Assembly (NCBI GenBank): GCA_903920215.1
Contig: CAIXLG010000098.1
Location: 1-40,889 of the forward strand
DNA from: an uncultured Chlorobiaceae bacterium
GTDB lineage: Bacteria > Bacteroidota > Chlorobiia > Chlorobiales > Chlorobiaceae
DNA: 40,889 bases
Direction of reading: 5' to 3'
The number at the start of each line of letters is the position of its first letter. Positions within the stretch are counted from its first letter, which is position 1. Position numbers and translations under genes: made by a program. Below are positions 1 to 40,889 of this stretch, in pieces. Below the pieces are notes generated by a model, which saw only the letters and a list, made by a program, of their open reading frames with translations, made no database searches and was not told the DNA's origin.

Positions 1-84
1 GGCAGTTGGCAGTTGGCAGTTGGCAGTTGGCAGTTGGCAGTTGGCAGTTGGCAGTTGGCAGTTGGCAGTTGGCAGTTGGCAGTT
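1..84. repeat. Tandem heptamer array (GGCAGTT)x12
   Basis: Twelve perfect head-to-tail copies of GGCAGTT start at the window edge, so the true array may be longer. It ends abruptly at 84 and is followed by about 110 bp of A/T-rich DNA leading into the four-helix-bundle gene at 194. The same heptamer in the same orientation resumes just after that gene, at about 578. Short heptamer arrays are typical of Chlorobi and cyanobacterial genomes (the STRR class in cyanobacteria). Confidence 0.97.
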
Positions 85-193
85 ATGGAAAAAAAATAAA
101 TTGATGGTTGATGAATTGAAATGTTTTTTACTTTTATTTTACAATATATTTACATATTAATACATTTTCTCAAAGACTAATTGATTTAAGGGA

Positions 194-568
194 ATGGGAA
201 ATGACTTTAAGGATTTGATTGTATACAAGAAAGCCTTTGCGATGGCTATGGAGATATACAGGATCAGCAAATCTTTTCCTTCTGAGGAGAAGTATTCGTT
301 AACTGATCAGGTTAGGCGGTCGTCGCGGTCTGTATGTTCTAATCTTGCCGAGAGTTACCGAAAAAGGCAGTATAGGGCACATTTCCTGTCGAAAATATCA
401 GATGCAGATATGGAGAATAGTGAAACGGAGGTTTGGATTGATTTCGCTTTACGCTGTAATTATATCACCATTGATGCGCATAAAGAGCTCATTGATAAAT
501 CAACGGAAGTTGGCAGAATGCTCAGTTACATGACTTTACATCCGGAGAGGTTCGAGGGGAAGAGGTAG
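194..568 (+). CDS. Four-helix-bundle protein, S23 / bIVP-Avd family
   Basis: A 124-residue, mostly helical, charged protein. It matches the family of 23S rRNA intervening-sequence proteins (S23, TIGR02436), which also includes Avd, the accessory protein of diversity-generating retroelements. Recognisable features are the N-terminal FKDLIVYKKAF segment, the central QVRRSSRSVCSNLAE helix and the FLSKISDADMENSETEVWI helix. The family forms a basic bundle thought to bind nucleic acid; the function of free-standing copies is unknown. The start ATG at 194 follows AAGGGAATGGGAA, a weak ribosome site. No rRNA and no reverse transcriptase lie next to it. GGCAGTT arrays sit on both sides, and the downstream array begins within about 10 bp of the TAG stop. 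Confidence 0.88.
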   Translation: MGNDFKDLIVYKKAFAMAMEIYRISKSFPSEEKYSLTDQVRRSSRSVCSNLAESYRKRQYRAHFLSKISDADMENSETEVWIDFALRCNYITIDAHKELIDKSTEVGRMLSYMTLHPERFEGKR

Positions 569-577
569 GCAGGGGGG

Positions 578-684
578 AGTGGGCAGTGGGCAGTGGGCAG
601 TTGGCAGGGGGGAGTTGGCAGTTGGCAGTTGGCAGTTGGCAGTTGGCAGTTGGCAGTTGGCAGTGGGCAGTTGGCAGGTGGCAG
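578..684. repeat. GGCAGTG/GGCAGTT heptamer array downstream of the S23-family gene
   Basis: About 15 partly degenerate heptamers (GGCAGTG, GGCAGTT, and GGGGGGA or GGCAGGT variants) start about 10 bp after the stop codon at 568. They share orientation with the array at 1-84, so the gene is bracketed by direct copies of one heptamer. All frames through the array are open on parts of both strands, which creates spurious ORFs. Confidence 0.95.
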
Positions 685-691
685 GTTTCGG

Positions 692-773
692 AGTGCTGAG
701 TGCTGAGAAACAAGATAGACCTGAGGGTTGCAAACTCTCTTCTTTCACTTCTCAGCACCCAGCACTCAGCACT
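692..773. repeat. Inverted AGTGCTG heptamer repeat (large potential hairpin)
   Basis: AGTGCTGAGTGCTGAG at 692-707 is complementary to the CTCAGCAC-type array at 751-773, with a loop of about 43 bp. In RNA it would form a long stem. Its right end provides part of the nuoN stop codon (CTA at 772-774 on this strand), so it may act as a transcription or 3'-end structure for the nuo operon. There is no clear U-tract, so terminator activity is uncertain. Confidence 0.85.
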
Positions 774-2307
774 ACGGCAATTTGAGGCCGAAGAGGGTTG
801 AGCCGTATTTGGCGAAGTCGGCCAGGGGTTGGAAGAAGAGACCGAAGTAGAGTGTGAGGAACATCAGGGCGGCCATGATTATGTTTGGGAGAAGGCCGGG
901 GTTCATGTTTTTTTGTTCGGATGATGGTGATTCTCTGAGGTACATGTTGAGGGGTATCAGCATGTAGTAGTATAGGGAGATTACGCTGGTCATGATGCCG
1001 ATGAGGGCCAGCCAGAGGTAGAGTGAGCCTTTGGTGAGCAGGGCGGAGAAGATCATGAGCTTGCCGATGAAGCCGAAGGTCGGTGGCAGACCTACGAGGG
1101 AGATCAGGAATACGGTCAGGGCTGCGCCGGCGAGGGGCATTTTTTTGCCGAGGCCGCGGTAGTCTTCGAGATTTTCGCTGCCGGTTTTGTTGGCTATGAG
1201 AATGACAACATAGAAGGCACCGAAGTTCATGAGAAAATAGGAGAGCAGGTAGAGGAGCGTTGCCTGGGTACCGAATGCATCCATGACAATGATGCCGAGC
1301 AGGATGTAGCCTGCATGGGCGATAGATGAGTATGCAAGAAGACGTTTGACGTTTTTTTGCCAGAGCGCTACGACGTTGCCGTAGATCATGGATGCGATGG
1401 AGATAAGAATAAGCAGCGATACCCAGTTGATGCCAATAATATCCTCATAAACAGGTCCGCCATGCGGTACGGCTATATAGAAAAAGCGCATGAGAAGGGC
1501 AAAGCCTGCTGCTTTTGAGGCAACGGAGAGATAGGCTGTGACAGGTGTAGGTGCACCTTCGTAGACATCAGGCGCCCAGAAGTGAAATGGTACGGCGCCT
1601 ATTTTGTAACCGAAACCGGCAAGCACAAGCAGTGTGGCAAGAATCAATACCACAGGGTCGTATCCGTGCTGAGAGAGCGCGGAAGAGATGTTGATGAGAT
1701 TGGTCTCTGCTGTGAGACCGTAAATAAGCGAAAAGCCGTAGACCATGAGACCGGAGGAGACCCCACCATAGACAAGATATTTCAGCGCGGCTTCAGAGGA
1801 ACGGGGGTTGCGCTTGAAATAGCCGGTAAGAATGAAAGCCGTGAAACTTACGAGCTCCATGGAGAGAAAAATCATCATCATGTCGGCTGATGATGCCATC
1901 ATGATCATACCGATGACCATCGCGACAACAAGCGCGTAGTATTCGCCCATACTTTTCACTTCACTCTCGAACTGCTCGTCGGCCATCGTTATGATGACTG
2001 CCAGTATGCCGGAGAGCACAAAGAAGTATTTGAAGAATATGGCAAATTCGTCGAGGACGTACATCCCGAAGAAAAGCTCTCCAGCAGGCATTGTCTGCTG
2101 CCTGAAGATAAAGTATATGCTGCCCGCCAGCCCGAGAAGGGTTGTAATGGAGAGCAGATTGTTTTTTTTGCCTTTAGCTACCAGATCAACGACGATCAGA
2201 AGCATGAAAAGCAGAGACAGATAGATTTCAGGTATAAAGAATTCAACGCTCAACTTAAGACTCGCGATGATACTTTGAATTTCAGCACCTGATGGCAGCT
2301 CGAACAT
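772..2307 (-). CDS. nuoN: NADH-quinone oxidoreductase subunit N
   Basis: A 511-residue polytopic membrane protein of the Mrp-antiporter-like family, one of the three proton-pumping subunits of the complex I membrane arm. The key charged residues are visible: Glu in LSMELVSFTAFILTGYF, and Lys in GFGYKIGAVPFHFWAPDVYEGAPTP. A further Lys lies in the following SKAAGF helix. Length is close to that of other NuoN proteins. It is the last gene of the minus-strand nuoA-N cluster, 50 bp after nuoM. Its stop codon lies at the very edge of an AGTGCTG heptamer repeat, so the extreme C-terminus (FGLKLP) may have been shaped by the repeat. Confidence 0.98.
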   Translation of the reverse strand: MFELPSGAEIQSIIASLKLSVEFFIPEIYLSLLFMLLIVVDLVAKGKKNNLLSITTLLGLAGSIYFIFRQQTMPAGELFFGMYVLDEFAIFFKYFFVLSGILAVIITMADEQFESEVKSMGEYYALVVAMVIGMIMMASSADMMMIFLSMELVSFTAFILTGYFKRNPRSSEAALKYLVYGGVSSGLMVYGFSLIYGLTAETNLINISSALSQHGYDPVVLILATLLVLAGFGYKIGAVPFHFWAPDVYEGAPTPVTAYLSVASKAAGFALLMRFFYIAVPHGGPVYEDIIGINWVSLLILISIASMIYGNVVALWQKNVKRLLAYSSIAHAGYILLGIIVMDAFGTQATLLYLLSYFLMNFGAFYVVILIANKTGSENLEDYRGLGKKMPLAGAALTVFLISLVGLPPTFGFIGKLMIFSALLTKGSLYLWLALIGIMTSVISLYYYMLIPLNMYLRESPSSEQKNMNPGLLPNIIMAALMFLTLYFGLFFQPLADFAKYGSTLFGLKLP

Positions 2308-2357
2308 AATTCTCTACGGTTTATTCTTTTACCTCATTCTAACAATAATAATTACCT

Positions 2358-3986
2358 CTACCTTATAGCCAGCGGTGTAAGCACTTCCACAAGCTTGTTA
2401 ACACTTGAGGTTATCATACCGAGCACCGGCATCGGATAGATACCGAGGAAAATAGTGATGACAACAAGCGGCACAAGCATGGTAAGCTCGCGACCGTCGA
2501 GGTCGATTTTGCCTTTCCAGTCGTGGAAGTGAATATGTTCGTGACCATCTGCACCTACTTCAAGATCGTATGCCGCATCGGGTTTGCGCTTGCCAAGGAA
2601 CATCCTCTGGAGCGACCAGAGCAGATAGGCTGCACCGAAAACGATACCAAGCACTGAGACCATAGCGATGTAGCGCGTTGTTATGGAGCTGAATGCGCCG
2701 ACAAAGACCAGTGCTTCGGATATAAATCCGCTTAAGCCCGGAAGACCGAGGGATGCAAACCATGCAACAGTGACAATCGCTGCGTAGACCGGCATGTAGG
2801 ATGCAAGTCCGCCGAACTTGTCAATCTGACGGGTATGTGCACGATCGTAGATGACACCGACAAGCAGGAAGAGCATGGCGGTGATAGTGCCGTGGTTGAA
2901 CATCTGGTAGAGTGCACCGATCATTCCCTCGCTGTTGCCAGCTGCAAGACCGAGAAGGACATAACCCATGTGACTGATGGATGAGTATGCAACCATCTTT
3001 TTAAGATCCTGCTGTGCAAGGGCACAAAACGCACCATAGATAATATTAATGGCACCGAAAATACCGATTACGTACATGGAGGCGTGAAAGACTTCCGGGA
3101 AGAGCGGGAAGTTGATACGCATCATGCCATAGGTACCGAGCTTCAGCAGCACACCGGCAAGAATAACTGAAATAGGAGTCGGTGCTTCGACGTGAGCATC
3201 GGGCAACCAGGTATGGAACGGGAACATAGGAACCTTGATGGCAAAGCCTACAAAGAGAACCGCAAAGGCGATGTAGCGCCACATGACATTGTGAGGCCCG
3301 AGAATGGCATCCTGAAGATAGTTGGCCTGGTTTGCCATTGCCACAAGACTGAAAGTGTGGTTGCCGGTGACAGGGTCAATAACGCTGAAATAGAGGCCGA
3401 TCATCACAAGCAGCATGAAGACAGAGCCGAACAGAGTATAGAGGAAGAACTTGATGGCTGCGTACTCACGGTTAGGTCCACCCCAGATACCGATGAGGAA
3501 GTACATAGGAAGCAGCATGAGTTCCCAGAAGACATAAAAGAGGAAGAAGTCGAGTGCTACAAAACAGCCCATCATCGCTGATGCGAGAAGGTTGTAGAGA
3601 ATAAAATATCCTTTTACCTGTTTCTGGATGGTCCAGCTTGACAGAACGCCGATTGCCGAGATAAGCGCTGTCAGGATGATCATGGTAACGGATATGCCGT
3701 CAACACCAAGGAAGTACTCGATGTTCAGCGAACCCATAGCGCCAAGTTTAAGCCCGATCCACGGCACCTTTTCGACAAACTGGAACGAACCGAGAGGGCT
3801 ACCTCCGGGAGCTGCAGTTATTCCAGGCAGTGATGGATCGTAAGCGCGCCAAATCAGAACAGCCAGCACTCCCTGGGCAAGAGCCGCAAGCAATGAAACA
3901 ATTCTGATTATCTGCTTTTGCGATGAAGGCACGGCAAGAATAATCAGTCCGGCAATAATGGGCAGAAAAACAATTAAACTCAGCAT
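2358..3986 (-). CDS. nuoM: NADH-quinone oxidoreductase subunit M
   Basis: A 542-residue antiporter-like proton-pumping subunit. The conserved Glu is in FYVFWELMLLPMYFLIGIWGG. The conserved Lys is in GFAIKVPMFPFHTWLPDAHVEAPTP, and the LLKLGTYGMMR helix follows. A hydrophilic loop before the last helix is rich in Asp, Glu and His (roughly residues 475-500). It lies between nuoL (41 bp upstream) and nuoN (50 bp downstream) in one transcription unit. Start ATG at 3986 gives the expected N-terminal helix LIVFLPIIAGLIIL. Confidence 0.98.
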   Translation of the reverse strand: MLSLIVFLPIIAGLIILAVPSSQKQIIRIVSLLAALAQGVLAVLIWRAYDPSLPGITAAPGGSPLGSFQFVEKVPWIGLKLGAMGSLNIEYFLGVDGISVTMIILTALISAIGVLSSWTIQKQVKGYFILYNLLASAMMGCFVALDFFLFYVFWELMLLPMYFLIGIWGGPNREYAAIKFFLYTLFGSVFMLLVMIGLYFSVIDPVTGNHTFSLVAMANQANYLQDAILGPHNVMWRYIAFAVLFVGFAIKVPMFPFHTWLPDAHVEAPTPISVILAGVLLKLGTYGMMRINFPLFPEVFHASMYVIGIFGAINIIYGAFCALAQQDLKKMVAYSSISHMGYVLLGLAAGNSEGMIGALYQMFNHGTITAMLFLLVGVIYDRAHTRQIDKFGGLASYMPVYAAIVTVAWFASLGLPGLSGFISEALVFVGAFSSITTRYIAMVSVLGIVFGAAYLLWSLQRMFLGKRKPDAAYDLEVGADGHEHIHFHDWKGKIDLDGRELTMLVPLVVITIFLGIYPMPVLGMITSSVNKLVEVLTPLAIR

Positions 3987-4027
3987 GTTCCGTATCTGTA
4001 AGTTTTCAGATTAAAAGTAAATCCCTC

Positions 4028-6337
4028 TTAATAGATCAGTCGTGTAAAATAAAAGACAAAATAACCGAAGACAACAGCAAGCAGCATGACGACGTAGGTC
4101 TGAACCTTGCCTGTCTGGAGTTTTCGTAAAACCGCACCTGTGGTGTTGACAGAGAATGCCGTAAAGTTCACCAGGCCGTCAACGACATATTTGTCGAAGC
4201 TGTTGTTGGCGAATGCGACTTTCTTGACAATGAGAGCGACTCCGTTGACGATGCCATCAATAATATTGGTGTCAAACCAGGAGAGCATTTTTGAAATGAG
4301 CATAGAGCCCCTGATAAATGTTGCATCGTAGATTTCGTCCCAGTACCACTTGTTGAGCGAAAAGAGGTAGAGTGGACGGATGGCCTCGGCCGTTTTATCA
4401 GGGTCGATGATTCTAAAGACATAGACGATACCGGCCAGAGTGATTCCAAGGATCACCATGATGCTTGAAATGTAGATGGCTGGGAAATGCGCGGCGTGAG
4501 AGGCGTGGGCGATCTCGGCCTGACGCTCGTTTGTAAGTGCTGAGTGCTGAGTGCTTTCTTTAAGTGCTGAGTGCTGAGTGCTGAGTGCTGAGTGTTCGGC
4601 TTCGGGAGCTGAGTGCTGCTCAGAGAGTGCTGAGTGCTGAGTGCTGAGTGCTGAGTTTTCGCCTTCGGTTGCGGACTGCTGACTGCCAACTGCCAACTTT
4701 TCACTGCTGGGTGCGGACTGGTAACTGCCTACTACTGTGGGTGGGGTTTGGATCATTTTCATGAACCAGCCTTGGGCTCCGTCGAGGGGGTTCGGGGAGT
4801 AGACGAAGAATACTGAGAGGGCTGCCAAAATTACCAGTGGGGCTCTCATGTTCCAGGAGACTTCGTGAACTTCGTGAGCGGCGTGATGATCGTCGTTGTG
4901 CGTGTCGTGGGTACTGTGAGCGTGATGTGCGCTATGATGATCGTCCGCAGGCTTGAGGTGTGTGCGGCTTTCACCGAAGAAAACGAGCCAGATCTGGCGG
5001 CCCATATAGAAGGCCGTGAGCATGGCGGAAAAGAATCCGAGAACGGGAATAAGATAGTAGACGCCGCCGCCTTCAGCAGTTGCAAAGCCGATGGCACCAG
5101 CAAGAATGGCATCTTTACTCATGAAGCCGCTGGTGAGAGGAAGACCGGCAAGAGCAAGCGTAGCGAGAGTAAAGGTTGCAAAGGTCCATGGCATGTGTTT
5201 GCGAAGACCGCCCATCCAGCGCATGTCCTGCTCGTGGTGCATGGCATGGATGATGGCTCCTGAACCAAGAAAAAGACAGGCTTTGAAAAATGCGTGTGTT
5301 ACGAGGTGGAAAAGTGCGGCTGAGTATGCACCTACACCGAGACCGAGCACCATGTAGCCGAGCTGTGACACGGTGGAGTAGGCCAGAACCCTTTTAATAT
5401 CGTTCTGGGTAATGGCGATAGTGGCAGCCATGAAGGCGGTGAATGCGCCGATAAAGGCAATCACATGGAGCGCATCAGGTGTCAGGACAACAAAAATTCG
5501 GGCAACAAAATAAACACCTGCTGCAACCATGGTAGCTGCGTGGATAAGGGCTGAAACCGGGGTCGGACCTTCCATAGCATCCGGAAGCCAGATATGCAAC
5601 GGGAACTGAGCGGATTTGCCGACGCAACCCATAAAGAGAAGGAGGCCTGCCGCGGTGAGCCATGCATTGGACATTGCGAACTTCCCTGCTGCCAGGTTAG
5701 CGTAGATCTCAGTGAAGCTGAAGGTGTGGAACTGTGAGTAGAGAATCAGAATACCGAGCCACATGCCGATATCACCGACGCGATTGGCAAGAAAGGCTTT
5801 TTTCTGCGCATCGGCTGCACTGTCTTTTTCAAAAAAGAAGCCGATAAGAAGGTATGAGGAAAGACCGACCAGCTCCCAGAAGATATAGATAGAGAAGAGG
5901 TTGTCGGAAAGCACAATACCGAGCATGGAGAAGGTAAAGATGCCGAGAAAAGCGTAATACCTTCCGTAATTTTTGTCGCCGGCCATGTATCCGGTGGAGT
6001 AGAGATGCACAAGGAGACTGATCAGGGTAACCATGGCCAGCATGATGGCCGTGAGGTTGTCGATGACGATGCCCATTTTGATCTGCAAGGGACCGATTCC
6101 GGGCACTTGACCGAGATCAATCCAGGTAAAATCCCATGCAACCCTGAATGCAGGATCATAAGTCTGCACAATGACCGTCCAGAAGATATAGGCCGATAAA
6201 GCAAATGCTGTTCCAAGTATTCCAACCCCTACAAAATCGCCCCTGCGCGGAAGCCTGCGATTAAAAAAGATAAGAATGACAAACGAGAGCAGCGGCAGCA
6301 GCAGTACGACTATTGATAACTGAATTAAACTGTGCAT
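4028..6337 (-). CDS. nuoL: NADH-quinone oxidoreductase subunit L, with repeat-derived insertion
   Basis: A 769-residue antiporter-like subunit with the long lateral C-terminal helix; the final segment ends FYFTRLIY. Conserved features include FWELVGLSSYLLIGFF, GKSAQFPLHIWLPDAMEGPTP and the HAATMVAAGVY helix. It is much longer than E. coli NuoL (613 residues). Two loops account for the extra length. One is a His/Asp-rich stretch at about residues 460-492. The other is an insertion at about residues 535-603 encoded by heptamer arrays, containing repeated STQHSAL units. The reading frame stays open throughout, and the C-terminal lateral helix is intact, so the gene is probably functional. It lies 63 bp after nuoK and 41 bp before nuoM. 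Confidence 0.97.
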   Translation of the reverse strand: MHSLIQLSIVVLLLPLLSFVILIFFNRRLPRRGDFVGVGILGTAFALSAYIFWTVIVQTYDPAFRVAWDFTWIDLGQVPGIGPLQIKMGIVIDNLTAIMLAMVTLISLLVHLYSTGYMAGDKNYGRYYAFLGIFTFSMLGIVLSDNLFSIYIFWELVGLSSYLLIGFFFEKDSAADAQKKAFLANRVGDIGMWLGILILYSQFHTFSFTEIYANLAAGKFAMSNAWLTAAGLLLFMGCVGKSAQFPLHIWLPDAMEGPTPVSALIHAATMVAAGVYFVARIFVVLTPDALHVIAFIGAFTAFMAATIAITQNDIKRVLAYSTVSQLGYMVLGLGVGAYSAALFHLVTHAFFKACLFLGSGAIIHAMHHEQDMRWMGGLRKHMPWTFATFTLATLALAGLPLTSGFMSKDAILAGAIGFATAEGGGVYYLIPVLGFFSAMLTAFYMGRQIWLVFFGESRTHLKPADDHHSAHHAHSTHDTHNDDHHAAHEVHEVSWNMRAPLVILAALSVFFVYSPNPLDGAQGWFMKMIQTPPTVVGSYQSAPSSEKLAVGSQQSATEGENSALSTQHSALSEQHSAPEAEHSALSTQHSALKESTQHSALTNERQAEIAHASHAAHFPAIYISSIMVILGITLAGIVYVFRIIDPDKTAEAIRPLYLFSLNKWYWDEIYDATFIRGSMLISKMLSWFDTNIIDGIVNGVALIVKKVAFANNSFDKYVVDGLVNFTAFSVNTTGAVLRKLQTGKVQTYVVMLLAVVFGYFVFYFTRLIY
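4530..4735. repeat. AGTGCTG and AACTGCC heptamer insertion inside nuoL
   Basis: Several blocks of AGTGCTG heptamers (plus strand) at about 4536-4655 are followed by CTGCCAACTGCCAAC at about 4685-4698, the complement of the GGCAGTT heptamer. On the coding (minus) strand the AGTGCTG blocks read as CAGCACT units, which are open in all three frames and encode the cycle S-T-Q-H-S-A-L. The insertion falls in a loop between predicted membrane helices. Confidence 0.92.
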
Positions 6338-6400
6338 GTTCTTTTGAAATGTTTACACGAAATAAATTAAAAACCTTGGATTCTACCTCTCTACGGCCTG

Positions 6401-6718
6401 TTACTCTTTCATTGAGTCTATACTTGAAACATCGACGCTCTTGAATATTTTGAAGATATTGATCACGATAGCAAGGGCTATGGCCGCTTCGGCAGCAGCG
6501 ATAACGATAACAAAGAGAGAGAACATTATACCGCCCATTCCCCCGTTATACTTGGAAAATGCTATAAAATTAATGTTTGCCGCATTAAGAATAAGTTCAA
6601 CACCCATAAGAACAACAATGGCGTTCTTGCGGGTCATGACGGCAAAGAGCCCGAACCCGAGAAGAAAGGCCGATATGGTGAGGTAGTGATTGAGCCCTAT
6701 TGGTACAAGATGTTCCAT
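6401..6718 (-). CDS. nuoK: NADH-quinone oxidoreductase subunit K
   Basis: A 105-residue protein with three transmembrane helices (about residues 10-26, 32-54 and 62-88). The two conserved membrane glutamates are visible, in MGVELILNAANINF and in AAAEAAIALAIV. It forms part of the proton channel next to NuoJ in the membrane arm. It lies 12 bp after nuoJ and 63 bp before nuoL. The length matches the family (about 100 residues). Confidence 0.97.
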   Translation of the reverse strand: MEHLVPIGLNHYLTISAFLLGFGLFAVMTRKNAIVVLMGVELILNAANINFIAFSKYNGGMGGIMFSLFVIVIAAAEAAIALAIVINIFKIFKSVDVSSIDSMKE

Positions 6719-6730
6719 GGTATAATAACC

Positions 6731-7255
6731 TTATGAATTTTTATTGTCGGGCTTGTCGAAACGCGCGAGAAATGCGGCTCCGATAAGCGCTGCAAGCAAG
6801 AGTATGGAGACCATTTCAAACGGAAGCACATAGTGCGATACTGTTTCGAAGCCAATGCGCTCGACAAGACTGCCGTGCAACTGGGTTTCGGAGGGCTTCC
6901 AGGTGTGCGTGGTATAAAAGGTATAGAGCAGTGCACCAATGATACCGGCAAGAATGAGTGTACCGGGTATAATGTGCAAAACATCACTTTTGACCTCGGT
7001 ATCCATAATGCCTTTGGTAAACATGACACCGAAAAGAAGGAGTACAAGGATTCCGCCGACATAGACCACTACCTGCGTCACTGCAATAAAATCGGCGCTC
7101 AGAAAGACATAGAGGGCTGCAACGCCGAAAAAAGTAAAGAGGAGCGAGAAGGCGGAATAGATAACATTACGCGAAAAGACGACAAATGCGGCAGAAAATA
7201 CCGTAATGGCGGCAAAGAGATAGAAGATGACTGTGTATGTCAGGCTGTTCATCAT
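6731..7255 (-). CDS. nuoJ: NADH-quinone oxidoreductase subunit J
   Basis: A 174-residue protein with five predicted transmembrane helices. The diagnostic central helix reads VTQVVVYVGGILVLLLFGVM; in complex I this helix changes its turn during coupling. The C-terminal tail (FDKPDNKNS) is hydrophilic. It is 8 bp downstream of nuoI and 12 bp upstream of nuoK on the same strand, so translation is probably coupled. Confidence 0.97.
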   Translation of the reverse strand: MMNSLTYTVIFYLFAAITVFSAAFVVFSRNVIYSAFSLLFTFFGVAALYVFLSADFIAVTQVVVYVGGILVLLLFGVMFTKGIMDTEVKSDVLHIIPGTLILAGIIGALLYTFYTTHTWKPSETQLHGSLVERIGFETVSHYVLPFEMVSILLLAALIGAAFLARFDKPDNKNS

Positions 7256-7263
7256 AGTAGTGG

Positions 7264-7914
7264 TTATTCTCCGTCGGATTTTGGTTCTTGCTGAGGCGAG
7301 GCCTTTGGGGCTGAAACTGCTGCTTCGGCGGCCTTTCGTTCCTTTTCAGCCTGCGCCTTGGCTTGGATTTCGGCAAGCTTTTTGCGCTTTGATTCAGCTT
7401 CGAGACGGGTGAGGTTTCCGAAGTGATAGAGCATGTTGCTGCGATTGAACTCTGAAAAATCGCTGACCGGGGTGTGCACAAGACATTCTGTAGGGCAGAC
7501 CGTGGTACACATGCCGCAGGTCATGCATTTTGCTACATCAATATCAAATACAGGAACCCAGAACTTTTTCTGCTGGCCGTCCGAGGTTTTTCCGCAAAGA
7601 GCCAGATCGTCGGGTGCAACCTTAATGGTTTCAATGGTGATGCAGGATATAGGGCATGCTCTTTCACACTGTCCGCAACCGATACAATCCTCAATAGCGT
7701 TGTAAAGCCGGTAGCGACCATTTTTAGGGGTAGGGATAACCTCCCGCGGATACTGCAGGGTCACGAGACCATCCACCTGGCGGAAATAGTCGACATCGTC
7801 AACGTAGGCATCGCCTTTGCGATGGACTGCATTGAAGAAATGCTTCAGGGTGATTCCCAAGCCGGTGACAATAGTGACTGCGCCGGTTTTTATATTCCTG
7901 AAATACTCACTCAT
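7264..7914 (-). CDS. nuoI: NADH-quinone oxidoreductase subunit I (2[4Fe-4S] ferredoxin-like)
   Basis: A 216-residue iron-sulfur subunit that carries clusters N6a and N6b towards the quinone. Two complete motifs are visible: Cys77, 80, 83 and 87 (CIGCGQCERACP) and Cys130, 133, 136 and 140 (CMTCGMCTTVCP). A low-complexity charged tail after about residue 175 (rich in Ala, Lys, Glu, Pro) has no counterpart in E. coli NuoI. Since NuoE, NuoF and NuoG are not encoded here, NuoI is a plausible place for ferredoxin to dock, as proposed for other 11-subunit complexes; that is inference. It sits 44 bp after nuoH and 8 bp before nuoJ. Confidence 0.97.
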   Translation of the reverse strand: MSEYFRNIKTGAVTIVTGLGITLKHFFNAVHRKGDAYVDDVDYFRQVDGLVTLQYPREVIPTPKNGRYRLYNAIEDCIGCGQCERACPISCITIETIKVAPDDLALCGKTSDGQQKKFWVPVFDIDVAKCMTCGMCTTVCPTECLVHTPVSDFSEFNRSNMLYHFGNLTRLEAESKRKKLAEIQAKAQAEKERKAAEAAVSAPKASPQQEPKSDGE

Positions 7915-7958
7915 AATCTATACGTCATTACTTTCCTCTCATTGACTGTTGAACTCTC

Positions 7959-9074
7959 TTAAGGAACATATATCACCCAGATGGCCGTCAGCACAAAGCT
8001 GACAAAGGCAAACGGGGTCAGAACTTTCCAGCACAGGTACATCAGCTGGTCGACCCTCAGGCGGGGAAGCGTCCAGCGAAGCCACATCTGCACAAAAATA
8101 AAGAAGAACCCTTTCATGATGATCCAGAATACGCCCCAGACCGGGCCGTTTGTCCAGGCGTTGAGGGCAAAAGATCCGATATCGGGAAGCGGCGAATTCC
8201 AGCCTCCGAGAAAGACTATGGAGATAATAGCGGAAACCATGAACATGCTGCCGTATTCAGCAAGGAAGATGACGGCAAACTTCATACCTGAGTATTCAGT
8301 GAAATAACCTGCCACCAGCTCGGATTCTGCTTCGGGAATATCGAACGGTGCCCGGTTGACTTCGGCAAGCGAAGCGATAAAGTAGATGAGAAACGGGAGC
8401 CAGGCAATCGGTGACTGAAACAGGAAGAAGTGGGCGAATCCATAGGAGCCGGACTGGAGCATGGTGATTTTTTGCATATCAAGCGTGCCGGCCATCATGG
8501 CGCCACACAAAAGGGCTATTGCAGCAGGAATTTCATAACTGACAATCTGGGCAACGCTTCGAACTGCGCCGTAGAGCGACCACTTGTTGTTTGAACCCCA
8601 GCCGGCGGCTAGAATACCAACGACTTCAATAGCGACAATGCCGATTGCGAAAAAGAGACCGACATTGAGACTTGCTCCGATAAAGGAGGAACTGAAAGGC
8701 AGTACCGCATACGCAAGAAAGGAGCCTACGAAAAGAACGCCGGGACCGATAACAAAGAGAAACTTGTCGGCGGAAGTTGGAACAATGTCCTCTTTCTGCA
8801 GAAGCTTGAGGATGTCGGCAATGGTCTGGAGAATACCCCATTTACCAACTTCCATAGGGCCGAGACGATCCTGCATGAAGGCGGATATCTTGCGTTCACC
8901 ATAGACGCCATAGGTGAGCGAGTAAAGCGCAATAAAGACAAGAGGGATGGCGGCAAGAATTACCAGCCCGAGAGGCAGGCCCATTGGAGTGAATCCGACG
9001 AGAGCTTCGCTCCATGCATTGAGACTGTTACCCATAAGTAAAGGCATACTGATGTGTGATGATGTTACATTCAT
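7959..9074 (-). CDS. nuoH: NADH-quinone oxidoreductase subunit H
   Basis: A 371-residue membrane subunit with eight or nine helices that forms the quinone-binding cavity at the junction of membrane and peripheral arms. The hallmark loop [20 protein letters not shown] is present, as are [15 protein letters not shown] near residue 80 and [15 protein letters not shown]. The N-terminus is longer than E. coli NuoH (325 residues). Its start codon overlaps the nuoD stop by 4 bp, indicating translational coupling. Confidence 0.98.
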
Positions 9075-10273
9075 CTGTCAATCTCCCCGAGAACGATATC
9101 GATGCTGCCGATAATGGCGACAAGATCGGGGATCAACTGACCTTTTGAAAGGTCTTTCATCGCTGAAAGATTGACGAAACAGGAGGAACGTGACTTGCAG
9201 CGCAGGGGTTTGGTTGATTTACCATCGCTCTGGATATAAAAACCAAGCTCACCACGAGGGTTTTCAGCACGACCATAGACTTCACCTGCTTTTGGACGAA
9301 CACGCTTTGGAACAGCTGACCTTGCATTGAAGCCTTCGGAAGATGGCATTTTTTGGATGCACTGCTCGATAATTTTGAGGCTCTCGTCCATTTCAAGGGC
9401 ACGGACAAGATGGCGTGAGAGGCAGTCGCCAATATCGGATACTTTGCCATCAGGAACCGGAACTTCAAAGTCGAGCTCTGGATAGATTGAGTAAGGATCG
9501 TTGCGCCGTAAATCCCACTTGACGCCGGAACCACGAAGCATGGGGCCGGACCAGCCATAATTTATAGCGACGTCTGCCGGCATGATGCCGATACCACGGG
9601 TACGCTTGACAAAAATTTCGTTTTCTGTGAGCAGCTTGTATAGCTCAACGGTTTTTGGCCTGAAATAGGTAACGAACTCCATGACCCGCTTGTTGAAATC
9701 GGCGGGAACATCGTAGGCAAGGCCGCCGACCCATATATAATTATAGAGCATTCGTGCACCGGAAGCCCACTCGAGGAGGCTGAGGATGATTTCGCGGTCA
9801 CGGAAGCAGAAGAGAAATGGTGTGAAGGCGCCAAGGTCGATACCATAGGTGCCGATGGCAACGAGGTGTGAGGCTATACGGTTCAGCTCGGCAACAATAA
9901 CCCTGATAAATTCGACACGGCGGGGAATTTCGATATCAAGAAGCTTTTCAACGGTGATGGCATAGGCAAATTCGCTGTTCATGCCTGCCAGATAGTCGAG
10001 ACGATCGGTGTAGGGTATAACGGCCTGGTAATCAACATTTTCGCAACACTTTTCAAAACAGCGGTGCAGGTAGCCGAGGTAAGGCTCTGCATGGGTAACT
10101 ACCTCGCCATCGGTAAGGCACTCGAGCTTGAGAACGCCGTGGGTCGATGGGTGCTGAGGGCCCATGGCGAGAACCATCTGTTCTGTTTGAAGGTCCTTTT
10201 CAAGAAGAACAACATTGTTACCTTTTCGGGTAACCCTCGTTGAACCCATTCCAGCTCTCTCTAATTCCTGCAT
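9071..10273 (-). CDS. nuoD: NADH-quinone oxidoreductase subunit D
   Basis: A 400-residue 49-kDa-type subunit, related to the large subunit of NiFe hydrogenases but without the metal-binding cysteines. It lines the quinone pocket. Typical segments are [21 protein letters not shown], containing the quinone-pocket His, then HRCFEK near residue 70, [16 protein letters not shown], and the C-terminal [18 protein letters not shown]. Separate nuoC and nuoD genes are ancestral; they are fused in E. coli. It starts 31 bp after nuoC and overlaps nuoH by 4 bp. Confidence 0.98.
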
Positions 10274-10304
10274 ACGTCTGCTGCTTTTACTATTGAAAAC
10301 ACTG

Positions 10305-10823
10305 TTAGTAGGGCACCTTGATTCCGTGATAGCTCTCTTGAACCTTATAGTCCTTCAGGAGCGGGAAGCCTTCCCAGTCGTCGGGACAGAGAATCCGCCG
10401 CATATCGGGATGAGCAGTAAAGGACATGCCGTACATGTCGTAAGCTTCCCTTTCGTGCCAGTTGGCTGTATGCCAGATACCGGCAACACTTGGAATTGAA
10501 CCGTCCTGACGGGGACACTTGACCTTGACAGCAATCTTGTGATTGAGTTGACCAAGTGACTCGATATTACACACTATACCTACCTTGTCTTCGGCCTGAT
10601 AATCAACTCCGGAAAGGCAGGCCATGTAATTGAACTGAAGCTTTGGATTATCGCGCATGAAGAGAGCAATCTCAGGCCAGGCAGATAGATTGAGAACCTC
10701 GAAAAACGGCATGGTTTCGTTGGCATCGAATGCCGAAACGGCTTCACCAAATTTATCGTGGATGATCGCGTATGCAGCAGCGCTCTCCTGGATTGACTGC
10801 GATAAAACTTTTCCTTCTTCCAT
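10305..10823 (-). CDS. nuoC: NADH-quinone oxidoreductase subunit C
   Basis: A 172-residue 30-kDa-type subunit of the complex I peripheral arm. The diagnostic C-terminal signature is visible: [18 protein letters not shown], then [18 protein letters not shown]. It is soluble, with no membrane segments, and it packs against NuoD and NuoB. It lies 25 bp after nuoB and 31 bp before nuoD. Length is normal for an unfused NuoC. Confidence 0.97.
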
Positions 10824-10848
10824 CTCTGTGGTATGCCTGTTTATTTAA

Positions 10849-11418
10849 TTATGCGCTGGCAGCCGTACGTTCAGACTCAATAACAAACTGGGGATCAACA
10901 CTTTTTTCTGCAAGCTTTTTGAGTGCATCCGCCCTTGACAAGCCGATCTGCTCCATGCGAATCAACTCCTGAACCTTCATGAGGCCGCCGATAAGCGATT
11001 CGGGCCTTGGAGGGCAGCCTGGAACATAAACATCAACGGGAATAACCCGGTCAACTCCCTTAAGTACGTGGTATCCATGCTCCCAGTAAGGACCTCCGCA
11101 GTTGGAACAGCTCCCCATGGAGAGAACATAACGGGGTTCCGGCATCTGCTCGTAAAGGCGGACAACCCGTTCGGCCATTTTCATGGTTACCGTACCGGCT
11201 ACAATCATGAGATCAGACTGACGGGGAGAGGAGCGAGGGAAAATACCGAAGCGTTCGAGGTCGTAATTAGATGCATTGGTGGCCATCATCTCGATAGCAC
11301 AACAGGCAAGACCAAAACCCATTGGCCAGAGTGATGACAAACGAGCCCAGTTGAGAACGTTGTCAACCGATGTTACCAGCACATTGTGCTTTGTTATCCC
11401 GGCATCTAATAAACCCAT
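10849..11418 (-). CDS. nuoB: NADH-quinone oxidoreductase subunit B (cluster N2)
   Basis: A 189-residue protein carrying the terminal [4Fe-4S] cluster N2. The ligands are visible as Cys39-Cys40 ([12 protein letters not shown]), Cys104 (MGSCSNCGG) and Cys134 (VPGCPPRPE). The frame is open upstream to 11592, but that would overlap nuoA and add 58 residues with no family similarity. The start at 11418 (MGLLDAGI) gives the usual length and lies 28 bp after nuoA. It transfers electrons from NuoI to quinone at the NuoB/NuoD interface. Confidence 0.97.
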
Positions 11419-11446
11419 AACGAAAAATGAATATGGTGAATAGTAT

Positions 11447-11899
11447 TTAACCTCTTTCAGAGGTGGATATTGCTGTCGGCAGCTTTGGCATCTGGGGCAT
11501 CTGGGGGATATTTGGAGTGGGACGTACCCAATCCAGATCACCTTTAACCCATGCATAGGCAAGACCGAGTATAAGAATACCTGCAAAAACAAGAGCGTCT
11601 ACAAGGGCAAATACTCCAAGTTGCTTGAAGACTGTTGCCCAGGGGAAGAGAAATACAACTTCAACGTCAAAAATAATAAAGATAAGGGCTACAACATAAA
11701 ACCTGATATTGAACTTGACCCAGGCGCTGCCTACTGCCTCTTCGCCGCATTCGTAGGTTGAGTTTTTGGCCGGATTGGGCCGGTGGGGACGGAGCATGCG
11801 GGCTGTCAGGTAACCTCCGACAACGAAGACAATACCGAGGGCAAGGAAAGCAAAAACATTGCCAAAGTTACTCAGCGTCGTATCCATGTGTATTGCCAA
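11447..11899 (-). CDS. nuoA: NADH-quinone oxidoreductase subunit A
   Basis: A 150-residue membrane subunit with three helices. The family signature is present: [20 protein letters not shown] followed by [17 protein letters not shown]. It is the first gene of the nuo cluster. An alternative start four codons downstream (MDTTLSN, at 11887) is equally plausible, because neither has a strong ribosome site. The C-terminal tail is repetitive ([10 protein letters not shown]). Upstream is 453 bp of non-coding DNA with heptamers and hairpin repeats, where the operon promoter should lie. Confidence 0.96.
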
Positions 11900-12045
11900 T
11901 TTGAGTTAATCCCTGTGTCGCACAATCGAAATTTTTTCAATTCTGTAACTCTCTTTCTTACAGGTGCGCAAATATAAAAAAAAATTCATTTTGACACAGA
12001 AAAAATAAGGCTTTTTATCACAAGCAGCAGCTTTTTATGAAAGAT

Positions 12046-12078
12046 AGTGCTGAGTGCTGAGTGCTGAGTGCTGAGTGT
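12046..12078. repeat. AGTGCTG heptamer array
   Basis: About 4.7 copies of AGTGCTG, same orientation as the arrays at 692-707 and 16776-16830. Complementary CAGCACT pairs follow at 12171-12184 and 12278-12293, so the block can fold as nested hairpins. Confidence 0.95.
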
Positions 12079-12090
12079 TTGGGTTTGTTT

Positions 12091-12343
12091 GTTGACTGCT
12101 GAGTGTTGGGGTTCAGGAATCACCCCAACCTACATTCGGACTTTCCTCTCTGCATGCTGCCGACTCTCTTCAGCACTCAGCACTTGTTTTGTTGACTGCT
12201 GATTGTTGGGGTTCAGGAATCACCCCAACCTACATTCGGACTTTCCTCTCTGCATGCTGCAGAATCTCTTCTTACTTCTCAGCACTCAGCACTTGTTTTG
12301 TTGACTGCTGAGTGTTGGGGTTCAGGAATCACCCCAACCTACA
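12091..12343. repeat. Two and a half tandem copies of a 100-109 bp unit with REP-like hairpins
   Basis: Units begin with GTTGACTGCTGA at 12091, 12191 and 12300. Each contains an identical 29-bp element (12106-12134, 12206-12234, 12315-12343) with a 7-bp stem TTGGGGT / ACCCCAA around a 9-base loop, ending CCTACA. The first two units continue through a shared CTTTCCTCTCTGCATGCTGC stretch to a CAGCACT pair; the third is cut short after the hairpin. The same 29-bp element occurs at 20639 and 21819. This pattern resembles REP/BIME repeats mobilised by TnpA-REP transposases, but no such gene is in the window. Confidence 0.93.
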
Positions 12344-12352
12344 TTGGGTTGT

Positions 12353-12604
12353 TTACTGATTATTGCTGTAGAATTTGGTGCCGAGATGCCGAAAGAGCTT
12401 TAATAATAAGACAGTCGCAAACAGCACTATGAGCAGTATTACTCCTTGCGTTACTGGCCAGGAGCTTGAGAGAGTATAGAGTATTGGAGTGAGAATCGGT
12501 ATGAGCAGTATCCAGATGATCGGGGCCCATGCAATGCCGACCATGATGGGAAGTCCGGTTTTCATAAACCGTTTTTTTTGATCTGAATCAGTGAATAGTT
12601 TCAT
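12353..12604 (-). CDS. Small two-helix membrane protein, unknown function
   Basis: An 83-residue protein with two predicted transmembrane helices (about residues 16-40 and 50-70) and a basic N-terminus. The family is not recognised. It starts 8 bp after the TPR gene on the same strand, so it is likely the last gene of the four-gene set that starts with the PAP2-like gene. Its stop codon is next to the third REP-like hairpin, which may act as a 3' end structure. The tight spacing and good ATG support a real gene. Confidence 0.65.
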   Translation of the reverse strand: MKLFTDSDQKKRFMKTGLPIMVGIAWAPIIWILLIPILTPILYTLSSSWPVTQGVILLIVLFATVLLLKLFRHLGTKFYSNNQ

Positions 12605-12612
12605 GGCGGTTC

Positions 12613-13218
12613 TTAAAAAAAGAGAGTTCCGATTTGACAGGCCAAAGCTTCATCGAAGGTTTTCAAGAGTTCATACTCGTGTTTCAAGCCTTTCATATCA
12701 CCTCTCGAAAGATAGTACATGGCCATTTTGCAATGAGCTTCGGGATTTTCGGGTTCAAGTTCGATTGCTTTTTCAAAAGCTTCTTTTGCCTTGTCGACCT
12801 CACCGAGGTCAAGGTAGGCATCGCCCAGAACACAGTATATGCCGGTACATGCGGGATCTATCTCCAGCCCTTTTTTAAGGGTTTTGAGGGCCATCTCCTC
12901 CTTGCCGAGAGTAAACTGAACGAAACCAAGATGTTTATAGGCGAGCATGCAGCCGGGATCGAGTACGATGGTTTTCAAAAGATCACACCCTGCTTTACGG
13001 TAGTTGCTCATTGAGAGATTGGTTACCGCACGGGCGTAGAGGGCCGCTGAATCGCGACGTTTCAACTGGATGCAACGATCGAGCAGTTCAAGTGCTTCGG
13101 TGTTCAGCTGCCGGTCAATATAGATCAACGCCAGTTTATAGAGCGTGCCGGTATTATCGGGCTCCAGCAGAAGGGCCGCCTCAAGTTGCTCTCGTGGTGA
13201 ATCGTCTACAGCATTCAA
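12613..13218 (-). CDS. Tetratricopeptide repeat protein
   Basis: A 201-residue protein made almost wholly of TPR units, about five, beginning near residue 5. Typical positions are seen in GTLYKLALIYIDRQLNTEAL, AYKHLGFVQFTLGKEEMAL and IYCVLGDAYLDLGEVDKAKE. There is no signal peptide or membrane helix, so it is probably a cytoplasmic scaffold for protein contacts; the partner is unknown. It begins 20 bp after the ferrochelatase gene and ends 8 bp before the small membrane protein, so the three are likely co-transcribed. Confidence 0.9.
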   Translation of the reverse strand: MNAVDDSPREQLEAALLLEPDNTGTLYKLALIYIDRQLNTEALELLDRCIQLKRRDSAALYARAVTNLSMSNYRKAGCDLLKTIVLDPGCMLAYKHLGFVQFTLGKEEMALKTLKKGLEIDPACTGIYCVLGDAYLDLGEVDKAKEAFEKAIELEPENPEAHCKMAMYYLSRGDMKGLKHEYELLKTFDEALACQIGTLFF

Positions 13219-13238
13219 GGGTGGTATTATTAAATGGT

Positions 13239-14294
13239 TTATGGTCGAAGGCTTTCGAAAGCATTCTGTAAATCATTGAAGACCTCAAGCTCTTCAAGCA
13301 CTTTACCCGAAAGCCAGCGACCGAATGCGGGAGAGTCGTTAATACATCTGACATATTGTGCAACTGGAAATCCGGCAGCTTCAAGCTTTTTGAAGGCATC
13401 ATATTCAGTTTCGCTGTTATCGGCGAAAAAGCCATAGGGAAACATGACGACAGCTTCATAGCCCTCTTCCTTAAACTCCAGAAGTGCTTTTTCAATTGTT
13501 TCCGTCATCCACTCCCCTCCTGTTGAGTGATTCATGCAGCCCTGGCGAACATCAATGAATATATTCCGGGGGTCAGCAATGATTTTACGCTTCATAGAAT
13601 CGAAAAACGCGATTGTCTCTTCGAGTCCGGTAAAGACTTTAGGAGGATTGCCTTTACGATCTTTGACCAGTGTTCCATGGATGGCAAGCACAAGACCGAT
13701 TTTGCCTTTTGTTTGACAAACAGATGCTGACAGCTGCTGGAAAAGATAGTCAATATAGAGAGAATGGAGACGATCGTCTTTCCATAGTTTGCTTAATACC
13801 TTCACTTTTGCAAAGGCGCTGTCGGCATAAACATCAATAACCATCTGGCAGGCAATACCGCAGGAAAAGGAAGATTCAACCGGAATCATCGGCACTACGA
13901 CAACCCCGTCATACTGTTGCTGCAGCTCCAGAAGCAGATCGTCGAGATAGGGCGGAACAAAATAATAGGCATCAATTACCTTGACTTCAACTTTGGAAAG
14001 TAACGGATTCGCACTCTCCGTAATGTAACTTGCCAGCATCCTGGTCTGGGAGCGGTTTATTGCAAGGAGAGTCGAGCGGTAACGGTTGAGCTTCCAGTTG
14101 ATATAATGCTTGGTGGAGCGGTAATCAGCAATAAAATAGATCATTGCTGTCGGTATTTTTACAATCTGACGGGTGACGACCTTGAGAATTCTCCGTGAGC
14201 TCGGCCACAAGTTGCTGACTGTAAGCTTTTCAACTTCGCCGTAGGTGGTGACAACAACAGCATATTTTTTTTTGTTCACAATCCTGTCCACCAT
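13239..14294 (-). CDS. hemH: Ferrochelatase-family protein
   Basis: A 351-residue protein of the ferrochelatase family, which inserts Fe2+ into a porphyrin in haem synthesis. The conserved metal-site His lies in LAIHGTLV (His206). The C-terminal signature is present as GEWMTETIEKAL, MFPYGFFADNSETEYD (Glu295 at the catalytic position). The sequence is divergent and slightly longer than usual (about 320). Green sulfur bacteria need haem for c-type cytochromes and make protoporphyrin IX for bacteriochlorophyll, so the role fits. The start overlaps the upstream PAP2-like gene by 19 bp. A divergent chelatase with another tetrapyrrole substrate is possible. Confidence 0.85.
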   Translation of the reverse strand: MVDRIVNKKKYAVVVTTYGEVEKLTVSNLWPSSRRILKVVTRQIVKIPTAMIYFIADYRSTKHYINWKLNRYRSTLLAINRSQTRMLASYITESANPLLSKVEVKVIDAYYFVPPYLDDLLLELQQQYDGVVVVPMIPVESSFSCGIACQMVIDVYADSAFAKVKVLSKLWKDDRLHSLYIDYLFQQLSASVCQTKGKIGLVLAIHGTLVKDRKGNPPKVFTGLEETIAFFDSMKRKIIADPRNIFIDVRQGCMNHSTGGEWMTETIEKALLEFKEEGYEAVVMFPYGFFADNSETEYDAFKKLEAAGFPVAQYVRCINDSPAFGRWLSGKVLEELEVFNDLQNAFESLRP

Positions 14295-14869
14295 TTTAAC
14301 TCAGCATACATCACTGCAAAACCAACCGTTCCGCCGACAAGGGTTTGCATGAAATTATGGGCTTTCAGATAAATGCGCGACCACATGAGCAGAGGCACAA
14401 GAAGGAGACAGAATAACGCAACAGCGCCGAACTGCATAAAAAGCAGCGCAATAGATGAAGAGAAGGTGAAGAGATGAATGCTGATTTTCCACTGAAGGGT
14501 TATAAGAAGAATAAAGACCATGTTGACGGCATTGAAAAGCAGAATGCCTGTTAAGAGTTTAGGGGGATGGAGAGTTTTCATAAACTCGTAACCTAGGGCA
14601 TTGACAGCAACGAGAACCAGCAGCGGAAGAAAGCGCTGTTCGCGGAAGGAAATATTGAAATCTGAAATTTTCCCTATTTTTTTCAGGCCGGAAATCAGGA
14701 AGATGGGAACAATGGTGCTGGAAAAAAACAGAACCGTGAGATATGAGATACTGTTGACATCATTGCCATATCCTCTCATCACTATTGCATAATAAGCTAC
14801 CGGCGCAACCACAACCGGACTGATTACCCATGAAATAAAGTTTGCAAAACGGTATTGGTCAAACTGCAT
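14276..14869 (-). CDS. PAP2-like (phosphatidic acid phosphatase-related) membrane protein
   Basis: A 197-residue protein with six predicted helices. Traces of the three PAP2 motifs are visible: KISDFNISFREQRF (residues 67-80), WKISIH (127-132), and Ser164-Arg165 with His171 in SRIYLKAH. The Asp that normally follows this His by four residues is Gln175, so phosphatase activity is doubtful. The frame is open to 14959, but the start at 14869 (MQFDQYRF) gives a normal N-terminus. It may be a lipid phosphatase or a prenyl-phosphate-binding relative. It heads the hemH-TPR set and overlaps hemH by 19 bp. Confidence 0.7.
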   Translation of the reverse strand: MQFDQYRFANFISWVISPVVVAPVAYYAIVMRGYGNDVNSISYLTVLFFSSTIVPIFLISGLKKIGKISDFNISFREQRFLPLLVLVAVNALGYEFMKTLHPPKLLTGILLFNAVNMVFILLITLQWKISIHLFTFSSSIALLFMQFGAVALFCLLLVPLLMWSRIYLKAHNFMQTLVGGTVGFAVMYAELKWWTGL

Positions 14870-14979
14870 GGGCTGAAGACGATAAACGAATGTTGAGATT
14901 TTAGCGTAATACAGTGCAAAAGTATGTTGAAATATAGTTTTTATTAAAATTAAAACCACGTATATTCTTGTTCTGTAAC

Positions 14980-15061
14980 GCGAGAGTGGTGAAATTGGTA
15001 TACACGCTAGTCTTAGGAACTAGTGCCGTGAGGCGTGAGGGTTCGAGTCCCTTCTCTCGCA
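14980..15061 (+). tRNA. tRNA-Leu (anticodon TAG)
   Basis: The 82-nt cloverleaf has acceptor stem GCGAGAG / CTCTCGC, D-arm GGTGAAATTGGTATACAC, and anticodon stem CTAGT / ACTAG around loop CTTAGGA. It has a class II variable arm and a T-loop GTTCGAGTC. The discriminator base is A. The 3' CCA is not encoded. It lies head-to-tail with the next tRNA-Leu, 14 bp apart. Confidence 0.96.
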
Positions 15062-15075
15062 CGTTTTACATGAAT

Positions 15076-15163
15076 GCCAAAGTGGCGGAACTGGTAGACG
15101 CGCTGGACTCAAAATCCAGTGAGTGAATAACTCGTGTGGGTTCGATTCCCATCTTTGGTACCA
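15076..15163 (+). tRNA. tRNA-Leu (anticodon CAA)
   Basis: Acceptor stem GCCAAAG / CTTTGGT, with a G-U pair at the end, and anticodon stem CTGGA / TCCAG around loop CTCAAAA. It has a long variable arm and a T-loop GTTCGATTC. Here the terminal CCA is encoded (15161-15163), unlike in the neighbouring tRNA-Leu. It is followed 29 bp later by the HIT-protein start and may share its transcript. Confidence 0.96.
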
Positions 15164-15192
15164 CTTCAACAAACAATCGGGATACACCCACC

Positions 15193-15708
15193 ATGCATAG
15201 AATGTATTCACCTTGGCGTGAAGTGTATATGCAGTCATTCAAGGATGAAAAGCCTGCCGGTGAGACCGCGAAATCAGTATTTGCCGATCTTCCTCCAGAA
15301 GAGGATGAGAAGCGGTTTGTGCTTTACAGGGGGAAAACGTGCTTCATCATTATGAACCTATACCCCTATAACTGCGGCCACCTTATGGTGATTCCCTATC
15401 TGCAGACTCCTGACATATCCGATCTCGACCGGGAGACAAAACTTGAAGTGATGGAGCTTACTGATCTTTCCATCAAGGCGCTGAAACGTACTCTCAGACC
15501 GCAGGGCTTCAATGTTGGCGCTAATCTCGGCAAAGTTGCCGGTGGCAGCGTTGACACGCATATCCATTTTCATATTGTTCCCCGCTGGGAAGGCGATACC
15601 AACTTCATGCCTGTTCTTGCAGATGCCAAAGTGCTCAGCAATGACATGAACACCACCTATAAAAACCTGAAAAAGGCTTTCGCTGACCTTACAGAGGGAG
15701 TAGAGTAA
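15193..15708 (+). CDS. HIT-family hydrolase/phosphorylase (Ap4A phosphorylase-like)
   Basis: A 171-residue protein with the histidine triad HIHFH (His123, 125, 127) followed by IVPRW. HIT proteins hydrolyse or phosphorylyse nucleotide phosphates. The N-terminal MYSPWREVYM is typical of the bacterial Ap4A-phosphorylase-like branch. The frame is open from 15136, but that start lies inside the tRNA-Leu gene, so the ATG at 15193 is used. It is followed 16 bp later by the methyltransferase gene and is probably co-transcribed with it. Confidence 0.9.
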   Translation: MHRMYSPWREVYMQSFKDEKPAGETAKSVFADLPPEEDEKRFVLYRGKTCFIIMNLYPYNCGHLMVIPYLQTPDISDLDRETKLEVMELTDLSIKALKRTLRPQGFNVGANLGKVAGGSVDTHIHFHIVPRWEGDTNFMPVLADAKVLSNDMNTTYKNLKKAFADLTEGVE

Positions 15709-15724
15709 CGCTCTCTACGGTGGA

Positions 15725-16768
15725 ATGGAAACTGTTCCCTGCCCCATAAGCAACTCGAAGGAGTTTACCCCTTATCTTCAGGTTCCCGACCGTTTTGACC
15801 GTTCCGGAAAAGCAGAGTGGAATCTTGTCCGTTCAAGCACGTCAGGGCTTATTATGCTTAATCCCCGTCCGGATAGTGCTGAAATAGGCCGGTATTACCC
15901 TGGCGCCCGGTATGACCCCTATCGGAACAGCAGCAACAGTTCGTCCTTTAAAGAGAGGGCCTATCTTGCCGCACGAACTCTGCTGCTCGGCTATCGAGCC
16001 GGAATCATTTTGAAAGGATGGGAAAAGCCGATGGAAGAGTGTGCTGTGCTTGAAATCGGGTGTTCGACGGGGGATCTTCTGAATTATTTTCGTCGAAAGG
16101 GAGTACCGATCAAGAACCTTGCCGGTGTTGAACCTGATGCTGATGCAGCACGATATGCTCGTGAGTTTTTCGGGCTGAACATTTTTCCTTCAATTGCGGA
16201 GGTTAGCGCTGGGAGGAAGAAATTTGACCGCATTGTGCTCTGGCATACGCTTGAGCATATTCACGCCATCAATGAAACGCTCCATGAGGTTGCAGAGCAG
16301 CTTAAGCCGGACGGTGTGCTTGTGATTGCGCTGCCAAATCCGGCAAGTTTTGATGCTGAGCATTTTAAGGAGAACTGGGTGGCATGGGATGCGCCGCGGC
16401 ATCTCTATCATTTCTGGCCGGGAACGCTTGAAAAACTGCTGGGATTGCATGGGTTGAGGGTTTTTAAACAGCGGGCTTATTTTCCGGATGCGGTTTACAA
16501 TATTTTGCACAGCGAAGGGCTGAGATGCAGTCGGCAGGGGGGGGAATTAGTGCTGAGTGCTGAGTCGCGAGTGCTGAGTGAAGAAAGTGAAAACAGTGGG
16601 CAGTCGGCAGTGGGCAGGGGGCAGGGGGGGGAATCAGTGCTGAGTGCTGAGTCGCGAGTGCTGAGTGCTTTCGGGATTTTGAGACTTCTTGGGAGAGGAG
16701 GGGTTGATGCGCTTCGGGGGGGAGCGAGGGCTTCGAGCGTTGTTTATTATGCTGAAAGAAAGGGCTGA
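15725..16768 (+). CDS. SAM-dependent methyltransferase with repeat-derived C-terminal insertion
   Basis: A 347-residue class I methyltransferase. The SAM-binding glycine motif is VLEIGCSTGDLLNYF (about residues 108-122), followed by an acidic strand end (VEPDADAARYA) and LWHTLEHIHAINETL. An N-terminal extension resembles that of methyltransferases with an added substrate domain. The substrate is unknown; sugars, lipids and small molecules are all possible. Residues about 270-316 are encoded by two copies of a heptamer-rich 47-bp repeat, read in frame. After it the protein resumes with a family-like tail (SSVVYYAERKG). It is probably active, since the insertion follows the catalytic core. Confidence 0.88.
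   Translation: METVPCPISNSKEFTPYLQVPDRFDRSGKAEWNLVRSSTSGLIMLNPRPDSAEIGRYYPGARYDPYRNSSNSSSFKERAYLAARTLLLGYRAGIILKGWEKPMEECAVLEIGCSTGDLLNYFRRKGVPIKNLAGVEPDADAARYAREFFGLNIFPSIAEVSAGRKKFDRIVLWHTLEHIHAINETLHEVAEQLKPDGVLVIALPNPASFDAEHFKENWVAWDAPRHLYHFWPGTLEKLLGLHGLRVFKQRAYFPDAVYNILHSEGLRCSRQGGELVLSAESRVLSEESENSGQSAVGRGQGGESVLSAESRVLSAFGILRLLGRGGVDALRGGARASSVVYYAERKG
16534..16667. repeat. 47-bp direct repeat made of heptamers, inside the methyltransferase gene
   Basis: Copies at 16534-16580 and 16621-16667 differ at one base (AATTAG / AATCAG) and are 87 bp apart, exactly 29 codons. Each is GCA, eight G, then AGTGCTG units with one variant, AGTCGCG. Between them is a degenerate GGCAGTG array. The order GGCAGT-type array then AGTGCTG array matches that at 578-707 and 40016-40073. 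Confidence 0.95.
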
Positions 16769-17064
16769 GAAAGAAAGTGCTGAGTGCTGAGTGCTGAGTG
16801 CTGAGTGCTGAGTGCTGAGTGCTGAGTGCTAGTGAAGATAGTTTTGAGTACTCAGTGTTTTTTTCTTTTTTATTGTATGCTTAAACTTGAGGAGGGCAAA
16901 GTTGAGTTCGATTGCTGAGTGGTGAGGGCTGAGGGCTGAGGGCTGAGTAATGCCGGGAGGGTTGGTGGTCGGTGGTGGGAAGGAAGAAAAGATGCATCAC
17001 TCAGAGGAGTTCGGGATGAGATAGGGGGCGGAGTACCGGAGAGGGAGTTTGGCGGGCAACTCGT
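16769..17064. other. Repeat-filled region between convergent methyltransferase and comEC genes
   Basis: It contains 7.9 copies of AGTGCTG at 16776-16830 and a second array of GAGGGCT-type heptamers at 16914-16948. The rest is G-rich low-complexity sequence. No gene and no standard terminator were found. Confidence 0.85.
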
Positions 17065-19371
17065 TTACTCCACCACGACCTGCCTGGTTTTACTCCGAAT
17101 TTCAAGACCGGGATGCAGGTGGGCGAAGTGCTGCATCGTGGCGAGATCGGTGTGGGAAAGAAATGAGCCGGGAATGAGAATGCAGCGCTTTGGGTGGGCG
17201 TAGTTGAGCCAGGACTGTATCTGCTGCTGCTGTTTGTCTGCGAAGCGGTAGATCCAGAGGAAGGCTATATCGGCTTTGTATATCTCGCTCTCTTTGAGAC
17301 GGCTGGTGCCTGAAACCATGAGGAGAGTTCGTTTGCGGCTCCAGAGCTTGAGCACCTTTTCCTGAGGGCGAACTATGACCATTGATGAGAGCGAAAGCTT
17401 TGTGCTGTCACGAAGCAGGTGACGATGGGCAGGCACTTTTGTGATCAGAGAATCGGGGGTATAAAACTGGACGACGGCTTTTGGTGCAACCAGGCCATAC
17501 TCGTTGAGCTGCCCTGCAATGCGCTTCTGGTCGCGCAATGACCTGCCGGCATCAATCAGCACCGTTTCGCTTCCTGAGGAGATAAGGGCCGCAACGTTCT
17601 TGCCGAGATTGACTGTAACTATTCCGGGAGCAACAGGAATGGGAAAAATGAGAAAAGAGTACCAGAAGAGGATATTCACTCCGAGAAGAAGTGATACTGC
17701 AAGCTTTCCCCAGGCTTTTCGATAACTGAACAAGAGCAGGAATGCAAGCAGTATATAGTAGAGGCAAACCTGAACAGCGTCCGGCTTGAGATTTATTGAG
17801 GCAAACGGAAGGGTGCTGAAGAACAGCGCGGACTTGAGAGTAAGCTCGGCAAAGAAAAACGAACTTGCTGCAAAGAATGAAGCTGCATAGCTGGAAACAA
17901 GGTTGAGGAGCAGCATGGGAACAAGATCGTACATCAGCAGATTGGAAAAGAGCACAACGGGAATATTGGCAAGCAAGCTTACAACTGAAAATGTGCCGAA
18001 ATAGTAGGCAATGACCGGTGACACGCCGATAATAGCCGCAAGCGTTACCATAAAACTGCTGAACAGGGCATAGCCTGCACTCTTCAAAAGCCCACTTCCC
18101 TTTTGCCGTGGCCCGATGAAGCGGGGATAGATCAAAAGGATTGCCAAAACGGCAGCATTGGTCATTACAAAACCTGGATTCAGGAGGTCAAGGGGATTGA
18201 AGAGGAGAATAAGAAGATCAGCAAAGGCTAGTGAGTTGACGGGGTAAGTTTTTTTTCCAAACGTCTCTCCGCCAATCAAGACAAGGGACATGAAGGCTGC
18301 GCGCAAGACCGAGGGTGAGTTCCCTGTTACATAAGAATAGACAAGCAGGATAAAGGGAAAAAGCGCGAAGGCGATAAAACGGCCTGTCGGAGTAACCTTG
18401 AGGCGCTGGAGACAGATGTGAATGGCGAGGGCGAGCAGCCCGACATTGAGCCCGGAAACCGCAAGGATGTGGGCTGTACCAGTCAGCTTGAATGATTCGA
18501 ACACATCCTCAGACATTGACTCCTTTTCGCCGATCAGCACTCCTGCCGCAAGCTTTTGCTCCTGGCCACCAGGAATGAGCTGCTCAATGCTCTTCGTCAT
18601 ATAGTTGTAGACAGGAAGCACAAGAAAATGCTCCAAAGGGTTCATCTGTGACTCTCCTTCATGCTGCAGCTGCCAGGGACCGGCACAGAAGAGCTGAACT
18701 GCAACCTGTTTGAGACGACCGGCTTTGCGGGAATCGTACTCTCCCCTGTTTGCGGCCTCAGGGATAAGATCGAGCTTTCCTTTCACCCGAATCATATCAC
18801 CATAGTGCACATCAATACCCCGGGACCCTGCTGAACGCATAATTACCTTTACCCTGTCGTTGAGCTTCACCTTCCGGCCATTATCAAACACCTCTTCAAC
18901 GTCCATAAACCAGCCAGCTCCTTTTTCAGACAGATCAGGCCGACCATCAACTCTTCCATAGAGCAAAACGGTTTTACCGCTGAATTGCAGAATGCTATTG
19001 GAGGGGAGGCAGTTCAAGCGGAATGAGCCGTAGGCGGCAAAACAGAAGAGTACAAAAAGAGAGTAGAGGATCGACCGGAAAAATATCGAAACCGATGCTT
19101 CATGTCTGATTTTTTCGTAGAGAAGAGTTCCGAGCAAAAGAATAAGGGAGAGTGCACAACAAAGCATCCATCCCTCGAGGGAGGCTGAAATACCTGCCCC
19201 CGAAAGAATTCCAAAAATGACTACAGAGAGCAGTCGCACTGAAGGATAAGGTGCGCTATAGAAAGGCAGGGATTGCCGCAGGGCCTTTATACTTTTCAGG
19301 TCAGGCACATCATTGATTTTGGGGAGTCTTAAACGTGTGCAATAGAGATAATGAAAAACTGCAACAAGCAA
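17065..19371 (-). CDS. comEC: ComEC/Rec2-type DNA uptake channel protein
   Basis: A 768-residue inner-membrane protein of the ComEC/Rec2 family, which moves single-stranded DNA across the membrane during natural transformation. There is an N-terminal membrane segment pair, then an OB-like soluble domain (about residues 130-240). Next is the competence domain with its signature GVLIGEKESM, TGTAHILAVSGLNVGLLALA, and several helices to about 560. The C-terminal domain (about 590-768) looks like a remnant of the metallo-beta-lactamase domain: LIDAGRSLRDQ is present, but no HxHxDH metal motif. It is monocistronic, with no other competence gene nearby. Confidence 0.93.
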   Translation of the reverse strand: MLVAVFHYLYCTRLRLPKINDVPDLKSIKALRQSLPFYSAPYPSVRLLSVVIFGILSGAGISASLEGWMLCCALSLILLLGTLLYEKIRHEASVSIFFRSILYSLFVLFCFAAYGSFRLNCLPSNSILQFSGKTVLLYGRVDGRPDLSEKGAGWFMDVEEVFDNGRKVKLNDRVKVIMRSAGSRGIDVHYGDMIRVKGKLDLIPEAANRGEYDSRKAGRLKQVAVQLFCAGPWQLQHEGESQMNPLEHFLVLPVYNYMTKSIEQLIPGGQEQKLAAGVLIGEKESMSEDVFESFKLTGTAHILAVSGLNVGLLALAIHICLQRLKVTPTGRFIAFALFPFILLVYSYVTGNSPSVLRAAFMSLVLIGGETFGKKTYPVNSLAFADLLILLFNPLDLLNPGFVMTNAAVLAILLIYPRFIGPRQKGSGLLKSAGYALFSSFMVTLAAIIGVSPVIAYYFGTFSVVSLLANIPVVLFSNLLMYDLVPMLLLNLVSSYAASFFAASSFFFAELTLKSALFFSTLPFASINLKPDAVQVCLYYILLAFLLLFSYRKAWGKLAVSLLLGVNILFWYSFLIFPIPVAPGIVTVNLGKNVAALISSGSETVLIDAGRSLRDQKRIAGQLNEYGLVAPKAVVQFYTPDSLITKVPAHRHLLRDSTKLSLSSMVIVRPQEKVLKLWSRKRTLLMVSGTSRLKESEIYKADIAFLWIYRFADKQQQQIQSWLNYAHPKRCILIPGSFLSHTDLATMQHFAHLHPGLEIRSKTRQVVVE

Positions 19372-19733
19372 TTAAATTTAACCAGACACCATAAAAGAAA
19401 TATTTACGTATTTTTTCAATAAAAAACCATAAAAATCTGACCAGCGATGAACTTCAACACATCGCGTTAATCACACCGTCCGCCCCACAATAGCCGTCTT
19501 CATTTCGCCTTTTACAGATTCTTTGTTTTACAACCTGCAAAGCGACCAAGCAAATAACTCACAAACACGTTCATAAAGGGCAGTATGCCATTCATCGGAC
19601 TATTTACAGAAATCGATATCCAATACACCTGTTTCATAATTGTACAGAAATGATACAACATATATATACAGCAACGGACAGCCTATAACCTATAGAATAT
19701 TTAAAAATAATACTTTAGTTACTTCGATATAAT
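19372..19733. other. A/T-rich intergenic region with candidate activator sites
   Basis: There is no gene between the divergent comEC and PEP-CTERM genes. Two similar 15-16 bp sequences, TTACAGAAATCGATAT (19604-19619) and GTACAGAAATGATAC (19642-19656), lie 80-135 bp upstream of the sigma-54-like promoter. That is where enhancer-binding proteins usually bind. A small palindrome CTATAACCTATAG sits at 19683-19695. Confidence 0.5.
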
Positions 19734-19753
19734 ACTTGGCATCGTTATTGCCG
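19734..19753 (+). promoter_or_regulatory. Putative sigma-54 (-24/-12) promoter
   Basis: ACTTGGCATCGTTATTGCCG has GG at 19738-19739 and GC at 19750-19751 with exactly 10 bases between. It fits the sigma-54 consensus TGGCAC-N5-TTGC well. The expected start point is near 19763, giving an 80-nt leader before the ATG at 19844. PEP-CTERM genes in other bacteria are known to be driven by RpoN with the PrsK/PrsR pair, which supports the call. Confidence 0.7.
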
Positions 19754-19843
19754 TTATAACCAACGCTACCATATACACCCCAATATATGACAGGCTACAT
19801 GTTTTTGTATTGTGTACGCAAACCATAATAAAGGGGGCGGGAA

Positions 19844-20545
19844 ATGAAAAAAAAGATAGTTGCGTTACTGGCAGGAGCAGTGCTGCTGTTGGCTACGAGC
19901 GCAATGGCTGATGATCTTAACATAGGCGGAAACATCAACTGGATTCAACTGCAGAAAAGTACTGACAGTGGAGCACATTTCACTTCAATACAAGATGGTG
20001 GCGGTTCTCTTGACGCTACTCTTAACGGACAGCAGCTCGACTATCTTTACTGTACTGATATTGAAACTGTTGTTTATGTGCCTAAGGATTATAATAATAC
20101 CGGCGTAAGCAACGACGGCACAATCCATAGCAATGGAAGTAAGTTAACAGTATATAATGCGGATAAGGTTGCTTATCTGGTAGATAAATATGGCGTTAAT
20201 GGAGTGGGAGACCGAACAAAACAGGAAGCTCTTCAGGCCGCTATCTGGACCGAAATTTATAGTACAGGTACAAACCGGTATAAGTTAGATACGGCATGGT
20301 ACGGAGCCGGCTCAACCATAGCAAATTTCTACACTGATTACCTTAACGACGCAAATACAGCTGTTACTACAGGCTATGCATCTCGTGTGACTTGGCTCTC
20401 TCCCGCTATCTCAGGAGATCCTGCTGTCTACCAAGGTCTGGTTACCAGCAGCAACGCTCCCGAGCCAAGCACCATAGTTCTGCTTGTCACCGGCATGTTT
20501 GGCCTGGCAATTTTCGGCAAGAGGCGCTTGATCAAAACAGCATGA
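19844..20545 (+). CDS. PEP-CTERM surface protein with a possible thioester domain
   Basis: A 233-residue exported protein. It has a signal peptide (residues 1-22, MKKKIVALLAGAVLLLATSA then MA) and a C-terminal sorting tag: Pro206-Glu-Pro208, a hydrophobic helix, then GKRR. This tag is cut by an exosortase in the inner membrane. The middle domain has Cys70 in LYCTDIE and Gln131 in EALQAAIWTEIY. These resemble the Cys...QxAIW pattern of thioester domains in surface adhesins, where Cys and Gln form an internal bond. The start is set by a strong ribosome site (AAGGGGGCGGGAA). Its promoter looks sigma-54 dependent. No exosortase gene is in the window. Confidence 0.85.
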   Translation: MKKKIVALLAGAVLLLATSAMADDLNIGGNINWIQLQKSTDSGAHFTSIQDGGGSLDATLNGQQLDYLYCTDIETVVYVPKDYNNTGVSNDGTIHSNGSKLTVYNADKVAYLVDKYGVNGVGDRTKQEALQAAIWTEIYSTGTNRYKLDTAWYGAGSTIANFYTDYLNDANTAVTTGYASRVTWLSPAISGDPAVYQGLVTSSNAPEPSTIVLLVTGMFGLAIFGKRRLIKTA

Positions 20546-20905
20546 GGGCACTTCTATTTATTGCTGAGATAAGAGATGGAAGGCAAACTTTACCTGAAGG
20601 CTGAAAAAAGATGTCCTCTCAGGGTAACTTTAGTTTTGTTGGGGTTCAGGAATCACCCCAACCTACAAAACATCAAATCATTTCTGTTAGTTATGAGATT
20701 ACGATACTCTTGATATAGCGCACAGAGGTAGCGTTTTGATCATTCATAGAAAACGATAACTATTGACTCTCTGAGAGAATATCTGTGCCATAAAAGATAA
20801 AAAAGTAGCTAAACCGTTGAAGAACCTGCAGAACGCATTAACACAATATCTTAAAGAGCTGTATATTGTTCTTTTTTAATTGAGCCTCTAACTTTTTTAT
20901 CTGAC
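20546..20905. other. Intergenic region between PEP-CTERM gene and metF
   Basis: It contains one REP-like hairpin (20639-20667). Beyond that it is A/T-rich leader sequence for metF. No riboswitch fold (SAM or THF) was recognised and no gene was found. Confidence 0.6.
20639..20667. repeat. REP-like 29-bp hairpin, copy 4
   Basis: It is identical to the elements at 12106, 12206 and 12315: stem TTGGGGT / ACCCCAA, then CCTACA. It shares a further left flank (TCCTCTCAGG ... TTTAGTTTTG) with copy 5 at 21819, showing that the mobile unit is larger than the hairpin. Confidence 0.95.
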
Positions 20906-21775
20906 ATGCTTGTCAAAGAGATACTTAACACTGCCGTTAAACCCGTATTCAGCTTTGAGTTTTTTCCCCCCAAGAGAGATGAGGAGTGGGAAACGCTGTT
21001 TGAAACCATTGCGGCTCTCTCGCCTCTCAATCCTTCGTATGTAAGCGTTACGTATGGTGCTGGCGGTTCAACGCGATCAAGAACCCATAATCTGGTTACG
21101 AGGATTCAACAGGAAACCGGGCTGACTGTAGTATCTCATCTGACCTGCATTGGTTCAGACAGAGATGAGACTGGCAGGATTCTCGAAAACTACCAGGACA
21201 ACGGCATCGTCAACGTCCTTGCTCTGAGAGGAGACAAACCTGCCGGAGTTGCGACTCTTGATGAAGCCATCAAGGATTTCCCTCATGCCATAGATCTTGT
21301 CGGGTTCATTAAAACCAGCTATCCTGCGATTGGTGTCGGAGTAGCGGGGTTTCCGGAAGGGCACCCTGAAACGCCTAACAGAATGAAAGAAATTGAGTAT
21401 CTGAAAGAAAAAATTGATGCCGGTGCTGACTATATCGTGACCCAGCTCTTTTTTGACAACCGTGACTATTTTGACTTTGTAGAACGCTGTGCCATCGCCG
21501 GCATTACCGTTCCTGTTATTCCGGGTATCATGCCAATCACCTCAAAAAGAGGCATGATCAGAATGTCGGAGCTGGCACTCGGTGCGAGAATCCCCTCTCC
21601 CCTGTTATCAAAAGTCCTGAATGCCGAAAACGATACAGAGGTTGCCTCAATCGGTATCGAGTGGGCTACCCTTCAGGTTCAGGAGCTGATCGACCATCAT
21701 AGCAAGGGTATTCATTTCTACACCTTGAACATGGCCGATGCCACCCTTAGAATTTTCAATAACATCCAGCAGTAA
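20906..21775 (+). CDS. metF: Methylenetetrahydrofolate reductase
   Basis: A 289-residue cytoplasmic flavoprotein that reduces 5,10-methylene-THF to 5-methyl-THF for methionine synthesis. Family marks are FSFEFFPPK (residues 15-23), the glycine-rich YGAGGSTR near 50, LTCIGSD, NVLALRGDKP and DYIVTQLFFDN, followed by PVIPGIMP. Length matches bacterial MetF (about 295). No clear ribosome site precedes the ATG. It is convergent with lysA, with a REP-like hairpin between. Confidence 0.97.
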   Translation: MLVKEILNTAVKPVFSFEFFPPKRDEEWETLFETIAALSPLNPSYVSVTYGAGGSTRSRTHNLVTRIQQETGLTVVSHLTCIGSDRDETGRILENYQDNGIVNVLALRGDKPAGVATLDEAIKDFPHAIDLVGFIKTSYPAIGVGVAGFPEGHPETPNRMKEIEYLKEKIDAGADYIVTQLFFDNRDYFDFVERCAIAGITVPVIPGIMPITSKRGMIRMSELALGARIPSPLLSKVLNAENDTEVASIGIEWATLQVQELIDHHSKGIHFYTLNMADATLRIFNNIQQ

Positions 21776-21818
21776 ACGGGCTAAAAAAAACTATCCTCTC
21801 AGGAGTGGTTTAGTTTTG

Positions 21819-21847
21819 TTGGGGTTCAGGAATCACCCCAACCTACA
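21819..21847. repeat. REP-like 29-bp hairpin, copy 5
   Basis: Same 29-bp sequence as the other four copies. It sits in the 79-bp gap between the convergent metF and lysA genes, where a stem of seven pairs could work as a 3'-end structure for both transcripts. The left flank TCCTCTCAGG...TTTAGTTTTG matches copy 4. Confidence 0.95.
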
Positions 21848-21854
21848 TGGGTAG

Positions 21855-23108
21855 TCAGAAGCGTTCGTTCTGAACCAGCTGCTCATAGGTTTCACGTTTG
21901 CGAACAAGTGTTACCTCGCTTCCATTCACCATAACTTCTGCAGGACGCAACCTGCCATTGTAGTTGCTTCCCATTACTGCTGCATAAGCCCCTGAGGACA
22001 TTACTGCCAGCAACTCCCCTTCTTCGGCACCCGGAATTGCCCTGTGTCGGGCAAAGAAATCACTTGACTCGCAAACAGGGCCAACCACATCGGCAATAAT
22101 GGTGCTCTCATGACGGGTGACCGACTGAATTTCGTGATGCGACTGGTAGAGCGCCGGACGAATCAGTTCAGTCATTCCTGCATCAACAACAAAAAACTCC
22201 TTTCCGGTATGATTGCGCTTTTTATAGAGAATTCTGGTCAAGAGCACTGATGCATTTGCAACGAGGTAACGGCCTGGTTCGAAAATCACTTTGATGCCGG
22301 TTGGGAGAAGCATTGGAATCAGCTTGTCGGCAAACTGCTCAATTGGTGTGGCTGGTTTCAGCGGATCGTATGTTACCGGAAACCCTCCGCCGATATCAAG
22401 AAATTCGATAGCAAAGCCATGGGCTTTCGCTCCGTTCAAAATAGTGAGCAACTTGGTAGTTGCTGCCACATAATATTCGGGATCAAAAATCTGCGACCCG
22501 ATATGCATATCGAGTCCGACAAGCTTGACGTTCTGCAATTGACCCAGAAAGTCAAATACCTCCGGCAGCTCCGCTTCGTCTATGCCGAACTTTTCTTTAC
22601 TGTCGCCAGTAGTAATATAGGGGTGGGTTTCGGCAGTTACGTTTGGATTGATTCGTATGGCTACGGCCGCTATTTTACCATACTCTCCTGCAATACGATC
22701 TATGGCCTTTAGCTCTGAGAATGATTCCGCCTTCAGCATGAGGACACCGCTCTCAAGTGCATAGGCAATCTCTTCGGGTTTTTTGCCTACGCCGGCAAAA
22801 ATAATCCGGTCAGGGGAAACTCCAGCCTGGAGTGCACGATAGAGCTCTCCCCCGGAGTTGACATCACAACCACATTCAAGTTCTCGGAAGGTTTTGATAA
22901 CACTGAGATTAAAGTTGGCCTTTACCGAGTAACAGGTGAAATGCGGTAAAGCTTCAAAAGCTCGCTCGAATGCCCTGTAGCTTTCAACAAGACTTTGACG
23001 GGAGGTCACAAAAAGAGGAGTTCCGAAAGTACCGGCAAGTCCATCAAGTTTGACCTTATCACAGCTTAGCGTCTTACCGGTATATTGAAATATTTTACTG
23101 TCAAGCAC
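21855..23108 (-). CDS. lysA: Diaminopimelate decarboxylase
   Basis: A 417-residue PLP enzyme, fold type III, that converts meso-diaminopimelate to lysine. PLP lysine is Lys63 in CYSVKANFN. Other marks are the HIGSQIFD loop, GGGFPV (phosphate binding), EPGRYLVANA, and the substrate-binding DAGMTELIRPALYQSHHEI and GPVCESSDFF with the catalytic Cys. Length is typical. It is a single gene, divergent from rpmG and convergent with metF. Confidence 0.97.
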   Translation of the reverse strand: MLDSKIFQYTGKTLSCDKVKLDGLAGTFGTPLFVTSRQSLVESYRAFERAFEALPHFTCYSVKANFNLSVIKTFRELECGCDVNSGGELYRALQAGVSPDRIIFAGVGKKPEEIAYALESGVLMLKAESFSELKAIDRIAGEYGKIAAVAIRINPNVTAETHPYITTGDSKEKFGIDEAELPEVFDFLGQLQNVKLVGLDMHIGSQIFDPEYYVAATTKLLTILNGAKAHGFAIEFLDIGGGFPVTYDPLKPATPIEQFADKLIPMLLPTGIKVIFEPGRYLVANASVLLTRILYKKRNHTGKEFFVVDAGMTELIRPALYQSHHEIQSVTRHESTIIADVVGPVCESSDFFARHRAIPGAEEGELLAVMSSGAYAAVMGSNYNGRLRPAEVMVNGSEVTLVRKRETYEQLVQNERF

Positions 23109-23256
23109 GGGTTCGTTACCTTTTAAAGTGTTAGAGAGAAGTCAAAAATAGCTTTTCTCCTGTTATCACGGAAAGAAAAAACCCATAACTTGCAAAATCT
23201 CCTGACAGGGCTTATATTCTCAACTCTTATACAACTCATACCTGATTGGTGTTACC

Positions 23257-23439
23257 ATGGCAAAAGGAAAAGAAAACAGAATCGTTATTACGCTTGAATG
23301 CACTGAAGCTAAAAAAGAAGGGCAGACAGTTTCAAGATATACGACCACAAAAAACAAGAAAAATACCACTGAACGTCTTATCTTGAAGAAGTACAACCCA
23401 AATATGCAGAGACACACCTTGCATAAGGAGATTAAGTAA
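23257..23439 (+). CDS. rpmG: Ribosomal protein bL33
   Basis: A 60-residue basic protein of the large ribosomal subunit near the E site. It fits bL33: [18 protein letters not shown], then [20 protein letters not shown], ending LHKEIK. Only one Cys is present, so this is the zinc-free (C-minus) form. It stands alone and is followed by a tRNA-Leu gene. Confidence 0.96.
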
Positions 23440-23502
23440 GCTGATCTTTGCTCGCACAGCAAAAGTAAGGCGCTTAGTGTTCCGGTCTGAGCATAGCGCA
23501 AT

Positions 23503-23584
23503 GCCCGAATGGCGGAATTGGTAGACGCACGCGTTTCAGGGACGCGCGCCGCAAGGTGTAGGAGTTCGAGTCTCCTTTCGGGCA
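23503..23584 (+). tRNA. tRNA-Leu (anticodon CAG)
   Basis: Acceptor stem GCCCGAA / TTCGGGC; anticodon stem CGCGT / ACGCG with loop TTCAGGG; class II variable arm; T-loop GTTCGAGTC; discriminator A. The 3' CCA is not encoded. It is the third leucine tRNA in the window. Confidence 0.96.
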
Positions 23585-23685
23585 CAAACAATCTTCCCTG
23601 CGATATGCACGCAAGCTCACTCAGCAATATCTCAACAGTTGATTCGGTTCAGTCTGAATTTTACACACACACAACACACAGGCAT

Positions 23686-23714
23686 GCACCTTTTCCTGAG
23701 AAGGTGCTTTTTTT
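23686..23714 (+). terminator. Rho-independent terminator after tRNA-Leu
   Basis: A perfect 7-bp stem GCACCTT / AAGGTGC with an 8-base loop is followed by seven T. It ends the tRNA (and possibly rpmG) transcript 30 bp before the zinc-ribbon gene. Confidence 0.9.
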
Positions 23715-23744
23715 ATGCTTTAATAATCCAAAACATCAGCAGTA

Positions 23745-24545
23745 GTGGATCATACCAAAATAAACCTGCTTGTCAAGCTTCAGCACCTTGATAATCAAAT
23801 AGAAAGTATAGTCAGCTTGCAGAAAGGGCTCCCTGAGGAGATTACGGCTCTGGATGAAGACCTGAGATTCACCAGTCGCCAGATCGAATCACGAAAAAAA
23901 ACAGCTGATGAGCGCATGAAACTGCGACAGCAGCTGCACGAGAGCATCCATGAGTGCAAAAACAAGATCCTGAACTTTAAGGAAAAGCAGACTCTGGCCC
24001 GCAACAACAAGGAGTATGATGCTCTCTCCAAGCAGATAGAATACGAAGAAAAGGAGATAGCCCAGGCGGAGATTCAACTTCAGGATATTGTTCATGCTGA
24101 ACAGCGGGCACTGGAAATCCAGAAAAAAGGTCGCCAGCTGATTACCGAGAACCGCTATGACGAACTTACTGAAGAGATGATGCCTGACGATGTTCTGCTT
24201 CAGCAGCTTGAAGACTTGACTAAACAGCTTTCTGTTAAAAAAGAGGAACTGGACAGCATTGTTATTGAAACAGCAGAGGATGTTGATTCTCTGAAAATAA
24301 AGGTCAAGGCACAACGAAAGCTTATTCAGACTGAAGCAGTAAGATTGCTCGACAAGTATGATCACCTTAGAAGCGGCAGTTTGCAGAATGCAGTTGTAAG
24401 ACTGAATCGTAATGCCTGTTCGGGCTGTAACACCAGAGTGCCTACCAATCGTCATACCATGATTGTTCAGGGCGGATTCTACCTTTGTGAGTCATGCGGA
24501 AGAATTGTGGTTCATGAAAGACTTTTTGATGAAGCTGAAGGCTGA
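23745..24545 (+). CDS. Coiled-coil zinc-ribbon protein (CT398-like)
   Basis: A 266-residue protein. Residues 1 to about 200 form a long charged coiled coil (helical hairpin). The C-terminal zinc ribbon carries Cys225, Cys228, Cys248 and Cys251 (CSGC and CESC). This layout matches the C4-type zinc-ribbon family (PF02591) that includes Chlamydia CT398, reported to contact sigma-54. Translation starts at GTG (23745); no nearby in-frame ATG gives a better start. It lies just upstream of rnpB. The cellular role is not established. Confidence 0.88.
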   Translation: MDHTKINLLVKLQHLDNQIESIVSLQKGLPEEITALDEDLRFTSRQIESRKKTADERMKLRQQLHESIHECKNKILNFKEKQTLARNNKEYDALSKQIEYEEKEIAQAEIQLQDIVHAEQRALEIQKKGRQLITENRYDELTEEMMPDDVLLQQLEDLTKQLSVKKEELDSIVIETAEDVDSLKIKVKAQRKLIQTEAVRLLDKYDHLRSGSLQNAVVRLNRNACSGCNTRVPTNRHTMIVQGGFYLCESCGRIVVHERLFDEAEG

Positions 24546-24572
24546 AGCTTTCAGTACGTATGGTTCTTTGAC

Positions 24573-24986
24573 AAGCTGAAACCAGAAGTGTGCAGTCGCC
24601 GTGTAGCATCAGGCTACGGCGGAGGAAAGTCCGAACTTCACAGGGCAGGGTGCCGGTCGAGAGTCTGAGACTCAAGCCTGGGGATGACGGCGCAAGCCGG
24701 TTATCACAGATAGTGCAACAGAAAATAAACCGCTCCGGGCAACCGGAGTAAGGGTGAAATGGCGGTGTAAGAGACCACCAGACGTTACAGTAATGTAATG
24801 TGCTTGGCAAACCTCCCCGAAGCAAGGCTAAATAGGAAAACTTTCTCCTCTCGGGGGGATAAGAGTTGCCCGCTCAAATCCGAAAGGAGAGTTTTCGGGT
24901 AAGCCGCATTAGATAAATGGCTGCAGTTTTATCCGGTTACGGCCGGATAATCCACAGAATTCGGCTTATAGCTTCGGTTTCAGCTT
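24573..24986 (+). ncRNA. rnpB: RNase P RNA, bacterial type A
   Basis: This is the catalytic RNA that removes 5' leaders from tRNA precursors. The conserved P4 region GAGGAAAGTCCGAAC lies near 24625, and the 3' conserved ACAGAATTCGGCTTA lies near 24955-24969. The ends are defined by a P1 stem: AAGCTGAAACC at 24573-24583 pairs with GGTTTCAGCTT at 24976-24986. Size (about 414 nt) is normal. Confidence 0.95.
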
Positions 24987-24992
24987 TTTTTT
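24976..24992 (+). terminator. rnpB 3' end: P1 strand plus T-tract
   Basis: The 3' half of P1 runs straight into a tract of about eight T (24985-24992). The P1 helix could serve as the terminator stem once the RNA is complete. It lies 39 bp before the convergent rodA stop. Confidence 0.6.
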
Positions 24993-25030
24993 ACCTCTCA
25001 ATACTGGCGTCCAAGCCGTATAGTGCTCCC

Positions 25031-26254
25031 CTAGTACCCCAAATTCCGCTTGTTTCGGGAAAAATTCATTGCAAGTCCTACCATAATCATATTTCCGATC
25101 AAAGAGGAGCCTCCATAAGAGACAAAAGGCAGAGGAACTCCAATGACAGGAATAAGACCGATGGTCATGCCTGTATTGATAACAATATGAATGAATAACA
25201 GCGATACATATCCGGTCAGAGTCAATTCAACAAACCTGTTTTTTATTGAAAATATTGCCCAGATCAACCTGAGAATCAGCGTCAGATAGAGTGACAGCAA
25301 GAGTGCCGCTCCTATAAAACCAAGCTCTTCACCAATAACACAAAAGATAAAATCGGTCCATTGTGCGGGAATAAATCGCAGTTGTGTTTGTGTTCCATGA
25401 AGAAATCCTTTCCCTGATAATCCTCCCGAACTTATTGCTATTTTTGCCTGAAGAACATTATATCCTGCCCCTTGAGGATCGTTCATGGGATCAAGAAATG
25501 TCTGGATTCTATCGATTTGATGCGGTTTGAGGATGCTGGTTGCAAACTTGTGTGTAAATAGGCTGGTTGCAAGGCCTGTACCAATGACAAGTAACTGGTG
25601 AAGCTGAAATTTCTTGCGCTGAACAATCAATATGACGAACAGCAACAGGGCAAATCCGATAATAAAATAAATATTGAAAAACCCGCTGATCATAAGAATC
25701 AGCGGGAAAGCAACCAGCATGAGGATGTAGATATCAAACCCTGAAACAATAAGCATGGGAGCAATAAATGACATACAGGTAATCGTTGTTCCCATATCAA
25801 GCTGAAGGATGATCAGCAGGGCCGGAAAAAAAGCAATTCCGAGAGCAATGAAAAAATGGGGAAGTAACCGGATATCTGTTTCGTCATCAGAGAGGAATCT
25901 TGCAAGAGCAAGAATGGTTGACATTTTGGCTATTTCGGAGGGCTGAAAACTGAAAAAGCCAATTTTTATCCAGCTTGAGTGACCGCCAACTTTTTTACCA
26001 AAAAGCAGTACTGCTACCAGGAGCAAAATCCCTATCGCATAAAAGATATAGGCATTATCACGGATAACACGAACATCATGGGAGTAGACAAACGACATAA
26101 CAACGATACCTATCACGCCCCAGGAGAGCTGACGGTAAAACAATGTTGCATCACCTGTTCCGTGGGTTGCGCTATAGACCGCCATCAATCCGATAACTAT
26201 AATCCCCAGCATCGGAACCAGAAACCATAAATCGAGTTTGCTTTGTTTTTCCAT
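25031..26254 (-). CDS. rodA: Rod-shape-determining peptidoglycan polymerase RodA
   Basis: A 407-residue SEDS-family protein with about ten membrane helices. It polymerises lipid II glycan strands with a class B PBP during elongation. Family marks are the N-terminal LIVVYSATHG-type helix ([10 protein letters not shown]), [25 protein letters not shown], and the C-terminal [17 protein letters not shown]. No PBP2 (mrdA) or mreBCD gene is adjacent; instead it follows an isochorismatase-family gene by 41 bp at the end of the exporter gene set. Confidence 0.95.
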
Positions 26255-26295
26255 CTTGCTCTTGAGATTCTCGACTGATTAACTCTCTGGATGTT

Positions 26296-26874
26296 TCATC
26301 CCAGGATGGCTAGAATATCCCGGGTCTTGCGCACCCTGCCTATCCTTGAAAATATAGTTTCTATGGTATGCTCGTGTTCCGAAGCACTACGGCTACTCAT
26401 CGCGTCTTCAACAAAGATTTGCTGATAGCCATATTCATAAGCAAAGCGCCCGGTGCTTTCAACGCCGATATTTGTTGAAATTCCGCATAAAACAATAGTA
26501 TCAATTTCCCGGCGGCGCAATTGCAAATCCAGATCAGTACCATAAAAAGCTCCCCACTGCTTTTTAGTAATACAGTGATCATTTTCCTGCGGGTCAAGCT
26601 CAGGTACAAGATCACTCCAATCAGCACTCAGTTGCGCGTTTGACAAGGGAGTTATGCTATCAGTTATCGGCACAAGCCGGTCTTTGCCATCAAGTGAGGC
26701 AGAGACCGTAACTAAAAAAACCGGCATGTGATTGTTACGGAAAGCTTCTGCCAGTTTTGCAGCATTACAAATAACCGTATGAGCATCATTAGGCTTTGTC
26801 GGGAGTGCGGTTATACCCTTCTGCAAATCTATGATTACTAAAGCTGTCGAGAATTTATCAATCGAAGTGTCCAT
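26296..26874 (-). CDS. Isochorismatase-family hydrolase without the catalytic Cys
   Basis: A 192-residue cysteine-hydrolase-fold protein. Asp16 (VIIDLQKG) and Lys104 (KKQWGAF) of the usual catalytic triad are present. The nucleophile position is Gly137 in GISTNIGVES, as in true isochorismatases (PhzD) and E. coli YecD-like proteins. Amidase chemistry, which needs Cys, is therefore unlikely; vinyl-ether hydrolysis or an unknown reaction remains possible. It lies between the outer-membrane channel gene (41 bp) and rodA (41 bp) on the same strand. Confidence 0.9.
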   Translation of the reverse strand: MDTSIDKFSTALVIIDLQKGITALPTKPNDAHTVICNAAKLAEAFRNNHMPVFLVTVSASLDGKDRLVPITDSITPLSNAQLSADWSDLVPELDPQENDHCITKKQWGAFYGTDLDLQLRRREIDTIVLCGISTNIGVESTGRFAYEYGYQQIFVEDAMSSRSASEHEHTIETIFSRIGRVRKTRDILAILG

Positions 26875-26915
26875 GAATATGAGAACGGGAAGGAAAGTTT
26901 AAAACCGTAACATAC

Positions 26916-28454
26916 TCATTTGTTATGAAGATATACATCTTCTTTCGCTTTAAGGTCATTTGACCAACCTCCACCCAAGGCGACGTAGAGTGCTGTCGTA
27001 TCCTGGAGTTGCTGGGCTTCGGCCTGCAAATAACCGATTTTAGCCTGATGATACTGAATATCAGTGATCATTACCTGCAGGTAGTTGGCCGTTCCTGCCT
27101 GGTAATTGGCCTTCAGAAGATCCATTGCAAGCTTTGCATCATGCACAGCCTGAGCTTCGGTTTGCACCAGTTCAGCGTCGTGCTCCAAAGCACGCACAAT
27201 ATCAGCGACCTGGGCAAATGCAGCAAGAACGGTTTGCTTATAGCTGGCAAAACTCTGCTGATAAGCATCAATTGCAGCGCGACGTTGTGCTCTCAGTGTG
27301 CCGCCTTTAAATATCGGAGCTGTAACATTTGCCCCTAACCCCCAAACATTACTGGCGCTGTTAAAGAGATTGCCCGCTGTTTGGCTGGTCTGTCCATAAC
27401 TTGCGTTCATGGTAAAACTTGGGAACAATGCTGCAGTAGCAACCCCTATACCGGCACTTGCTGCATGCAACTGCGCTTCGGCAGCAAGAATGTCGGGGCG
27501 CTGGCGAACCAGTTCTGAAGGGAGGGATAAGGGTAACTGGCGCGGCCGTGAAATATCAGCTAGCCGAACTGTCGGCAGTTGGAATTCAGCAGGTGTTTTA
27601 CCCTCAAGCGTCGCAAGAAGATGTTCCGCCTGACTTAACTTCTGGCGGAGTGGAGGCAGTGTCGCTTCAAGCGCTTTGAGCTGGAGGCGTAAGGTGAGCA
27701 GTGCTCCGTAGGTGGAAATACCAGCCTGGTATTGTTTTTCAGCAATGCTGATCTGATCTTTTTCCATGGCAATCAACTGCCCGGTCTCTTCTATTTGTGC
27801 ATGATAAGCGGCAATAGCAATAGAAGTATTAACAATGTTTCCCGTGAGCATCATGTAGGTACCAAGGGCAAGAGCCCTTTGCTGGTCGACCTGTGCCGCC
27901 AAACCTTCAACAGCTCGGCGTTGTCCGCCAAAAATGTCGAGCGCGTAGCTTACCGATGAAGAGAGTGTTGTCAAATTGAAGATGCTCGACGGTGCTGAGC
28001 TGCCGATGGCTGCCGGGGCACTTTTTTCTCGGGTTTGGCCAAACGTTGCACTGAGCTGAGGGTAAAAAATGCCGGAGCCTGCACGCAAGTTTTCCTGACT
28101 TTGCCTGAGACTGGCCTCGGCCGCCTGTAAGCCGGGATTATCAGCCAAACCGACACTGACCGCAGCATCCAGCTGTGTTGAATTGAAAGCCTTCCACCAA
28201 TGAGCTGACGGGCCGACCCCCTCATCAAAACATTGCGAAACACCGTCAACCGTAGCGATCTCTTTAGGATCGCCTTCATGGGTGTACCGGGTTACCTTTG
28301 GCGCTTCAGGACGAACAAAGTCCGGACCAACGGCACAGCCCGATAAAAGCAAGAGGGATACCCCGAATGAAACGAGCAGAGCACTGCCCCTGTGAGAGCC
28401 CTGATATCCAGTGCTATTTTTTAGGGGTACTATTTTTTTCACCAATGTAGACAT
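26916..28454 (-). CDS. Outer-membrane efflux lipoprotein, NodT/TolC family
   Basis: A 512-residue outer-membrane factor, the exit duct of a tripartite efflux system. A lipobox LLLLSGC, followed by AVGPDFVRPEAP, is diagnostic of the NodT-type lipoprotein branch. Two OEP repeats follow with long helices (for example ASLRQSQENLRAGSG and LRAQRRAAIDAYQQSFASY). The start is chosen at ATG 28454, overlapping the fusion-protein gene by 41 bp; a GTG at 28442 is a good alternative. The open frame to 28532 is not used, because the lipobox would then sit over 60 residues in. Confidence 0.93.
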   Translation of the reverse strand: MSTLVKKIVPLKNSTGYQGSHRGSALLVSFGVSLLLLSGCAVGPDFVRPEAPKVTRYTHEGDPKEIATVDGVSQCFDEGVGPSAHWWKAFNSTQLDAAVSVGLADNPGLQAAEASLRQSQENLRAGSGIFYPQLSATFGQTREKSAPAAIGSSAPSSIFNLTTLSSSVSYALDIFGGQRRAVEGLAAQVDQQRALALGTYMMLTGNIVNTSIAIAAYHAQIEETGQLIAMEKDQISIAEKQYQAGISTYGALLTLRLQLKALEATLPPLRQKLSQAEHLLATLEGKTPAEFQLPTVRLADISRPRQLPLSLPSELVRQRPDILAAEAQLHAASAGIGVATAALFPSFTMNASYGQTSQTAGNLFNSASNVWGLGANVTAPIFKGGTLRAQRRAAIDAYQQSFASYKQTVLAAFAQVADIVRALEHDAELVQTEAQAVHDAKLAMDLLKANYQAGTANYLQVMITDIQYHQAKIGYLQAEAQQLQDTTALYVALGGGWSNDLKAKEDVYLHNK

Positions 28455-29361
28455 CAACAAGTTGACCTGGATAGATTGACACGCCCTTTTGTTTTTCAAA
28501 ACTGAAAATAACCGGCAGTACCCGCACATCAACCCGCTCTGTTCTCTGGCTTGAGAGTTCGATCTTGGGAGTTACATTCGGCTGTATTCTCACAAATTTC
28601 AACGGAATATTGATATTCGTTCCCTGAATAGTCATTCTCGCCTGCATCTCGGACGGGTCAGGAAGCCTGCTGATGAGGATTTCATCAACGTAACACCGAA
28701 CAGCGAGATCGCCTTTCATATTACCCAGCACCATCACAGGCTGAAACACTCCTGTGTAGGTATCATAGACACCCTGGCTTGATATAAAGCTACCCATGGC
28801 GGTATTGATTGACAGAACAGTACCATCAGAAAGAGCCTTAATGACATACTTCCCCAACAGGGCATTTGCAGCCTGATACTGCTTTTGAGCCAGCTCTAGC
28901 GTTGCCTTTGCTGCTTTGGCTGCATTTTCTGCGGTATCCAATGCATCCTTACTTACTGAGCGCTGATCCAGCACCCAAGAGGCTTTCAGTTTGCTGTACT
29001 GATCCTGCAGGTTTTTTCTTGTTGCTTTTGCTACATCAATCTGGGCTTTTGCTGATTCAGTGGTGGAGCGTTGTACAGAATCTTCAAGGATAAACAAAGG
29101 AGTTCCTGCCGGAACATGCTGACCTTCAGTTACTAATATTTTCACAACAGTACCTGGAACTTCAGGATAAACGTTGATATTTTCGCCACTGGTCTGCGAA
29201 GTTTCAACAATACCGTTGGCATAAATCCCTTTTGCATAAGGATTCGATGCAGGTTTGAACGCCGGTGGCTGAGGCTTGGCCGGTATGCCTGAAATATAGG
29301 CACTACCGATAGCAAGCAAAACTCCCAGTATGGCAATTCCGATTAACAGTTTATTTCTCAT
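28414..29361 (-). CDS. Periplasmic membrane-fusion protein of ABC exporter (DevB/MacA-like)
   Basis: A 315-residue HlyD-family adaptor. It has an N-terminal membrane anchor (residues 4-24), a biotinyl-lipoyl half (YPEVPGTVVKILVTEGQHVPAG), and a helical hairpin at about 90-165 that should meet the outer-membrane channel. It then has the second lipoyl half (VIKALSDGTVLSIN) and a beta-barrel domain. The frame is open to 29403; the ATG at 29361 (MRNKLLIG) is preferred because it begins the anchor. It overlaps the ATPase gene by 11 bp and the channel gene by 41 bp, showing tight coupling. Confidence 0.92.
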   Translation of the reverse strand: MRNKLLIGIAILGVLLAIGSAYISGIPAKPQPPAFKPASNPYAKGIYANGIVETSQTSGENINVYPEVPGTVVKILVTEGQHVPAGTPLFILEDSVQRSTTESAKAQIDVAKATRKNLQDQYSKLKASWVLDQRSVSKDALDTAENAAKAAKATLELAQKQYQAANALLGKYVIKALSDGTVLSINTAMGSFISSQGVYDTYTGVFQPVMVLGNMKGDLAVRCYVDEILISRLPDPSEMQARMTIQGTNINIPLKFVRIQPNVTPKIELSSQRTERVDVRVLPVIFSFEKQKGVSIYPGQLVDVYIGEKNSTPKK

Positions 29362-30073
29362 GCGACATGTAAGGTATTGCGTTGGTATTGCGTTCAAAGG
29401 CAATTATATTTCCGTCTTCCATTTTCATGATTGAGTCCGCATACTCATAGATCCGGCTATCATGCGTTACAATGATGACGCATCGCTCAGGGTTGAGAAT
29501 TTTTGTTTTGACAAACTCCACGATCTTTCTTCCTGTATCGCCATCAAGAGAGGCGGTCGGTTCATCAAAGATCAGGATATCGGGTTTGCCTGCGATTGCC
29601 CGTGCAATTGCCACTCGCTGCTGCTCACCACCACTCAGCTTGACCGGTTGCAACTGGGCCTTATCCTTAAGCCCGACGATTTCAAGGTATTCCAAGCCAA
29701 CTTTCAGCGCCTCATTCCAATCCATTTTTTTCAGTATCAGGGGAATCGCCACGTTTTCCACAGTGGTCAAGCGCGGAAAAAGGTGGTAATCCTGAAACAC
29801 AAACCCAATTTTGTGCAAGCGGAGATCGGCAATATCGTCACTTTTCATCTGCCAGATATCTTTACCCTCAACCAGAACACTGCCCTCATTTGGCTTGAGA
29901 ATGCCCGAAATCATGCTGAGCAACGTTGTTTTGCCGCTCCCTGACGGACCGACGATATAAAGCAGTTCGCCAAAATCAGCTTCGAAACTGGCACTCTTCA
30001 CCGCTGTAGTTTTGGCCTCTCCTTCGCCAAACCACTTTACCAATGCATTGGCCTTTATGGCTACATTTCCCAT
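29351..30073 (-). CDS. ABC exporter ATP-binding protein (DevA/MacB-N-like)
   Basis: A 240-residue ATPase of the lipoprotein/antimicrobial-peptide exporter group (LolD/MacB/DevA). Walker A is GPSGSGKTT (residues 42-50), then Q-loop VFQDYHLFPRLTTVENV, signature LSGGEQQR, Walker B DILIFDEPTASLD and H-loop IIVTHDSR. It powers the permease encoded 2 bp upstream and overlaps the fusion-protein gene downstream by 11 bp. Confidence 0.96.
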   Translation of the reverse strand: MGNVAIKANALVKWFGEGEAKTTAVKSASFEADFGELLYIVGPSGSGKTTLLSMISGILKPNEGSVLVEGKDIWQMKSDDIADLRLHKIGFVFQDYHLFPRLTTVENVAIPLILKKMDWNEALKVGLEYLEIVGLKDKAQLQPVKLSGGEQQRVAIARAIAGKPDILIFDEPTASLDGDTGRKIVEFVKTKILNPERCVIIVTHDSRIYEYADSIMKMEDGNIIAFERNTNAIPYMSHEK

Positions 30074-30075
30074 GG

Positions 30076-31212
30076 TCAGCCCCTGAAAATATCAAACGGT
30101 TGTATCTGGAGAACTTTCCGGATACCAATATAACTTGAAACTCCGGCCATAATGAGTACCATAAAAAATGCAAAGGTGAGATTGGTGTAAGTTACCTGAG
30201 CAGCATAGCTTGGCAAGCGGAGCTTGGCCAGAATCATTAGAGCTGAGGCCAGGCCTACGCCGAGCCCATAGCCAATCAGTGCTGTAAACGATGCCTGAAA
30301 AAGAATCATTTTGATAAGCTCGTTTCCTTTGGCCCCAATAGCTTTCAAGGCCCCGAACCGTTCAAGGTTTTCGAGGATAAAGGTATAAAAAGTCTGGCCG
30401 GAGATCGAAAGCCCGACAATAAAACTGATTGCGGTCATCATCAGGACGTTCATGCCCATTCCGGTCTGGTAGGTATAGAAATCAGAGATTTTCCGGACAA
30501 ACTGATCCCTGGTCAGTGCCTGATAGCCAAGTTTTTTGATTTGCTGCTGAATAAACGGAATATCGGATTCATGTTTTGGTTCAATCAGTATATATGACGT
30601 AGTAAAACGCATCGAAGGAATATAGGTGATTGCCCTGTTATACGTTGTGTAGACCGTAGGAATACCAAAAAGGCCCCCTGAAGCAACTTTTGCCAAACCA
30701 ACGACGAGCCCCCGATGATCGTTTATTTCAAATTCAGTTCCAACTGCGGGACTTTCAAGCTTTTTGAATTCCGCATCCTTGACCACAATAAAGGCGGATT
30801 CCGCATAGATATCCTCAATCTTTCCTTCGATCAATTCAGGCCTGCCATAGAGGGTGGCATCATCAAGGCCAACAACAGATACGGCCTGATAAGCGCCGCT
30901 TTTGAGCTTGACCAGTGCGTTGCCAAAATAGATAGGCACGGCATACTTAACGCCATTGATACTTCTTGCGCTGGAAAGGACATAATCAGGCATGGGAATA
31001 CTGCTGGTGGCGTTGTTCACCGCAGGGTCCATCACCCATATTTTTGCCCCGACATTATACACTGATGACGAGGAGCGGGATAATATGCCCGAAAACATCG
31101 ACATCATCATAATCATGAGAAATACAGCGAAGGTAATGCCGACTAGAAGCGCGATAAACTTGCTCCTGTCATTGACAAGAAGCTTCAATGCTATTTTAAG
31201 AATACTCGACAC
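30076..31212 (-). CDS. ABC exporter permease, FtsX/DevC type
   Basis: A 378-residue permease with one N-terminal helix (about residues 18-42), a periplasmic domain of about 210 residues, and three C-terminal helices (about 260-285, 305-335, 343-365). This is the MacB/FtsX topology. The N-terminal LLVNDRSKFIALLVGITFAV is like DevC of cyanobacterial DevBCA exporters. It is the first gene of the probable permease-ATPase-fusion protein-channel-hydrolase-rodA unit. Family substrates include lipids, peptides and glycolipids; the substrate here is unknown. Confidence 0.92.
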   Translation of the reverse strand: MSSILKIALKLLVNDRSKFIALLVGITFAVFLMIMMMSMFSGILSRSSSSVYNVGAKIWVMDPAVNNATSSIPMPDYVLSSARSINGVKYAVPIYFGNALVKLKSGAYQAVSVVGLDDATLYGRPELIEGKIEDIYAESAFIVVKDAEFKKLESPAVGTEFEINDHRGLVVGLAKVASGGLFGIPTVYTTYNRAITYIPSMRFTTSYILIEPKHESDIPFIQQQIKKLGYQALTRDQFVRKISDFYTYQTGMGMNVLMMTAISFIVGLSISGQTFYTFILENLERFGALKAIGAKGNELIKMILFQASFTALIGYGLGVGLASALMILAKLRLPSYAAQVTYTNLTFAFFMVLIMAGVSSYIGIRKVLQIQPFDIFRG

Positions 31213-31792
31213 CTGTGATCGCCTGTTGTTAAATTATTAGCTGATATGATAGAGTCGCCTAAAATTAACCAACGCAGCTTATTATAAGTTGACCATGGGA
31301 GTCAAACAAGCAAATTGTTTGCGTTGTGTTCCTATGATGGTAACTGTTGTCTTGAGTTTGACGATCATTTTATTTTTTTCCTGCGCAAGAATTTCAAATT
31401 TTTTCCAAGAAATAAAAAAGATTGATTTATCCGCATAACACTTTATTCAAAATAATATTTACCCCCCATGTGGATGATGAAAATCATCAATACCAGGAGA
31501 CTTTCAAATCCCGTTTGAACGGTATATTTCATACCGTAAACAAGCTATCAGAGGCTAAGTAAACAAAATCCTGCTCCGTTAATGCATCTGCTGTAACCCC
31601 CAACTCAAAAAAAAGAGCAACAGCAGAGCACAACGGACTAAAGAAAGAACATTGTACTACTCCCTGTCAGGAGAGCCCTTCTTTTGTGTCGGCATCCATG
31701 TTCCCCATGATGCAAGAACGGAAGCGACAAGCCACAAAGGAGTTTGAATGCTTTCAGCTAAATTCCTTCATATGAAGAGGTATTAAAGAGAA
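31213..31792. other. Intergenic region upstream of the exporter operon
   Basis: 580 bp without a clear gene. At 31360-31385 is a 26-bp sequence beginning GACGATCATTTT and ending TTTCCTGCG that recurs with two mismatches at 39859-39884. A short minus-strand frame with no ATG start (about 31657-31767) encodes LWLVASVLASWGTWMPTQKK and may be a gene remnant. The rest is A/T-rich. Confidence 0.5.
31360..31385 (-). promoter_or_regulatory. Conserved 26-bp motif, copy 1
   Basis: It lies 148 bp upstream of the permease start, read on the minus strand as CGCAGGAAA...ATGATCGTC. The same sequence with two mismatches is 101 bp upstream of the aromatic-rich secreted protein gene, in the same relative orientation. 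It is a possible shared regulator site; the regulator is unknown. Confidence 0.35.
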
Positions 31793-31912
31793 TTACTTTT
31801 TGGCATGCACCCCATGATGATGCTTTTGAGTCGAGGCGGCAAAAGATTCGTTACAGAATGCTACGGTCATAACCAGCATCATAAGACCCATAATTGCTTT
31901 TTTGATGTTCAT
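31793..31912 (-). CDS. Exported His-rich micropeptide
   Basis: A 39-residue peptide: basic start MNIKK, hydrophobic core (AIMGLMMLVMTVAF) and an SFA-AS type cleavage site. This leaves a mature tail of about 14 residues with four His and several Lys (STQKHHHGVHAKK). The frame is open to 32017, but the ATG at 31912 gives a proper signal peptide. The function is unknown; metal binding or periplasmic acid/metal stress are possibilities from composition alone. It is a lone gene, divergent from prc. Confidence 0.6.
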   Translation of the reverse strand: MNIKKAIMGLMMLVMTVAFCNESFAASTQKHHHGVHAKK

Positions 31913-32017
31913 AACTGTTTTTATTTTACTATGTAACGGTAACTGCCCTGAATGAGCCCACACACACAAATACACAACCACATTTATTCTGACGTCGATA
32001 TGTGCATGTTCTTGCAC

Positions 32018-32321
32018 AAATGCTTCACTGTTTTAAGAATTATTTATGCAAAAGCTGATCACCCCTATTCTTGTTGGGCTGGGGGATAAATATTCGAATC
32101 GTCAGCTTCTTCCGCAAGAAGAATTATATTTGAGCGTCAAAACTAAGAAGGGGTATACATACTCAGGGAGAAAATGCGGTGCGCAAGGCGAGGAAAAGCT
32201 ATCCATGATATTTCAGATTTCGGTCATAGTCTTTACCCTTGGGGTGAAGAACTCTTTATGAATGCAGTACTCCATATTTAGACTGTTATGCCACAGTCAA
32301 ACCTTAGATCATCATGCAAGG
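32018..32321. other. Leader region of prc
   Basis: About 300 bp between the divergent micropeptide and prc genes. It contains an open frame of 71 codons (32046-32261) with no recognisable family or ribosome site, and a small hairpin CTTCTTCCGCAAGAAG at 32107-32122. Probably a regulatory leader. Confidence 0.4.
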
Positions 32322-34376
32322 ATGCTTAAAAAAAATTTCCTTCTCTTAATCGTTGTCTTGGGATTTACTGTTCCTGCTTTAAACGTAAACTCTGGAATAG
32401 CCGCGCCAGTTAAAACGTCTACTACGCTCAAGCCGACTGAGATAGAAGAGGAGGCAAGCATTTATATCAGTCAAAATCTTCAGCAGAAACACTTTAGAAA
32501 GGTATCTGTCAACGACTCACTTTCTCAGCAGATATTTTATCGATATCTCGACAATCTTGACCACAGCAAAAACTATTTTTTGGCAAGCGATGTAGAAAGC
32601 ATGAAAAAGAGTTACGGGACACGGATTGGTATTGAACTTCGTGACGGCAAAACAAATGCAGGGTTTGCGATCTATAATCTGTTTCTGCGTCGGGCAAAAG
32701 AGAAGATGCTGTTTATGAAGGCGGCAGTTGATACTGTTCATTTTACCTTTTCCACAAAGGACACCCTTAATCTTGACCGAAAGATGGAGCCATGGCCGGC
32801 AGACAGGCGGCAACTTACTGGTCTTTGGAAAAAAGAGCTGAAGTACCAGTGGCTTAACCTCACCTACTCAGGAGAAAAGAATAAGAGTGTTCGCAGCGCC
32901 CTTGCCAAAAGCTTTACCAGTAGATTGAACATACTAAACCACCAGAAGCCTTCTGACGCTTTTCAAGCCTACACCGATGCACTGACAACATCATTCGATC
33001 CCCATACCAGCTACTTCTCTCCGGATGAGTACGAAAACTTTCAGATCGACATGAGCCGATCTCTTGAGGGGATAGGTGCCAAACTGCAGACAGAAAACGA
33101 GTACACTGTAGTCAATGAGCTTATTGCGGGAGGACCTGCATTTAACAGTAATCTCTTGAAAAAAGGTGATAAGATAGTTGGCATTGGTCAGGGAAAAGCT
33201 ACTGAAATTGTTGATGTCGTCGGTTGGAGAATCAATGATGTTGTAAAACTTATTCGTGGAAAAAAAGGCACAATAGTTCGTCTGCAAATTCTTCCAGCAA
33301 GCCAGGCTGGCAGGGGCCCTGTAAAAATAGTGCAACTCTTGCGAGACAAGGTTGATCTGGTTGAGCAGGCTGCAAAGAAAAGCATCATTCAAAAGGGCGG
33401 CAAGAAAATCGGCATTATTACCATACCATCATTTTATCTTGATTTCGAGGGCCAGCAAAAAAACATCAGCAATTATGCCAGCACCAGCCGTGATGTAAAC
33501 CGGATACTGAATGAACTGAATGCTGGGCATGTTGACGGCATTATTATTGATGTTCGCAATAACGGCGGAGGCTCTCTGGAAGAGGCTGTGAATGTTACCG
33601 GGCTGTTTATCCCAAGCGGCCCTGTAGTGCAAATCAGCAACGAGAAAAGAGAAAATTCAGTGCTCAATGACGAAGATACCCGCCAGCAGTATAGCGGACC
33701 GCTTGCCGTACTTGTCAACCGTTACAGCGCATCTGCATCTGAAATTTTTGCAGCGGCAATTCAGGATTACGGTCGAGGAGTAATCATTGGTGAGAGAACG
33801 TTTGGAAAGGGCACTGTACAGAGTGTCACAAAGCTGGAAAGACCGATAACTTTTTTTGAAAAGTCGCCTGATCTCGGGGAAATAAAGCTCACCATTGCAA
33901 AGTTTTATCGGATAACCGGCGAAAGCACACAACATAAAGGGGTTGAACCTGACATTACCATGCCATCGATGATCGACACGGCCACTATTGGGGAGGACAC
34001 CTATACCAGCAGTCTGCCGTGGAGCACTATAACGAGGGCATTGTATAAGCCAACTGCAGACATCAGCCCGGAAAAGATAAGCGTGCTCCGACAAAAAGAG
34101 ACTCTGCGTTCATCAAAAAACGCCTTATATCAAACCTATCTGCATGACCGGAATACTCTTGACCTTATCCGTCAAAACAAGGCGGTGTCGCTTCAAGATT
34201 CTGCCTTCAAAACAGAAACAGAAACAATAAAAAAGATCGAAAAACAGTGGATTCAGGAGCCGGATGGAACCAAAGATACTGGCAAGGATGTGCTGATCAA
34301 CGAGGCTGCTGGAGTTGTATCTGATTTAGCAATACTTAATGCAGGAAAAAAGGAGACTCTTATGCAAAAAAAATAG
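32322..34376 (+). CDS. prc: C-terminal processing (tail-specific) protease
   Basis: A 684-residue periplasmic serine protease of family S41A, as long as E. coli Prc (682). Signal peptide residues 1-27 ([20 protein letters not shown]). An N-terminal helical domain is followed by a PDZ domain (about 245-335), then the S41 core with Ser471 in SASASEIF and Lys496 in FGKGTVQ, 25 residues apart, which form the catalytic dyad. The C-terminal helical domain follows. The frame opens at 32262, but the ATG at 32322, after AAGG, starts the signal peptide. It is followed 58 bp later by tatA. Confidence 0.95.
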
Positions 34377-34434
34377 CATTCGTTACATTCACTTTGCAGA
34401 TTTACTGACATTTAGACTTAAAAGGAGGACAGCA

Positions 34435-34617
34435 ATGTTTGGTCAAATGGATTTGGTGCTGATTGGTGGTGTCGCCCTATTATTTTTCGGATCTGGAAAA
34501 ATCCCTGAACTGATGAAAGGGCTGGGGAAAGGATTGAGTGAGTTTAAAAAAGCCCAGCATGAATTGGAGAACGACATCAATAACGTCGTTGATGCTCCTG
34601 AGAAAAAAAAGCACTAA
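34435..34617 (+). CDS. tatA: Twin-arginine translocase subunit TatA, copy 1
   Basis: A 60-residue protein with one N-terminal membrane helix ([13 protein letters not shown]), then [21 protein letters not shown], the amphipathic helix typical of TatA/TatE, and a short charged tail. TatA oligomers form the path for folded proteins. A very good ribosome site (AAAGGAGG) fixes the ATG at 34435; the open frame from 34339 overlaps prc and is not used. No tatC or tatB is nearby. A paralogue lies at 38114. Confidence 0.94.
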
Positions 34618-34696
34618 CCCGGAATAAGCCAGGTTTCAGCCAGACATATTACCCGCTATTGATAAATTTCCCGCCGAAGATCATCGGGAATGCTGC

Positions 34697-35454
34697 CTAA
34701 AATCTTGTGGTAAAACCAGCGAGAATCGTTGTCGGTGGCGCTCCATTGTTAAGACGTCCTTTCACCCCTAAATCAAGATCAAGGTTTTCCGTAACGCTGT
34801 AAATCAGCCCCCCGAGCATATAAACAGGATTTGCAGTATATGCGGTTACCGTATTGGTGTCAATACCAATATCAGCAACAGCACGGAGGTTTTTCACCAA
34901 GTTAAGCTCAGTGGCTATCGATGCATGCCAGAGATTGTGCTATAAGGTTTCGTTATCCTGATCCATATTGAAAGCATTGTGATTGTAGCCAACATTGCAG
35001 TGAACCAAGCCGTGCTGCCACTCTTCCGTTGCAATAAACATCATTCCTTCAGTCAGTTTTCCGGTGCCAAATCCTGTTGCTTCATTGCCAGTTGGAAAAG
35101 TAATTCCTGGTTTCAGGGTAAGACTTAAGCCGGTTGGTTTCGACTCGAAAAATCTCCACTTGACCTGGAGCGATGTATCATTGACCCCATCATAAGCGTT
35201 AAAGGGACTTCCTTCCCATAAAATGGTATGCCAATTATAAGGAAGGGAAATACATTATCTGTAGCTCCACAGGTCAGCGTAGTGGCAACCTGCTGACCGG
35301 GATACTGTTTTGTAACTCCTCCGGCATAGTCAACCTCAAGCTGGTATTTCCCTTTCCCTTGAGTACCCGTATCATCGGTGATCAAGGGAGCCGCTGCGAA
35401 TGCCGGAACAGCAAAAAAGAGTGTCAAAATGATGACTGCAAATTTTTTAATCAT
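34697..35454 (-). pseudogene. Broken outer-membrane beta-barrel gene (phenol-degradation MetA-like)
   Basis: The first part (35454 to about 35224) has a good signal peptide (MIKKFAVIILTLFFAVPAFA) then PLITDDTGTQGKGKYQLEVD, as in the MetA-pathway/transporter beta-barrel family. A one-base loss in the A-run at 35220-35223 shifts the frame. Continuing in the other frame gives a coherent barrel (LWEGSPFNAYDGVNDTSLQV, GITFPTGNEATGFGTGKL), then an in-frame TAG at 34940-34942, then the true C-terminus ending LAGFTTRF. Two independent defects argue for a decayed gene rather than a sequencing error. Confidence 0.85.
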
Positions 35455-35841
35455 TCTATCTGAAACTTTCCATCAGGTTCAATAACCGTGATTTTTGATA
35501 TCACCATAACAATGACTTAGATCCATGATCAGTAATACATAGCAACAACTTGTATTGCCCTTCATTAACGAGCTTGTAGAACAATAATATTGTAGACAAT
35601 AATACTCTGAAAAACATTCGCGGGGCAAGAAGCAACATTCAACATATAATTACCCGAAAAAAAGCAGTTAACCCTGAATAATCTGCAGAACAAACCGATT
35701 CCATTCGCAATTCATAGAAAAAAATTCAGTCCGCACAAGCTTTTGAAAAAATTGCCGTCAAAACTAATGAATCAATACAGAATAGAGTCATGCTGGATTC
35801 TGGAAAGTGAGATCTTTTATAACAACAACCTTAAGAAAACG
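35455..35841. other. Intergenic region upstream of the CpxP/Spy-like gene
   Basis: There is no gene. It contains the palindrome ACAATAATATTGT near 35581-35594. At 35734-35762 is a 29-bp sequence (CACAAGCTTTTGAAAAA...CCGTCAAA) that matches 24 of 29 bases at 39962-39990, upstream of the Rap1a/Tai-domain gene. Confidence 0.5.
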
Positions 35842-36429
35842 ATGAAAAAGACAATGATGATGGTGCTGACGGTAACAATGCTTGGTATTGGAGGTGTTGC
35901 TTCAGCTGCAACGGATTACAGCCACTATTCAGATACCCAGCTCGGTGGACTTCGGGCAAAAATACAGAAGGCTCCAATCGAAGAGCAAATCGCCTATCGG
36001 CATGAGTGGCGTAAAAGGCTGGCTGAACTCGGGCCAAATAAAGGTGAGTACTTTATGAGATCACCAAAGAGAGCGGGGCGCTCCGGGATGATGAAGAGGT
36101 TGCAGGAAAGACTTGGATTAAACGACAGCCAAAGTGCTAAAATCAAGGAACTCCGTGAGAAGCAATTCAGTATTGTTGTTGCTGAACGAAAAGAGCTGGT
36201 ATCATTAAACCGCGAGCTTCACAATGAGTCATTCAAGGAAAACCCTGACAAGAATAAAATTGATGAGCTTTCAGAGAAAATCGGCAAAAAACATGCAGCG
36301 CTTGCCCGCCTGAAAAGCAGTCATCTGTCAGAACTTGCAACAATACTGACACCTGCACAGCGCGATAAAATGCAGACAATACGAGATGCGCGAAAGCTTC
36401 GGGGGCATTATGGCAGAAAGTTTGAATAA
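35842..36429 (+). CDS. CpxP/Spy-like periplasmic protein (LTXXQ family)
   Basis: A 195-residue exported protein. Signal peptide about residues 1-24 (MKKTMMMVLTVTMLGIGGVASA). The mature part is helical and very basic. It has two LTxxQ-type motifs, LGLNDSQSAKIKEL and ILTPAQRDKMQTI, the mark of Spy/CpxP chaperone-like stress proteins and metal sensors such as CnrX and ZraP. The frame is open from 35743, but only the ATG at 35842 starts a signal peptide. A terminator follows at once, so it is monocistronic. Confidence 0.82.
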   Translation: MKKTMMMVLTVTMLGIGGVASAATDYSHYSDTQLGGLRAKIQKAPIEEQIAYRHEWRKRLAELGPNKGEYFMRSPKRAGRSGMMKRLQERLGLNDSQSAKIKELREKQFSIVVAERKELVSLNRELHNESFKENPDKNKIDELSEKIGKKHAALARLKSSHLSELATILTPAQRDKMQTIRDARKLRGHYGRKFE

Positions 36430-36455
36430 TTAAAACCTGATGTGAAATCAATAAT

Positions 36456-36494
36456 GCAGGCCGCACAGAAATGGTGGCCTGCTTTATTTTTTTT
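36456..36494 (+). terminator. Rho-independent terminator after the CpxP/Spy-like gene
   Basis: Stem GCAGGCC / GGCCTGC (7 bp, 13-base loop) followed by TTTATTTTTTTT, 27 bp after the stop codon. Confidence 0.9.
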
Positions 36495-36704
36495 GATCAA
36501 AAGTTATTATCGAACTGTGCCGGTATAGTTTTCCGATATGACCAAAAAAGGGTACATTTTCGAGTGCCGGTCTGTATCTGAAGCTAACTTGGATTCTGAC
36601 TTGCCAGGAACGAACTTTGATTCATTTCTGTTCTTTTACAATAAAATTATTTCGCAAAGATCACCAGTACCCTCACTTTCATATTCAAGACAGTTACTAT
36701 CGCT

Positions 36705-38021
36705 ATGACATTTACCCGGCATGCCGTTTCCGGCATTATTGTTGTTTTATGTGCTCTTTTTTTTACTCCCCTGTACCTTGGTGCTGCTGAGGCTGGTGAA
36801 TATATAGCTATCCAAAAGGAAGGATCGGGTAAAATTGCTCTGGTACTCGGCAAACCCGATGCAGAAGGAAAGAGGGAGAGTGATTGGGCGCATAATCTCG
36901 ATTCTGTTATTCACGACGGCCTTGATTTTACCAGGATTTTCACAATGATCTCTCCCCCGCTCAATGTGAAGGACTTCAGCGACAAGAAGAACGTGACCAT
37001 TAATTTCGGAGCTCTTAATTCTGTAGGCGGAGAAATTTATGCCGGGGGTAGTGTTTCAAAGAAATCAGGCAACATCAATTTTGAAGTAGAAGTTTACGAA
37101 ACCGCAAGTGGAAAGCCTCTGTTGAAAAAAACCTATACAGGGAAAGAGGAGCAGCTTCGTTCTATCGGCCATGCATTCTGTGAAGATCTTGTTGAACTTC
37201 TTACCGGTAAAAAGTCGGTTTTTGGCAGCAGGATTGTCTTTGTTTCAAATAAAACCGGCTTTAAGGAGATCTATGAATGTGATTTTGATGGCCAGGGTTT
37301 TGAACAACTGACCAATTCCCATTCCATCTCTCTTACTCCAACTCTTTCTCCTGATGGCCGGTATCTTGCCTATACAGATTTTACTTCAGGCAGGCCGGCT
37401 CTCAATATAAAGAACATTGAAGAAAAGAAAACGACTGTCGCGAGCAAAAGTGGTGTAAGCATTGCTCCCGGCTGGAGAAATAATAACGAAGTGGCAACAA
37501 CCCTCTCTTTTGAAGGTGATCAGAACATCTATCTTGTAAAGCCTGACGGTTCTATTGCTCGAAGGGTTACCAACAGCAGGGGGATAGATGTTTCTCCTTC
37601 ATTTTCTCCAGATGGGAGTAAAATGGCATTTGTGTCTTCGCGGAACGGCGCACCTCAAATCTTTATCCAGGATCTCAAGTCTGGAGAGGTTAAGAGGCTT
37701 ACCTTCAATGGAAAGTATAATACGCAGCCATCCTGGTCGCCAGCCGGGGATAAAATTGCATACTCAACAATGCAAAGTAAAGGTGAAATCGATTTATTTG
37801 TTATAACCCCTGATGGTTCCGGACTACAACAGTTGACACGAAAATCCGGTGAAAACGAACATCCATCATGGTCGCCTGATGGGGGAATGATTGTATTTTC
37901 CTCCAGCCGTCAGGGAAAGAAAAAATTGTTTGTCATGAATTCGACTGGGGAAAATCAGAGACGTTTATTGCAGGGTGACGGCGAAGAGATGCAGCCATCA
38001 TGGTCGTTGTTCAGAAAGTAG
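36705..38021 (+). CDS. tolB: Tol-Pal system beta-propeller protein TolB
   Basis: A 438-residue periplasmic protein. It has a signal peptide (about residues 1-27), an N-terminal alpha/beta domain (to about 165), and a six-bladed propeller with TolB repeats. Examples of the repeats are SPDGRYLAYTDFTSGRPAL, SPDGSKMAFVSSRNGAPQI, SWSPAGDKIAYST and SWSPDGGMIVFSSSRQGK. It works with Pal, TolA, TolQ and TolR to keep the outer membrane tethered during division. Those partner genes are not in the window. tatA copy 2 follows 92 bp downstream. Confidence 0.95.
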   Translation: MTFTRHAVSGIIVVLCALFFTPLYLGAAEAGEYIAIQKEGSGKIALVLGKPDAEGKRESDWAHNLDSVIHDGLDFTRIFTMISPPLNVKDFSDKKNVTINFGALNSVGGEIYAGGSVSKKSGNINFEVEVYETASGKPLLKKTYTGKEEQLRSIGHAFCEDLVELLTGKKSVFGSRIVFVSNKTGFKEIYECDFDGQGFEQLTNSHSISLTPTLSPDGRYLAYTDFTSGRPALNIKNIEEKKTTVASKSGVSIAPGWRNNNEVATTLSFEGDQNIYLVKPDGSIARRVTNSRGIDVSPSFSPDGSKMAFVSSRNGAPQIFIQDLKSGEVKRLTFNGKYNTQPSWSPAGDKIAYSTMQSKGEIDLFVITPDGSGLQQLTRKSGENEHPSWSPDGGMIVFSSSRQGKKKLFVMNSTGENQRRLLQGDGEEMQPSWSLFRK

Positions 38022-38113
38022 GAACATAATTTCACTTGTTTTAAACTTATATCAACTTTAAATTTGCTTTAGGATATCAGATTGTATCGAAAATAAACCG
38101 AGGGGGAACTGCT

Positions 38114-38353
38114 ATGTTTGGAGAAATGGATTTAGTACTTATAGGCGGTGTGGTTCTGTTGCTTTTTGGCCCTTCAAAACTCCCCGAGCTTATGAAGGGT
38201 ATGGGAAAAGGTATACGGGAGTTTAAAAAAGCACAGGCCGATATTGAAACAGAAATCAATAAGGTTGTAAATGCACCTGCGGAAATAGAAAAACCAGCCA
38301 AGAGTGCTGTATCTATATCTGATACAAAAGTCTCAGGCATTACTAAAACTTAA
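38114..38353 (+). CDS. tatA: Twin-arginine translocase subunit TatA, copy 2
   Basis: A 79-residue TatA/TatE-type protein: one helix ([13 protein letters not shown]), then [21 protein letters not shown] and a longer acidic then polar tail than copy 1. The N-terminal 45 residues are closely similar to the 34435 copy, suggesting local duplication. Ribosome site GAGGGGGAA precedes the ATG. It ends just before a strong terminator. Confidence 0.94.
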
Positions 38354-38400
38354 GCTGTCAATGCGCTTTTCTCGGGTGTCGGGCGTAAAAGAAATTGCTC

Positions 38401-38450
38401 AACCATTGCACCGGAACAGTCATTGCAGGCTTTCCGGTGCAATGGTTTTT
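38401..38450 (+). terminator. Strong terminator between convergent tatA and beta-barrel genes
   Basis: A 16-bp perfect stem (AACCATTGCACCGGAA at 38401-38416, complement at 38432-38447) with a 15-base loop and a T-tract. It may also stop the minus-strand transcript, whose stop codon is at 38459. Confidence 0.93.
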
Positions 38451-38458
38451 CATTTGTT

Positions 38459-39187
38459 TCAGATACCAATTTTCAGACCAAGCAGCACGCTGTTGCTTGA
38501 TAGTCTGTTGTTGTCAAAGAGGGTGTCGACGGTAACGTTTGTTGCAAAGTAGCGGTAACGGGCATCCAGCTTCATATTACTGCTGAGCGGGATTGTAACG
38601 CCTGCGCCGACCTGATATGCGAATGCGCTTTCATTAATCGAGCGCAGGCCAGGCACTCCTCCAGGCAAGGAAAGGCTGCCGGCATTGACGTTAGCTACTC
38701 CTACGCCAGCAGTTATATATGGCTGGGCAACACCGAAAGCAGGAATATCATAGTAGCCGTTGGCCAGAAAAGAGAGTACAGAGATATCCCTGTTAACATT
38801 TACCCCATAATAATTATTATTGTTGTTTGTCTGATAACCAACTTCACCCTCAAGTCGGCAATTGTTTTTAAAACCATAGCCAACAGCTCCAAGCAGAGTG
38901 ACTCCTGAGTTATAGTTATAGTAGTTGCTGAAATCACCATTATTCATTTCAACTCCACCAATATTGGCACTGACGTATGTTCCTGATGTCAAAGAAGCCG
39001 GTGCAATCCACCTGCCACGGCGAGTATAGACAACTGAAGGCGATGGAGATGGTGACCATACGCCATTGCCGGTTTCTATTGCTGAATCGGGTATTGCTTT
39101 GGTAGTATCCCCTCCATTTTCAGCGAAAACAGGTGCCGCCCATAGAGCAACTCCCGCGACAAATAATGTCATCAAAGTCTTTTTCAT
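38459..39187 (-). CDS. Outer-membrane beta-barrel protein (OmpA-like/opacity type)
   Basis: A 242-residue protein with a clear signal peptide (MKKTLMTLFVAGVALWAAPVFA). The mature part starts with a low-complexity segment and has an alternating beta-barrel pattern (YVSANIGGVEM, LLGAVGYGFKNNCRLEGEVGY, KLDARYRYFATN). It ends with LLGLKIGI; most barrels of this type (eight strands) end with Phe, but a terminal hydrophobic strand is seen here. It likely sits in the outer membrane; the ligand is unknown. It is 82 bp downstream of the aromatic-rich gene on the same strand. Confidence 0.85.
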   Translation of the reverse strand: MKKTLMTLFVAGVALWAAPVFAENGGDTTKAIPDSAIETGNGVWSPSPSPSVVYTRRGRWIAPASLTSGTYVSANIGGVEMNNGDFSNYYNYNSGVTLLGAVGYGFKNNCRLEGEVGYQTNNNNNYYGVNVNRDISVLSFLANGYYDIPAFGVAQPYITAGVGVANVNAGSLSLPGGVPGLRSINESAFAYQVGAGVTIPLSSNMKLDARYRYFATNVTVDTLFDNNRLSSNSVLLGLKIGI

Positions 39188-39269
39188 TGTTTTCTGGTTT
39201 ATTCGTTTACATCAGGGAGTTCAGATAACCCTTGACCAACTCCAATACCGATTAGTACAACTCTTTGAG

Positions 39270-39758
39270 TTATTTCGTTTGATCACTGCCATTTATATCA
39301 CCATGATGCCCCGATTTGTACTGAACACCATTATTTGGAGAATCATTATCACGGACTTTACGGATATCATCAATGCTGTGTTTTCGTATAACATCCGGAA
39401 GATCGTTTTCATGGATAACAACCCATGGGCCGCTGTAAGCTGGTGAAGAATACCAGCAGTTGTTATTCCAGGTATAGTAGAGATTATCGTAATAGATCAT
39501 GTCAACAGGAGTTCCAACGGAAACGGAAAACCCGTAACCCGGCAGCACGATAAAACTTGGTCGTGTATCAATAACCAAATATCCTCCATTCCACCCCCAA
39601 TACGGATTGCCCCAGCCCCAATACGAGCCTCTGCCCCAGCCACCACCCCAATGTGACCCTCCTCCCCAACGCCCTCTACCTTCCGCATGAGCGCCAGTGG
39701 GTGCAGTACCAAGAAGTATTGCTGCAATTCCCGCAGCTAAACAGATATTTTTTCTCAT
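39270..39758 (-). CDS. Secreted Gly/Trp/Tyr-rich protein, unknown function
   Basis: A 162-residue exported protein. It has a signal peptide (about residues 1-25, ending AHA), then about 35 residues of Gly, Trp, Arg and Tyr repeats (GGGWGRGSYWGWGNPYWGW). Next is a compact part with YYDNLYYTWNNNCWYSSPAYSGPW, and then a polar tail (about residue 120 on). The aromatic YY...WYxS...GPW pattern occurs in many small envelope proteins of unknown function. It may bind the cell wall or sugars, but this is a guess. Upstream lies a copy of the 26-bp motif. Confidence 0.7.
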   Translation of the reverse strand: MRKNICLAAGIAAILLGTAPTGAHAEGRGRWGGGSHWGGGWGRGSYWGWGNPYWGWNGGYLVIDTRPSFIVLPGYGFSVSVGTPVDMIYYDNLYYTWNNNCWYSSPAYSGPWVVIHENDLPDVIRKHSIDDIRKVRDNDSPNNGVQYKSGHHGDINGSDQTK

Positions 39759-39858
39759 CGTTTTTCTCCTGTTAAAGAAACATCGCTGACATGTACCTCT
39801 GTTTCTAGTGTCTTGAATCGATATGCATATCTCATCATTGTTCTTCTTCTATAGATTG

Positions 39859-39884
39859 GACGATCATTTTTTTTATTTCCTGCG
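39859..39884 (-). promoter_or_regulatory. Conserved 26-bp motif, copy 2
   Basis: It matches 31360-31385 at 24 of 26 positions, with the same GACGATCATTTT start and TTTCCTGCG end. It is 101 bp upstream of the 39758 start codon. Confidence 0.35.
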
Positions 39885-40015
39885 GATGAATTTTATTTTT
39901 TAAACTCATTTTCATAAGAAAACATTGCAGTGAAAAGCTTCCTCATATTTTTTTTATTACCCACAAGGTTTTGAAAAATCTATCGTCAAAGGAAAGAATA
40001 AAGTGCAGAGGGAGA

Positions 40016-40091
40016 GCAGTTGGCAGTTGACAGTGGGCAGTGGGCAGTGGGCAGTGGGGAGGAAAATGCTGAGAATAAGAGATGCTCAGCA
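40016..40091. repeat. GGCAGTG heptamer array plus TGCTGAG inverted pair
   Basis: Six GGCAGTK heptamers (40016-40060, with one GACAGTG variant) are followed by TGCTGAG (40067-40073) and its complement CTCAGCA (40085-40091). This is a short version of the 578-773 arrangement in the same order. Confidence 0.9.
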
Positions 40092-40145
40092 GCTTCGGAG
40101 GCTTGGTGAAAGATCGTTTCTTATAATTAAACGAGGGGGCTGATT

Positions 40146-40508
40146 ATGAAAAAAGTTTTATTGGTCATTACACTCTGTCTGCTTTCGTTCCAGACAGCTC
40201 AGGCGGAATTTAAAACTGGAAATGGATTGGTTGCCACGTGGCGGGAATACCAGAAGTCAAGCGCCGGCAAACCATACAATCCGAATGATGATGGATTTTA
40301 CAGTGGTTATATAGCAGCTGTGTGCGACTCTTCCACACATATCCTTTTCAGCATACCTGAGGGGGCAACACTTGGACAAGCCTGTGATGTGGTCGGCAAG
40401 TGGCTTGATGGACATCCTGAGGAGTGGAACAAACCTGCTCAACAACTGGTCATTAAAGCTCTGAAGGAAGCGTTTCCGTTTGAAAAAAATTCAGCAAAAA
40501 AGAAATAA
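40146..40508 (+). CDS. Rap1a/Tai-domain periplasmic protein
   Basis: A 120-residue exported protein (signal peptide about residues 1-20, ending AQA). The pattern FYSGYIAAVCDS, FSIPEGATLGQ, VVGKWLDGHPEEWNKPA, LVIKALKEAFPF fits the Rap1a/Tai family, whose known members are periplasmic immunity proteins against type VI amidase toxins (Ssp/Tae). The terminal Cys seen in many members is Phe here. No toxin or secretion gene is nearby, so a general envelope role is also possible. bamA follows 27 bp downstream. Confidence 0.75.
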   Translation: MKKVLLVITLCLLSFQTAQAEFKTGNGLVATWREYQKSSAGKPYNPNDDGFYSGYIAAVCDSSTHILFSIPEGATLGQACDVVGKWLDGHPEEWNKPAQQLVIKALKEAFPFEKNSAKKK

Positions 40509-40535
40509 CAACGGTATAATGGGAAATGGAATTCC

Positions 40536-40889
40536 ATGAAAAAAACGCGAAAGCTGATAACCCTCGTTTTGCTTGCTCTTGCCCTGAACTCAATAGCAAA
40601 TACCGTTGAAGCCAAAACAAGACCGGCCAAAACAAGACCGGCCAAAGCCAAGAAACAGAGTGCTGCAGCAGCGACGCAAAGCACCGACGCCAAGAAAGAG
40701 CTCTACGCCGTTACTGCAATCTCCTTCACGGGCCTTGAGACTCTGAAGGAAAAGGAAATAACCGCCAGTTTGCCCCTCAAAGTGAACGATCGGATTTCCA
40801 TCCCGGGGCCCGAACTCGCCGGTGCTCTGCAATACCTCTGGCAGCTCCAGCTCTTCAGTGATATCAGTGTTCAGCAATCCGATCCGGGA
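40536..40889 (+). CDS. bamA: Outer-membrane assembly factor BamA, N-terminal part (cut by window end)
   Basis: The reading frame is open for 118 codons to the window end. A signal peptide (about residues 1-27, MKKTRKLITLVLLALALNS) is followed by a basic low-complexity stretch with two AKTRP units from a 15-bp tandem repeat. Then comes the first POTRA domain: AVTAISFTGLETLKEKEI and LWQLQLFSDISV. This matches BamA/Omp85, which inserts beta-barrel proteins into the outer membrane; the barrel lies beyond the window. Another Omp85 paralogue (TamA-like) cannot be excluded from this part. Confidence 0.82.
   Translation, partial: MKKTRKLITLVLLALALNSIANTVEAKTRPAKTRPAKAKKQSAAAATQSTDAKKELYAVTAISFTGLETLKEKEITASLPLKVNDRISIPGPELAGALQYLWQLQLFSDISVQQSDPG

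What the first reader, a model, noticed from the sequence alone, without database searches (positions are those of the whole stretch)
1..773. S23/Avd-family gene framed by heptamer arrays: candidate mobile repeat system
Seen: a free-standing four-helix-bundle gene sits between direct arrays of GGCAGTT (12 perfect copies left, about 15 degenerate copies right), and the right arm goes on into an inverted AGTGCTG repeat. Known: the family includes Avd, an accessory protein of diversity-generating retroelements, and proteins coded in 23S rRNA insertions, so nucleic-acid mobility is a theme. Inference: the protein and heptamers form one element, and other arrays in the window are its non-autonomous traces.
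Basis: partly seen in the sequence, partly recalled or inferred. Interest (0 to 1): 0.72.

Follow-up and report, generated by a model that had tools for sequence, protein, structure and literature searches.

The report
Mobile S23 gene between heptamer arms
A small gene of the family found inside some bacterial 23S rRNA genes turns out, in many phyla, to sit between short 7-letter repeat arrays that usually mirror each other, and gene plus arrays come and go as one unit; this offers a source for the heptamer repeats scattered through bacterial genomes, whose role has been unknown.

Summary
The window (a whole contig that starts inside the left array) holds an intact S23/IVP gene (194-568) between GGCAGTT arrays, followed by an AGTGCTG hairpin. 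In Chlorobiales, 36 of 60 S23 genes have a period-7 array within 400 bp (0 of 60 for periods 5, 6, 8-11; ParE control 1 of 30). Flanks of S23 genes show autocorrelation at 7, 14, 21 and 28 bases even where no array is recognisable. Across phyla the 5' and 3' arrays are usually reverse complements of each other within a locus, enclosing the gene in a potential stem, as in the 23S rRNA intervening sequence (IVS). At the hypF-hypC site the element is gained or lost at least 8 times; two species share a 97% identical S23 gene between flanks only 72-80% identical, with the break in the arms. In one genome it sits in frame inside pglX. So arms plus S23 behave as one mobile unit, a non-rRNA relative of the IVS. 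The window copy is atypical: its arrays are direct, and close relatives carry arrays here without S23. No reverse transcriptase is linked; the movement mechanism is unknown and my mechanism is inference.

The parts
1..84 (+). 5' array: 12 perfect GGCAGTT units, cut off by the contig end
85..193 (+). AT-rich leader without recognisable heptamers, between array and start codon
194..568 (+). S23/IVP (four-helix-bundle) gene, 124 aa, intact
574..685 (+). 3' array, about 15 degenerate GGCAGTT/GGCAGTG units in the SAME orientation as the 5' array
691..772 (.). AGTGCTG hairpin (arms 691-706 + and 753-772 -), ending at the nuoN stop codon; an expanded ortholog of its array is in G061
4536..4697 (.). 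array-only insert of AGTGCTG and CAGTTGG units in frame inside the nuoL gene (4028-6337 -), encoding ...ALSTQHSALSEQHSAP...; length varies between relatives
12046..12374 (.). array plus about 2.5 tandem copies of a 100-bp hairpin unit with heptamer-like ends; array-only relative
16549..16947 (.). cluster of AGTGCTG and CAGTKGG arrays without S23
40016..40058 (+). solo CAGTKGG array

Best explanation
The S23 gene and its heptamer arms are one small mobile hairpin element, a non-rRNA relative of the 23S rRNA intervening sequence. SHOWN by comparison: the usual unit is [purine-rich heptamer arm]-[S23 ORF]-[complementary arm], placed in sense between co-directional genes or, once, in frame inside a gene; it is gained and lost repeatedly at a fixed site and transferred between species with sharp edges in the arms; S23 can be under strong purifying selection. 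INFERRED: the transcript folds into a stem with the ORF in the loop, as in the rRNA IVS; the S23 protein (solved relatives have five chains) binds the phased heptads; spread relies on host enzymes because the element encodes no nuclease, transposase or reverse transcriptase; solo arrays and array-only hairpins are S23-less derivatives that persist and grow or shrink by slippage. The window copy is a decayed or rearranged example with extra array-only copies on both sides.
For: Association: 36/60 S23 loci with a period-7 array within 400 bp, other periods 0/60; 41 arrays in 703 kb of far flank. Autocorrelation excess at lags 7, 14, 21, 28 on both sides (+0.135/+0.140 Chlorobiales; +0.10/+0.124 other phyla), still +0.075 to +0.10 in loci without a detectable array; far control -0.013. 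ParE control: -0.009/-0.015, arrays 1/30, no arm complementarity. Same-locus arm complementarity: median 34 vs 18 for mixed loci (0/20000 permutations) and 30 vs 18 in Bacteroidota (0/5000). Cyanobacterial plasmid copies and Riemerella show the same mirrored arms. Arm median 33 bp, 3' arm 9 nt after the stop codon. Sense 36 sites, antisense 2, between co-directional genes. hypF-hypC: 13 filled and 20 empty sites, 12 changes on the tree, at least 8 on supported branches; G027/G049 S23 DNA 96.8% vs hypF 72.5% and hypC 80.2%, edges in the arms, arm indels of 35 and 7 nt. dN/dS 0.05 for G009/G016. PglX insertion with frame open through the S23 element, absent from the G054 ortholog. Known IVS anatomy, including heptamers upstream of S23p in Coxiella: PMC4990558. 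Five-chain structures 2gsc and 2rld.
Against: No movement was observed; all evidence is comparative, and species are at most about 95% identical, so exact target sites and duplications could not be read. Same-site transfer could be recombination between arms of resident elements. The window locus and a few others have direct, not inverted, arrays. Arrays occur without S23 at this very site, and G071 has 247 array hits and no S23. Heptamer sequence tracks S23 clade only weakly across sites (r 0.17; one per site r 0.12, p about 0.06). In Bacteroidota clean arrays are rare (2/30) and some arms have period 8. G027/G049 S23 dN/dS is near 1 on few changes.
Confidence: 0.68

Rival explanations
1. S23 is a resident small regulator whose arms are its own RNA-binding sites (autoregulation or operon mRNA processing, TRAP-like), and same-site turnover is ordinary gene loss plus homologous recombination between strains.
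For: Purifying selection (dN/dS 0.05); sense bias and operon positions; matched arms; the same sites are reused across genomes.
Against: S23 96.8% identical between flanks of 72.5% and 80.2% with edges in the arms; insertion inside pglX; many unrelated sites (42 clusters among 90 loci); similar S23 genes in different phyla at different sites (Cloacimonadota L154 vs Scalindua L155, 77% DNA identity).
Confidence: 0.17
2. Heptamer hairpins are the mobile unit, moved by an unrelated enzyme; S23 is a passenger captured inside some of them.
For: Array-only hairpins exist without S23, including at the window site in G071, G033 and G073, inside pglX and nuoL, and in a genome with no S23 (G071).
Against: S23 is the protein found between the arms in many phyla and is conserved; the ParE family in the same genomes is not so placed.
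Confidence: 0.11
3. The arrays are ordinary slippage microsatellites that happen to lie near S23 genes.
For: Copy numbers change by whole units (G061 vs G000 array; indels of 35 and 7 nt).
Against: Only period 7 is enriched; phase persists in degenerate arms; the two arms match each other better than arms of other loci; slippage cannot create mirrored arms.
Confidence: 0.03
4. A diversity-generating retroelement remnant: S23 is an Avd that has lost its reverse transcriptase and repeats.
For: bAvd-like profile match; separate low-scoring Avd-like genes beside reverse transcriptases exist in other Chlorobium genomes.
Against: Avd equivalog score 39 against cut-off 80; none of the three RT matches of this genome is on contig C98; genomes with S23 plus arrays but no RT match, such as G033 and G043.
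Confidence: 0.01

Closest known systems
23S rRNA intervening sequence (IVS) with S23p ORF (Coxiella, Leptospira)
   Same: Same protein family; ORF in the loop of a stem made of terminal complementary sequences; in Coxiella tandem heptamers GACAGAT stand just upstream of the ORF (PMC4990558); mobility has been hypothesised.
   Different: Here the element lies between protein genes or inside one, not in rRNA; arms are long heptamer arrays whose sequence varies by locus; turnover at fixed sites is documented by comparison.
Intergenic tandem heptamers of prokaryotes (SPADE survey, PMC6344855; STRR of cyanobacteria; TAACTGA repeats of Beggiatoaceae, PMC4679880)
   Same: Period 7, intergenic, lineage-specific units, hairpin-forming STRRs between operon genes (PMC2670836).
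   Different: Those reports do not tie the repeats to a protein family in the passages read; SPADE states there is no clear clue to their function.
Avd of diversity-generating retroelements
   Same: Homologous four-helix bundle; Pfam bAvd match.
   Different: No linked reverse transcriptase, no equivalog-level score.
MITEs, REP/RAYT elements and Rickettsia palindromic elements
   Same: Array-only hairpins resemble non-autonomous palindromic repeats; some insert in frame in genes, as Rickettsia palindromic elements do (own knowledge; MITE review PMC10969869 listed, not read).
   Different: The associated protein is S23, not a transposase; ends are phased heptamers.

Membership tests
S23/IVP protein family (PF05635, TIGR02436) | profile score over curated cut-off | tested here: met
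   115 vs 33.8 bits; 98 vs 24 bits
23S rRNA IVS | located inside a 23S rRNA gene | tested here: not met
   window copy lies beside nuoN; Rfam finds no rRNA in 40 S23 loci, only one tRNA
23S rRNA IVS | ORF enclosed by terminal complementary sequences | tested here: inconclusive
   met as a group statistic across phyla; not met by the window copy, whose arrays are direct (inverted score 14, direct 144) and whose left end is cut
23S rRNA IVS | excision by RNase III | not testable with these tools
   needs RNA experiments
DGR accessory protein Avd | equivalog score NF033474 | tested here: not met
   39.2 bits against cut-off 80
DGR accessory protein Avd | linked reverse transcriptase | tested here: not met
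   RT matches of G000 lie on C53, C166 and C196, none on C98
DGR accessory protein Avd | template and variable repeats | not tested
   no RT to anchor a search
DNA transposon / MITE | target-site duplication | tested here: inconclusive
   no duplication seen at pglX or hypF-hypC, but relatives are too diverged to read it
DNA transposon / MITE | transposase or RAYT partner | not tested
   no search for transposases was made

The most novel reading that the evidence does not exclude
S23 genes define a bacteria-wide class of selfish hairpin elements that use neither transposase nor reverse transcriptase of their own; heptad-phased arms are read by the S23 oligomer, the rRNA intervening sequences are one branch that settled in 23S rRNA, and the unexplained heptamer repeats of prokaryotic intergenic regions are largely their arms and relics.
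Probability: 0.33. Interest if true: 0.92.

Novelty: new variant of a known kind. Interest (0 to 1): 0.8.

Why it matters
Tandem heptamers were reported as the most abundant tandem repeats in intergenic regions of many prokaryotes, with no clue to their function (PMC6344855). Tying them to one protein family makes their origin testable. It also links three separately studied things: rRNA intervening sequences, Avd-fold proteins, and heptamer repeats such as cyanobacterial STRRs. And it points to a small mobile element that inserts into operons and even in frame into genes while encoding only an apparent nucleic-acid-binding protein.

Tried and rejected
A multi-family S23 alignment was too diverse for a collection scan, so a three-sequence alignment of the window subfamily was used; this biases the non-Chlorobi loci of that scan to one subfamily. 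The idea that each S23 clade carries its own heptamer was only weakly supported. A link to DGR reverse transcriptases was rejected. Rfam gave no RNA family for the arms. A first hypF/hypC tree built without alignment was discarded for the aligned one. In one search several nuoN loci were read on the wrong strand; one search corrects this. Structure prediction and fold comparison were not run because profile matches and solved relatives already place the protein. Paper searches found no report linking S23 genes to heptamer arms outside rRNA; subscription papers are largely missing from that library.

Full report
WHAT IS IN THE WINDOW. The window is a complete contig (G000:C98) of a draft Chlorobium-type genome and begins inside the left array. 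It carries 12 perfect GGCAGTT units (1-84), an intact 124-aa S23/IVP gene (194-568), about 15 degenerate units in the same orientation (574-685), then an AGTGCTG hairpin (691-772) that abuts the nuoN stop codon. The S23 gene and nuoN are convergent. The genome has one S23 gene over the cut-off and dozens of array loci.

ENRICHMENT TEST. I took 60 S23 loci of the order from whole-genome searches. 36 have a period-7 array within 400 bp; periods 5, 6 and 8-11 give 0. Far flanks hold 41 period-7 arrays in 703 kb, so about four would be expected near the genes. The 60 loci are not independent, since many share a site. The ParE toxin family in the same order gives 1 of 30 and no lag-7 signal. Autocorrelation of the flanks peaks at 7, 14, 21 and 28 on both sides, in Chlorobiales and in other phyla, and remains in loci with no recognisable array. 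The period is therefore a general property of S23 flanks, degenerate in most loci and expanded in some.

MIRRORED ARMS. The two flanks of one locus are reverse complements far more often than flanks of different loci: median score 34 against 18 in Chlorobiales, 30 against 18 in Bacteroidota. Within one site, hypF-hypC, arms of the same genome still match each other better than arms of other genomes (12 of 20,000 permutations as high). Plasmid-borne copies in Calothrix, Nostoc and Trichormus and a Riemerella copy have the same layout, for example GGGTGTAGGGTGTGG...CTACACCCTACACCC. Arms have a median of 33 bp and the 3' arm starts about 9 nt after the stop codon. Some arms have period 8. A minority of loci, the window among them, have direct arrays. 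In its sisters L080 and L081 array hairpins lie on both sides of S23, which can explain the direct pattern.

SITES AND ORIENTATION. 90 loci fall into 42 site clusters: hypF-hypC, pglZ-brxL of BREX, cas1-cas2, helicase-associated defence genes, and others; gene names here are mine, from reading the translations. Between two co-directional genes S23 is in sense at 36 sites and antisense at 2.

MOBILITY. At hypF-hypC 13 genomes are filled (spacer 431-589 bp in the 12 that could be measured) and the 20 empty sites fetched have spacers of 51-205 bp. On a HypF+HypC tree the S23 state needs 12 changes, at least 8 on supported branches; sister genomes differ. G027 and G049 share 96.8% S23 identity between hypF at 72.5% and hypC at 80.2%, and the alignment drops exactly where the arms end. 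G009/G005 and G020/G002 behave likewise. Arm lengths differ by 35 and 7 nt. The S23 proteins of G009 and G016 are under strong purifying selection (dN/dS 0.05).

INSERTION INSIDE A GENE. In G048 the BREX gene pglX has an in-frame insert of about 145 residues, made of the S23 element with S23 in another frame; the pglX frame stays open through it, and the ortholog in G054 lacks it. A second, array-only hairpin insert lies upstream in the same gene. In the window, nuoL carries an array-only insert in frame in a variable loop.

THE WINDOW SITE IN RELATIVES. Downstream of nuoN, G061 (99% identical NuoN C-terminus) has the same AGTGCTG array, much expanded, and then its contig ends; G071, G033 and G073 have arrays or hairpins without S23; G038 and most others have neither. 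Arrays can thus precede or outlive S23.

HOW IT MAY WORK. Shown: a unit of arms plus S23, sense-biased, gained and lost, transferable with edges in the arms. Inferred: the transcript forms an IVS-like stem with the ORF in the loop; the S23 oligomer (2gsc and 2rld are five-chain entries) binds phased heptads; insertion uses host enzymes. Retro-mobility by a resident reverse transcriptase is possible in principle but is not general: G033, G043, G041 and G036 have S23 and no RT match, and G071 has hundreds of array hits with neither.

RELATION TO THE KNOWN. Closest is the 23S rRNA IVS, whose Coxiella member even has tandem heptamers upstream of S23p. The heptamers of prokaryotic intergenic regions are an open question. 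I found no paper in the searched library joining the two outside rRNA. I therefore rate this as a new variant of a known kind.

Noticed in passing
L142-L151 (GxxExxY genes, PF13366): These genes also lie between complementary ends, of other kinds: TGTCTGAACC(A/T)TGATT... ends, or ACCACGGAA and CGCAGATT-type repeats of about 9 bases. A second small-ORF hairpin element may exist.
   Followed up: partly
L122, L124, L127, L128, L130 (hypF-hypC spacer of S23-less Chlorobaculum): The same spacer holds a period-9 inverted element (GTGGACTGA.../GTCCACTTT...) instead of S23, so different hairpin elements share one site.
   Followed up: partly
L062 (G048) pglX: S23 is encoded in another frame inside an in-frame insert of a BREX methyltransferase gene, with a second array-only insert upstream.
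   Followed up: yes
L269, L275 (Flavobacterium-type Bacteroidota) and L301 (Nostoc plasmid): Arms with period 8 rather than 7.
   Followed up: no
L166, L167, L267, L272, L273, L276, L277, L279: Different S23 subfamilies recur just upstream of thiolase-like genes in Bacteroidota (identified by eye from the start of the downstream translation).
   Followed up: no
G060:C33, G063:C296, G066:C134, G067:C142, G070:C110, G074:C123, G084:C16: Low-scoring S23-like genes (about 22-24 bits) lie within about 1 kb of reverse transcriptase genes: probably true Avd proteins of diversity-generating retroelements, distinct from the heptamer-flanked S23 genes.
   Followed up: partly
window 12088-12345: Tandem array of about 2.5 copies of a 100-bp unit containing the palindrome GTTGGGGTTCAGGAATCACCCCAAC and heptamer ends; a similar palindrome lies upstream of S23 in L066.
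   Followed up: no
L208 (G061) downstream of nuoN versus window 691-772: The orthologous AGTGCTG array is expanded to over 20 units in G061 against 2-3 in the window, showing rapid length change.
   Followed up: partly
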